Position numbers and translations under genes: made by a program
In this document: piece after piece, positions 1-64,000 of the stretch
Layout: each line of letters begins with the position of its first letter
How positions within the stretch are numbered: position 1 is the first letter of the stretch
Notes under the pieces: model-generated
Database searches by the model: none
Told to the model about the DNA's origin: nothing
The model's input: only the letters and a program-made list of their open reading frames with translations
Source of the DNA: Gossypium raimondii
Taxonomy: Eukaryota > Streptophyta > Magnoliopsida > Malvales > Malvaceae
Assembly (NCBI RefSeq): GCF_025698545.1
Contig: NC_068577.1
Coordinates: 2,823,501-2,887,500 of the forward strand
Length of the DNA: 64,000 nt
Direction of reading: 5' to 3'

Positions 1-1949
1 CAATGGCTCAACTGATTCATTTCGTTCGATTTAACTTTTCAATTAATTACCCCTATTAACAGACTCGAACTTTGGCGGATACACGGATCCAACCAACACA
101 CCATATTGGCACCTAGTGCCTCATTAGATAGTTCGAAGCAAAGTTGATACTCAATGTCTCATTGGCCAAGCCGAAGTAAAGTGATACCCAGTATCTCATC
201 AAATCTATCCGAAGTAAAATAGTGACACCCAGTGTCTCATCGACGCGAGGTCGAAGTATCCTTGAACTCTTCCAACCCTATGGCATGCCAACTATATCCG
301 ACTCAGCCCGACTAGTTAATAGGGTTTCCAATTCTCAATTCAAATTCACTTTCTTTTCAAAATGTACTTTCAATATCAAATTCACTTTTTTACTCACTAA
401 TCAAAATTCAATTCAATACTAACACATATTTCTCATTCAATTCAATTTTCTAAATTCAATTCAATAAAGTTACTTACCTCAATATTTACTTATCATAAAT
501 TAAATAAATTTAAAATTAATTTTTAATAATGAATGACTTGAATTATAGTAATACAAACCCGAATTTCGCGATTACTCCTCGATAACTTTTTCATTTCCTT
601 TCAATGCCGATGTCTCGGGTTATTTGTTAGCTACGAAAATTAAAATAATTTACAATCATTAATATATCACTAATTTACATTTAATACTAAACTTAAATTC
701 CAATTTTAGTCCTAACTAAATTCATCTATTTTTCCATTACAATGTATATCCTATTCCTATCCAAATTCCATATAAACTTAAATTTAACTATCAAATTTTC
801 ATCAATAATTTCATAATTTCGAATTTCTTTCAATTTAGTCCCTACAACACAAAACTTATAGCCTAGTTTACAATTTAATCTTTTAATCAATTCTAATCAA
901 TGATTCTATCAAATAAACGCCTAATTCAATCATTTATTCAACATGAACCCTATTAAAAATCTACTAATTTTCAAAATTTCAACTTAAATTCAATAATATT
1001 CAACTCTAGGACTCCAAAACATCAAAATTATAAAAAAGGGACTAAATTGACTTACCAAATTAAACCCCAAACTTTAAAAATCCTATTTCTCCTTTTCTTT
1101 CTTTTCTTCTTTCCTTCTCTGTTTCTTTTCAATTCCATTTTCTTTTCTTTTCTTTTACTTTAGTATATTATATTATTATAGTAACTTAATAATTATTATT
1201 ATTTCTTAAATATTAAGTAAATAAATATGTATTTTACAGTTGTATGCATATGATTTATTACACTTGTACTTTATTATCACCATACATCTGTTAACTTATT
1301 AATTTGTTCATTGATCTAATAATATAATATCAATTAAATAATAAAAATAAGAATAAATATCTATCTAATAACAATTATAAATATTACAAATGTACACATA
1401 TATTTTACATTTGTATTTTATCATCACCATCCACTTGTCATAATTTCAATTTATTTATCATATAAAATCTTTTACTAATTAATAATAAATAAAAATATTT
1501 TTTCTAATTATATATAAATAATACAAATGTACTCATTTAAATTAATACACTTGTATTTTATTTTCACCTTACACTTATCTTTTCTTAATTTATTTCATAA
1601 TATAATAATATAATCAATTTAATTTATAATATAATAAAATAATAACAATAATAATATATTTAAACAATCAAAGATTTTTATGCTTTGCCGTCTCATTCAT
1701 CAGAATAAGCTTAATTTCCTATTTAGTCCCCCTTATCTTCTTTTAATCTATAATTAGACTTCCGCACCTTATTCAATTCAGTCCTTTTTCCTAATATCTA
1801 TTAACTAAGCTAAATTCACCAAATTTGAACCTACTTAAACACTCAACTAGACTCATGATTACTCCTAATAATTATTTACGAACTCGGTTTACTAAAATGG
1901 AGGCCCTATAACTCATTTTTTCGGTGCCTATAAATTTTGGGTCATTACA
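1..1949 (-). mobile_element. LTR of a minus-strand retrotransposon (incomplete at window edge)
   Basis: The stretch ends at 1949 in GGGTCATTACA, so on the minus strand it opens TGTAATGACCC, the usual start of long cotton-type Ty3/gypsy LTRs. The + strand at 100-250 has repeated short motifs (several forms of GAAGTAAAGTGATACCCAGT followed by TCTCAT). No polyprotein ORF is visible, so only LTR is present and the rest lies left of the window. Bases 1950-2037 directly after it are the right half of a MITE, which suggests the retroelement landed inside that MITE. Assignment to Ty3/gypsy rests on LTR style only. Confidence 0.65.
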
Positions 1950-2037
1950 CTGTGAGATTAGATACTGTAACCTGAGACAAAAAGTAAACTAAACGCTCCG
2001 CCCCGCACTGCATTCAATCACCCATCCAAACTCATCC
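1950..2037. mobile_element. Right half of a Tourist-like MITE, split by the LTR
   Basis: The sequence matches the right half of the intact MITE at 45542-45691: the GTGAGATTAGATA segment, then GAGACAAAAAGTAAACTAAACGC, then a terminus ending CCCATCCAAACTCATCC. It is followed by TTA (2038-2040), the expected target-site base triplet. The left half is missing exactly where the LTR begins. Confidence 0.6.
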
Positions 2038-2040
2038 TTA

Positions 2041-3024
2041 TTTTTCTTTAACATGCCTCCATTATCTTTGATTTTTCCTTAAAGCCATTGACCATAAAAG
2101 AGATACCGACATATTTGATTAAATATATATCTTTCTTTAAGAAAATTTGGTTAAGACTTGATCATGGGTTAAGCCTGTTTTTTAGGCTAGGACTCAACCC
2201 AAAAAATGGGTCTAAAAATTTTCTCGAGCTTGGTCCATTTGTATTAATTTTTTCTATAAAAATAAAATTTAAAAATATAATACATCAAATGTACTAAAAA
2301 ATTAAAATAAATATTTTCCGACAAATTGTTAAAAAAAATATTTTTAAATAACCCTAAGGTAATTACAACTTAGCAGGTAAATGATTCTAAAACACTAGTA
2401 AAATTAATAATAAAACAAGAGTTGTACAATATCCAAACAATAAAAACAAAATAACAGTAATATAATAACAAAATTGTAGCAAAACAACGTCAAAATGACA
2501 CCAAGTAGCAGTAAAAGTTTTTTAGGCAAATTTCGAACCATTTAGAAAACGAATTTTATCTTTTGTCCAAATCCATTTTTCGGGCCTATATTTTTTTCAA
2601 ACCTTCTCATTTTTCGAACAGACCTTCAAACATAAACAAATGACTCGACAATAAAAAAAAAAAACCCAAAATCTGGCTCGATTAATATAAGGATTAAAGA
2701 TGATATTTTATATAGTAGATGGAATAGGGGAAATGTTAATGTTGTTGATGTATTAAATAGAGGGAGGAGGAGTGAGTGGGAGCTGATTCAATAACACGGG
2801 AGCAAAGAATCGACTGAAATTCTGAATACATTGTTTGATTATATTCTATAAATCTGTGATTTTAGAATTATTATGCCTTTGGTTTTTGCTTATCAAAACA
2901 CGTCGGATTCTTAGTTTATTGAGTTGGATCCCACTATTTCTTCTTCTTTCTTTTGGTTTTTCTTTATTTTATCAACATCATAAGGTGTAACAAGTAAAAT
3001 AAATTATTTCTCTTGTTGTTTATT
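2041..3024. other. AT-rich stretch without a gene; decayed TIR element
   Basis: No coding signal is seen. Around 2140-2660 there are opposed words such as GGTTAAGCCTG / TTTTTAGGC and TTTTTCGGGCCTATATTTTT that resemble eroded ends of the elements at 4119-4649 and 17700-17850. The remainder is low-complexity A/T sequence. Confidence 0.4.
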
Positions 3025-3469
3025 AGGATGTTTAAACTTCGATTAAAATTAAATTAATTGATCGAATCGATCTAATTCAGTTAATCGGTCAGTTAATCGA
3101 TCTAATTCGGTTGGAGGTCGGTTAAAGGTTTTCTGGAATTTTGGTTAACGGTTAATCCGGTTTGAAATCGAGTAATTAACTGAATTTAATAAATAATATT
3201 ATATATTAATACATGTATTAGGCTATTACTAATTCAGTTAACTCGATCAAATGAACATTATAAATTTATTTTTTTGATATATTTTATACTTGTTTTAACA
3301 AAAAAAACATATAAATTTCGGTTAATTCAGTTAACCGACCGAATTAATTGAAATATTTCGATTCGGTTAATTTCTTTTGAAAAATTTTTGGTTCGGTTAA
3401 TAGTTAAAGGATTAAAAACTTTGGTTAATTCGGTTAATACTAGTTCGGTTAAACGTTTGAACACCTCTA
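3025..3469. mobile_element. MITE of the AGG..GTGTTCA / GAACACCTCT family
   Basis: The left end (AGGATGTTTAAAC) and the right end (GTTTGAACACCTCT) are inverted repeats, and the interior is made of CGGTTAATTCGGTTAA-type words in both orientations. The flanks TTGTTTATT and CTGTTTACC are compatible with a decayed 9-base target duplication of the MULE type. It is related to the better preserved element at 55379-56002. Confidence 0.6.
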
Positions 3470-3881
3470 CTGTTTACCTCAACTTTTTCTATAAATAGGA
3501 AAATAATAGAAAAATAAAATATGTTTGAAGTTTTTATGTTTTTCTTTTTATATTTGATTTTTTTAGTAATTTAGTTTCTCGATTTTTAGGTTTCAAAATT
3601 TAAATCTAATTTTTAACGTTGTTAAAATTCTTCTATTAATTTTATTGGTGTGACATTTTGAAAAAAATGATAATCATGTGACGTAGAAAATAGTGGTACA
3701 ATGAATTTGAATTTAACAAAAGCATTTTGATAGTATTAATAATTGGACTTGCATTATTAAATCTAAAAAGTAAAGAGACAAAATTTATTGAAATAAACTT
3801 AGAAAGACTAAATTCTAAATTTATGATTATTACAGGGACTTCGAGCATAATTTAACCGAAAAGGCAAAAATTTAGAAAACA
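3470..3881. other. AT-rich spacer with a decayed foldback repeat
   Basis: Between the MITE and the tRNA gene lies AT-rich sequence. Part of it (about 3540-3860) has opposed AAATTTAAATCTAATTTTTAA-like arms similar to the repeat at 28613-28947. No gene was found. Confidence 0.35.
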
Positions 3882-3976
3882 TCCGACCTGCCGGATTCGA
3901 ACCAGCGACCTAAGGATTTTTACTGCAAGGCTATGCCCACTACAGTCCTCCGCTCTACCAACTGAGCTAAGGTCGG
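3882..3976 (-). tRNA. tRNA-Tyr (anticodon GUA) with intron
   Basis: Read on the minus strand, the gene starts CCGACCTTAGCTCAGTTGG (acceptor strand, A box) and ends with a T arm GGTTCGAATCC and GGTCGG pairing to the 5' end, plus discriminator A at 3882. The anticodon GTA is complementary to 3941-3943. A 22-base intron (about 3918-3939) follows position 37, as is usual for plant tRNA-Tyr genes, leaving a 73-base mature tRNA. A CCA tail is not encoded, as expected for a nuclear gene. Confidence 0.95.
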
Positions 3977-4118
3977 TCTTGTGCTAGCTGCTAGCAAACA
4001 ATTTAAAAATATTAAGTTTTGGTTTTCTTGACTTTATACCATTAGTGATAACAGATTTTTATTTATATAGATAACATACAATTGATACATGATTTATAAG
4101 ATTCACCATGTTGCAGTT

Positions 4119-4649
4119 AGACCTATTCATGAATCGAGTTATTTATTTAGGTTTAAAGGTTTGCTTGAAATTTAAGAGAGTTTGGGTAAAAATATTATGC
4201 TCGAAAAATAAGCTTGATTAAAAAAAGTAGGCTCGTTTAAAATATGCTTGAACCTGGCCTGACTCGTTTTTAAGTTTATAATACTTTATATTATGTTATT
4301 TTTATATATTATATAAATTATAACATATTAAAAAGATAAATCTATACTAAATATATAATACTACTCTAATGTAGACATTAAACAAATGTTAAGATGACTA
4401 TATAAAAATTTAAATAAATAAAAAAATAAAATTATTAAATATTTAATTAAAATAATATAAGTTTTTTAAAAAATATATAGGCGTGCCTAAAATGAACTTG
4501 GGTTAGTCTTTTGTAAATATAGACGAACTTGAACAAAATTTTAAGCTCATATTTCAGGTCGGACCAAGCTTAGACAAGTATAAAGTATGTTAATATCATG
4601 CTTAAGTTCTACTCGAACCTAACCCCGACCCGATTAATGAACACCTCTA
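4119..4649. mobile_element. MITE with AGACCTATTCATGAA / TTAATGAACACCTCT ends
   Basis: The two ends are imperfect inverted repeats (AGACCTATTCATGAATCG on the left; CGATTAATGAACACCTCT on the right). The interior has many GGCTCGxxT/AxCGAGCC-type words in opposed orientation around an AT-rich centre. It has no coding capacity. The terminal GAACACCTCTA word is shared with the elements at 3025 and 55379. Confidence 0.55.
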
Positions 4650-4839
4650 CTCCCAAATATATGGCTACCAAAACCAGAAGTCAACATTTAAAACAATGCT
4701 TAATATATAAATTGGTTCCTATAAAATAGTAATATTACCAATTTAGTACTTTACAATATTTCTGTGATCAATTTGATACTTTACAATATTTTTACGAAAC
4801 AAAATATGCTGAGAAGAGAAGATATGCGACGGACTTTTA

Positions 4840-5169
4840 CTTTGAAGAGAAGATGAAGAACGGAAGAAGGAGAAGGAGCCTTACCTGGATGAAGGAGGAA
4901 CTGGAAAAGGTCCTTGACCAAACTGATTTGTAACCCAAAGGGAAGGAGAAGGGGAAGGGGAAGGGGAAGGGGAAAGGGGAGAAGAAGGCGTCATTTTCCG
5001 GAAAATGTCTTAACGAATTCAAAAGGGTAAGATATTTTCCTAAAAAAAACCTTCTTTTCCCGTGTTTTGTAAAATATTTTACCATAGAAAATCATTTTCA
5101 ACCAACCAAACATCAAAAAAGCCTGAAAAGCTTTTACGGAAAAGCTTTTACAAGTTACCAAACGGAGCC
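4840..5169. mobile_element. End segment of the Harbinger-like family seen at 19367-22074
   Basis: The right end reads CCAAACGGAGCC followed by TTA (5170-5172), which matches a PIF/Harbinger-type terminus with TTA target site. Inside it are GGAAAATGTCTTA, CCCGTGTTTTGTAAAATATTTT and a purine-rich GAAGGAGAAGGAG...GGATGAAGGAG block. The same modules occur in reverse order just inside the left end of the rhomboid-carrying element at 19367. No matching left end is recognisable, so it looks truncated. It ends about 270 bases before the eS25 start codon. Confidence 0.55.
4943..4979. repeat. GGGGAA minisatellite
   Basis: There are about five consecutive copies of a six-base unit GGGGAA/GGGGAAG within the purine-rich subterminal part of the transposon remnant. 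Confidence 0.8.
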
Positions 5170-5237
5170 TTAAATTTCATACGAATGCAAGGGATTTCAA
5201 TGAGTTTTTTTAGAAGTGTCTAAGTTTTAAAGTTTTA

Positions 5238-5392
5238 GTGGGCTTAGTACAACCCATTGTCACTTTTAGTTGGGCTGGGCCTTTATCTTCGGCTTGTCAA
5301 TGGTTTAGGGTTTCAGTTTGATAATTAAAAGACTTCTTCCCGTTGTGGTCACACTCTCAGCTCAGGTAGCGCCGACCAACCCTAGGGTTTGA
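5238..5392 (+). promoter_or_regulatory. eS25 promoter: site II elements and telo-boxes
   Basis: Upstream of the eS25 start are three TGGGCY words (GTGGGCTTA at 5239-5247 and TGGGCTGGGCC at 5271-5281) and two AGGGTTT telo-box cores (TTTAGGGTTT at 5304-5313 and CCTAGGGTTT at 5381-5390). The pairing of site II motifs with a telo-box is the well-known promoter signature of plant ribosomal-protein genes. The motifs are seen directly; their activity is inferred. Confidence 0.7.
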
Positions 5393-5443
5393 CAAACCTC
5401 TCACAGCCCCTCACCTTTTCCATTATTCACTTCGGCAGATTCC

Positions 5444-6974
<1,531 letters not shown>

Positions 6975-9451
6975 ATGGTTCGTTATATTTTTGCTTAGTT
7001 CCATGCAATAGTGCCGTTGATTGTTGAGTTGACTTCTAAGTGAATTTATTTACTGCCGCCGCTTTTTTTTTTTTTTTTTTTGGTTTAGAATGTGTGAGAT
7101 ACTCTCTTTTTATCATTCTAGTTTAATTGATACTTTTCAGACTTACTATTCAGCTCTCTTAAATTTGTTTCTAATGTGAGATTCATATGTTGATTTAGTG
7201 TTTCAATCCTAAAATGTTTTGTTGCATACTTTATATTATTGTTTTATGGATATTTGTTGGGATTGGGGAGTCTGGGGTTCAGACTGAGGCCAGCTGCCCG
7301 CCTTAATTGGAAATATTCAACCTTGTAGGATTATGAGCAAATGTAGAATTTGGGAAGTGTTATTTTGAGGAAATGGGTTGAAACTTGAAAGATTCACATC
7401 TTTGCTTTAACCAGGAACCTTATCTTTTTACTATCGAAAAGCTTTAGTCTTGAAGGATGCATTTATAGTATGTTACTATGTTATTAGTTGCTTGCATCAC
7501 CTGTAGTTCTAGTTTTAAAACCTTGGGGGAGCTCTAACCAACAAAAGCCAAACTTATTTTTGCTTTGAGCTAGTAGAACATTGTTTGAGCGTTGTGCCGA
7601 TAATGTGGAGGTGTATTTGTGGGTTTAACTCTTTGGTTGCTGAAGAGCTCTGTGAATGATGAAAATTGAACCCTCGGACTTTTAGGATACAACCGAAATA
7701 CTTGACCACTATATTTGTGGGTTTAAAGTCTTCACACTCAAAGCACTTCTGCAGTCATGATTTCGAGCGTTGCTTGTGGCTTTCGAGGAAGATAATATCT
7801 TTGGGTTATATAGTCCAACAACAAACATCTAACAGCAAGATGCCAAGGATATAACAATCAATTAAAAAATAAAAAAGGCGAAACCACTAAATGGAGGCTT
7901 AGTGCAAGATCCAACATGGGGGTGTCCACTATTTCAATTGCGATACTGTTATTGGAGGAGTTAACTGTTGAGGTGATGGGTGCCAAAACTATTGGTGATT
8001 GATTTTACGACTATTCAGGAAATGGGCCTGTGTTGTCTGCTACAATTTGGTTATTCCTTTTTTGGAAAGTAGTGCACATCATATACCTAACCAGCACACC
8101 GCTACTAGCATCAAAATTTGCGCTTTGCTTTTCAATTTTTATTCAATATATTCTTTGAAGTAGGAAAGGAATTTGATTAAGTTTGAGCCTAATTAGACAT
8201 TGATTAAATTGTATTACAAAGCCTTCTTATATTGAAGGCAACCGGAACAGCTCCAAACCAATTATTGCCAAAAAGCTGTCCTGCAAGTCATTAACACATC
8301 TTAGTGGTGGTAATGGCCACTGGCCAGGATTCTGACCTCAAAGGTCCACCTCTACAGTATAGCTCATTTCTAGATACTCAAAGCAAACGCCCTAACCACG
8401 TTTTCAACATCTTCAATTCCTTCCTGCCTTACTTTAAATGGAATAGGAAAATTCCATGAGTCAGGAAGAAAGTGGTAACGTCTTGTATCAAGAAATATAT
8501 ATTGAATGTAATAGTAAAATACATTATGCTCTTAAGAGAGAACGTATGTTAAAAGACGATATTATTGAAAAGAATGACCATAAGCTCTAAAGATAAACAA
8601 TAAAATGGATATGAAAAAAAAAGAAAAATACACTGCATGGTTGATATAAAGAGAGAGAAGCTGTCGTTGAATTGTTAAGGAAAGGCAGCAGCATCCCACG
8701 TGAAATATTTTGTCACATAATACATTGTTTGTTTTCATTTTACTCCCTGCTTTCCATTTCCAGGCTTCTAACACTTTCTCCTTGTCAGCTACTTTTATGG
8801 GGCCAGTGCCCCCCTCCACCAGTTCCATCACCTTTTTCACATTTCACTTGAAAAGACAATTAGAAACAGTGGAAGGGAGCTCATTGTTGATTAATCAGTC
8901 ATGCCTCTCCCTTCATTTGCTTTTGATTTGCGTAAATCGATTAAGCTCTACTATAATATGCGTGTCTCAACACTTATTAGAAAAATACACCCTGTGAATC
9001 ACATTTTTCTCCACCAACTTCAAGAGTCTTTAAAGTATCGATAGTATATCAATTAATTCCTTTCATCAATTTAGCTATCAGCTTTAGGTAATAGTTTTGA
9101 GAATATCGGTGGAATTAGTCTCGTATGTATATTTGTTGTTGTAGTGGCATTGTATGTTAGGATTCATTGAATAAAAAAACTTGAATAAAATCAAGAGAAG
9201 CAAACTGTGGAAACCTGGCAAAGGGTAGGGTAAAATACTGAAATAAGAAGGGATACTGCAGTTTGTGGGACCAAAAACAACAAACGACTTGTTAGGCGGA
9301 CACCTCGATAGGGCACATGGGAGATGGAACAAGTCCAGCCATGAAATGGGGGTGTTTCTGCACCATGAAATAACAACCGTCCATGCGGTTAGGTTGAAGC
9401 ATCGGTCCTAATCCTACACTGTTTGAGAGTGGAATTCATCATTAACACACA

Positions 9452-9480
9452 CAACTATATGTGTGTATATATATATATAT
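9452..9480. repeat. TG/TA dinucleotide microsatellite
   Basis: An alternating TGTGTG run passes into (AT)n, about 28 bases. Confidence 0.8.
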
Positions 9481-10106
9481 CTCCTTGTTCGGAAATCAAC
9501 CGTTGATACAAGGACGGGACGACTGGTTGATAATATTGTATTAAGATTCGTAGAAAGTGATTCTCTTCTAACAAGACTTAAACATCAGTTAAACGATTCT
9601 CCATAGTTAAAGTGATTGAGCCAACAAAATCTGACCTGCCGAATACACAATTTCATCACATCATGCAATCGGGGTTTTAGTTAATAAACTGAAGCTAAGA
9701 AAGGTGGCCAAGTAATGTGTTTATTAACAAGAATGCTCATAGTCAAAGTGCAATGAATGATTGAAAAACTCCAAAAACCATGGAAGCAGAAGCTGAATTC
9801 TGACAGTATTGCTGTGTACAAGTATTGCATTGGCTGCCTGTTTTCCTTGTTAAAAGCACGGCAGCATTCACGGGCGGCATACAATGGCTTTGCCCCATTA
9901 AAATATTCAAAAATTTCACTAATTATTATTTGAACAAATTTTAAATGGAAATAAACTTTTATAGAAAATATTTTTTATAAAATTTTAATTTAATCCTATG
10001 AAATAACAAGTCATACAATTATAAAATTTTATTTCAATTTCACACGTTTAAAATAAGTTTTCTAGCTTCAACACTGCTAGCAAAGTACAACTATTATCTT
10101 GTCTAT

Positions 10107-10400
10107 CAAGGGTGGAGCTAGAGGAGGCAAGCACGACCTGCTCTCCAAAAATGAAAATTACTCTTTTAATTTTTTTTGAAAAATAAAAAAAATTAATTTA
10201 GTGATAAAATTATATTATGGTATTTTCTAAAATTTAAAATTTAATTCTAGTTTTTTCAGAAATGAAAATTTTGTAATTTAATTTATTATAAAATTATAAA
10301 ATTTTACGTTAATACAATGAAAAAAATTACATCTTTAATCCTCTAAAATATTTATAATTCAAATTCGGTCTCATCAAAAGAATTTTCTCCCTTCAACCTG
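10107..10400. mobile_element. Decayed MITE of the GGGGCGAAGCTAG family
   Basis: It starts CAAGGGTGGAGCTAGAGGAGGC and continues with the AAATTTAATTTTAG... / TTTTAATTT arms also found at 16326, 38179, 58003 and 62395. The right end is not clear. Confidence 0.4.
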
Positions 10401-12433
10401 TTGTCTGTGGTGTTGACTATGATATTTATTGGTATTAGAGTCACTCGTCGTGCCTCTTGAGTGATGGTGAGACAAGCCTCAGCGAGGACGTTGAGTCCCT
10501 AAGGAAGGTGAATGTAATAGCCTAGACAAATTTCACATCAGCAAAGCACGAGAGAGACTTGGGCTATATAAAGGGATAGCAACACTAAAGTGATAATAGA
10601 CTTTTTTGGGGTGTATGGGTGCTCCGAAGCCACAAGGACTATGTGTGTCCAACGCAGACAATATTTTATCGGGCTAGGTGTTGACTGTAATATCCATTTT
10701 ACAGTGTATGTTGAAGTTCTTGGCTATCTCTCCCAACAATGTCGTTTCTAATGTTGGAGTCTTAGACCATTGGTCCTTCCATTGAGAGTGCAATATGACT
10801 TACTATTACACCTAACCACTTGTTGGTTTTATTTATGATTTAATTGTTTCTTATTCGTGAACATGTTTTTAATTGTTTGTAACATGTTTAATTATTTGTT
10901 CAAGAACATATTAAATTAATGTTCGTAACGTGTTTGTTGAAGGGGATCGACTCTTTAGGAATAAGTTTGGAAGTGTTGTTCGTCGAACAGTCAACCAATC
11001 CCCAACAACCAAAAGTATGATCTTCGGTATGAGTTTTATCTCTCGTACTCCGCCAAGAGACAGCATGTCGGGAGTACATGTCCGTGGTACTTGATGCACA
11101 AAACCAAGAGTGTCTCAATTGATGGATCTGCAACCATAATCCCACATGAACTTTCTCTCGAAAAAATCGACCCCCTCAACAATATTCATGAAAAAAATTA
11201 TTTAATTTAAACAAATAAACTCACATTATTTTAAATTTAAAAACTAAATTGAACCTGACATTTTAAAATTTACCCACAAATTGAACCTATGAATTTAGTC
11301 CAAGAAACCTTTTCTTCATGATTGTTCATTGAACCAATTGGCTATCACAATCATGCAGTCAATTAAATCCGATTGAAAATGGAGACGAGTTTTATACTGA
11401 AATGATTAAGGAAAAGACTATAATCAAAATTTTGAAGATTACTAGGTTCAATTATCAGTTAAACCAGCCAGTAGCAATCAGCAACATGTCCGAGTGGGCG
11501 GGAAAATATGTTTACAGTCAAATAAACCATTAAAGCATGCAAAGTTGCAAGCCAAGCTATGAATTGAAAGCTTTTCTTTCCACATGAAATCACGAAATCA
11601 AAGGCTGCAGTTTAGAGTATTGAATGGGTAGAAGAAAAAATAAAAAATTTTGATCATGTGACGTATCTATTTACTATTTTATTTCACTTTTTTTTGGGTT
11701 CAAAGTTTAAAACTTTGAAAAGGACAGGTGTTTGGCTAATAATGGCTTCCCTTCTATGTAAGCAGAAAGATTAGAGCTTAGATTTTGAGAACTGAGTGGC
11801 ATATTTGAAGGGGAAACAAAGGGCACTGTTATTTATGGTACATTTTGTTTTCTTTTTTTATTTTTATTTTTCACACATATAAACAACAGGTTTTGCAGGA
11901 TTTCTCGTGAAAAAGCTCACAAGCCAATAAAGCTAACCACGCTACCTTCATTCAACATTCATCACACGTTTCACGAATCTTGATTCCAAAAAAAAAAAAA
12001 ACCTCCTTTGAATCCAATTCTACAAATTTTCACCTTGGTGTGTTGTTTTTCTCCTTTGATCTTTACATATATAGTATTTTTTATGTTCAAAAATGGTTCT
12101 TTGGCTTTTGGGTCATTGAGAATTTTGCATCATTGGGGTGTTTTGCTGTCTGGGTTCTCTAATAAATCTTAAATTCCTTGATTTATGCCTGTCTTAGTTT
12201 TGGGGTTACTTTGATTTTAATAATTTGTACTACTATATTCTCTGTACTGTATGTACCTTTGAGTATCTGACAGTCTGACACAACTGTCATTCCCCTTATT
12301 TTTATTTGTTGTATCTTTATGTGATCTACACTTAACTTGGTTACTTTGATTTAGAGGATCATCTCTGGGTGTTCAACGAGTGTCATATTATCTGATCTAT
12401 ACTCTGTTTGGTCCTACCAGCGAGAAAGCTTTA

Positions 12434-15400
12434 ATGGATTCATGTTGTGTTGCCTTGAAAGTCAATTCTCATTTGGTGAATGTAAGGAATAGTGGCTTTG
12501 GCAATGGAGATAACGCATTTCTGGGGGAGAGAATTAGAGGGAGTCTTAATAACAACAGTGTTTGGGTCAATCGGGTGGCAAACAGCTTGAGCACTTATAA
12601 TAAGAAAGCTATGAAGATCAAACCTGGCGCTTTTGCTGTTATCACATCAAATAATCCCAGAGAAGCCAAGGTATGTTTGATTTTGTATCCATTGTATTTG
12701 TTTGATTGCCAATGAGGCCCTGGCAAGGTTACGAGCGCTCAAGTTCAAGTCTTAATTTAAATTAGTGCTTATTATGATCAAAGACCAGTTTCATCATTTA
12801 CTGTTGAAAACATGGACTTTGCAATGGCTCTTTGGTGAAACGAAATCCCATTCTTTCTTTGATTTTGGTTTTAGGCCTTACCGTCACGTCGATTTAACAG
12901 ACAAAGAGTTGACCCCAAGAATGTGGCTTCAATCATATTGGGAGGAGGTGCAGGGACTCATCTCTTTCCCCTTACCAGAAGGGCTGCCACGCCTGCTGTA
13001 AGGACATACAATTTCTTTAATGCTAACCTCAATTTCATGACAGATTTGTCTCTTTGTTTTAGCGATTTATTTAGCATATGCTTGATGCAGAATTCGATGC
13101 ATCGAGTCAAGATTTATGTTTTGACTGTGGTGCATGGTTTTTACGTGGCTATGATCTGTAGGTTCCAATTGGAGGATGCTATAAGCTGATAGACATTCCA
13201 ATGAGCAACTGTATCAACAGTGGGATAAACAAGATTTTTGTTCTGACACAGTTCAATTCGGCTTCCCTCAACCGGCACGTTGCCCGCACGTATTATGGCA
13301 ATGGTATAAATTTTGGAGATGGGTTTGTGGAGGTATGATATCATTAAGGTTTATAAAGATCAATTTGTTTAACTTTCTACTGATTCATCTGGTGGAATAA
13401 GATGGCTACGGGGTGGTTGTGAATATAGATGATCTATCGAGAAATACAAAGCGTGATGTTATCCAGAAGATAGAATGAACTCTTTTTGAATGATTTCTTG
13501 TATTGGATGCTATATGATCCGTAGTAGTTCTATTGAGAATTCCTTTGTGAGTAAGGCCAATTGAACGAAACTCATTTGATGAACAGATTCTGGCAGCCAC
13601 TCAAACATCAGGAGAGGCAGGGAAGAAGTGGTTCCAAGGAACCGCAGATGCTGTGAGGCAATTCATATGGGTATTTGAGGTAGGAACTAGAAGTATTATT
13701 TCCCTTTCTCATGAAAATAGTTACAACTTCATGTAGTTCACATTCGGTTCAACCTGAAATAAACTATGATAAATCAAAATTTATTCTTCTAGGATGCGAA
13801 GAATAGGAACATTGAGAATGTAGTGATCTTGTGTGGGGATCATCTCTATCGAATGGATTATATGGAATTCGTACAGGTATTGACATCTTTTACTCAATTG
13901 GTGTCATGTTTTTTTAGCATAAGCTGAATGCTTTGCTAACTTATTACAATGGATGACAGAGTCACGTAGACGGTAATGCTGATATTACAATTTCATGTGT
14001 GACGATGGACAACAGGTTTTCGGTCTTCTCAGCTTAACCATTTAGATTTTTAAGTTGTATATATACTTTATTTAACCGTTCCCTTTTAGTACCAGATTCA
14101 TGGTTTACCATCATGATGAAATTATCTCTTGGGTATATTTTTACCGCAATCTTCTTTTTGTAAACTCGAAACAATGTTGATTTACTTTTGTATAACTTTC
14201 TATCAACAAATCCTAAAAGCATCTAAGAAGCTGACCATCGATAATTGGTTACTTTCCAGCCGTGCTTCTGATTATGGACTGGTGAAGATAGATGGCAGGG
14301 GCCGTATTGTCCAGTTTTCTGAAAAGCCGAAGGGTGCTGATTTGAAAGCAATGGTAAGCACTAAGATGCTGTTATTGCGAGTTTGAAGGAAGGATTTGGT
14401 AGGTTCCTACTGAGCTTGCATTTATCTTATGTATGTTGCTGAAGGGCTAATAATTTAAAGCGCACTCGAGCAGATTTTCTTAAAACATGTTTTTACAGTG
14501 AGATACTGTTCTATTTACTTGATTTCTACCCATATAAACAATGAACATTTTCTCAAATGATACCACTTCTTTTTATGATTCTCTGCAGCAAACAGATACC
14601 ACTCTTCTAGGGTTGTCTCCCCAAGAAGCCGCAAGTTGCCCTTACATTGCATCAATGGGAGTCTATGTATTTAAGACGGACGTTTTATTAAAGCTTCTGA
14701 GATGGAGATTTCCTACTTCCAATGACTTCGGGTCTGAAATCATTCCTGCTGCAGTTAAGGAACATGACGTCCAGGTAAGAGCTATAAAAAGGTGTTCTAC
14801 ATGGTTTCCGTTTGTATACTGAGTAGTTGATCAAAAGGTGTACTAAATTCGGAATGTCTCACATGTCTACAGGCATATATTTTCAAAGACTACTGGGAAG
14901 ATATTGGAACCATAAAGTCCTTTTATGAAGCCAATTTAGCCCTCACTGAAGAGGTTGGTTTTATTGTTAGCCAAGTTTCTTGTTTTGCATTCTTATCCTT
15001 CGGCCTCTGAATCATGAGTTTGTTAAAATTTTCTTATATTTTCACTGGTTTATTGATTCGGATGTTATGTTAGATACATGTGAAACTTGTGTATTATTTT
15101 TTTTGGTCATCATTCGAATAAGCTTTAACCTCTATTGGTTGTCTCTTCCAAGCAGTTTCCTAAGTTTGAGTTTTATGATCCAAAGACACCTTTCTATACA
15201 TCTCCTCGATACTTACCACCGACGAAAATTGATAAATGCAGGGTATGTATACATTTGGACTAAAATTCTGCAATTTGTTTTGTTCCTTCTCATGTTTCAA
15301 TCTGTTCATGCAGATTAAAGATGCAATAATCTCCCATGGATGCTTCTTACGAGAGTGTAGTGTCCAACACTCGGTAATTGGCGAACGCTCACGTTTGGAC

Positions 15401-15966
15401 TCCGGCGTTGAGCTTCAGGTGAATTATCTTGGTTTAAGGCAAATCGGTTTCTTTTAAACTTCATAGTTCAATCTGACATAGTTCGACTCTTTCCTATCCA
15501 CAGGACACGGTTATGATGGGAGCAGACTATTACCAAACTGAGCTCGAAATTATATCTCTACTAGCAGAGGGTAAGGTCCCGATCGGAATTGGACACAATA
15601 CCAAAATCAGGTAGATTATTCAACACGGAGAACAAATTCTGACAGTTCAATGAAATATCCGTAATCTTGTCTGTATTATTTTCTCTGCCAGTAACTGCAT
15701 AATCGACAAGAATGCAAAGATAGGAAGAGATGTGATCATTGCGAATAAAGATGTAAGCATACAATCCATATTCATCCGTTCATTCATAGTCTTTTTCTGT
15801 ACATCAAGTACTACTGCATTTATAGAACTTCAATAAACCGCTACTGCTGCTGCTGCTTTCGTAGGGTGTTCAAGAAGCGGATAGGTCAGACGAAGGATTT
15901 TATATCCGGTCCGGTATCACCATCATACTAGATAAGGCAACAATAAAGGATGGTACAATTATATAA
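12434..15966 (+). CDS. Glucose-1-phosphate adenylyltransferase (AGPase) large subunit, plastidial
   Basis: Exons: 12434-12670, 12875-12997, 13162-13332, 13587-13679, 13793-13876, 13960-14015, 14260-14353, 14589-14774, 14873-14953, 15156-15242, 15314-15418, 15504-15610, 15692-15752, 15865-15966. All introns are GT-AG and all phases join, giving 528 aa, normal for the family. AGPase makes ADP-glucose from glucose-1-P and ATP, the committed step of starch synthesis in plastids; large subunits mainly set regulation in the heterotetramer. Residues 1-80 look like a transit peptide. Recognisable blocks are the nucleotide loop [12 protein letters not shown] (exon 2), [36 protein letters not shown], the sugar-phosphate block [17 protein letters not shown], and a C-terminal left-handed beta-helix ending DGTII. 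Residue H in GTHLFPLT (often Q, R or K) fits a large rather than small subunit. Which isoform (APL1-4 type) is not decided. Confidence 0.95.
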
Positions 15967-18900
15967 ACCAGATCGGATCTTAAATTACTTTCACGGAAAG
16001 CTCTGAGCTTGGAATCGAAAGGGCACCATCGAAAGCTGTCACGGTCCATTGCGGGAAGAAGGTTCTGAAGGTGGCATTTGCAGCATTTTGCCCTGGGAAA
16101 AGTAAAACAAAGAAGCTCCACTACTATGAATTACTTTTTATGTAAATTACAAGCTCTTTTTGCAGTGTAAGGTAGATATTAGATATGTTAGTTGGCTAAG
16201 CAAAATAAATCAAATGGCTAAGGGGCCCTTTGTTTCTTTTTCTGTTAGTAGAGTAATTTCTTTTTGAGGAAATGAAGGGTTAATGCTTGTAATTTATCCC
16301 TTTCATGCATTTAATTTATCTCTGCAAGGCGAAGTCAGAAATTAAATTATATATTTTTATATTTTATAATTTTAATAGCCTATATCTTTATAATTTTTTA
16401 AGGGTTAAATTAAATTTTTATCATAATTTAAAATTTTATATATTATAAAGAAGATTAAATAGAAAATTTTTTATTTTAAAGAGGTTAACCTCCTGCCAGC
16501 TCCCCTAAATTTGCCACTGTAATCCCAGTTGGGTTTTAATCCTTTTGATAAATAAAAAAATTATTTTGGAAAATGCTTATCAAACTTATTAGTATTTATT
16601 TATTTCTAAGTGCTATTAATGAAAAATACTTCTTCAACTATGTTTCTTAGAACCCAAACACCAATTTTTAAAAGTTATTTAATTTTGGTAAAATAATTTA
16701 TTTGGCATTCTATAAAAAGTTATTTTAGTTATTTATTTAATTTTTTTGCCTTATCTTTTAAACTTGCATTATTTGTCAAATTACTCCAAAATGGATAGAA
16801 AAATTGATGTTTGTTAGCTTTGTTATGGATTGTTATATGGATGCCACGTCAGCAACTAAATTTTTTAGAATTTTAAAATTATTAAAATTATTTAAAATAA
16901 AATAAAATATTAATTTTAAAAAAATAATTAATTGCTAACGTGACATACACGTGATACCATGGTAACAAAGTTAACAAACGTTAACTTTTTTATCCATTTT
17001 GGGATAATTTAACAAGTAATGCAAATTCAATGACTAGAAGAGACGAAAAATTAAACGAAAAGCTAAAATAATTTTTTTTAAGTTAAAGGGTCAAATAAAT
17101 CATTATACTTTTAATTTTTCATATTTACTCGGAAAATAAGACAAAAGATTGCAGTATTGAATGGAACAACTAAAATAATTCTAAGGAAAAAAGTAAGAAA
17201 GAATATCTTAAAATTAAAAGAAAATATTAACAAAATAGTACTCAATGCTTAATCTTATAATAATAAATTAAAATGGCAATAAAATATTACTCAAGGTTTG
17301 TTAATTTTGAAAATAACATGTATTCAGAAGAAGAATACCCTAATTTTTACAAAACTAAAATTTTAGAATTTGATATTAGATTAAGGGAAAAAATAAAAGA
17401 TTGCTACCTAAGTCTGACTTAAAATATGAGTATTAATTTGTGCTCAAATTTACTTATATTTGTAAATGGTTAACTAAAACCGTTTAAATCATCAATATTA
17501 TTTTTATTTTAAAAATAATTATTTTATTTATGAATTATAGATTCTTTACTACAACTATATAATTTTCCTTTTATTAAATTTTCTAAACATAACAATTTAA
17601 TATTTATATTATAATATATTATATTTTCTATATGATATATAGATTAGTAAAATAAATAAAAAATAATATATTATAAACTTGAAAATAAGTGGATTAGGCT
17701 TGGGCTTTTAATATGGAGTCAAGCCTGATCTAAGTTTATACAGGCTTAATTTTTTTCCCAAATCTATTTTTTGTGCTTTATATTTTTGTCCAAACTTCTC
17801 AAATTTTGAATGAGCTTTTGAACTTAGGTGAGTAGCTTGATGCTTAAATTATGTAATTGTGTAATTACAATTTGTATAGATGACGTATAGAATTACGATA
17901 TAATTACATATTGTCCGCCAAACACGTCTAGGGAATTAAAATTCTTTATGGTTACTAGTAATTACACTTTCATTCAATTATTTGGGGTGCCAAACAGACC
18001 CTAACTAAAAAAATTGACTTCAAAATTAAAAGGTTTAATACCTCATTTGACCCTTATACATTACAAAAAATCTTAATTTGGTACTTAAAAGAATTTTTTT
18101 GGTCACTTAGGCCCTGTGCTATCATTTAGTCTATTTTGTTACCTCATTTGACATTTCTAATAAAAGAAAACTCATAAACCTACCATGTGTTCACAAAAAA
18201 AAAAACAGAAAAATCATTAAATCATTAAAAATGCAAAAATTCTAAATTTTTCTTAAAAATATAATATATTATAATGTATACAAATTTACGTATCAATGTA
18301 AAAAAGTTTGAAACAAAATAATATATAAGAAAAATGGTAACTACACCTAATAGTAAGTTTACACTTTGGTCACTCAATTTCAAAAAAAATTATATTTGAA
18401 ATCTAAAGTTATAAGTTGGCCACTGACTCGTTAACTTGGTAATGAATGTCAAATATGACCATTAATTCACTATTCACATAGGGTAATTACGCCCAAGGCC
18501 ACTCAACTATTAATAAGTTTACATTTTGATTAGTTATTTTTTTAAAAAAAATTACAAGTTGGTCGTTAAGCAATTTGAAAGTTTTAGGGACCTCATTCAC
18601 AATTGTATTTCAGTAATTTCACCACTGTTCGACCTCCTGGTTTAAACCCAAAGTTCTAATGTAGAAGCTTTCCGATCTTCATCCACCATCATCGGATGAT
18701 CGCTTGACTCTAATATGTTATTCTTCTTAGCTAGACTTCCCCGTTTTGGATTGATCCTCCTCACATGGAACTTTTTGACTAACTCTTGACCGGATCTAAT
18801 ATATTTGAGTTTCCCTTTTCTTTTGATATTTGATTCTATTTTCTTTACTTTTATTTTGTCTCTTTCCTTTAGTAGATCCTGTTTGAGGCTCACTAAAACA

Positions 18901-19363
18901 TGAAGCTTTCTTCCCTTTTTATTTGTATTTTGTTTGTTTTGATTGTAGTTGTGGTGATATTTGATTACTGGTTTGGGGTAAGGGTGTCTAAAATTGATTA
19001 TAAAATTTCTTAGTTATGGTTTTGACCGAAGAGAAAATAGTGATAGGGTTAAGAATGAAGTATTGTTGAGTTGGTTAGGTTAGAGGTGAGGCATACCGTT
19101 TAGATTATCAGGTTACGGAGTAATGATGCAAAGATTAGTGACTTTGTAAACTTCTAAGCTTACTAGTAATTTAGTAACCAAAATGTAACATTCTTAAGTT
19201 AAGTGACTACATTGTAAACTTACTAATAATTTAGTGATCAAATTATACATTTACCCATCCAACATCAGATGTCCATTATCAAGATAGCGGCCAATGACTA
19301 ACTTGTAATTTTTTATTAATTCTGTGGCTAACTTATAAATTTTTATAATTAAGTGATCAAAGT
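15967..19363. other. Gene-free AT-rich stretch with MITEs and foldback repeats
   Basis: After the AGPase 3' flank come a short MITE (16326-16516) and AT-rich sequence. A remnant with GGCTTGGGCTTTTAATATGG / TTTTTTCCCAAATC words lies near 17690-17850. At about 18340-19260 opposed arms containing TAGTAAGTTTACACTTTGGTCACT and their reverse complements form an eroded foldback element. No coding sequence was recognised; an open minus-strand stretch at 18642-18893 is Lys/Arg-rich without family features. Confidence 0.45.
16326..16516. mobile_element. Short MITE, GGGGCGAAGCTAG family (decayed)
   Basis: It opens CAAGGCGAAGTCAGAAATTAAATT and closes with CCTGCCAGCTCCCCTAAATTTGCC; the interior is A/T-rich with TAATTTTTTAAGGG words as in the better copy at 38179-38439. 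Confidence 0.45.
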
Positions 19364-19920
19364 TTAGGGTCTGTTTGATAGGGGGAAAATATTTTCTGGA
19401 ATTGATTTTCCCCATTTTTCAGTGTTTGATTGAAGGAAAATATTTTCCTTTTGGAAAATCAACTACAAAACACGGGAAAATGCCTTACAATTTTGGGAAA
19501 TTGTCTTACCGATTCAATCTCCGTAAGACATTTTCCTAAAGCTCTCGAGCATTCTTCTCCTTCATCTAGTAAGCTCCTTCATCCATTCTTCTCCTTCCTT
19601 CATTCCTTCAAATTTCCGTTATTGAAAGCTTCATTTTGGTTCGGAATCTGAAACCGCTCTTTGATACGTTGCAATTCCATTTCCATTTTTCGACGGTTAC
19701 TTCGTTTATTTTTCATTTCTTTTGGCTTTTATGCTCTGTTTATTTTTCATTCCTTTTTGGTTGCTCTGCGCTTGCCATTTCGCTTTCAAATGATGGGTAA
19801 GCTTCCTTCTTCTTTTATTCTTCGTTCGGTTGTTAATGCTGGAAGCCATCTTTCTAATTTCCACTCTTTCTTCTTCTTCTAACACCATTGCTACCCACAT
19901 CGACTGCCTAAGTAAGAAAC

Positions 19921-21142
19921 TGTCCTAAGAACAATCAGGGATTTGAAGGTGGTTGTGTGGCTAGGTTCCTTGGCAGGCTTTCTTTTGAACCTTTGAAAGA
20001 AAATCCTCTCTTTGGTCCTTCTTCTAATACGTATGTATCATGTTCCCCCTATCTTTAAATTTCACTTCTTTTTACTGTCTCTGGTTTTCTGAGATTTTGT
20101 TCAGTTTTTGTGTTTTTTTTAATGTGATGGGAAATTGGGTTGGAATTAAAGTTGAGGGTCCTTTTGCAACTTTCAATTCTAAAGAAGAGGAAAAAAATTG
20201 CTTGCAAGTTTTAGATATGGACTACGGTATCTTTTAGAAGTTGTTCATGTAGGAAGTTCTTATTTGATGATTCAACTGCAGTTCCCAATTGATCTTCTAT
20301 AGGATTATCCTTGGATCATGCTAAAGGATATATCAATCTGTGATTTATTTTGATTCTATTGGAAATTTGTGTCTGATATGATTGATACTATTTAAGGTTA
20401 TTATTAGATTTGTTCTTCCTTGTTCATTTAGCAGCAATAGGAATTCTCAATATGAAATGTCATGGTTTGCTTTGTCTATAGTAGGGGTGTAAAGGTGCTT
20501 GCAAACTACTTGAAGAAAGACTCGAACTCGGTCGAGCTATCAATTGAGTCAAATTTGAGCTTTGTTAAATAATGGCATGTCTGGAAATCATGGACTGGGT
20601 AATGAAGTTAGTTGCTTTGTTAATTTAAGGATTAATGGTTTTATAGGAACTTAAGTTAGTTGCTTTGTTAATTTGGGTAATGAACTTTGTCTGGAAATCA
20701 AGGACTGGTTAATGAAGTTAGTTGATTTGTAGCTTTATTTTGTTTTTGTATGGTCTAATGTAAATCCTAATGTTTCGATAGTAATCGGGTAGAAGTTCGG
20801 TTTTGGCTATTGTCATTCAAGATGTAAATGATGTCGAACATTTTATATCCTTATGGCTTAGCAACCCTTTTTTTATAATGCCATGTAAATGCGTTGATAA
20901 TCGCGAGTTGTTTAATTTTATGTTGTTCTTTCTCCTCCTCCTTCAGATTGGAAAAATTGGGAGCCTTAAAATGGGACAAGGTAGTGCATGGCAATCAAGC
21001 GTGGAGGCTTATCACTTGCATCTGGCTGCAAGCTGGTGTTATTCATCCGCTTGCAAACATGTTGAGCTTGATCTTCATTGGAATTCGCCTTGAACAACAA
21101 TTTGGATTCAAGATCGTTATCTTCCTTTTTGCAGTTGTATAA
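19921..21142 (+). pseudogene. Rhomboid-like intramembrane protease, truncated fragment
   Basis: Two exon pieces remain. Exon A (19921-20030) encodes [20 protein letters not shown] then [16 protein letters not shown]. Exon B (20947-21142) encodes [20 protein letters not shown], then a segment with [18 protein letters not shown]. The splice phase joins correctly (AC|A) with GT donor and AG acceptor, so intron structure was carried along, which excludes a processed copy. This is the conserved N-terminal half of plant RBL proteins, covering the loop after TM1 and TM2. The catalytic GASG serine and the later histidine are absent, because the frame ends in TAA at 21140 right after RLEQQFGF. An in-frame TAA lies immediately 5' of exon A, and no TM1 or start is seen. 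It cannot encode an active protease. Confidence 0.8.
20577..20732. repeat. Local duplication in the rhomboid fragment's intron
   Basis: The words CTGGAAATCATGGACTGG and TAATGAAGTTAGTTG occur at about 20580-20615 and again at about 20692-20727 with a few changes; a GTTAGTTGCTTTGTTAATTT word also recurs. This suggests a ~110-base internal duplication. Confidence 0.6.
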
Positions 21143-22074
21143 TATTTCTAGAATATGTAACATTTATAAGCATTTTGTCAATCTTTGGTTGGTTTTTTAA
21201 TTGACATATGTTCTTTAATTGACAACAATTTGGATTCAGTACGTTATCTGTTCCTTTGCATTTTTGTGTGCTGAGATCAATATTTACTTTCTCTGAGGTC
21301 GTATCTATAATCTAACTTTGTCTCTTTGGACATTAAAGGATGAAAGTTTAATTATTAGAGATACAATATCTCTAGTTTCCGCATTAAATCGTTCAATCGG
21401 CATACAACCATGACTTGTGCCGATACAAGTGCCTTGAAATTGTTCATTGGGGCATTCATCTACTTGTATTCACGAAGCGACTTGTTGAAAATAAGTGTGC
21501 AAGGGCCCCAAAACATGTCCTAACACCTAAAATCAATCCAAAACCATTACCAATCATTCCCTAATATTTCTAAACATTATAAAACATAAAACACCATCAA
21601 ATCAACATATATTCCAAATAAAGCTCAACCAAGTTCACAGAGCTAACAAAATATTCAAGATGCGATGAGATTAGTTAAGATAGTAACTTCGCTTTAAGTC
21701 GAGCCTTTACCTACGCGTTGAAAAAATAATATGTTAAGCTTGTAAAAACTTAGTAAATAGTCAAGAATTAAGCTTTCCTTTGCAAGTAATCAATATTAAA
21801 CATATAAATACCTTGTTTATGATATATTAAAATGGAATTAAGTAGACATTAAGCATTAAGATTCTCAAAACTATTTATTATATGTTACTAATCAATTCAC
21901 TAATAAATTTCACTTACCATTTCATTTTAGCCCAAATATAGATTTAATAGGACATAAGGATATGTGGATAGAACACTGAATCACTAGAACAAATGTAAAA
22001 ATAACTTTTCCGGAAAATATTTTCAGGAAATCTGTCAAATAACAGAAAATATTTTACAGGCAATCAAACGGACC

Positions 22075-22778
22075 TTAAACTTTCACTAAAAACGTTTGCT
22101 CGTTTCTCGCTTCCCCATACAACGTCAAAGAAACGGAAATCAGTTTCTGGGAGAGTCGGAGTCCAAAGTTTAACAACGGAGAGTCCTTTGAGGTCAGCCC
22201 ATTTTTCTACTTCAAAATTTTAATCTTTTAATGCATTTATTACAAATATTTAATCTTCATGCATTCAATCATTATTAAAAAAAAAATTAATAGTAGACTC
22301 TTTACTTTCAATGATATATGCTGTGTAAATCTAGGGTTTTGGTTGTTCTGGTTTTGGAAAGCTTTTTTTTTTTATTATGAATGCTAAGTTGTTGTTTGGT
22401 TGGTCAGAAAGCTGAGGTGGAAGTTTGGTGATGGGTGATTGATTTTTTGTCCAGTAATTGATGGGATTTTTTTCTTTTTATATCTGTTCCTAGATTCTGG
22501 GCATAAAAGCAATATTTTTCCTTGTTTCTTGAACAAACATAATCTTAGGGTTTTCTCTACATTGTATTCATTGATTGAGAATTACTAGCTACATTTTTGT
22601 TTTTCATTGCTCATGGTGTTAAGTGGTGATATCTGATGATTTACTGCTAGTAGTGCTTAAATTGATGGAGTGTTTAACCATAGTTTATGAGTGTTTATTT
22701 ACAACAAACCTAATGAATCTTTGTGCTTAAGTTGACTGGGTTCTTCTCTTATGATGTAGGAATTGAAGCTAATACTGA
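22075..22778 (+). other. RER1 upstream region with probable 5' UTR intron
   Basis: A purine-rich leader at about 22120-22193 ends CCTTTGAG|GTCAGCC, a plausible donor, and a matching acceptor GATGTAG|GAATTG lies 21 bases before the RER1 ATG. A leader intron of ~570 bases is therefore likely but rests only on splice signals. Confidence 0.45.
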
Positions 22779-24100
22779 ATGGAGGGTATTGGAGGTGATA
22801 GGGCACCAGTGGCCTCACCTTTGCCTCAATGGGGGCATGATACTTGGAGGATGTATCAGTATTATCTAGATAAGACTACTCCTCATACAACTTATAGATG
22901 GATGGGAACCCTTGTTATAGCAGCTATATATTGTTTACGAGTCTATTCTGTTCAAGGTTTTTACATAGTCTCATATGGCCTTGGGATCTACCTTTTGAAT
23001 TTGCTTATCGGGTTTTTGTCTCCTCTGGTTGATCCAGAACTTGAAATTTCTGATGGGCCTCTACTGCCAACAAAAGGATCAGATGAATTCAAGCCGTTTA
23101 TTCGTAGGCTACCTGAGTTTAAGTTCTGGTAATTGAAGCTTTATATATTGCTTCTCGTCTATAATGATGCTTTACAGGCATTTTATTGGTGGCATTGTTC
23201 TGTTATGTTTTCTATGCTGAAATCTTTGTGATATGTTTATAAGGGACACACCTTACCTATTTAGGCCAAGTTAAAGGCATTGCCTGATTGTTCATATTGA
23301 TGGAAACATACCCTTTGTCGTTTACCAAAATGGAGAAGATGTGGAAACATGTGATACCTGACTTGATATTGCAGTCTTTTATACCTATTCAATGCCTGAC
23401 TTAAAGATGTGGAAAATGCGTAAAAGCGTTAGCTCTCATCTGTCAAATCCAGTAGTCATTACCTTCTCATGCATTTTACTGCTTATTTAGAATGTAGAAT
23501 TTTTTACTTCTTTTTCCAAGGAAGTACAGTTTAGAAATGTATTTTCCATTCATAGCATAGAAATGCCGGTCATTATTTATCGTAGTCAGTCATATTTCTT
23601 CATCCATTTGGGAATTTGTTTTCTTGCTTGAGGTCTATGTGAAATTGTGCTTAATGAATGGGCATTTTGAGTATGTGTGTAATACCTCTGTTTTATAATT
23701 TTTGCAGGTACTCCATGACAAAGGCTTTCTACATAGCATTTGTTATGACTTTCTTTTCCTTATTTGATGTTCCTGTCTTTTGGCCTATACTACTTTGTTA
23801 CTGGATTGTTCTTTTTGTCCTCACGATGAGGCGTCAGATTGCACATATGATCAAGTACAAGTACATCCCCTTGAACATCGGAAAGCAGGTGAGCTTCCAA
23901 CGCATAAATTAGCTCCCACATTTATAATTTTAACCATATCAGTGTGCACGTTTTTCTTCTACTTTTAATCACTAGAGGCAACCTGGAAGTTCAGTCTCTG
24001 GCATCTATCTGCTTGAGAGATAATTATCTCCTTCCATATTTGACAGAAGTACACTGGTAAGAAAGCTTCTACGAGTGGCAGCAGCTTGTGTGGGGATTGA
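22779..24100 (+). CDS. RER1: RER1 family ER-retrieval receptor
   Basis: Exons are 22779-23128, 23708-23888 and 24047-24100 (194 aa; plant RER1 proteins are about this long). RER1 is a four-pass membrane protein of the cis-Golgi that returns ER membrane proteins such as Sec12 to the ER in COPI vesicles. Visible hallmarks are the N-terminal cytosolic [19 protein letters not shown], a first hydrophobic pair (about residues 42-78, with [20 protein letters not shown]), the polar loop PLVDPELE...[29 protein letters not shown] across the first junction, a second hydrophobic pair (about 124-160), and the basic tail [20 protein letters not shown]. The start codon opens the family-typical MEGIGG N-terminus. 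The gene appears intact. Confidence 0.96.
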
Positions 24101-24105
24101 AGCTT

Positions 24106-24275
24106 CCTATAATGGACTTTGGTGGGAAGAAAAGGAAAAATGGACTTTGGTGGGAAGAAAAGGAAAAACAGCATCGTTACGCAGTTATTACAAACATGAG
24201 TTAAGGAAAAATGGACTTTGGTGGGAAGAAAAGGAAAAACAGCATCGTTACGCAGTTATTACAAACATGAGTTAA
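24106..24275. repeat. 71-bp tandem repeat in the RER1 3' region
   Basis: Two near-identical 71-base units (24134-24204 and 24205-24275) each begin GGAAAAATGGACTTTGGTGG and end ACAAACATGAGTTAA. They are preceded by a ~28-base partial copy of the unit's start (24106-24133). The array begins six bases after the RER1 stop, so it probably lies in the 3' UTR. Confidence 0.9.
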
Positions 24276-25122
24276 GTTGTCCCCTATGAAGTGCTGACAT
24301 CCCAGAACACGGACATTATTGTTTCTATACACATGGTGATGAAGATTTGGTCAAACAGATTTTTGAGATTATTGGCAAGTAATTTGTACAACACGTTAAT
24401 CGTTTCACTCGTGTGATCTATATTTGTAGAAGCTAATGGGGTGCAACTGCCAAACTGCAATTCATACCGACTTCCATTTCACATTTATGTGCTATTTGAA
24501 TCAAGGAAGTTTACCGCCAGGCTTATTGTTTTTGTTCCTGGTATTGGTACGTGTATGTACCTATTTTTATGTGTTTTGATACAGTTTATTAATAGTATAT
24601 ACACACGCAAAAATGTTTTTCGTGTATATATGTAGTTTGATTTTTATTTTTTGTATTTTATGTCCGTTTTATGGTTCATATCTTTGGATTCATGGTTAGC
24701 TCCTCTAATAATGTTGTTTTCAACTTGCTTCCTCTCTTGAGAGTACAATGTCTTGAGAGTCGTCGTTAATTTCTCATTAGTTCATTTTATCCTCACACTT
24801 CAACAAATCATAAGCATGTATAATGGGATTCGTTACATAACTCTTGTTTATAATGATTAATTTTAATTTTAAATTGTATTATAAAAATATGTTAAAAAAT
24901 ATTGAAAATGATTTAAAATATAAGAATGCATTTCGTATCGGTAACATACAAAGATGAAGACTTTTATTACGTACAATTCCAAGAATCTCGTATAATTTTA
25001 TTATTTGCCTTACTCCTCGTTGCAGGAAAGAGTCGATAAGAAAAAACAAAACAAAAAACAAAACAGTAAGACCGAAAAGAGTTAGCCATGCCCTTTGTAC
25101 TTTGGCCTCAAAAAGGAATCAA
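24276..25122. other. Region between convergent RER1 and laccase genes
   Basis: No gene is visible. It contains the RER1 3' end, AT-rich sequence and the laccase 3' UTR. The part from about 24852 is duplicated at about 46935, where the laccase duplication begins. Confidence 0.5.
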
Positions 25123-27249
25123 TTAACAAGGAGGAAGGTCCTTTGGAGGAGGCAAAATGGACTGATCGGGTCCCTTTCCATTCTCTACCACAAAAGCAGT
25201 CTTCAAACCCCACCCTGTATGCAGCTCCAAATGGCAGTGCATGAACCAAACTCCTGAAGAATGGAAAACGAATGATTTAGAACTACTACTTTCCAATATT
25301 TGAGTGTCACCAATGTTACATGTTTAGTTTGTGGTGAACCTTACCTGGATTATCTGCCCGGAACCTTATGGCGGTCCAACCGCCTGTCGGTACTCCAACC
25401 GTATTCCTTTCTGGAGGATCAACCAAGTTAAACTTAGCAGGATCTTTTGCGGGATCGAAGTTCCCGATTCCAGTCCTAACAACGAAGAAATTGTAACCAT
25501 GAAGGTGGAATGGATGGGATTCAACAGTTAGAAGATTGGTATCCTGCAGTACTAACTCTACTGTTGAGTTGAATGCAATCTTGCTTAGCCTGGTACCCGA
25601 AGTGGTAGCAAGATTTGCAGTCAATGGTGCACCGGTGTAGTTGAACGGTTGAGGAGGGCGGTCGGGGAAATCCGCAGTATATACTCCCTTGATGTTGAAA
25701 TAATGAGCTTGCAGAAGCCCAATATGTGGCATAACAAAGGTAATGTTGTTCAAGGATGCAGTGAGTCGTGTTCCGTTCAAGCAGGTTGGACATGGGTTAA
25801 TTCCTAACCCGATAGTGTAGAAAAGACGCCTGTCAACTTTAAGAGGCACATTTGCAGGGTATAATGGAGAGTTCAGGCTCCTAAGTTTGGCATTGTAGCT
25901 CAATGCAAAGGCAGTGTCATTGGGTAATGGCAGCTTAGGAAGGATTGGGAGGATGGTGTTGGGAATGCCTTTGTACTGAAGTATAGCCGTTGCGGTTTTA
26001 TTGTCTACCGTCAATGGTGCATCCATAAAAGGCCTAGCGGCCATGAAATATCTACCAGGTGCTTGGTTAGCTTGAACAAGGACATTTGTGGTCTGCCCTG
26101 GTGCAATTAAAATTGCTTGTGTGGTAAATGGTTTGGTATAAACTGCATCTATCTCGACCACTGTCATATTATGGCCTGCGACAGCAAAGAAAAGTTCGTC
26201 GTTGAGTGCAGCATTGATGATTCTCAAGAGATATGTCTTTCCTTGTTCAACCTCCATTGCAAATGTATCTGCACCAGAAAAAGGAAAGTAAAATAAGAAA
26301 GAATGCAGGGCCTGTCCTGAATCCCCTATTTACTCGCTAAGCTTACGTTTCTCGGAACATGGGAACAATGGCCCTGGCTTTCCATTAATGGTGTGAGCAT
26401 CGGATGTATTTGGTGGCAACCCCAACTTGTTCCCTTGTTTCACAACTTCTTCGACATCGTTATTCCACCATTCACCTGCGTTTCGATTAACAAGAATTAC
26501 ATGAATTGTGCAACTAAAATGGAGCTCAGCTCGCCATTATGGATCAAATCATCCCACCTAAAACTATGTTAGTTTCTCTGTAAGGCTGAGGAAAAGGGAA
26601 AGGGGTCCCTTGCTTTGGCATGATCGCAATTGCACCATAAACAGTGGCTCTTAGCCAAAAGATATGTGCATGCCACCATAGTGTCCCTCTTTGACCTGTT
26701 ACATTAAAGTCATACGTGTAACTATGCCCGTTCTGTATAGGGCATTGTGTTATATAAGCTGGTCCATCTGCCCATCCATTGCGAAGCTGTTTAAGCCCAT
26801 GCCTGCCAATGCCATGAAACAAACCCAGCATTAGTAGACAACAATTTTGGAAAAAGAAATATGACAAAATGATGCATTGCTTACCAATGAATTGACATGT
26901 TATATTGTGCATAGTTTGTGACATTAATGACAACTCTATCGCCGTCTCTAGCGTATATGGTTGGCCCTGGAAACATCCCATTCACTGTAACGATAGGTTT
27001 AGCATGGCATAACCTGCTAACGTTTTTCACTTGAACCTGAAACAACATTTCAATGATCATATTCTAAAAGAAAGAAATGCAGCTAAAAAGTGAATATATA
27101 CAAACAACATTGCCACTGATTTAACTAAATATGCCTACATCGAACTGGTATCTTTTCACTGCTGCATCTGCAGGAAGCGAAACCAAGGCAACCAAATAAA
27201 GCAAGAAAAGCAATATTGGCCCTGAGCTCAAAATTTTGCCCATTGCCAT
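25123..27249 (-). CDS. Laccase, copy 1 (secreted multicopper oxidase)
   Basis: Minus-strand exons: 27139-27249, 26885-27036, 26558-26802, 26347-26475, 25345-26268, 25123-25253; GT-AG introns, 563 aa, full family length. Laccases oxidise monolignols and other phenolics in the cell wall, reducing O2 to water with four coppers. A signal peptide (about 1-30, [10 protein letters not shown] then a Leu-rich core ending ADA) precedes three cupredoxin domains. All copper motifs are present: HWHG (87-90), HAH (132-134), HPFHLHG (464-470) and [12 protein letters not shown] (526-537) with axial Leu. The C-terminus PPPKDLPPC resembles the LAC5/LAC12-like group, but this is a tentative match. Residue 477 is Arg where copy 2 and most family members have Gly (VVGTG). 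A miR397-type site overlaps the INAALND codons. TATAAAAG lies at 27301-27308, 52 bases upstream of the ATG. Confidence 0.95.
26199..26219 (-). promoter_or_regulatory. Predicted miR397 target site in laccase copy 1
   Basis: The mRNA segment encoding INAALND pairs with miR397 (recalled sequence) over 21 nt with one mismatch at miRNA position 3 and one G:U at position 15. Positions 10-11, where cleavage occurs, are paired. This is the standard location of miR397 sites in plant laccases. Cleavage itself is inferred. Confidence 0.75.
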
Positions 27250-27300
27250 TTTGCGAGCTTTAATTCTTAAACTTGTGGTGAGTTATGGTTTAATGGGGGG

Positions 27301-27308
27301 CTTTTATA
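27301..27308 (-). promoter_or_regulatory. TATA box of laccase copy 1
   Basis: TATAAAAG on the minus strand, about 50 bases upstream of the start codon; the equivalent place in copy 2 (49393-49400) reads TATAAAAA. Confidence 0.6.
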
Positions 27309-27956
27309 GAGCCTGGAAATTAAAGGTTAAGCTATATATGCTGTCATCAGTTTGTTAAAGGTGGTACATGAAGGCTTGTAAGCAAAATATGAGAGGGACT
27401 TGAATGGAAGATGGTAAGACTAAAACCAGATGTAATTGAATAAAATAGTTTGAAATATAAACATGAGAGCTACTTAAAACCAAACATTCTACGCCTGCAT
27501 GCCTTCAGCTGGTCAGCTTTTTCGTTAAGGAAAAGTGTAGAAGATTTGCTTCACATTCCAGCCGCTGTGGGTTGTTCAATATATATGTATATTTTTTAAA
27601 GTAGTTTACACAACACCCATATCTCACCTGAAAAATATGGTGGAGGAACAAGCTTCTTATTTACTTGTTTCCATTGAATAAACATATATTGTAAACGAAT
27701 ATATGGTAGCCTATAATCGTTATCTTCTGTTCAATTTAAGCAACACCATAGCGAAACCTTGGGCTTTGGCTTAAATTGGTATTTATGAGAAACAACAGTG
27801 AATTTAAGTTAATTTAGTCTCTTTTTTTTCCTTACTACTAATTGCACCATCGAAATACAACATCAATGGTTATTCCCCTTCTACAAGTCATATTTCTTTA
27901 GCAGTTGAATATGATAGGGAAGTTCAAACATCTTTCAATTGGTATAAAAATTTTTA

Positions 27957-28096
27957 AAATAAAAATGGGCCGGGCCGGGCCCGGGCTTATGATTTTTTTC
28001 CGGACCGGGCCTGGGCAAAATCTTAGGCCCATATTTCGGGCCGGGCCCGGGCCAAAATTTTTTATGGGCCCGACCCGGCCCATGAGCACCTCTAGT
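27957..28096. mobile_element. GGGCCGGGCCCGGGC MITE remnant
   Basis: Alternating GGGCCGGGC / GCCCGGCCC words are followed by a right end CATGAGCACCTCTAG, the terminus type seen at 3469, 4649 and 56002. The left terminus is missing. Confidence 0.5.
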
Positions 28097-29219
28097 TGGT
28101 ACCTCCGTTAGTCAAACCATTAAATCTACTTTTTTTATAAAAAGCTTAACCCATTAAATCTATTTTATATATCATACCACAACAAAATACAAAATATTAT
28201 AATGTCAAATTAAAATAACTTTACAGTTATAAAAATTTAAACATGAATTTAGATTTTAAACCAAACAAATTCCCAATCATTTATAAGAAGTTAAATTTAT
28301 TTACAAATTATGCATTAAACAAATAAATTAATTTAAAAATATTTATATATGTATAAATTTATTTGGATTGTTGGTAAATGCGGAGACCATGATCTTAGGT
28401 TTTAAAGTATTTAGGGTTCAGTCTCAACATAAACAATTATCATGTGTCGATCTAATGTGATATGTGGATTTCATTTGAATTTTGTTCGATTCTTCGTTCA
28501 TTTGTGCACTTGTTTGTGAACTATTCTATATTTTTTTTGATTTGTAAGATTTTTTTAAATTTCAAAAGTCGTAATCACCTCTTAGCAGTGTTAAAAAGAA
28601 GGTTAAAATAGGTCATAAGTCTATGATTCTTTATAAATTTAAAATTTAGTCTTTATAATTTTATTTTAAAATTTAGTCCCTTTACTTTTAAATTTCAAAA
28701 TTCAAATCTATCATTAATATTATTAAAATTATTTTATTAATTTCAAGCTCATTACAACGTCACCTTCTTAGCTACATTACTACCATATGAGTATTCTTTT
28801 TTATTATTATTTCAAAATGTCACACTAACTAATTTTACAAAAAATTAACAATCTTAACAATTAGATCCGAATTTTAAAATCTGAAAAATAAACGGACTAA
28901 ATTTTAAATTTGTGAAGAATATAGAGACCTATGACATATTTTAATAAAAAGAATACAAAAATACAAATTTAGGGTGCTTTATTTTTTATTGAGTTTATTA
29001 TTTTTATTTTTAAAATGGTCAAAAAAGAAAAGCTAGCATCCAAAAGTGATATTATTATATTTTATAATATAAAAACACAAAACTCCAAATTTATTTATTT
29101 ATTATTTAAACTCGGCGATTAAAGCGGCTCGTTTCCACAAAGACATGAGGGGTATTTCCGTCAAAATAGCGGAATCTTAATTAACCATTAAAAAAATAAA
29201 GACAAAAAGTATTGATTTA
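28097..29219. other. AT-rich intergenic sequence with a foldback repeat
   Basis: At about 28613-28947 the left arm (AGGTCATAAGTCTATGATTC, then AAATTTAAAATTTAGTC) is mirrored by a right arm reading GACTAAATTTTAAATTTGTG then GACCTATGACATAT, giving a ~330-base foldback element. No gene is seen elsewhere. Confidence 0.45.
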
Positions 29220-30095
29220 AGGGCAAATAACCAATAAAAGCCCATTTATTTTTAAAATTATCGAAATGGGCTAGGTCCTGAATTAATTATCGAAATAAAC
29301 AATTTCTCCCAAAAACGCGTCCACATCAGTGCGTTGTCAGGAGATAAAGTAGGAAAATGCTTTCTCTGTTTTTTAGGGTTTAGGGTTTTTTGCAATTAAG
29401 ATTAGGGTTGGGAGTTTTTGGGTTTTTAGATTTTAGGATTTTAAGGGAAAAAAATTAAATGTATAAGGGTGTAGGGTTTCTTAATTAAATTAATTATAAA
29501 TTATAAAAATTATAAATTATTTATAAATTATTAAATAAGTCTAACTTTATTTAAATATAGTTAAATATTAATTACAATTATTATATTTTTTCTCGAATTT
29601 TAAATTTAAACTTCTACAGTTTAAAATATATATTAAATATTAAAATATTAAAATTTATGTTAAATTCCATTAAATAAATTTATTAATACTTATTTATAAA
29701 TCATTCTCTAACAATCAATAAAAATTTACCCATGATCTTAAGACCTTAAGAAATTATTATCCCTAAAATATTCTATTATTAATATGATTGTATTATATTA
29801 AATTTCATTTTTGCATATTATATTATATTAATATTTTTAATTTATTATAAATTTAAAATTACAGCAAAAGATAAATTTAATATATATATATAAACTTTTA
29901 ACTCTTTTTTGTTTTTCATAAAAACTCTTTTCTATTTTAAAATTTGAAAATACAAAAATTCATTATATATTTTATTTTTAATTTATTATTAAAAAATTCT
30001 TTTAATAAATTTAATTTTTACTAAAACATTTAATTTTATTATTTTATTTTTTAGAAGAGTTTAAAATATACAACGAATAACAACTACCTTTATTA

Positions 30096-30410
30096 GATTT
30101 TTCCTTAAAACCTAAATACTAAAACCTAATCTAATTTTTTAAATTTTATAATTAATTTACTCAAGTAACCCTAAATCCTAATTTATTTGATTTTTCCTTA
30201 AAACCCTAAACACTAAACGCTAATCTAATTTTTTAAAATTTATAATTAATTTACTCAAGTAATCCTAAACCCTAATTTATTTAATTTTTTCCTTAAAAAT
30301 CATAAACGCTAAACCCTAATCTAGTTTTTTAAAACTTATAGTTAATTTAATTAAGAAATCCTAAACCCTGATTTGTTTAATTTTTCCCTTAAAACCCTAA
30401 AATCTAAAAT
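30096..30410. repeat. ~94-bp tandem array with telomere-like CCCTAAA words
   Basis: Four units start near 30098, 30191, 30285 and 30382, each with TTTTTCCTTAAAA followed by CCTAAA(C/T)...CTAATCTAA and an AATTTACTCAAGTAA segment. Each unit has one to three CCCTAAA or CCCTAAT words, so it resembles interstitial telomeric sequence, but the unit is far longer than seven bases. Confidence 0.65.
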
Positions 30411-30464
30411 GTTAAAAACTCCAAAATCCTAAACCCTAAAAAACGAGAAAAATGCTTTTTCAAG

Positions 30465-30556
30465 GAAGCGCTTTGTCCACGTGGACACAAAGCGCGCCCT
30501 CAAGGAAGCGTTTTCTGTCCATGTGGACAAAGCGCTTCTTTGAGGAAGCGTTTTCC
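30465..30556. repeat. Hairpin-rich GGAAGCGCTTTGTCCACGTGG block
   Basis: AGCGCTTTGTCCACGTGGAC followed by ACAAAGCGC is a near-perfect palindrome. A second, similar unit (GCGTTTTCTGTCCATGTGGA, then CAAAGCGC) follows directly. It lies just inside the right TIR of the element. Confidence 0.65.
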
Positions 30557-30688
30557 TGCTTTATCCCCTGACAACGCGCTGACGTGGACGCGTTTTTTAG
30601 GAAAAGGGTCCATTTCGGTAATTAATTCAGGACCTGTCCCATTTTGGTAATTTTAAAAATAAAGGGGCTTTTATTGGTTATTGTCCCT

Positions 30689-31476
30689 ATAATTTTTAGA
30701 CCAAAGGCTTATCTACGTAATCTCCACCGTATACGGCTCTCAACGAATCCTTAATAGGTAAAACCAACCAGACCAGATCACGGCAGCCCCCTTGAAACAA
30801 AAATAGGTCCCTATTCCAAGGAGGGAAAGCTTAAAACAAAAAAGCATAAATACAGGCGCCCCCCTTGAACACAAAAAAGCACAAAAAGCACGGCCACCAT
30901 AAAATAAGAAAATTAAGAGGCAGGATTTGAAAACCCTTTCTCTTTAAAATATAGAGAAAAGAGGGACCAAAGTGAAAGAAAATCGAAATATAGATTTGAT
31001 TTTCAATCTGCATTTTCAGGTGTTTTTTTCTTCATTTTTTCAGTTTTTTTTTTCTGGTTGATTTAGTTGTTTTTTTGCGTACTTTTCATTGTTAGATTTA
31101 GTTTGAAATAGATTGAATCTATTTTGAATTTTTTGTAAAGAAAATCAAAATATACCTTTGATTTTTAATCTGCATTTTCAGTTACGTTTTTTTTTTCATT
31201 TTTTTCGGTTGATTTCGCTTTTTTTTTTTTTGCTTACTTTTCATTTTGTTTTTTATTGTTACATTAAGTTGAAACAGATTGATTTTAATTTTTTTTGAAG
31301 ATTTCTTGCGTTTCGAAGCTCAGATTTGGATTTCTTTCGACGATTATTTATCTCTTTGAGTTTGGATACGCTGAACATCTCATTTGCCGGATTTAATCTG
31401 TTTTTTATCTGTAGCTATCAATTGCTGGTACTTTCAAGCAGTAGATCTTTTGTTTTGATAAGAAACGCAGCTATCA
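30689..31476 (+). other. Upstream region of the purine-synthesis gene
   Basis: A T-rich leader precedes the ATG at 31477, and two diverged copies of AATCGAAATATAGATTTGATTTTCAATCTGCATTTTCAG-like sequence (about 30980-31018 and 31140-31182) form a short local duplication. It does not match the sequence found upstream of the exon-1 fragments at 39778 and 42665. Confidence 0.45.
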
Positions 31477-34400
31477 ATGGCTGTGTTTTCGAGCTCCAAC
31501 TTTGAAGCAGTATTTTCTTTCGAGCGATCTCAGTTTCTTTCCCGGCCACCATCATCTCTCTCACTCCGCTTCTTCTCTGTATCTATCGCCGCCGATAACC
31601 GCAACCGCAACCATCGCCTCCGGCACTCTTCTTCTTCTTCGAAACTCTACAATCCCACCTTCGCTTGCCGCGCCTCATGTGACTCTCACGAGACTGACTC
31701 CTCTCACAGGTTTGTTATTAAAACAAAAGAATACAAAATTTGAGTCTTTTTTGTTATTGTGAATTATTTACGTTCAAATGGTTTTTTTTTCTTTCTTTTT
31801 TGTAGGAAGGATGATGATTCTTCAGTTCATGGTCTATCCAAAAAGATAGTTGGTGTATTAGGAGGAGGGCAATTGGGTCGTATGTTATGCCAAGCAGCTT
31901 CCAAGATGGCCATTAAAGTTATGGTTTTGGACCCTTCAGAGAATTGCCCGGCTAGTGCCCTTGCTTATGATCACATGGTTGGGAGCTTTGATGACAGTGC
32001 TACTGTTGAAGAATTTGCTAAAAGGTCCAATTTTGATACTTAATTTATTTCCTTTCTTTGTTTTAACTGAAGTATTCATGCTCATTGTATGTTTTTTGGT
32101 AGTTAGATGTGGAGTTTTGACGGTTGAAACTGAACATGTGGATGTTGCCACTCTAGAGAAGCTTGAACAACAAGGAATTGATTGTGAACCTAAAGCTTCT
32201 ACCATTCGAATTATCCAAGTAAATTCCCTAGGCTTGTTTACTTGCGAGCGGTACTAATGTCTGTAATAAATTGCATCAGTTTCCTTTTACTGTTGATACC
32301 TGAATGGATGTTAAGCATAATGTACTTTTTACGGCGAGTTATCAAGCTGGATTTACTATTTTACAGGATAAATATCTCCAGAAAGTTCATTTTTCTCGAT
32401 ATGGCATTCCACTTCCTGAGTTTATGGAGGTTTGCTTTCTGTTTTTTATTTTATAGGGGTTTATTCTATTGTATTGAAATTCTTTAAAACTTATATTGAT
32501 ATATTGGTCTCTCTATATTAATAAAAGCAGATTAATAATCTAGAAGAAACCAAGAGAGCAGGCGAACTATATGGCTATCCTCTTATGATTAAGAGCAAGA
32601 GGTTAGCTTATGATGGGCGAGGAAATGCTGTTGCAAAGAGTGAAGGAGAGCTTTCTTCGGCCATAGATGGTAAGGGAGATGCTATTAGAAAGGAGATTTT
32701 TGTAGCATTTCATCATTTTCTTAATTCATAATGACTTACCTTAATTTTTTAAGGCATAGGATTTCTCTAAATATTTGTCAAAGACTAAAATGTTGGTTGT
32801 GGGTATCATTCCAAATCTACAATTTGTATCTACAATTTGTATAAGTCTTTACTATATCAATACTTACAGAAGAACATGTCTAATTTGATGTAGATGTTCA
32901 TATGGTGATTGTCACTTGGGACTGGAGAAGTTGTCTTGTATTCTTTCCTTTTCTTTATTAGTATCTAATTTTGCCTATGACTAGTTCCTTGTTCTTCTTG
33001 ACTTTGAAATTTCTCATAAACTCCATTTTTGTAACTTAGATACTGAACATTTACTTTTCCAGTTTAAAGAATTTTCATTTTTATTGCAGTTCTTGGTGGA
33101 TTTGGTCATGGCCTGTACGTTGAGAAATGGGCTCCTTTCATAAAGGTGAATGTCTAGAATGTACTGTTGACATTTTTACTATGCATTTATTTCCTCTTTA
33201 TTTATTTTGTACTTGATAACTTTATGCTCACTGTATTGATGGGGTATTTTTCGAGCTGCCTCGTCATGATACAAATAATTACTATTTGTTTATAGACATA
33301 CTTTTGAATTGTACTGACGTTGCTTTTAGGAGTTGGCTGTCATCGTGGCAAGAGGAAGAGATAACTCTATCCTGTGCTATCCAGTTGTTGAAACTATTCA
33401 CAAGTAAGACATTCACGTTCCTTACTAGAATTCCATTTATTGTAAATTAGAATTATGTGATAATATTTACATATGACTTGCGAGGAGCTCTGTAAATCTA
33501 CTATGATTGTAAATTTGGGGGCTCTTATAGGGAAAACATATGTCACATGGTTAAGGCACCTGTTGACGTGCCATGGAGGATCAGAAAACTTGCAAATGAT
33601 GTTGCATATAAAGCTATAAGTTCATTAGAAGGTGCTGGTGTCTTTGCAGTGGAGTTGTTTTTGACGAGGGATGGTCAGGTGTACATCTGCCATCTTTATG
33701 AGTTTTTTATTCCACTCCTAGATGACCAGCAATAATTCAGCAATTTTGCCTTTGACTGACCTATTCTTTGTTTCTATTAGATTCTACTAAATGAAGTAGC
33801 TCCAAGACCTCATAATAGTGGTCATCACACTATTGAGTCCTGCTATACATCACAGTTTGAACAGCATTTGCGGGCTGTTGTTGGTCTTCCTCTCGGTGAT
33901 CCATCCATGAAAACTCCAGCTGCTATCATGTACAATCTACTGGGTGAGGATGAAGTAGGTTCCTTCTCTTCCTTTTCCATAACTTCCACACCTTTCTGCT
34001 TTTATGCTTCTTATCATAAGCTAAAATAACTTTATACATGAGTATAATTTACTGAAATTTTCTGTTTTCCTTGTGCTTGTGGGCAGTGAATTAGATTGTT
34101 AGATTTGAGTTACACTAAAAATTATATGGTTTCAGGGGGAGCCAGGTTTCAAAGTGGCTCATCAACTTATAGCAAGGGCACTGGAGATTCCAGGAGCTAC
34201 TGCTCATTGGTATGATAAGACAGGTTAGGTCTGCTTTAAGTTTCCTCAGGCTTATCCATCTCGCTGTCCTATTTTTTTTTTCTCTCATACACATGTTCTT
34301 ATTAATTGGCTGTCATGATGTTTTTACCAGAAATGCGAAGGCAAAGGAAGATGGGTCATGTAACTCTTGTTGGCCCTTCTGTTGGTGTTTTAGAAGCACG

Positions 34401-35491
34401 GCTGAAATCAATGCTGAGGGAAGAAGGTTATGAAAATCTGAATGAAGGTCAGTTGACCTAGAGTTGATGCTTGAACTTCAATTTTGTTGTCAGTTTGTTT
34501 TTTGTTGCAAATTTATTTAAAGGTTGAATTAGAAGTATGCGGACATAGCTGAAATTGAACCACGTGAAGAATCGAAACTACCGTTGGTTGGCTTTACTGA
34601 CATTTTGGATCCTTTTTGTTGCTAAATGCAGCTGCACCACGTGTTGGGATTGTAATGGGTTCGGATTCAGATCTTCCAGTTATGAAGGATGCAGCTAGAA
34701 TCTTAAATATGTTTGGTGTGTCTACTGAGGTAGCATTTCTTTTAGCTTTAGAATTTTTGTTTACAAATGATGCAAATCCACTTTGACTCCATTGATTAAT
34801 TTATTTGCAGGTTCGGATAGTCTCAGCACACCGGACCCCTGAACTGATGTACTCTTATGCCTCCTCTGCTAGGGAGCGAGGCATTCAGGTTATCATTGCT
34901 GGGGCTGGTGGTGCAGCTCACTTACCAGGCTAGTTATATATACAATTATTGTTTAACATCATTCTCCAACATGCATTAGCTATGTTAGTGACACTGATGA
35001 GGCCTGTTTTGAATTATAGGTATGGTAGCTTCACTTACACCTTTACCTGTTATCGGTGTCCCTGTCCGTGCCTCTACATTGGACGGAATCGATTCACTCT
35101 TGTCAATCGTGCAGGTAAGACTTGAACTTGTACATGACATTGCATTCCCAAATGCTCGATGTTTATACTTATTTTAATGATGCAGATGCCAAGGGGTGTT
35201 CCTGTTGCAACGGTTGCAGTAAACAACGCTACAAACGCAGGATTGCTGGCAGTAAGGATGTTGGGAGTTGGTGATGCTGATCTATTGGCGAGGTAAGTTC
35301 CCATCTCTCTTTATATAAATAAAAGATGGATGCGTTTGAAATTGAAACGTTGTGAATTCTAGTTTTGATTCGTGTTTTGTGTCGCACTTATCCTTAGAAT
35401 GAATCAGTATCAAGAAGACACAAGGGACTATGTCTTGACAAAAGCTGAGAAGCTACGGAAGGATGGTTGGGAAGCTTATTTAAATCAGTAA
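31477..35491 (+). CDS. Phosphoribosylaminoimidazole carboxylase, PurK-PurE fusion, plastidial
   Basis: Exons: 31477-31709, 31806-32024, 32107-32218, 32367-32429, 32531-32669, 33090-33145, 33330-33403, 33531-33678, 33781-33954, 34136-34223, 34331-34447, 34632-34729, 34811-34928, 35020-35114, 35186-35292, 35398-35491; 644 aa. The enzyme carboxylates AIR to CAIR in de novo purine synthesis. Residues 1-80 are Ser/Arg-rich, a plastid transit peptide. The PurK ATP-grasp part starts [12 protein letters not shown] (94-105) and includes [18 protein letters not shown] and [16 protein letters not shown]. The PurE part has [10 protein letters not shown] (483-492), SAHRTPE (512-518) and [14 protein letters not shown], where the catalytic Ser and His of the class lie. 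All junctions are GT-AG except intron 13 (34929-35019), which begins GC. No other frame gives HLPGMV. The gene looks functional. Confidence 0.95.
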
Positions 35492-35530
35492 GAGTAACGG
35501 CTTACTAGAAGGATGGTTGTGTTTTCCAAT

Positions 35531-35836
35531 ATGGCTTCGCTTAAAGTTACAGTTACATTCCTTTTCTGCATTATTTTGTTATTCGCCTACCAACATTTTT
35601 CCGCCATAAGGCCTCTCCCTCATGTTGAAGATCACCTGTTTGCTGTGATTTTCAATAAAAATCTTATAATTCAAGTGCTTCAAAGGGGTATGGTGCCACC
35701 GTCTGGTGAAAACCCTTGCACTAATATACCTCGACGTAGCGGCGGTGGCACCTACACAAGTAATTTATTTCTTGTAAATTGGTTTTTTTTTTTTCCGGGG
35801 AAGAACCCATGGGAAATTATTGTAGGATTCAATTAG
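35531..35836 (+). CDS. Putative secreted signalling-peptide precursor with a CTNIP motif
   Basis: A single-exon ORF starts 39 bases after the purine gene's stop codon; an in-frame ATG at 35513 is also possible. Residues 1-25 (MASLKVTVTFLFCIILLFAY...) form a clear signal peptide. A variable middle is followed by QRGMVPPSGENPCTNIPRRS (from about residue 52), with CTNIP at 63-67. The layout of signal peptide, spacer and conserved C-terminal peptide containing CTNIP matches the CTNIP/SCREW phytocytokine family, whose mature peptides are perceived by the LRR kinase HSL3/NUT. Oddities: the C-terminus reads GGGTYTS where I recall family members carrying a second cysteine, and the frame then runs 25 codons into low-complexity Phe-rich sequence, as if the original stop was lost. 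It may be a decaying copy. Expression is unknown. Confidence 0.6.
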   Translation: MASLKVTVTFLFCIILLFAYQHFSAIRPLPHVEDHLFAVIFNKNLIIQVLQRGMVPPSGENPCTNIPRRSGGGTYTSNLFLVNWFFFFPGKNPWEIIVGFN

Positions 35837-38178
35837 TTGATAATTCTTTTTATTTATTTTACTATTATTCCAATGTTAGTATGACAGGATTACGTTTTAT
35901 CTTAATTTCTTTATTCAAATATAAATAGAAATTACAATTTAAATTCATTCATATTAAAATATTTTCACAATTACTAGTAAGTTTATAGTTAATTATGAAT
36001 AGTTATAATTTTATCATTCAATTATTTGAAATTCATCATTTAAGTTATCTCTTTGTTAGCTTTCTATCATTACTTTGTTATTCCTCTTAATCAATTATCA
36101 ATAAATTTTTTTAATTGGGTCATCTAATTATGAAAATTTACAAAATAATTATTAATGTTATCGATTTGGTCATTCATCTATTAACTTCCTAAAGGGCTGA
36201 TGGCATGGCACATTAACTTACAAGCTTTCAACTATTACTAAAATATACTTTTAAAATTTCTTTAATAAATCCAAAACAAGTCTAAAAAATTCTTAAAAAT
36301 TTAAAAATTATCGCCTACTGAAAAGAAGGAAATGGCCGTGTGAAGTCATTAGTCATGGACCCAGCATTTTCAAAAGAAAAAAAACTGGTTAGAATTTTAT
36401 GAAATTTTAAAATTTTAAATTAATTTGCACATAATTATAATTTTAAAAATATTTTTATAATTTCAAAGAAAAATATAAAATTTCATTTTAGAATTTTGAT
36501 AAATTTAGATTTTTTGGATTTACGTTAAAAATATTCTAAAAATATTAAATTGATATTTTAGTTACATATCATGAATCAAATTAGATATTAAACCTATGAG
36601 TTAATATGACATGTTATCATTCCGTTAATAATAATTTTGTAACTTTCATAGTCGGCTTATCAAAACAAAAACTTACTAATAATCGGGGAACTTAACATTA
36701 TAGCTTACCTAAACATATTTGAGGAATAATAACCTAATGACCCACGCTGACATCCGTTAGCAAGTTAACTGAGGGATGACTTAAATGATCAATTTTGAAT
36801 ATTGAATGATTAAATTATAATTTTCATAATTAAATGATCAAAATTTAAATTTACTAATAGTTAGTGACCTTGAGTGAAATTTACCTAAATCTTTTAGATA
36901 ATTACATTTATTTTTTTAAAATTAAGATTTTTTTTAACTTCATGAATTATTTATTTTATTATTTTCCACACATAATTATTTTATTGGGTTATCTAAGTAC
37001 TAAATTACATTCCATTAAAAATATTTCACGTATGAAATTCCACATCATCGTGTTAACTTTGTTAACGAAACTTTTACCAAATTTGTTAAAAAAGCAATTT
37101 GAAAAAAAAAGATTGATGGCCAAAAAGACTAAAAATTACAATTAGGACCATTTTAACAAAACATGTAAATATTAGTAACTAAATTTATCATTAAACATTA
37201 TATATATGGTTGTTATTAAAATGGGTTAAAATTAATCCACACTTATATTAACTATGTGTTCAATAAATCTACACTATATTTAAGCTATTAAGTTATTTTA
37301 TATTTTATATAAAATTAATAAATGCATTGCCAAATATAGGAGAATGTGGGTTTAAGTGCGCTGAAACGTATAATTCTCCTACACATTGTGTCAAAAAAAA
37401 GTAGATACGATCAGAACCTATAATGAGATTGTTAAAAAATATTATTTAATTTTTGTATAATTTAAAAATATATATTTATCACGTGAGGAAATTAGTTGGG
37501 TAGTTTGACCCAATCAAAAGCAACATCCATCTATGACCTACCAAATATTTTGTCAAATACTAAGTCAGTTTTCGCAGCAAATAAACGCTAATATTTGTAC
37601 TTTGGACCTTTTCAAATTGCTCAAACAATGGACCTTAATTCATGCCTATTGCTTTGGACCTTTTCAAAATTTCATCCTAACTAAAATTTTTAATGTAGGA
37701 ATTAAATTTTTGTAATGTTCTTAAATGTATTATAGTCAGTCTACTTTATAATAACTACCCACATTTTATTAATAACCAAATTTATTATAAAATTAATTTT
37801 TTATATTTTATTTTTACTTTATAGTAACTTTTCATTTATAACAGTAATATTTATAAAATATGAAGTACGCTCTTTACTAGGGATGATAATGAAATCGGGC
37901 AGGGATGATAGCGGCTAAATTCACCATCACCCCATAGTTGGATACACTTTGCTCCACCATACACCCTGCTCCATTGTGTATGTGTAATCTTGAATTTTAC
38001 TACCACCTTCATGGATGTTGGATACATCCATCCCCACTCAACTTCGTTTCGCTTCAATTTAATTTTTGTTACTTATTTTTAATATTTTTAAAGTCAAGTA
38101 AATATTTAAACATAAAATATGATTTTTTTATAATACATTATTACTCTTTTAATAGTTATATATACAAGGATATAATTA
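35837..38178. other. AT-rich intergenic stretch with an eroded foldback element
   Basis: Arms at about 35990-36130 (TACTAGTAAGTTTATAGTTA, ATTCAATTATTTGAAATTCA) and 36760-36900 (reverse-complement-like TGAATGATTAAATTATAA...TTACTAATAGTTAG) suggest a ~0.9 kb foldback repeat of the type seen at 18340-19260. No gene features were found in the rest. Confidence 0.4.
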
Positions 38179-38439
38179 GGGGCGAAGCTAGAAAATTTTT
38201 ATAGGAGGGGTCGAAATTAAATTGTATATTTTTACGATAGTAAAAAATACAATTTCACCATTTTAATATCTATATATTTATAATTTTTAAAGGATTATAT
38301 CAAAATTTTATCATTTTTAGGGGGGGCAAAATGTAATTTTACCTTTGCTAATTTAAATTTTTATAAATTTTAAAGCTAAATGAAAATTTTTCTATTTTAG
38401 GGGGGTCGGGGCCCCTGTTAGCCCCCTGGCTACGCCCTT
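38179..38439. mobile_element. MITE, GGGGCGAAGCTAG family, best copy
   Basis: The left end GGGGCGAAGCTAG and the right end CTGGCTACGCCCTT are imperfect inverted repeats. Abutting 11-mers GGATATAATTA (38168-38178) and GGATAAAATGA (38440-38450) agree at 9 of 11 positions, a plausible decayed target duplication of MULE size. Related copies lie near 10107, 16326, 58003 and 62395. Confidence 0.65.
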
Positions 38440-38605
38440 GGATAAAATGATAATTTTATATAATGGGGTCGGGTGTGGTGGGGCAAGCAATTACCATTAC
38501 TTCTCCATACCTACTATCTAAAAGAAAAAAATTCACCCTACCTCACTCCACATCCACTTTTCAAAAAAAAAAAAATCACTCCATATGGAGCGAATTTGTT
38601 ATCGT

Positions 38606-38762
38606 GAATTATTTACGTTCAAATGTTTTTTTTTTCTTTTTTGTAGGAAAGATGATGATTCTCCAGTTCAAATTTTACATTCTTTTGTTTTCATTGGAAA
38701 CATATTAAAGCAAGAAAAAGGGTAATAAATTAATTGCCAGAAGAATATAAAACCTGCGAGAG
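38606..38762. pseudogene. Rearranged fragments of the purine gene (exon 2 start; inverted exon 1 end)
   Basis: Bases 38606-38668 match the end of intron 1 and first bases of exon 2 of the PurK-PurE gene (GAATTATTTACGTTCAAATG, then TTTTTTGTAGGAAAGATGAT). Directly after, 38669-38762 is the reverse complement of an exon-1 end plus intron-1 start (CCGACTCCTCTCGCAG|GTTTTATATTC on the minus strand). The two pieces are therefore joined head to head, in the wrong order and orientation. Confidence 0.75.
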
Positions 38763-39485
38763 GAGTCGGTTATAAAAACTCGCTTCTCTCAAGTAATTTT
38801 CTATCAACAATGATGGAGGACCAAACATATTACGAATATAACATTGTAACACCCAATCTACAGACTGTTATAAAAAATTATAAAATAAAAATTAATTAAA
38901 ATTACATAAATGAAAAAATATTAAATAATATTGAAAAATTAAAATTAACCCTTGCCATTTTCATTTGCTCAACAGAGATATGTTTATGATCGAGACGAAT
39001 TAATTCCCCGGCCATTGCTAACACGATTAAATATTTTTGAAATTATAAAAAAATACTAATTTAGAAAGAAATTAAAGGAAACAATTAATTAAAGAAATCT
39101 TTGAGAAATTTAGGAAGAAATTTGAGAGCTTTTTTGCCAAATTTGGAAGAAATATTGTGTGGAAAAAATAGGAGGGGGATTTTATTTTATTTTATTTACC
39201 GTGTCCAACGGCCAAAAATTAAAATAGTCGTTGGGGAAAAAAGGGGCTAAAACGCGTCCCTGGGGGAGCGATTTTGCCGCATCAGCAAAGTGCGTCCACG
39301 TCAGCGCGTTTTGTGCTGACATGGCAAAATCGCTCCCTCAGGGATGCGATTTGCTGAAATTTCGCCCAAAAACGCTCCTACGTGGACTCGTTTTGCATTT
39401 TACGACCCTTTCCGGTAAATAATTAAAAATTTGGCCCATTTCCGCAAATAAAGTTGGAAATGAGCCTTTATTGGTAAAATGGTCA
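38763..39485 (-). mobile_element. Truncated PMD transposon, 5' half, inverted
   Basis: On the minus strand this segment runs from a TIR (GTCAAATTTGACC-type end near 39480, GCGTTTTTGGGCGAAATTTC, GCGATTTTGCCATGTCAGC) through the leader to the start of a PMD ORF (ATGTTTGGTCCTCCATCATT..., LLIENYLREAS). It stops about 20 codons in, exactly where the inverted purine-gene fragment begins. It corresponds to 39898-40620 of the complete copy. Confidence 0.75.
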
Positions 39486-39877
39486 AATTTGATGCATAAC
39501 GAAAATATAACTATATGAATATTATTACAAGATATAAAATTACAATTAAACTAAAATAACCAGTCTTGCATAACTAAATTAAATTTTTATTAATTAATTA
39601 GAAAAAGAAGTGAAAATATAAAATGAAACCCAAAGGAAGGACAGGTTGGGGAAGGGAAGGAAAGTGGTAGTGCCATTCTTCTTTAGAGCCAAAACTCGTT
39701 GCTTTTCTCATCAAAATTTCACGAGGAAATGATAGAAAATTAGAAAATAATAAATATTAATGCTCCTATAAACCTCAATGGTTGTGTTTTCGAGCTCCAC
39801 CTCTAAACCAGTTTTTTCTTTCAAGCCATCTCAGTTTCTTTCCCGACCATCACCATCTCTCTCACTCCGCTTCATTT
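39486..39877 (+). pseudogene. Purine-gene exon 1 fragment with alternative upstream sequence, copy B
   Basis: Bases 39778-39877 match the first ~100 coding bases of PurK-PurE exon 1 (ATGGTTGTGTTTTCGAGCTC, coding for MVVFSSST...). The match ends at CACTCCGCTTC, where transposon sequence starts. The preceding ~290 bases (GGAAGGACAGGTTGGGGAAG block) are repeated upstream of the exon-1 copies at 42665 and, inverted, 43934. They are not found upstream of the intact gene at 31477. Confidence 0.75.
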
Positions 39878-39879
39878 AG

Positions 39880-42383
39880 GCCCCTTTAAAATTTATAAAT
39901 TTGACTATTTTACCAATAAAGGCTCATTTCTAACTTTATTTATGGAAATGAACCAATTTTTTAATTATTTACCGGAAAAGGCTGAAAAATGCAAAACGCG
40001 TCCACGTAGGAGCGTTTTTGGGTGAAATTTCAGCAAATCACGTCCCTAGGAGAGCGATTTTGCCATATCAGCACAAAACGCGCTAACGTGGATGCACTTG
40101 GCTGACGTGGCAAAATCGCTCCCATAGGGATGCGTTTTAGCCCATAATTTTTTCCCCAACGGCTATTTTAATTTTTGATCGTTGGGGGGTCCAATGGTAA
40201 AAAAAAAACTATAAAACCCCATTCCTATTTTTTCCACACAATATTTCTTCCAAATTTGGCAAAAAAGCTATCAAATTCTCCCTAAATTTCTCAAAGCTTT
40301 CTTTAATTAATTATTTCTTTTAATTCTTTTCTAAATTAATATTTTTTTTATAATTTCAAAAATATTTGATCGTGTTAGCAATGACCGAGGGAATTAATTC
40401 GTCTTGATCATAAACATATCTCCGTCGAACAAATGAAAATGGTAAGGGTTAATTTTAATTTTTGAATATTATTTAATATTTTTTCATTTATGTAATTTTA
40501 ATTAATTTTTATTTTATAATTTTTTATAACAGTCTGTAGATTGGGTGTTACAATATTATATTCGTAATATGTCTAGTCCTCCATTACCGTTGATAGAAAA
40601 TTACTTGAGGGAAGCGGGTTTTTGGCACGTGGCCACTATAGGCCGGGGGTGCAAGTTGGACCTTAAACTTATCAGCGCGTTAATAGAGAGGTGGAGACTC
40701 AAGACGCACACATTCCATCTTCTATGCGGAGATTGTACCATCACTTTGGGGGACGTACAGTTACAATTAATATTGCCGGTGGATGGGTCCACACTCACCG
40801 AGTCCGTTCAATCTGCTGATTGGGGAGCCATATGCTACGATCTTTTGGGGGCGATTCTAGATAATATTTACGGAGGTCAGATCGAGATGGACTGGTTACG
40901 AGACACAATCCCGGAGCCGGGGAATGATTTGACTGAAGTAGAAAGAATACGATATGATCAGGTAAATATCATTGAGATGATTGGAGGTTATCTGATGCCG
41001 GACTTGTCACGAAACCTCGTACATCTGAGGTGGCTGCTTAAACTCGTTGATTTTAAAGCAATTGGCGAATTTAGTTGGGGGTCTGTCGTGTTGGCAACGT
41101 TGTACCGGGATATGTGCGAGGCGACGACACCAAATAAAGCCAAAATCGGAGGTTGTCTATCACTACTACAATCATGGGCTCGGTTTCGCTTTCCATTTCT
41201 ATGTCCTCGAGTGAATCACCTATATACATTCCCACTCATAACGAGGTAAAATTTATATTATATTTTACAATTATTACATAGATTTAAAATATAATTGTAT
41301 GCTAAAAATTTATTTAATTAGGTGGAACCATTCGACGAGTTATGTTGGAATACCTACCGCTCTTGAAGATATACGGCTTCTATTAGACCAATTGTTGGAA
41401 GCTCAAGTAAGTATTAAATAAAATATATATACATAAAATAGTAGTTTCATATTTAGTATTTAGTATTATGTATATAACTAATATTTTTATCACTTTCATA
41501 TAGTTTCAATGAACACCATACGAGGATCCGACAATTTGGGCACTAATTCCAGATGAATTCTTTTAAAATCCAAACATTTGGCATGTTAAGGTCCCATTGG
41601 TCAGCTATGCTACTGTCGAGATGCACCAGACGGATAGAGTGTTGCGACAATTTAGATTCCGACAACCGATTCTCGTGGCACCTGAGGTGCTCGATGATAA
41701 GCACAAAATTGACTTACGGCAATCGAATACAAATTGGCTAGTTTTATGGTCGGAATATATCAAAATTTAGGAAAATTTGTATGATCATATACCTACTCGC
41801 AAACCGATCATCGTTCTAGAGTTAGCGTGCGCGCCAGATTACATGCCATTGTTTAGGATCTATGGCAAGCCATATTTGCTGTTGGAAGAGCAGATGCGTC
41901 GGTAAATTCGTGTCAAAAGGGAACGATGGGGCCTTTTAAATCTAAGGAGAATGGATGATGGCACAGGCCCATCAACAGCGCCCACACAATTTCCGGGCCC
42001 AACACTTCAACCCTGATTTATTCCTTAAACCTAAATTATTTTAACAAAACCCTAACCCTAAACCCTAAAACCCCTAAATTAAACAACCATAGGGACTAAA
42101 CATGCAAAAAGCCCTAACCCTAGAAAAACACGGGCTAAAATGCGTCCCTGGGGAGTGGTTTTGCCACATCAGCAAAACGCATCCACGTCAGCGCGTTTTG
42201 TGCTGACATGGCAAAATTGCTCCTCTAAAGACTTGATTTGTTGAAATTTCACCCAAAAACGCTCATACGTGGATGCGTTTTGCATTTTTTTGGCCCTTTC
42301 TGGTAAATAATGAAAATATTGGCCTATTCCCGTAAATAAAGTTGGAAATGAGCCTTTATTGGTAAAATGGTCAAATTTGATGC
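39880..42383 (+). mobile_element. MULE-like transposon encoding a plant mobile domain (PMD/MAIN-like) protein
   Basis: Long TIRs (roughly 39898-40180 and 42130-42379) share AAATTTGAC(C/T)ATTTTACC, GGCTCATTTC, the GCGTTTTTGGGTGAAATTTC block and GATTTTGCCATGTCAGC words in opposite orientation. Between them lie a leader and a broken PMD gene. The left end interrupts a purine-gene exon-1 fragment; the right end is followed by the same upstream block that follows the truncated copy at 39485. No transposase was recognised, so mobilisation would have been in trans. The precise ends and the target duplication are not resolved. Confidence 0.7.
40569..42016 (+). pseudogene. PMD (MAIN/MAIL1-like) protein gene, degenerate
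   Basis: Pieces: 40569-41245 (open), 41322-41406, and 41504-42016. Exon 1 gives MSSPPLPLIENYLREAGFWH, ISALIERWR, THTFHLLCGDCTITLGDVQL, ADWGAICYDLLGAI, a WLRDTIPEPG loop, and LSLLQSWARFRFPFLCPRV. This is the transposon-type plant mobile domain also found in MAIN and MAIL1. Exon 2 continues WNHSTSYVGIPTALEDIRLL. Exon 3 has a TGA as its third codon (F-Q-stop where W is expected) and further in-frame stops (for example after PDEFF, YIKI and EEQMRR) but keeps family words such as NIWHVKVPLVSYATVEMHQT and DRVLRQF. The gene is dead in its C-terminal half. PMD function in transposons is unknown. Confidence 0.8.
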
Positions 42384-42996
42384 ATAACGAAAATATAATT
42401 ATATGAATATTATTACAAGATATAAAATTAAAATTAAACTAAAATAATCAGTTTGCATAGCTAAATTAAATTTTTATTAATTAATTAGAAAAAGAAGTGA
42501 AAATATAAAATAAAACCCAAAGGAAGGACATGTTGGGGAAGGGAAGGAAAGTGGTAGTGCCGTTCTTCTTTGGAGCCAAAACTCACTGCTTTTCTCATCA
42601 AAATTTCTTGAGGAAGTGACAAAAAATTAGAAAATAATAAATATTAATGCTCCTACAAACCTCAATGGCTGTGTTTTCAAGCTCCACCTCTAAACCAGTT
42701 TTTTTCTTTCAAGCCATCTCAATTTCTTTCCCGGCCACTACCATCTCTCTCACTCCGCTTCTTCTCCGTCTTTGTCGCTGCTGATAACCGCAACCGCAAC
42801 TGTAACCATCTCCTCTAGCACTCTTCCTTTTCTTCTTTATCAAAACTCTACAATTCCATCTTCGCTTGCTGCGCCTCAAGTGACTTTCACGAGACCGACT
42901 CCTCTCGCAGGTTTTATATTCTTCTGGCAATTGATTTATTACCCTTTTTCTTGCTTTTATATGTTTCCAACAAAAACAAAAGAATATAAAATTTGA
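42384..42996 (+). pseudogene. Purine-gene exon 1 plus intron 1 start, copy C
   Basis: The shared upstream block (42384-42664) precedes a full-length exon-1 copy (42665-42909) starting ATGGCTGTGTTTTCAAGC and ending CCTCTCGCAG|GTTTTATATTC with donor kept. An extra T in the T-run after CCAGT shifts the frame relative to the functional transit peptide, giving IISFPATT-like reading and an early stop. No exon 2 follows. Confidence 0.8.
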
Positions 42997-43585
42997 CAAA
43001 TGCTTCCAGGGTGCTTATACATCGCGTCATCGCTGCCCGGAAAGACTTAGCCACTGGGTTTTATTTATATGTTTTTCTTCACAAACAGAGCGAGAGAGAG
43101 AGAGAGCGAGAGTGAAAAAAAAAGATAGATACATGGTAAAACCAATCAATCTTGGAACATAACTACAAGAAAAAAGAATTAAAGCATCAAAGCCAACATG
43201 TAAAACGAATCAGAACCAAATTCTAGCATAAATCATGATTAAGCCATTTGGTCAAGCTTCAAAACAAAATCATCAGAGTCCAATATACAGTGAACGCCAT
43301 AAATTTCACAAACTGGTACAGTTAACCAGATTATTCAAAAAGAAAAAAAGTATTGTGTGAATTAGTTCAAGGATGTAAGCCCTCAGCATCATAACAAGTT
43401 CACTTTGCAAAGTAAATTTCAGCATCAATGCTAATCAATAGTGATAAATATCAGCACACGAAAACAAACCAAAATAAACAACCAGAAGACAGAATAAAAT
43501 ATAGCTTTATGCAAAATCACAAACCCCAAAAGTACCTCAACACAAAAATTACGAAACAAAAACTTGAACTTAAAAAGAAAAAAGA
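42997..43585. other. Spacer between exon-1 fragments, GA microsatellite
   Basis: No gene is seen. A GAGAGAGAGAGAGAGCGAGAG run lies at about 43088-43112; the rest is A-rich sequence of unknown origin, not recognised elsewhere in the window. Confidence 0.5.
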
Positions 43586-44045
43586 CCCAAGTTTTATATT
43601 CTTTTGTTTTCGTTGGAAACATATAAAAGCAAGAAAAAGGGTAATAAATTAATTGCCAGAAGAATATAAAACCTGTTAGAGGAGTCGGTCTCGTGAGAGT
43701 CACGTGAGGTATGACAAGCGAAGATGGGATTGTAGAGTTTCGAGGAAGAAGAAGAAGAAGAAGAAGAAGAAGAAGAAGAAGAGTGCCGGAGGTGATGGTT
43801 GCGATTGTGGTTATCAGCGGCGATGGAGACGAAGAAGAAGCGGAGTGAGAGAGATGGTGGTGGTCGGGAAAGAAACTGAGAATGCTTGAAAGAAAAAACT
43901 GGTTCAGAGGTTGAGCTCGAAAACACAACCATTGAGGTTTGTAGCAGCATTAATATTTATTTTTTTCTAATTTTATGTCACTTCCTCAAGAAATTTTGAT
44001 GAGAAAAGCAGCGAGTTTTGGCTACAAAGAAGAACGACACTACAC
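43586..44045 (-). pseudogene. Purine-gene exon 1 with expanded Ser repeat, inverted copy D
   Basis: On the minus strand the upstream block (44045-43935) leads into ATG at 43934 and an open exon 1 (MVVFSSSTSEPVFSFKHSQF, then LSRPPPSLSLRFFFVSIAAD) that keeps the reading frame of the functional transit peptide. The exon ends TCTAACAG|GTTTTATATTC with a donor at about 43674, and intron 1 sequence runs to 43586; no exon 2 follows. A (TTC/TCT) run encodes about 14 Ser where the intact gene has 5. Confidence 0.8.
43743..43783. repeat. (GAA)n trinucleotide expansion in exon-1 copy D
   Basis: About 13 consecutive AGA/GAA triplets, encoding Ser on the minus strand; the intact gene has TCTTCTTCTTCTTCG at the same place. 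Confidence 0.9.
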
Positions 44046-44165
44046 TACCACTTTTCTAATTTGTTCGACAGAGATATGTTTATGATCGAGATGAATTAAT
44101 TCCCAAAGGAAGGATAGGTTGGGGAAGGGAAGGAAAGTGGTAGCACTATTTTTCTTTGGAGCCAA
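44046..44165. other. Chimeric junction: PMD-transposon snippet plus exon-1 upstream snippet
   Basis: TTCGACAGAGATATGTTTATGATCGAGATGAATTAATTCC-type sequence from the PMD transposon leader (44055-44104) is fused to the GGAAGGATAGGTTGGGGAAG upstream block (44106-44164). The LTR then starts after GAGCCAA. Confidence 0.65.
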
Positions 44166-45541
44166 TGTAATACCCCGAAAATTACTATAGTAGGAAAGTA
44201 AGATATTATCCTTGATATAGTAAAGTAAGGAAATAAAGTGACAAAAAGGGAAATTTTGAGTTATGTCAACATTAAGAAGTATATTATGATATATCACATT
44301 ATTAATTCAAGAAAGGACTAACTTGTAAAAGTGAAAAAAGTTTTGTTGCCCAAGAGTAAATACTCAAAATTTGAGGGGTTAAAGTGTAAATATAAAAAAA
44401 TTGAAGGACCAATAGTGCAAATATTTTAGTGGTGGAATAATCTAGAAACTAAGGAAAATTGATGCATTAGGACCAAATTGAATAGGTGAAGAATTATGAG
44501 GGACTAAATCATAATTTTACCAAATTAAGTGATGACTCAATGATGGAATTTTAAAAGATCATGAAGGGAAAAATGGTCAATTAGTAAGAGAGAGAATTCT
44601 AGAATGTAATAATTATGTTGATGATTTTTAAATTAATTAATTAGATAAATATTATTTTATTAATATTTTAATAGGATATTTTTAATATTTAACAGGCAAA
44701 ATATTGACAAGAGAAAACATAAACATGAAATGAATTGTTACACGTGTATGCTTGAAATACATAAAATGATGATACATGATATATAGAAACATGAGAGGAT
44801 GATATATGAAGACGGAAGTTGTTTAATAAATGTATTCATTCATTATTATAGAATTGTATACCTCAAGTGTATAAATTACAACATAATGATGTTTTTATAT
44901 AATTTAATGGGAAAAGTTCGACATGAAATAATCTAAATTCGAGGCAAATTATTATGAAAACGTACTTGAATCACATGGTTATAACTTGAACATGTTATAT
45001 GAGTACATAATGTGAAAAGAATATGTACATCTGAAATCTAATGAGTGTTGAGCCCATATATGTTTCTTAATATTTATATGAACTAACAAAGGTGATGAGG
45101 ATGTGTGCTAGGGCTCGTGATCAAATTGATTGAATATGCTTTACATGTTTGTTGTGAATATAAATGAATGTAATTCAAAAGCTCGTAGGTTGGGAAGCTT
45201 GGCGAAGATCATTCACACTATCCATTGACCCCTTTTCGGTATAAATGGTAAATGAATTACGGATATAATGGCATGTATAGGTAGATTTGTCAATATTGAC
45301 TTATAAATGTTTAAATTGTAACTAGTCATTGGTATGACTTGTATTTGGTATGTTTTTAAGTTACATATATTTATGGTTTTAACATAATTGATAGGTGTTT
45401 TAAGTGGACAAATAATGAGATGTTTTAGGCATAAAATGATAAATAAGGATGGCATGAAAATGATGAATATGCCTATATGTATGAATGGTTGGATAGTAAG
45501 TTTAGATACTTAATTATATGATATATCATATACAAGACTTA

Positions 45542-45691
45542 GGGTGACTTTGGATGGGCGGTGCGTTTACCTGCGGTTAGTGTAAAAACAGCGGTGGCAG
45601 TGAGATTAGATATTGTAGCGATACTGTAGAGTGAGACAAAAAGTAAACTAAACGCACCACACCGCACCGAATCGCCCATCCAAACCCACCC
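45542..45691. mobile_element. Tourist/Harbinger-like MITE, intact, nested in the LTR
   Basis: The 150-base element has inverted ends GGGTGACTTTGGATGGGCGG and, on the minus strand, GGGTGGGTTTGGATGGGCG. It is flanked by TTA on both sides (45539-45541 and 45692-45694). It is non-coding. A half copy lies at 1950-2037. Confidence 0.85.
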
Positions 45692-45804
45692 TTAGTTAAG
45701 GCTTGGTTAAATGTCTTAAATTAGTTCTTGAACATGTTTAAGTGTTGGTGCAGATAAAAGATCAAATGGGTGAGAATTAAGGCTTGGAAAATAACCTTAT
45801 TTTG

Positions 45805-46140
45805 TCCACACGGGTAGACACATGGCCTAGTACATAGGCATGTGTCCTCTGCAACCTAGAATTGAGAAACAGAATGCTCAGAATCGAACACACGGGCAGA
45901 GACACGGGCATGTGTCCTAGCCGTGTGAAATACACGGTCTGGAGACACGGGCGTGCGATACGATCGTGTGAAAACTGCACATATTTTTGAAAATTAAATT
46001 AACCACACGGCCTAGCAACACGGGCGTGTACCTTGGCCATGTAATCCAAATTTCTTCATAGGTTGCAAGTCAAAGAGTTACACGGGTTAGGGGCACGGGC
46101 ATGTGAGCCACACGGCCTGATCACACAGGCGTGTGACTCC
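45805..46140. repeat. CACACGGG/CCGTGTG palindromic word cluster
   Basis: At least ten degenerate words of the type ACACGGGCGTGTG, CCGTGTGAAA and CACGGCCT occur within 340 bases of the LTR, able to pair with each other. Confidence 0.7.
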
Positions 46141-46369
46141 TATAAGTGAGAAAAATTTTGGAATTTTGCGAAAAATTTCCTGAGACTGCGATTTAGTCCC
46201 GAATCGTTTTTAATGCATGTTTTGGGCCTCGAGGGTCCATTTAAGGGACATTATGATTAAACTTAGAAAGTGAATAGTAATTGCCTCGGTTTATCTGAAA
46301 ATATTCTGTAAACTCCGATAATACCTCAAAACCCTATTTCGACGACGGATACGGGTTAGGGGTGTTACA

Positions 46370-47196
46370 AAATTTGGTTGAGGTTGTTACTTGAGACATA
46401 TATATAAGGGCTGCTTAGTTAATGAATTCAATCATCCCTTTCATTCTTATTTTTCTATGCTTCCATTAGTTCTCTACTAAACCAACAATGCTAAATAAGA
46501 TGCGAATAAGTAAATGTGTACCAAAGTAAAATCATCAACCAACCATTGGTTATATTTATAAGTTTTCTTTATAACCAAAATAAAACTAAAATAATCAGAA
46601 GTGGATTTAAAAAAAGTACTACAGATAAAAAAAACTGCAGCAACAAATTCTATCACCAGTCAACACCTCCAGCTTCTATCTCTACTCCCCTTTTTTCTTT
46701 CAAAACAAATGTCAATTTTCACTTCATGGGGTGAGGTAGCAAATCATTGTGCAAAGTATGACTATCTCCTCTAATTTCTCTCTTTAAGAATACGATATAT
46801 CTTAATAGCATCCAATATTTATTGATTTAATATTTAGTTTATACAAGCAAAAATATTTTAATTACATATATGTATGCATACATTTACATACAAGTATAAA
46901 ATTTAAAATGATTAATTAAGTTCAATAATTATTAATTTTAATTTTAATTGTAAAAAAAATGTTTAGATAAAAAAATATTAAAAATTGATTTAAAATATAA
47001 AAAAGAATGCATTTCGTATCTGTCAGATACAAAGATGAAGATTTTATTACGTACAATTCCAAGAATCTCATATAATTATATTATATGCCTTCCTCCTCAT
47101 TGCAGGAAAGAGTCGATAAGAAAAAAAAAAACCAAAACAGTAGGACAGAAAAGAGTTAGCCATGCCCTTTGTACTTTGGCCTCAAAAAGGAATCAA
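46370..47196. other. Spacer with direct repeat R1 and laccase copy 2 3' flank
   Basis: Bases ~46488-46760 (R1) are repeated at ~50107-50375 (R2), for example CATCAACCAACCATTGGTTA and ATTCTATCACCAGTCA. From ~46935 onward the sequence matches the 3' flank of laccase copy 1. No gene was found. Confidence 0.6.
46488..46760. repeat. Direct repeat R1 (partner 50107-50375)
   Basis: About 270 bases are shared with R2 in the same orientation at roughly 85-90% by eye, flanking laccase copy 2 on both sides. There is no counterpart beside laccase copy 1. Confidence 0.75.
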
Positions 47197-49340
47197 TTAA
47201 CAAGGAGGAAGGTCCTTTGGAGGAGGCAAAATGGACTGATCGGGTCCCTTTCCATTCTCTACCACAAATGCAGTCTTCAAACCCCACCCTGTATGCAGCT
47301 CCAAATGACAGTGCATGAACCAAACTCCTGAAGAATGGAAAACGAATGATTTAGAACTACTAATTTCCAATATTTGAGTGTCACCAATGTTACATTTTTA
47401 GTTTGTGGTGAACCTTACCTGGATTATCTGCCCGGAACCTTATGGCGGTCCAACCGCCTGTCGGTACTCCAACCGTATTCCTTTCTGGAGGATCAACCAA
47501 GTTAAACTTAGCAGGATCTTTTGCGGGATCAAAGTTCCCGATTCCGGTCCCAACAACGAAGAAATTGTAACCATGAAGGTGGAATGGATGGGATTCAACA
47601 GTTAGAAGATTGGTATCCTGCAGTACTAACTCTACTGTTGAGTTGAATGCAATCTTGCTCAGCCTGGTACCCAAAGTGGTACCAAGATTTGCAGTCAATG
47701 GTGCGCCGGTGTAGTTGAACGGTTGAGGAGGGCGGTCGGGGAAATCCGCAGTATATACTCCCTTGATGTTGAGATAATGAGCTTGCAGAAGCCCAATATG
47801 TGGCATAACAAAGGTAATGTTGTTCAAGGATGCAGTGAGTCGTGTTCCGTTCAAGCAGGTTGGACATGGGTTAATTCCTAACCCGATAGTGTAGAAAAGA
47901 CGCCTGTCAACTTTAAGAGGCACATTTGCAGGGTATAATGGAGAGTCCAGGCTCCTAAGTTTGGCATTGTAGCTCAATGCAAAGGCAGTGTCATTGGGTA
48001 ATGGCAGCTTAGGAAGGATTGGGAGGACGGTGTTGGGAATGCCTTTGTATTGAAGTATAGCCGTTGCGGTTTTATTGTCTACCGTCAATGGTGCATCCAT
48101 AAAAGGCCTAGCAGCCATGAAATATCTACCAGGTGCTTGGTTAGCTTGAACAAGGACATTTGTGGTCTGCCCTGGTGCAATTATAATTGCTTGTGTGGTA
48201 AATGGTTTGGTATAAACTGCATCTATCTCGACCACTGTCATATTATGGCCTGCGACTGCAAAGAAAAGTTCGTCGTTGAGTGCAGCATTGATGATTCTCA
48301 AGAGATATGTCTTTCCTTGTTCAACCTCCATTGCAAATGTATCTGCACCAGAAAAAGGAAAGTAAAATAAGAAAGAATGCAGGGCCTGCCCTGAATCCCC
48401 TATTTACTCGCTAAGCTTACGTTTCTCGGAACATGGGAACAATGGCCCTGGCTTTCCATTAATGGTGTGAGCATCGGATGTAGTTGGTGGCAACCCCAAC
48501 TTGTTCCCTTGTTTCACAACTTCTTCGACATTGTTATTCCACCATTCACCTGCGTTTCGATTAACAAGAATTACATGAATTGTGTAACTAAAATGGAGCT
48601 CAACTCACCATTATGGATCAAATCATCCCAGGATCAAATCATCCCACCTAAAACTATGTTAGTTTCTCTGTAAGGCTGAGGAAAAGGGAAAGGGGTCCCT
48701 TGCTTTGGCATGATCACAATTGCACCATAAACAGTGGCTCTTAGCCAAAAGATATGTGCATGCCACCATAGTGTCCCTTTTTGACCTGTTACATTAAAGT
48801 CATACGTGTAACTATGCCCGTTCTGTATAGGGCATTGTGTTATATAAGCTGGTCCATCTGCCCATCCATTGCGAAACTGTTTAAGCCCATGCCTGCCAAT
48901 GCCAATAAACAAAACCCAGCATTAGTAGACAACGATTTTGGAAAAAGAAATATGACAAAATGATGCATTGCTTACCAATGAATTGACATGTTATATTGTG
49001 CATAGTTCGTGACATTAATGACAACTCTATCGCCGTCTCTAGCGTATATGGTTGGCCCTGGAAACATCCCATTCACTGTAACGATAGGTTTAGCATGGCA
49101 TAACCTGCTAACGTTTTTCACTTGAACCTGAAACAACATTTCAACAATCATATTCTAAAAGAAAGAAATGCAGCTAAAAAGTGAATATATACAAACAATA
49201 TTGCCACTGATTTAACTAAATATGCCTACATCGAACTGGTATCTTTTCACTGCTGCATCTGCAGGAAGCGAAACCAAGGCAACCAGATAAAGCAAGAAAA
49301 GCAATATTGGCCCTGAGCTCAAAATTTTGCCCATTGCCAT
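47197..49340 (-). CDS. Laccase, copy 2 (secreted multicopper oxidase)
   Basis: Minus-strand exons: 49230-49340, 48976-49127, 48648-48892, 48421-48549, 47419-48342, 47197-47327. Exon lengths are identical to copy 1 (563 aa). Same signal peptide and all four copper motifs, so an apoplastic phenol oxidase is expected. Differences from copy 1 that I can see are few: L94F, R126K and A>V (GAIVIM) in exon 3; in exon 5 L>I (AIIIAPG), I>V (NTVLP), N>D (RSLDSP), F>L (HYLN), A>G and S>L (ANLGTTLG), and Gly at 477 (VVGTG) instead of Arg. It therefore keeps the family consensus better than copy 1. Intron 3 has a 16-base tandem duplication next to its donor. The miR397 site is unchanged. Confidence 0.95.
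48273..48293 (-). promoter_or_regulatory. Predicted miR397 target site in laccase copy 2
   Basis: Same 21-base site as in copy 1, over the INAALND codons; the same single mismatch and G:U pair against miR397. Confidence 0.75.
48615..48646. repeat. 16-bp tandem duplication at laccase copy 2 intron 3 donor
   Basis: GGATCAAATCATCCCA occurs twice in a row; copy 1 has it once. The exon boundary and GT donor remain. Confidence 0.9.
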
Positions 49341-50106
49341 TTTCCGAGCTTTAATTCTTAAACTTGTGGTGAGTTATGGTTTAATGTGGGGGTTTTTATA
49401 GAGCTTGGGAATTAAAGGTTAAGCTATATATGCTGTCATCAGTTTGTTAAAGGTGGTACATGAAGGCTTGTAAGCAAAATATGAGAGGGACTTGAATGGA
49501 AGATGGTAAGACTAAAACGAGATGTAATTGAATAAAATAGTTCGAAATATAAACATGAGAGCTACTTAAAACCAAACATTCTACGCCTGCATGCCTTCAG
49601 CTGGTCAGCTTTTTCGTTAAGGAAAAGTGTCGAAGATTTGCTTCACATTCCAGCCGCTGTGGGTTGTTCAATATATATGTATATTTTTTAAAGTAGATTA
49701 CACAACACCCATATCTCACCTGAAAAATATGGTGGAAGAACAAGCTTCCTATTTACTTGTTTCCATTGAATAAACATATATTGTAAGCGAATGTATCGTA
49801 GCCTATAATCGTTATCTTCTGTTCAATTTAAGCAACTCCATAGCGAAACCTTGGGCTTTGGCTTTAATTGGTATTTATGAGAAACAACAGTGAATTTAAG
49901 TTAGTCTCTTTTTTTTCCTTACTACTAATTGCACCATCGAAATACAACATCAATGGTTATTCCCCTTCTACAAGTCATATTTCTTTAGCAGTTGAATATG
50001 ATAGGGAAGTTCAAACATCTGTCAATTGGTATAAAAATTAGACACTTGAACTTTTAGGACTTTGGTTAGCAATACTTTTGAAAAGCATTTTATAGCAATA
50101 AACAAT

Positions 50107-50375
50107 ACTAAATAAGATGTGGATAAGTGAATGTGCACCAAACTAAAGTCATCAACCAACCATTGGTTATATTCATAAGTTTTCTTTATAACCAAAATAA
50201 AGCTGAAATAATCAAAAGTAGATTTAAAAAAAACAACAGATAAAAAAAAACCTGCAGCCGCAGATTCTATCACCAGTCAGCTCCTCCAGCTTCTATATCA
50301 ACTCTCCTTTTTGTTCAAAACAAATGTCAATTTTCACTACCTGGGATGAGGTAGAGAATTATTGCGCAAAGCTAT
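50107..50375. repeat. Direct repeat R2 (partner 46488-46760)
   Basis: Same ~270-base module as R1, lying just beyond the promoter side of laccase copy 2. Confidence 0.75.
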
Positions 50376-50590
50376 CTCACTATATCTAAGCTGCTGGATA
50401 ACTCGAGTCGAATTTTTTCTGCATGCTTGACTACTTCATCAAAGATCAGCTGGCCTTGGTCAAAATCAACCATCTTGACAACCTTTTTGATTAGCACTGC
50501 AGCTTTCTTATTCACTAGCCGATTCCTTGTGGTAATGCCAAACAATACTGCATAGACTGTGGTAAGGGATAAGGCTCGGATCCTGTCATG
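50376..50590 (-). pseudogene. Uncharacterised coding remnant (~70 codons)
   Basis: On the minus strand an open frame reads RIRALSLTTVYAVLFGITTR then NRLVNKKAAVLIKKVVKMVD and DFDQGQLIFDEVVKHAEKIR, ending LDIVR-stop near 50385. It has no start codon. Amphipathic, charge-balanced composition in one frame across ~210 bases suggests former coding sequence. It loosely resembles transposon-type C-terminal gag-like or putative plant transposon protein domains, but I do not recognise it firmly. Confidence 0.4.
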
Positions 50591-57513
<6,923 letters not shown>

Positions 57514-59911
57514 GAATAGACAAGCAAACAAGTAAAGCAAAGGCAAAGGTCAAAATGTGGCGAGAATTCCCAGGTGATGCAATTGAAAACCAAAACAGTT
57601 TTTTTTTAATGATATGTTTCGTTACGGTAGTGACAATCCATGCATTTTATAGAAAAAAAAAAACAGTTTTTAGCGAATAGTCAATAGCCTGTAAAAGTAA
57701 AATAGGAGTTACCCTTTTTTATTTAAAATATGAACAAAATAGTTCTTGATAAAAAGTAAAATAATCTTTCTGTTAAAAATTTTATCTATTTTTATTGTAC
57801 ATATAAGTCAATATGAAATACATGTAACATGTCACATCTTTTAAGTAAAATGAACAAAACACAATCTAATTCTTAATATAAGGTTCTCTATGATACTTTT
57901 ATAGTTTTTATGTTCGATGTCAATTTCTTTTCCTAAATTGTTACTAAACTCGTTATTTGGTGTTACTCTTTATAAAATGAAAATAACTGAATCCTCATGA
58001 ACAGGGGCAAAACCAGGGTAGCAGGGCCCGACCCTTAAAATGAAAAAATTTTCATTTAAGTCTTTTTAAATTTTTAAAATTTTAAATTAGTAGAGATAAA
58101 ATTACACTTTAACCTCCTAAAAATAATAAAAATTTAATTTAATCTTTTAAAAATTATAAAAAAAAATAGAAACTATTAAGATGTGAAATTATAATTTTAT
58201 TATTGTAAAAATTACAATTTAATTTTGACATTTGGTTTCGCCCCGCTACCTCATTCCAGATGCCCCAATTGAAAAGTCCTTTTTATCAACCTGTTCTTCC
58301 CCAGCAGCAAAAGGGCTGGGTAAATTCAGATAATGTGTCTGAAAATGCAGCATTAACATAAGCATGGATGGAATGTGCCAACTGAATTAAGTTTAGGGCT
58401 CTAATTCCTCGTCCATAGTGAGACGATGTTTCTTGGGATTCTTGTGCAACAGCGTAAAGACAAGATCTGGACTTTCATTTACATGTACTGAATCTGTGGG
58501 ATTTTTTTTTTTTTTTTGCTTTTTAATTCCTTGGAATTGCTTTATGTGAAAGGATAGAAAGGAAAGGGGGGGAACTTGCGCAGAAAAGAAAATGGACCCA
58601 AGGAAAAGGAAAAGGCAATATCATCTTTCACAATCAACACAAAACAAAGAGAATCAAAGAAATCTTGCCTGCGGATGAGGCCAGGTCCACCCCTTTCACC
58701 ATTACTTAATGGCTTGAAAATGACCCAAAGTTAAGGCCCTTGTGACTCCAAGAACAACAAGTAGTTGCAATAAAGGTGCAGGCAGGCAGGCAACCCCTTC
58801 AGTGGTCCCTGCTTGAGCCGCAACCTATTCTGGACTAGTAGTTTTTTTGGGGTATATGATTTTGAGCCATGGAGAAACCATTCTATGTAGCTAAATAAAA
58901 AAAGGGATGATTGCCCTTTGGTATCTCTGTGCCTGTGCGTGCATACAGCTTTTGCTTCTCATTTATATGTAGTCATATGCACTAATTATCTGTGTCTCAA
59001 TCACCATAGATGGTCCACTTGTAGGTTTCATGTCCTCTACTTCAAGTTGTCACTCAGGTTTAATCCCAACAAAGGAACAACTTGTGCCAGAGGATTCAAC
59101 CTATGCATTCCCTTCAGAACATTACAATATTTGTGGTGCTTATTGCATAGTCTAGTCTAGTTTGATTTGGCAATTAAACTAGTTTCCCTTTTAATGGTAG
59201 AAATGGGGCACTGAAAATGTGATCGTTGAACATGTCAACTCAAACTACACTGTTCTTTCCTTGCATTTATCTATATATCAGCCTCTTTTACCCTACCTGC
59301 TCTTGCCATTTATGGTCCCCTCCTACATCCCATCATACAAGTTGAAGAGAAAGCTTTGAAGTTAATTAGTATTGATCTTATTCATACTATTTGAGAGTAT
59401 ACATACAAATATTTTTATATATACCATATGTACCTAATTAAGCGAAAAAGAATCAGGATCAAAGGTATCTTGAATTATCTCAATCATCGATAAATCGTTG
59501 ACAAATATACTGATTCATATCTCCTTCAGATCACTTGCTTCAATGGAACCTGCATAGACCACATGAGGCTAATCAGAAAGCTTTACCTAAGGCACCACCA
59601 GTTTTGCTCTTTTTTTTTTCAAGTCATTGGGGGTTATTGCAGATGCAATAATCAAAGGAAATATAGTGCTATCATTGAATAAAATCTAAGGTTTCTGATA
59701 ATTGTTGGGCGGGTGAAAATGACAGAAAGCTTCCTTTAAAGTAACTTTCTTGAATTAAAGCATGTAATGGGACACTGTTCTTCCTTAGCAGTCATTAAAA
59801 AAACTCTGGGGTTCTCTTATGTCTCTATCAGCATTAGTTAAAACCCATTTTTCTACCTTGGAAAAATGATCAAAAAGCAAAAAAGACAACATTAACAAAG
59901 ACATATTAGCT
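57514..59911. other. Intergenic region between the GH1 pseudogene and the bHLH gene
   Basis: The region contains the short MITE at 58003-58252, a T-tract (58501-58517) and a CAGG tetranucleotide run (about 58781-58793). There are no gene features. The bHLH 3' UTR must lie at its right end. Confidence 0.5.
58003..58252. mobile_element. Short MITE, GGGGCAAAACCAG family
   Basis: The left end CAGGGGCAAAACCAGGGTAG and the right end GGTTTCGCCCCGCTACCTC are imperfect inverted repeats around an A/T-rich interior like that at 38179. Confidence 0.5.
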
Positions 59912-61558
59912 TTATGCACCTGCAAATGGTTGAGATGGAAAGGGTGGTGTTGATCTCCCCTGGTCAAATGCCACATTGTAAAGGTTTTGCAACTCAACAT
60001 CCCATGTTGCAGTGGGTTGAATTTGCTGCATTGCAGAGCATTGATGCATAGTGAGACAGGACGAGTCTAGAAATGATGCATCTGGGATCGATACAGGGGC
60101 GCTGATCGTTCTCCGGAGTGTCATATCGGGAGAGTTTATCCCCATTTCCACACCACAACAAGGAACCACTTGTTGAATTGGATTGAACTGAAGATAAGGA
60201 GGGTTAGCCATTTCAGGTGCCATCCCAAGCGTTGGAAAATTAGGGGTACAAGAGGAAAACACCTCTTTGGCATAAAGATTGTCAATGTTAAAGTCTAGCC
60301 TGGGATTTACAGTCGCTAGTTTCATAGACAGAAACTGCAAATTATGAGCATAAAAGGACCCAAATTAGCTGATAGTTCATTAATATTCATGAAAATACAC
60401 AAATCCATATGTTCTTTCTCCATTATTTTTTTACCTCTACTTGCCGTTGAAGAGATTGAACATAATTGATGATTTCATCAAGCATACCAGCTTTGCCCGT
60501 GATTTTGTTACATCCTGGTACTAAATCTTGCAGATACTTCATTCTTTCACTGATTTTCTCCCTTCTAACCTATATAAATCAACATAATTAAAACATTATT
60601 ATCTAATGAAAGAAACCTGATAAAATAAGAAAACAAATCGGTAATAATACCATCCATATTACCGAGTAACACGCCAACAACAAAAAAAAAACATGCAAAT
60701 TCATACTCACTCTCTCAGCTAAACTGTGGCTATCAGTGGCTTGACCACGACGTGCCCGGACGTGGATAAAATCGGGCTTTTGAACCTCAGAAACCTTTGA
60801 ATTCTCCTTAGAAGCATCACCAGAAGCTTCCTTCTTGTTGTTACTGCTTTTGTTGGTGTTTGGCCCTGTAATTTTCGACTCTTCTCCTTCATCTTCACAG
60901 GATTTGATCCTCTTGGACTCATTTTCTGCAACAACCTGTATATGTAATCAAAAAGTGAAAGAAATGGTGAAATACCCATAAATCTATATACCTTGGCATG
61001 GTGTATTGATGGTAATAATGATAATATAATAAATGAAGCAATAGGCAACACACATACCTTTGTGTTTTGCAACTTTTCAGCTTTCCTTTTCTTGAAGCTT
61101 TCTTTATCAACAGCTGAAGCCATCTTCTCAGAGTTAACCTTGACCTCCACCGCTTTGGTCGCCGCCACAGCTGGCGGGCAGCTAGAAGTCCTGGAAATGG
61201 CGTGATTCATGTCAAAACTAGGGCCATTACCGTATCCACATGGGCCAAACCCCATGGCAGCCATGTCAACCTTCCCCAACTCAGGCCAGGGACTCTCCAA
61301 ACCAGGGTCAGGCTTCACTTGCCGAGCCATAACCATGTCCGATAACACCGAGTCACCACTGGCACCGCCCATGAAACCACCCTGAAAGCCTTGTACGTGG
61401 TTGGTTTGGCTCGAAAACGCCCCACAACTTAACTCACTGAAATAGCTTTGCTGTTGTTGTTGCTGAAACTGTTCCTCTTGCCATTTCAAGCGATCCCTTT
61501 GCCTCTCGAGCACCGTCAAGTCCGAACATTGTAACATCTCCGGCAATGCTGTGTTCAT
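59912..61558 (-). CDS. bHLH transcription factor, CIB1/bHLH63-like
   Basis: Minus-strand exons: 61058-61558, 60711-60935, 60435-60569, 59912-60334; 427 aa. The bHLH (about residues 232-290) reads [20 protein letters not shown] then [20 protein letters not shown] and [20 protein letters not shown]. The H-E-R pattern in the basic region ([10 protein letters not shown]) predicts E-box/G-box binding. DNA-binding sequence, the preceding [20 protein letters not shown] and the following [18 protein letters not shown] closely follow the CIB1/bHLH62/63/79 subfamily, which acts in cryptochrome, brassinosteroid and growth control in the nucleus. The N-terminus has [15 protein letters not shown] and a short poly-Gln; a Lys-rich acidic linker precedes the bHLH. 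The last exon ends FPSQPFAGA-stop. A GCAG|GTGCAT donor-like site there means a further small exon cannot be excluded. Confidence 0.92.
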
Positions 61559-62394
61559 GTCTCAAGCCCTCAAAAATTAAAACTATCAAAAACAAAACAA
61601 AGCACAACTAAACAAACGAAACAACAAAAGCTTGTAGTAATATGAACAAGTTTAAGCAGGTTTGCTATATGACTTCACGCCTAACACGAGTTCATCGTGA
61701 GGGGGTTAGTACCATATACCATATACCATATATCACAAGCATATATGATCTTATAATTCCTTCTTTTATCCGAGGGAATTTTTGATACTTTGGGGAAGAA
61801 AGAAATTGAGGAAAAAGAGAGTTTTTAGGGGCAAAGAGGAGAGGGAGGTGGGGTATATATAAAGGGTAATAAAGGTGTTTAACAATGAAATTATTAGGTG
61901 ATGCAGGCCATGGCTGTTTGACCTATGATCCAACCTCAAACTTTCTATAAACATACAATTTGATCACATATTTATTCATAAAATTTTCTCCTTAAAATTT
62001 TCCATTAATGAATTATGTCACAAATTTATCAATAATAGATGGAGCTTACAAGAGTACATGGCCATATTTTGTATCATAATTTTAGGTTTAATTCTTTTTC
62101 GGTATTTATACTCTTTGAAACTTCTACTTTCATTTTAAAAAATTTATTTATTTGAACTGAAAATTAAAGTTTAATTGATAATATTATTAATAGAATCGAT
62201 TGTATTAACAATGAATTCATTAATTTTTTAAATTAAACAAGTAGAGAAACTAAATTATTAAAATAGATGAACATTTTTTCCTATAATTGTGATCCAAACT
62301 CAAGTTATATTTGAAGAAGATAAACACTCAATCAATAGAATACAACATAAGAATAGGAACTAAATTTTAAAAATTCAAAGATTACAGGTAATGA
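61559..62394. other. bHLH promoter and 5' leader
   Basis: A TATA-like TTTATATATA (minus strand, 61854-61864) lies about 300 bases upstream of the ATG, followed downstream by a GA/CT-rich leader. Further upstream the sequence is AT-rich with no gene. Confidence 0.5.
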
Positions 62395-62610
62395 GCAGTG
62401 ACTGAGCCAAGGGGGACGGAAGACCCTTGGCCCCCTAAAATAGAAAATTTTTCCTTTAGGCCATTTATATTTTATAAAATTTTAAATTAATAATAGTAAA
62501 ACTACACTTTGATCCCTAAAATAATAAAAATTTGATTATAAATATATAAACTATTAAAATGATAAAATTAGTAAAAATATACAATTTAATTACGGCAAAA
62601 AGATTCGACT
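62395..62610. mobile_element. Short MITE, GGGGCGAAGCTAG family (decayed)
   Basis: It starts GTGACTGAGCCAAGGGGGAC and contains CCTTGGCCCCCTAAAATAG and the usual TTTTATAAAATTTTAAATTAA interior; the right end is not clear. Confidence 0.45.
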
Positions 62611-64000
62611 CTGCAGTGAGGATAATTAAATCTATTTTATATAATATTTTAAGTTCTGCTATCAACTTTAAGAATGTATTAATCAGTAGCAATCCATTCT
62701 AATATTCCATGGAGAAATTTAATGGATAAGTAAACAATAATCATTTTCTTACCAATTGCATTATTAATCAGTACCAATTCATTTTTATCAAATTCTTTTT
62801 TGTTGGACTAAATTTTTGGAAAATAGTTTTATTTTGAAAAATAGATTAATTGTTTTTGAAATTTTAATTTTTTAATACTTAAATGATTTTCTGCAAAATA
62901 TTTTTCATTTAAGTATTAAAAAATATTTTAATTTTTCTTAAACTATTTTTAGGTTGTTTTCAGTAAATAAAATAAAATATAAATTATATTTGTTATAAAA
63001 TAAAATTATCCTTTAACAATTAAAATTTATTTTATAATAACTAATTATTTTATATAGACTTATTAATAATAAATACCTAATTAAAAATTAAATTTTAAAT
63101 TATATGTATGAGAGTGGATAGTCGCACATGAGAGCTGAAAGAGATAAATGGTGGCCCGGCCCATAAGCAGGTTTACTTATTATAAGGTCATTGGACAAAC
63201 ATTTATTAAGTAATTTTCGTAATGATATATAATAAGAGAGAACTCAATCACAATACTTAAGTAGAATAATTATTTGAGCCCTAATTTTATATGTCCAATT
63301 AGTCTCTCCACTAGCTTAAGATAATAAAAAATGAATTGCATGTAAAAACAATGAACATAAATTAATGGAAATGATGAAGTAAGAGAAATAGATCACATGT
63401 ATCACTATCTGCAGTGAATGTGTTTTCTCATTAAGTCTGAATTGACTAGAGAATTAATTTAAAGTTTTTCAATTATTATTTAATTAATTTTAATTAAATA
63501 ATTAAAGTTTGAAGATTATTTAAATATATTTCCCTGTAGGTTCTAATTATTTTAACGGAATTAGAATTAGATTAAGAAAATTATTTAATTTTAGAAATTA
63601 ATTTATTAAATAATATTTATTTTTTGAAATAGAAAATAGATATTAGATTGAAATAAATTATAAAGTGCTGAGTTAAAAGTTAAAAAAACACATATAATTA
63701 GACTCAATACATGATAAACTCAATTAGCTCTCATATGTACATGAGGGGCAGCAATCCTAGCAAAAAATACAAGGGTGTGCCACCCTCCTACTCGAGTTAG
63801 AATAGGATTGTATTTTCTATTTAAATAATATTATTCAGTTAGTACTTATTCATCCAGAACTCATGCACTTCTCCCTAAAAATAGAAAGCACAAAACAATT
63901 CATATATCGTCATTCTTTCAATAGTAGTGATAATTTATTTACATAGAATAAATTATATTTTCTAAGAATTATGAATTTTACCTCTTTATAGAAAGAATTT
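62611..64000. other. AT-rich sequence without recognised features
   Basis: No gene, tRNA or clear transposon end is seen in these 1.4 kb. Confidence 0.5.

What the first reader, a model, noticed from the sequence alone, without database searches (positions are those of the whole stretch)
19364..22077. TIR element that has picked up two exons of a rhomboid protease gene
Seen: inverted ends (GGGTCTGTTTGAT / GGTCCGTTTGAT read inward) each abutted by TTA, opposed GGAAAATATTTTC subterminal words, and between them two rhomboid exons with a correctly phased intron but no catalytic Ser/His, no TM1 and no transposase. Known: PIF/Harbinger and Tourist elements use TTA/TAA targets; Pack-type elements carry host gene fragments. 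Inferred: a Pack-Harbinger-like element in cotton, and a family with another member at 4840-5169 lacking the rhomboid part.
Basis: partly seen in the sequence, partly recalled or inferred. Interest (0 to 1): 0.75.

Follow-up and report, generated by a model that had tools for sequence, protein, structure and literature searches.

The report
Cotton Pack-PIF transposon with rhomboid exons
This is a real, non-autonomous cotton transposon that picked up pieces of two ordinary plant genes (a PPR gene and a rhomboid gene), was copied to several chromosomes and lost part of its cargo; it belongs to a known kind of gene-carrying transposon, but here the donors, siblings and a likely helper could be traced.

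Summary
Confirmed: window 19364-22077 is a 2.7-kb PIF/Harbinger-type element with TIRs and TTA duplications, holding two RHOMBOID-like exons; the genome is very probably Gossypium raimondii. Six copies found carry rhomboid DNA. The donor, a five-exon RBL2-like gene, lies at C2:45,644,770-45,647,005. About 3 kb was captured, from within exon 1 past the end of the gene; the window and C7 copies share a deletion of exons 3-5. The element is a double capture: 19762-19920 is the 5' end of a PPR gene from a C5 cluster. Sister elements with the same ends carry PPR, glycolate oxidase, eL34 and (weakly) valyl-tRNA synthetase fragments. Thirteen of 13 elements with both ends in view have matching 3-bp duplications, and the C3 copy has paralogous empty sites with a single TAA. 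A relative at C2:7.900-7.906 Mb with related ends has DDE_Tnp_4 and Myb/SANT coding stretches, a probable transposase source. Pack-PIF elements, one with two gene fragments, are described in maize and rice (PMC8903248), so this is a new, well-resolved member of a known kind.

The parts
19364..19366 (.). left copy of the 3-bp target site duplication, TTA
   Evidence: 13 of 13 family elements with both ends in view have matching 3-bp duplications
19367..19567 (+). PIF/Harbinger left terminal region, TIR GGGTCTGTTTGAT plus subterminal repeats
   Evidence: shared with siblings; 77% identical over 203 bp to the left end of the transposase-coding element at C2:7900210
19568..19761 (+). family-specific left interior, pyrimidine-rich, origin unknown
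   Evidence: shared by siblings; no match in the PPR loci L045/L046 or in L073
19762..19920 (+). first capture: 5' end of a PPR gene (start codons, transit-peptide-like region)
   Evidence: 94.5% identical to L045 (q399-557) and 95.5% to L046 (q406-557), PPR loci of the C5 cluster (cluster); siblings continue into PPR repeats
19918..20030 (+). second capture: 3' part of rhomboid (RBL) exon 1; junction overlap AAC at 19918-19920
20031..20946 (+). RBL intron 1, phase 2, GT..AG kept
   Evidence: colinear with donor L011
20947..21110 (+). RBL exon 2
21111..21217 (+). start of RBL intron 2, up to the deletion point (donor L011:3240); the GT splice donor is altered here
21219..21257 (+). about 40-bp filler copied from the exon 2/intron 2 boundary (donor L011:3112-3156), where 1,049 bp with exons 3-5 is missing
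   Evidence: the C7 copy aligns through it in one piece and has the same deletion
21254..21996 (+). DNA from beyond the RBL coding region (donor L011:4290-4431 and 5300-5910)
21993..22074 (+). PIF/Harbinger right terminal region (internally shortened) with TIR; junction overlap ATGT
   Evidence: the same right-end motif lies about 1.8 kb beyond a DDE_Tnp_4 match in six elements and 3.3 kb in a seventh
22075..22077 (.). right copy of the target site duplication, TTA
4977..5172 (-). distant relative of the left terminal region (about 67-70%); one end only; not part of the element itself

Best explanation
The window holds a non-autonomous PIF/Harbinger element of the Pack type. Shown: the element's ends belong to a multi-copy family; between them lie the 5' end of a PPR gene (donor cluster on C5) and an RBL2-like segment (donor on C2); six copies at different places carry RBL DNA; the window and C7 copies share a deletion of exons 3-5 with copied filler DNA, so the shortened form moved again. 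Inferred: the PPR piece came first (sisters have it without RBL) and RBL later; pieces were copied in during repair of a break inside the element, switching templates at short matches (this step about 0.6); movement was by DDE_Tnp_4 plus Myb/SANT proteins of relatives with the same ends; the cargo makes no working protease here and the copy is a decaying passenger. The confidence below is for the identity as a Pack-PIF element.
For: Copies at other loci with the same two ends. Donor gene with five exons and no element end in the 8 kb fetched. One right capture junction in all six RBL copies (four aligned; L012 and L013 read), and 22 of 1,348 shared sites at which all six copies differ from the donor. 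Window and C7 copies share the 1,049-bp deletion. Matching duplications in 13 of 13 elements with both ends seen, out of 16 examined. Empty sites for the C3 copy: 38 of 46 matches to the joined flanks run across the junction (of the other 8, two are the element's own flanks and six cover only the right side); the two fetched (L070, L071) read straight through with one TAA. Sister elements with the same ends and other cargo. A relative at C2:7900210-7905997 with related ends, TAA on both sides, Pfam DDE_Tnp_4 and Myb_DNA-bind_3. Seven of 49 listed transposase matches in the compared part of the genome lie within 5 kb of one of 100 listed right ends, each on the same strand; random placement gives a mean of 0.19 and a maximum of 3 in 2000 trials.
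Against: No clean empty site was found for the window insertion itself: of 9 matches other than its own flanks, six reach past the junction, by 15, 15, 8, 5, 3 and 2 bp, the first three at 76-82% identity. Junction overlaps of 3-4 bp are too short to prove a mechanism. The C13 copy (and by BLAST extents C12 and C2) joins PPR and RBL at another point, so the original left junction is not known. All seven transposase matches linked to these ends have in-frame stops within the match (2 to 4 each), perhaps an intron, which was not tested; so an intact autonomous partner is not shown. The random-placement control does not allow for clustering of transposons. For three of 16 elements (L013, L018, L022) no complete right end was found.
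Confidence: 0.96

Rival explanations
1. A degenerate RBL gene duplicate (segmental or tandem) into which two unrelated small elements inserted at either side, giving a false pair of ends.
For: Small elements with related ends exist (L024 is 596 bp) and the right-end motif is frequent (280 exact).
Against: The same left end + PPR piece + RBL + right end occurs at other loci with other flanks; the right capture junction is the same in all six copies; the duplications match at each locus with both ends seen.
Confidence: 0.01
2. Same identity, other way of uptake: fusion of two neighbouring insertions. Related elements landed on both sides of the RBL segment, the outer ends were used as one element and the inner ends decayed (the model given for Pack-TYPE elements in PMC8903248), rather than copying during break repair. 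This competes only with the uptake step of the best explanation.
For: Proposed for Pack-CACTA and, from structures, for Pack-PIF (PMC8903248, section 9); the RBL segment has element DNA on both sides.
Against: The donor locus shows no element end in the 8 kb fetched and its exon 1, where the segment starts, is open. A later deletion in the element carries copied filler DNA, as template-switch repair would leave.
Confidence: 0.3
3. The chimeric product is functional: the PPR-derived leader and splice donor drive a fusion transcript with rhomboid exons that has been kept by selection.
For: A G. hirsutum gene model (P0001, 207 aa) joins a leader from the element to rhomboid exons 1-3; its first rhomboid exon, junction residues included, is identical to the window in 40 of 40 residues.
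Against: It is a predicted model; its leader was found in no other protein among the 2 candidates. In the window, exons with the catalytic residues are missing, the HxxxxH motif reads Q for the first H, the exon 2 splice donor is altered and the frame closes soon after exon 2.
Confidence: 0.04

Closest known systems
Pack-PIF elements of maize and rice (Gisby and Catoni 2022, PMC8903248; passages and section 9 read)
   Same: PIF/Harbinger ends, mostly TTA/TAA duplications, host gene fragments inside, multi-copy clusters, stepwise gain of fragments from two genes (Zm-Pack-PIF cluster 18: 163 bp and 58 bp).
   Different: Cotton; capture of about 3 kb with several exons and introns; fragments of at least four host genes across the family; donor and a transposase-coding relative located.
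Pack-MULEs (Mutator-like; recalled)
   Same: Non-autonomous, carry introns and exons of host genes, may join several genes.
   Different: Mutator ends and longer (8-11 bp) duplications; here PIF/Harbinger ends and 3 bp.
Tourist MITEs / PIF-Harbinger non-autonomous elements (recalled)
   Same: Same kind of ends, TTA/TAA targets, no transposase.
   Different: Tourist MITEs are short and carry no gene pieces; a short relative here is L024 (596 bp).

Membership tests
PIF/Harbinger superfamily (non-autonomous member) | 3-bp TTA/TAA target site duplication | tested here: met
   TTA here; 12 of 13 family elements TTA or TAA, one TTC; empty sites of the C3 copy have a single TAA
PIF/Harbinger superfamily (non-autonomous member) | ends shared with an element that encodes DDE_Tnp_4 transposase and a Myb/SANT-like protein | tested here: met
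   C2:7900210-7905997: left end 77% over 203 bp and right-end region 86% over 80 bp with the window element, 91-92% over about 180 bp with the C7 and C3 copies; Pfam PF13359 (two open stretches) and PF12776
PIF/Harbinger superfamily (non-autonomous member) | mobilisation by that transposase | not testable with these tools
   needs an excision or transposition assay
Pack-TYPE (Pack-PIF) element | non-autonomous, no transposase between the ends | tested here: met
   no transposase among ORFs of 100 aa or more; transposase-coding relative matches only the terminal regions
Pack-TYPE (Pack-PIF) element | contains a copy of host coding DNA with the donor gene elsewhere | tested here: met
   donor RBL at C2:45.645 Mb and PPR cluster on C5
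Pack-TYPE (Pack-PIF) element | cargo moved with the ends (more than one copy) | tested here: met
   six RBL-carrying copies
Tourist-type MITE | short (under about 600 bp, recalled), no host gene cargo | tested here: not met
   2,714 bp with cargo from two genes
rhomboid protease gene | catalytic Ser and His with six or seven membrane helices (recalled) | tested here: not met
   exons 3-5 absent

The most novel reading that the evidence does not exclude
One PIF/Harbinger family in cotton acts as a repeated exon collector: starting from a PPR 5' end with start codon and transit-peptide-like sequence, its members have joined pieces of a rhomboid, glycolate oxidase, eL34 and probably valyl-tRNA synthetase gene behind that same leader, so that several unrelated cargoes are offered to the cell with one leader, and some fusions are expressed and kept.
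Probability: 0.12. Interest if true: 0.65.

Novelty: new member of a known kind. Interest (0 to 1): 0.42.

Why it matters
Pack-type elements shuffle exons, but the order of events is not often visible. Here ends, donor genes, longer and deleted derivatives, an empty site and a transposase-coding relative lie in one genome, so capture, deletion and spread can be read off. The PPR donors form a large cluster of C5 genes resembling restorer-type PPRs (that likeness is from recall). Element-borne PPR pieces can mislead annotation: some Gossypium gene models match the interiors of these elements, including element-specific tails (P0123, P0130, P0172).

Tried and rejected
Two independent insertions flanking a decayed RBL duplicate: rejected by copies at other loci. 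Two-exon capture: rejected, the C3 copy and the donor show that a much longer stretch was taken and later lost. 4840-5169 as a full sibling: not supported (one end, about 67-70%). An end-like motif near 18005 (minus) was seen; its partner was not sought further. A search for annotated proteins with the element-derived leader of P0001 found only P0001 itself (1 of 2 candidates). The window junction had no clean empty site. The 14-base TIR pattern with 3 mismatches in the window was at chance level. An 868-bp stretch of the donor locus (L011:4432-5299), absent from the window, C7 and C3 copies and inside a larger absence in the other three, could be a later insertion in the donor or an early loss in the element; not resolved. 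The excess of C>T and G>A changes in copies is weak as a contrast with the donor, because changes seen only in the donor may have happened on either branch. Papers: search listings (none found; 20 of 48 listed; 3; 19; 10 of 28 listed; 10; 1; 2); PMC8903248 passages and section 9 read; PMC13317346 passages read; no other text opened.

Full report
WHAT IS THERE. The window lies at G000:C13:2823501-2887500 of a 750.8-Mb assembly. Contig C5 is 57,139,304 bp long, the same length as the contig behind a G. raimondii protein (P0170), so the plant is very probably Gossypium raimondii. The element runs from TTA at 19364 to TTA at 22077. Its outer parts are PIF/Harbinger ends; its middle is mostly rhomboid DNA with exon 1 (3' part), intron 1, exon 2 and part of intron 2, followed by DNA from beyond the rhomboid coding region. 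It ends about 700 bp upstream of the ATG of an RER1 gene at 22779 (Pfam Rer1).

COPIES AND DONOR. A genome search with the element gave a 96% copy at C7:29416287-29418992 and partial matches at C3, C12, C2, C13 and elsewhere (40 of 1480 candidates were scored, so counts are lower bounds). Sixteen loci were fetched. Six copies, the window included, carry RBL DNA. A protein search with a G. arboreum RBL (P0003) found the donor at C2:45644770-45647005, with matches covering all of P0003 in five exons and 98% identity over exon 1; stops flagged in the exon 4 match lie in read-through intron. No element end was found in the 8 kb fetched there. The donor matches the copies from L011:1954 to L011:5910. 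The C3 copy holds L011:1959-4431 and 5300-5910. The window and C7 copies both lack 3241-4289, with a roughly 40-bp filler copied from the exon 2/intron 2 boundary. The C12, C2 and C13 copies share other deletions. Donor 4432-5299 is in none of the six. Distances (Jukes-Cantor): donor to copies 0.039-0.053; window to C7 0.027. On the 1,348 columns present in all, the tree puts window+C7 together (100) and C12+C2+C13 together (100); the place of C3 is weak (55).

TWO CAPTURES. The first 557 or so bases of the element are shared with elements of other content. In those, the reading frame that begins near window 19790 continues into PPR repeats (Pfam PPR_2, E=4.3e-18). The same DNA occurs in a cluster of PPR genes at C5:50.75-52.44 Mb, up to 95% identical to the sister element L017 (40 of 949 candidates scored). 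Two cluster loci compared directly with the window element match window 19762-19920 at 94.5% (L045) and 19769-19920 at 95.5% (L046). The simplest order is PPR first, RBL later. Junctions: right, donor ...AATGT joined to element ...ATGTAAAAC (overlap ATGT), the same in all six copies (window, C7, C3, C13 aligned; C12 and C2 read); left, in window, C7 and C3, overlap AAC. In the C13 copy (and by BLAST extents C12 and C2) the PPR piece is about 80 bp longer and RBL begins in intron 1, so both left junctions may be later deletions of one longer arrangement.

THE WIDER FAMILY. Elements L019, L020 and L021 also contain stretches matching a predicted G. barbadense protein (P0172) that joins PPR (17-73), a valyl-tRNA synthetase-like piece (74-106; weak: PDB E=5e-5, Pfam below cut-off), glycolate oxidase (106-138; PDB E about 1e-12, Pfam FMN_dh 4e-8) and eL34 (170-222; PDB E=8e-12, Pfam below its cut-off). 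Matches to the glycolate oxidase and eL34 pieces lie elsewhere in the genome (for example C1:3025151 and C12:46410188), as candidate donors, and the synthetase-like and eL34 pieces also occur near each other at C12:39.89, C9:33.03 and C9:17.23 Mb, so some cargo may have come from another repeat. P0001 of G. hirsutum (D11) shares the window's PPR-RBL junction (40 of 40 residues) but keeps exon 3.

MOBILITY. Among 16 elements examined (window plus 15 of the 16 loci, L011 being the donor), both ends were located in 13, and all 13 have equal 3-bp flanks: TTA 7, TAA 5, TTC 1; for L013, L018 and L022 no complete right end was found. Joining the flanks of the C3 copy gave 46 genomic matches, 38 of which run across the junction; two of the rest are its own flanks and six cover only the right side. 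The two fetched show one TAA and no gap. For the window copy there are 9 matches besides its own flanks; six reach past the junction, by 2 to 15 bp, and the three best aligned read on at 76-82% identity. The right-end motif occurs 280 times, control 0. Seven of 49 listed DDE_Tnp_4 matches on C1-C5 (C5 to 25.07 Mb) are within 5 kb of one of the 100 listed motifs, on the same strand, six of them at about 1.8 kb and one at 3.3 kb beyond the match; random placement gives 0.19, at most 3 in 2000 trials. Both lists were cut by the tool, and the control ignores clustering. At one of the seven, C2:7900210-7905997, both ends match the family and TAA flanks both sides; it has DDE_Tnp_4 in two open stretches and a Myb/SANT stretch. 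All seven have 2 to 4 stops inside the DDE match; whether that is an intron or decay was not tested. The last 535 bp of this element are 90% identical to the sister element L017.

INTERPRETATION. How DNA was taken up is less sure. Copying during repair of a break is favoured by the donor without element ends and by copied filler at the later deletion; fusion of neighbouring insertions, the model of PMC8903248 (section 9), is not excluded. Function of the cargo is unlikely: the window copy lacks the exons with catalytic residues. Of changes seen in one copy only, 52 of 114 are C>T or G>A, 33 of these 52 in CG or CHG context; of sites where only the donor differs, 5 of 32 are C>T or G>A in that direction, but their branch is not known. 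This is compatible with decay of methylated transposon DNA and is not proof. No age is given because I have no sourced rate.

NOVELTY. Pack-PIF elements, and even stepwise gain of two gene pieces, are in print for maize and rice. I saw no report of such a family in cotton in the listings, which cover open-licence papers only (one search listed 10 of 28).

Noticed in passing
window 4977-5172 (-): Distant relative (about 67-70%) of the element's left end, CT-rich beyond it; no second TIR seen.
   Followed up: partly
window ~18005 (-): TTAGGGTCTGTTTGG, another PIF/Tourist-like end about 1.4 kb from the element; partner end not determined.
   Followed up: no
window 25316-26329 and 47390-48403 (-): Two very similar multicopper oxidase (laccase-like) ORFs of 337 aa about 22 kb apart (Pfam on the first).
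   Followed up: no
window 40530-41249 (+): Plant mobile domain (PMD) ORF, Pfam E=3.4e-39.
   Followed up: no
window 22779-23132 (+): RER1 gene start; the element sits about 700 bp upstream of its ATG.
   Followed up: partly
window 3882-3976 (-): tRNA-Leu gene (ARAGORN).
   Followed up: no
L018 (G000:C5:51164000-51171000): A family element lies inside the PPR cluster that supplied the PPR piece; its right end was not seen.
   Followed up: partly
G000:C12:39.89, C9:33.03, C9:17.23 Mb: Synthetase-like and eL34 pieces occur together within about 1.3 kb at three places, as if a second repeat family carries them.
   Followed up: no
L011:4432-5299: 868 bp present in the donor locus and in none of the six copies.
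   Followed up: no
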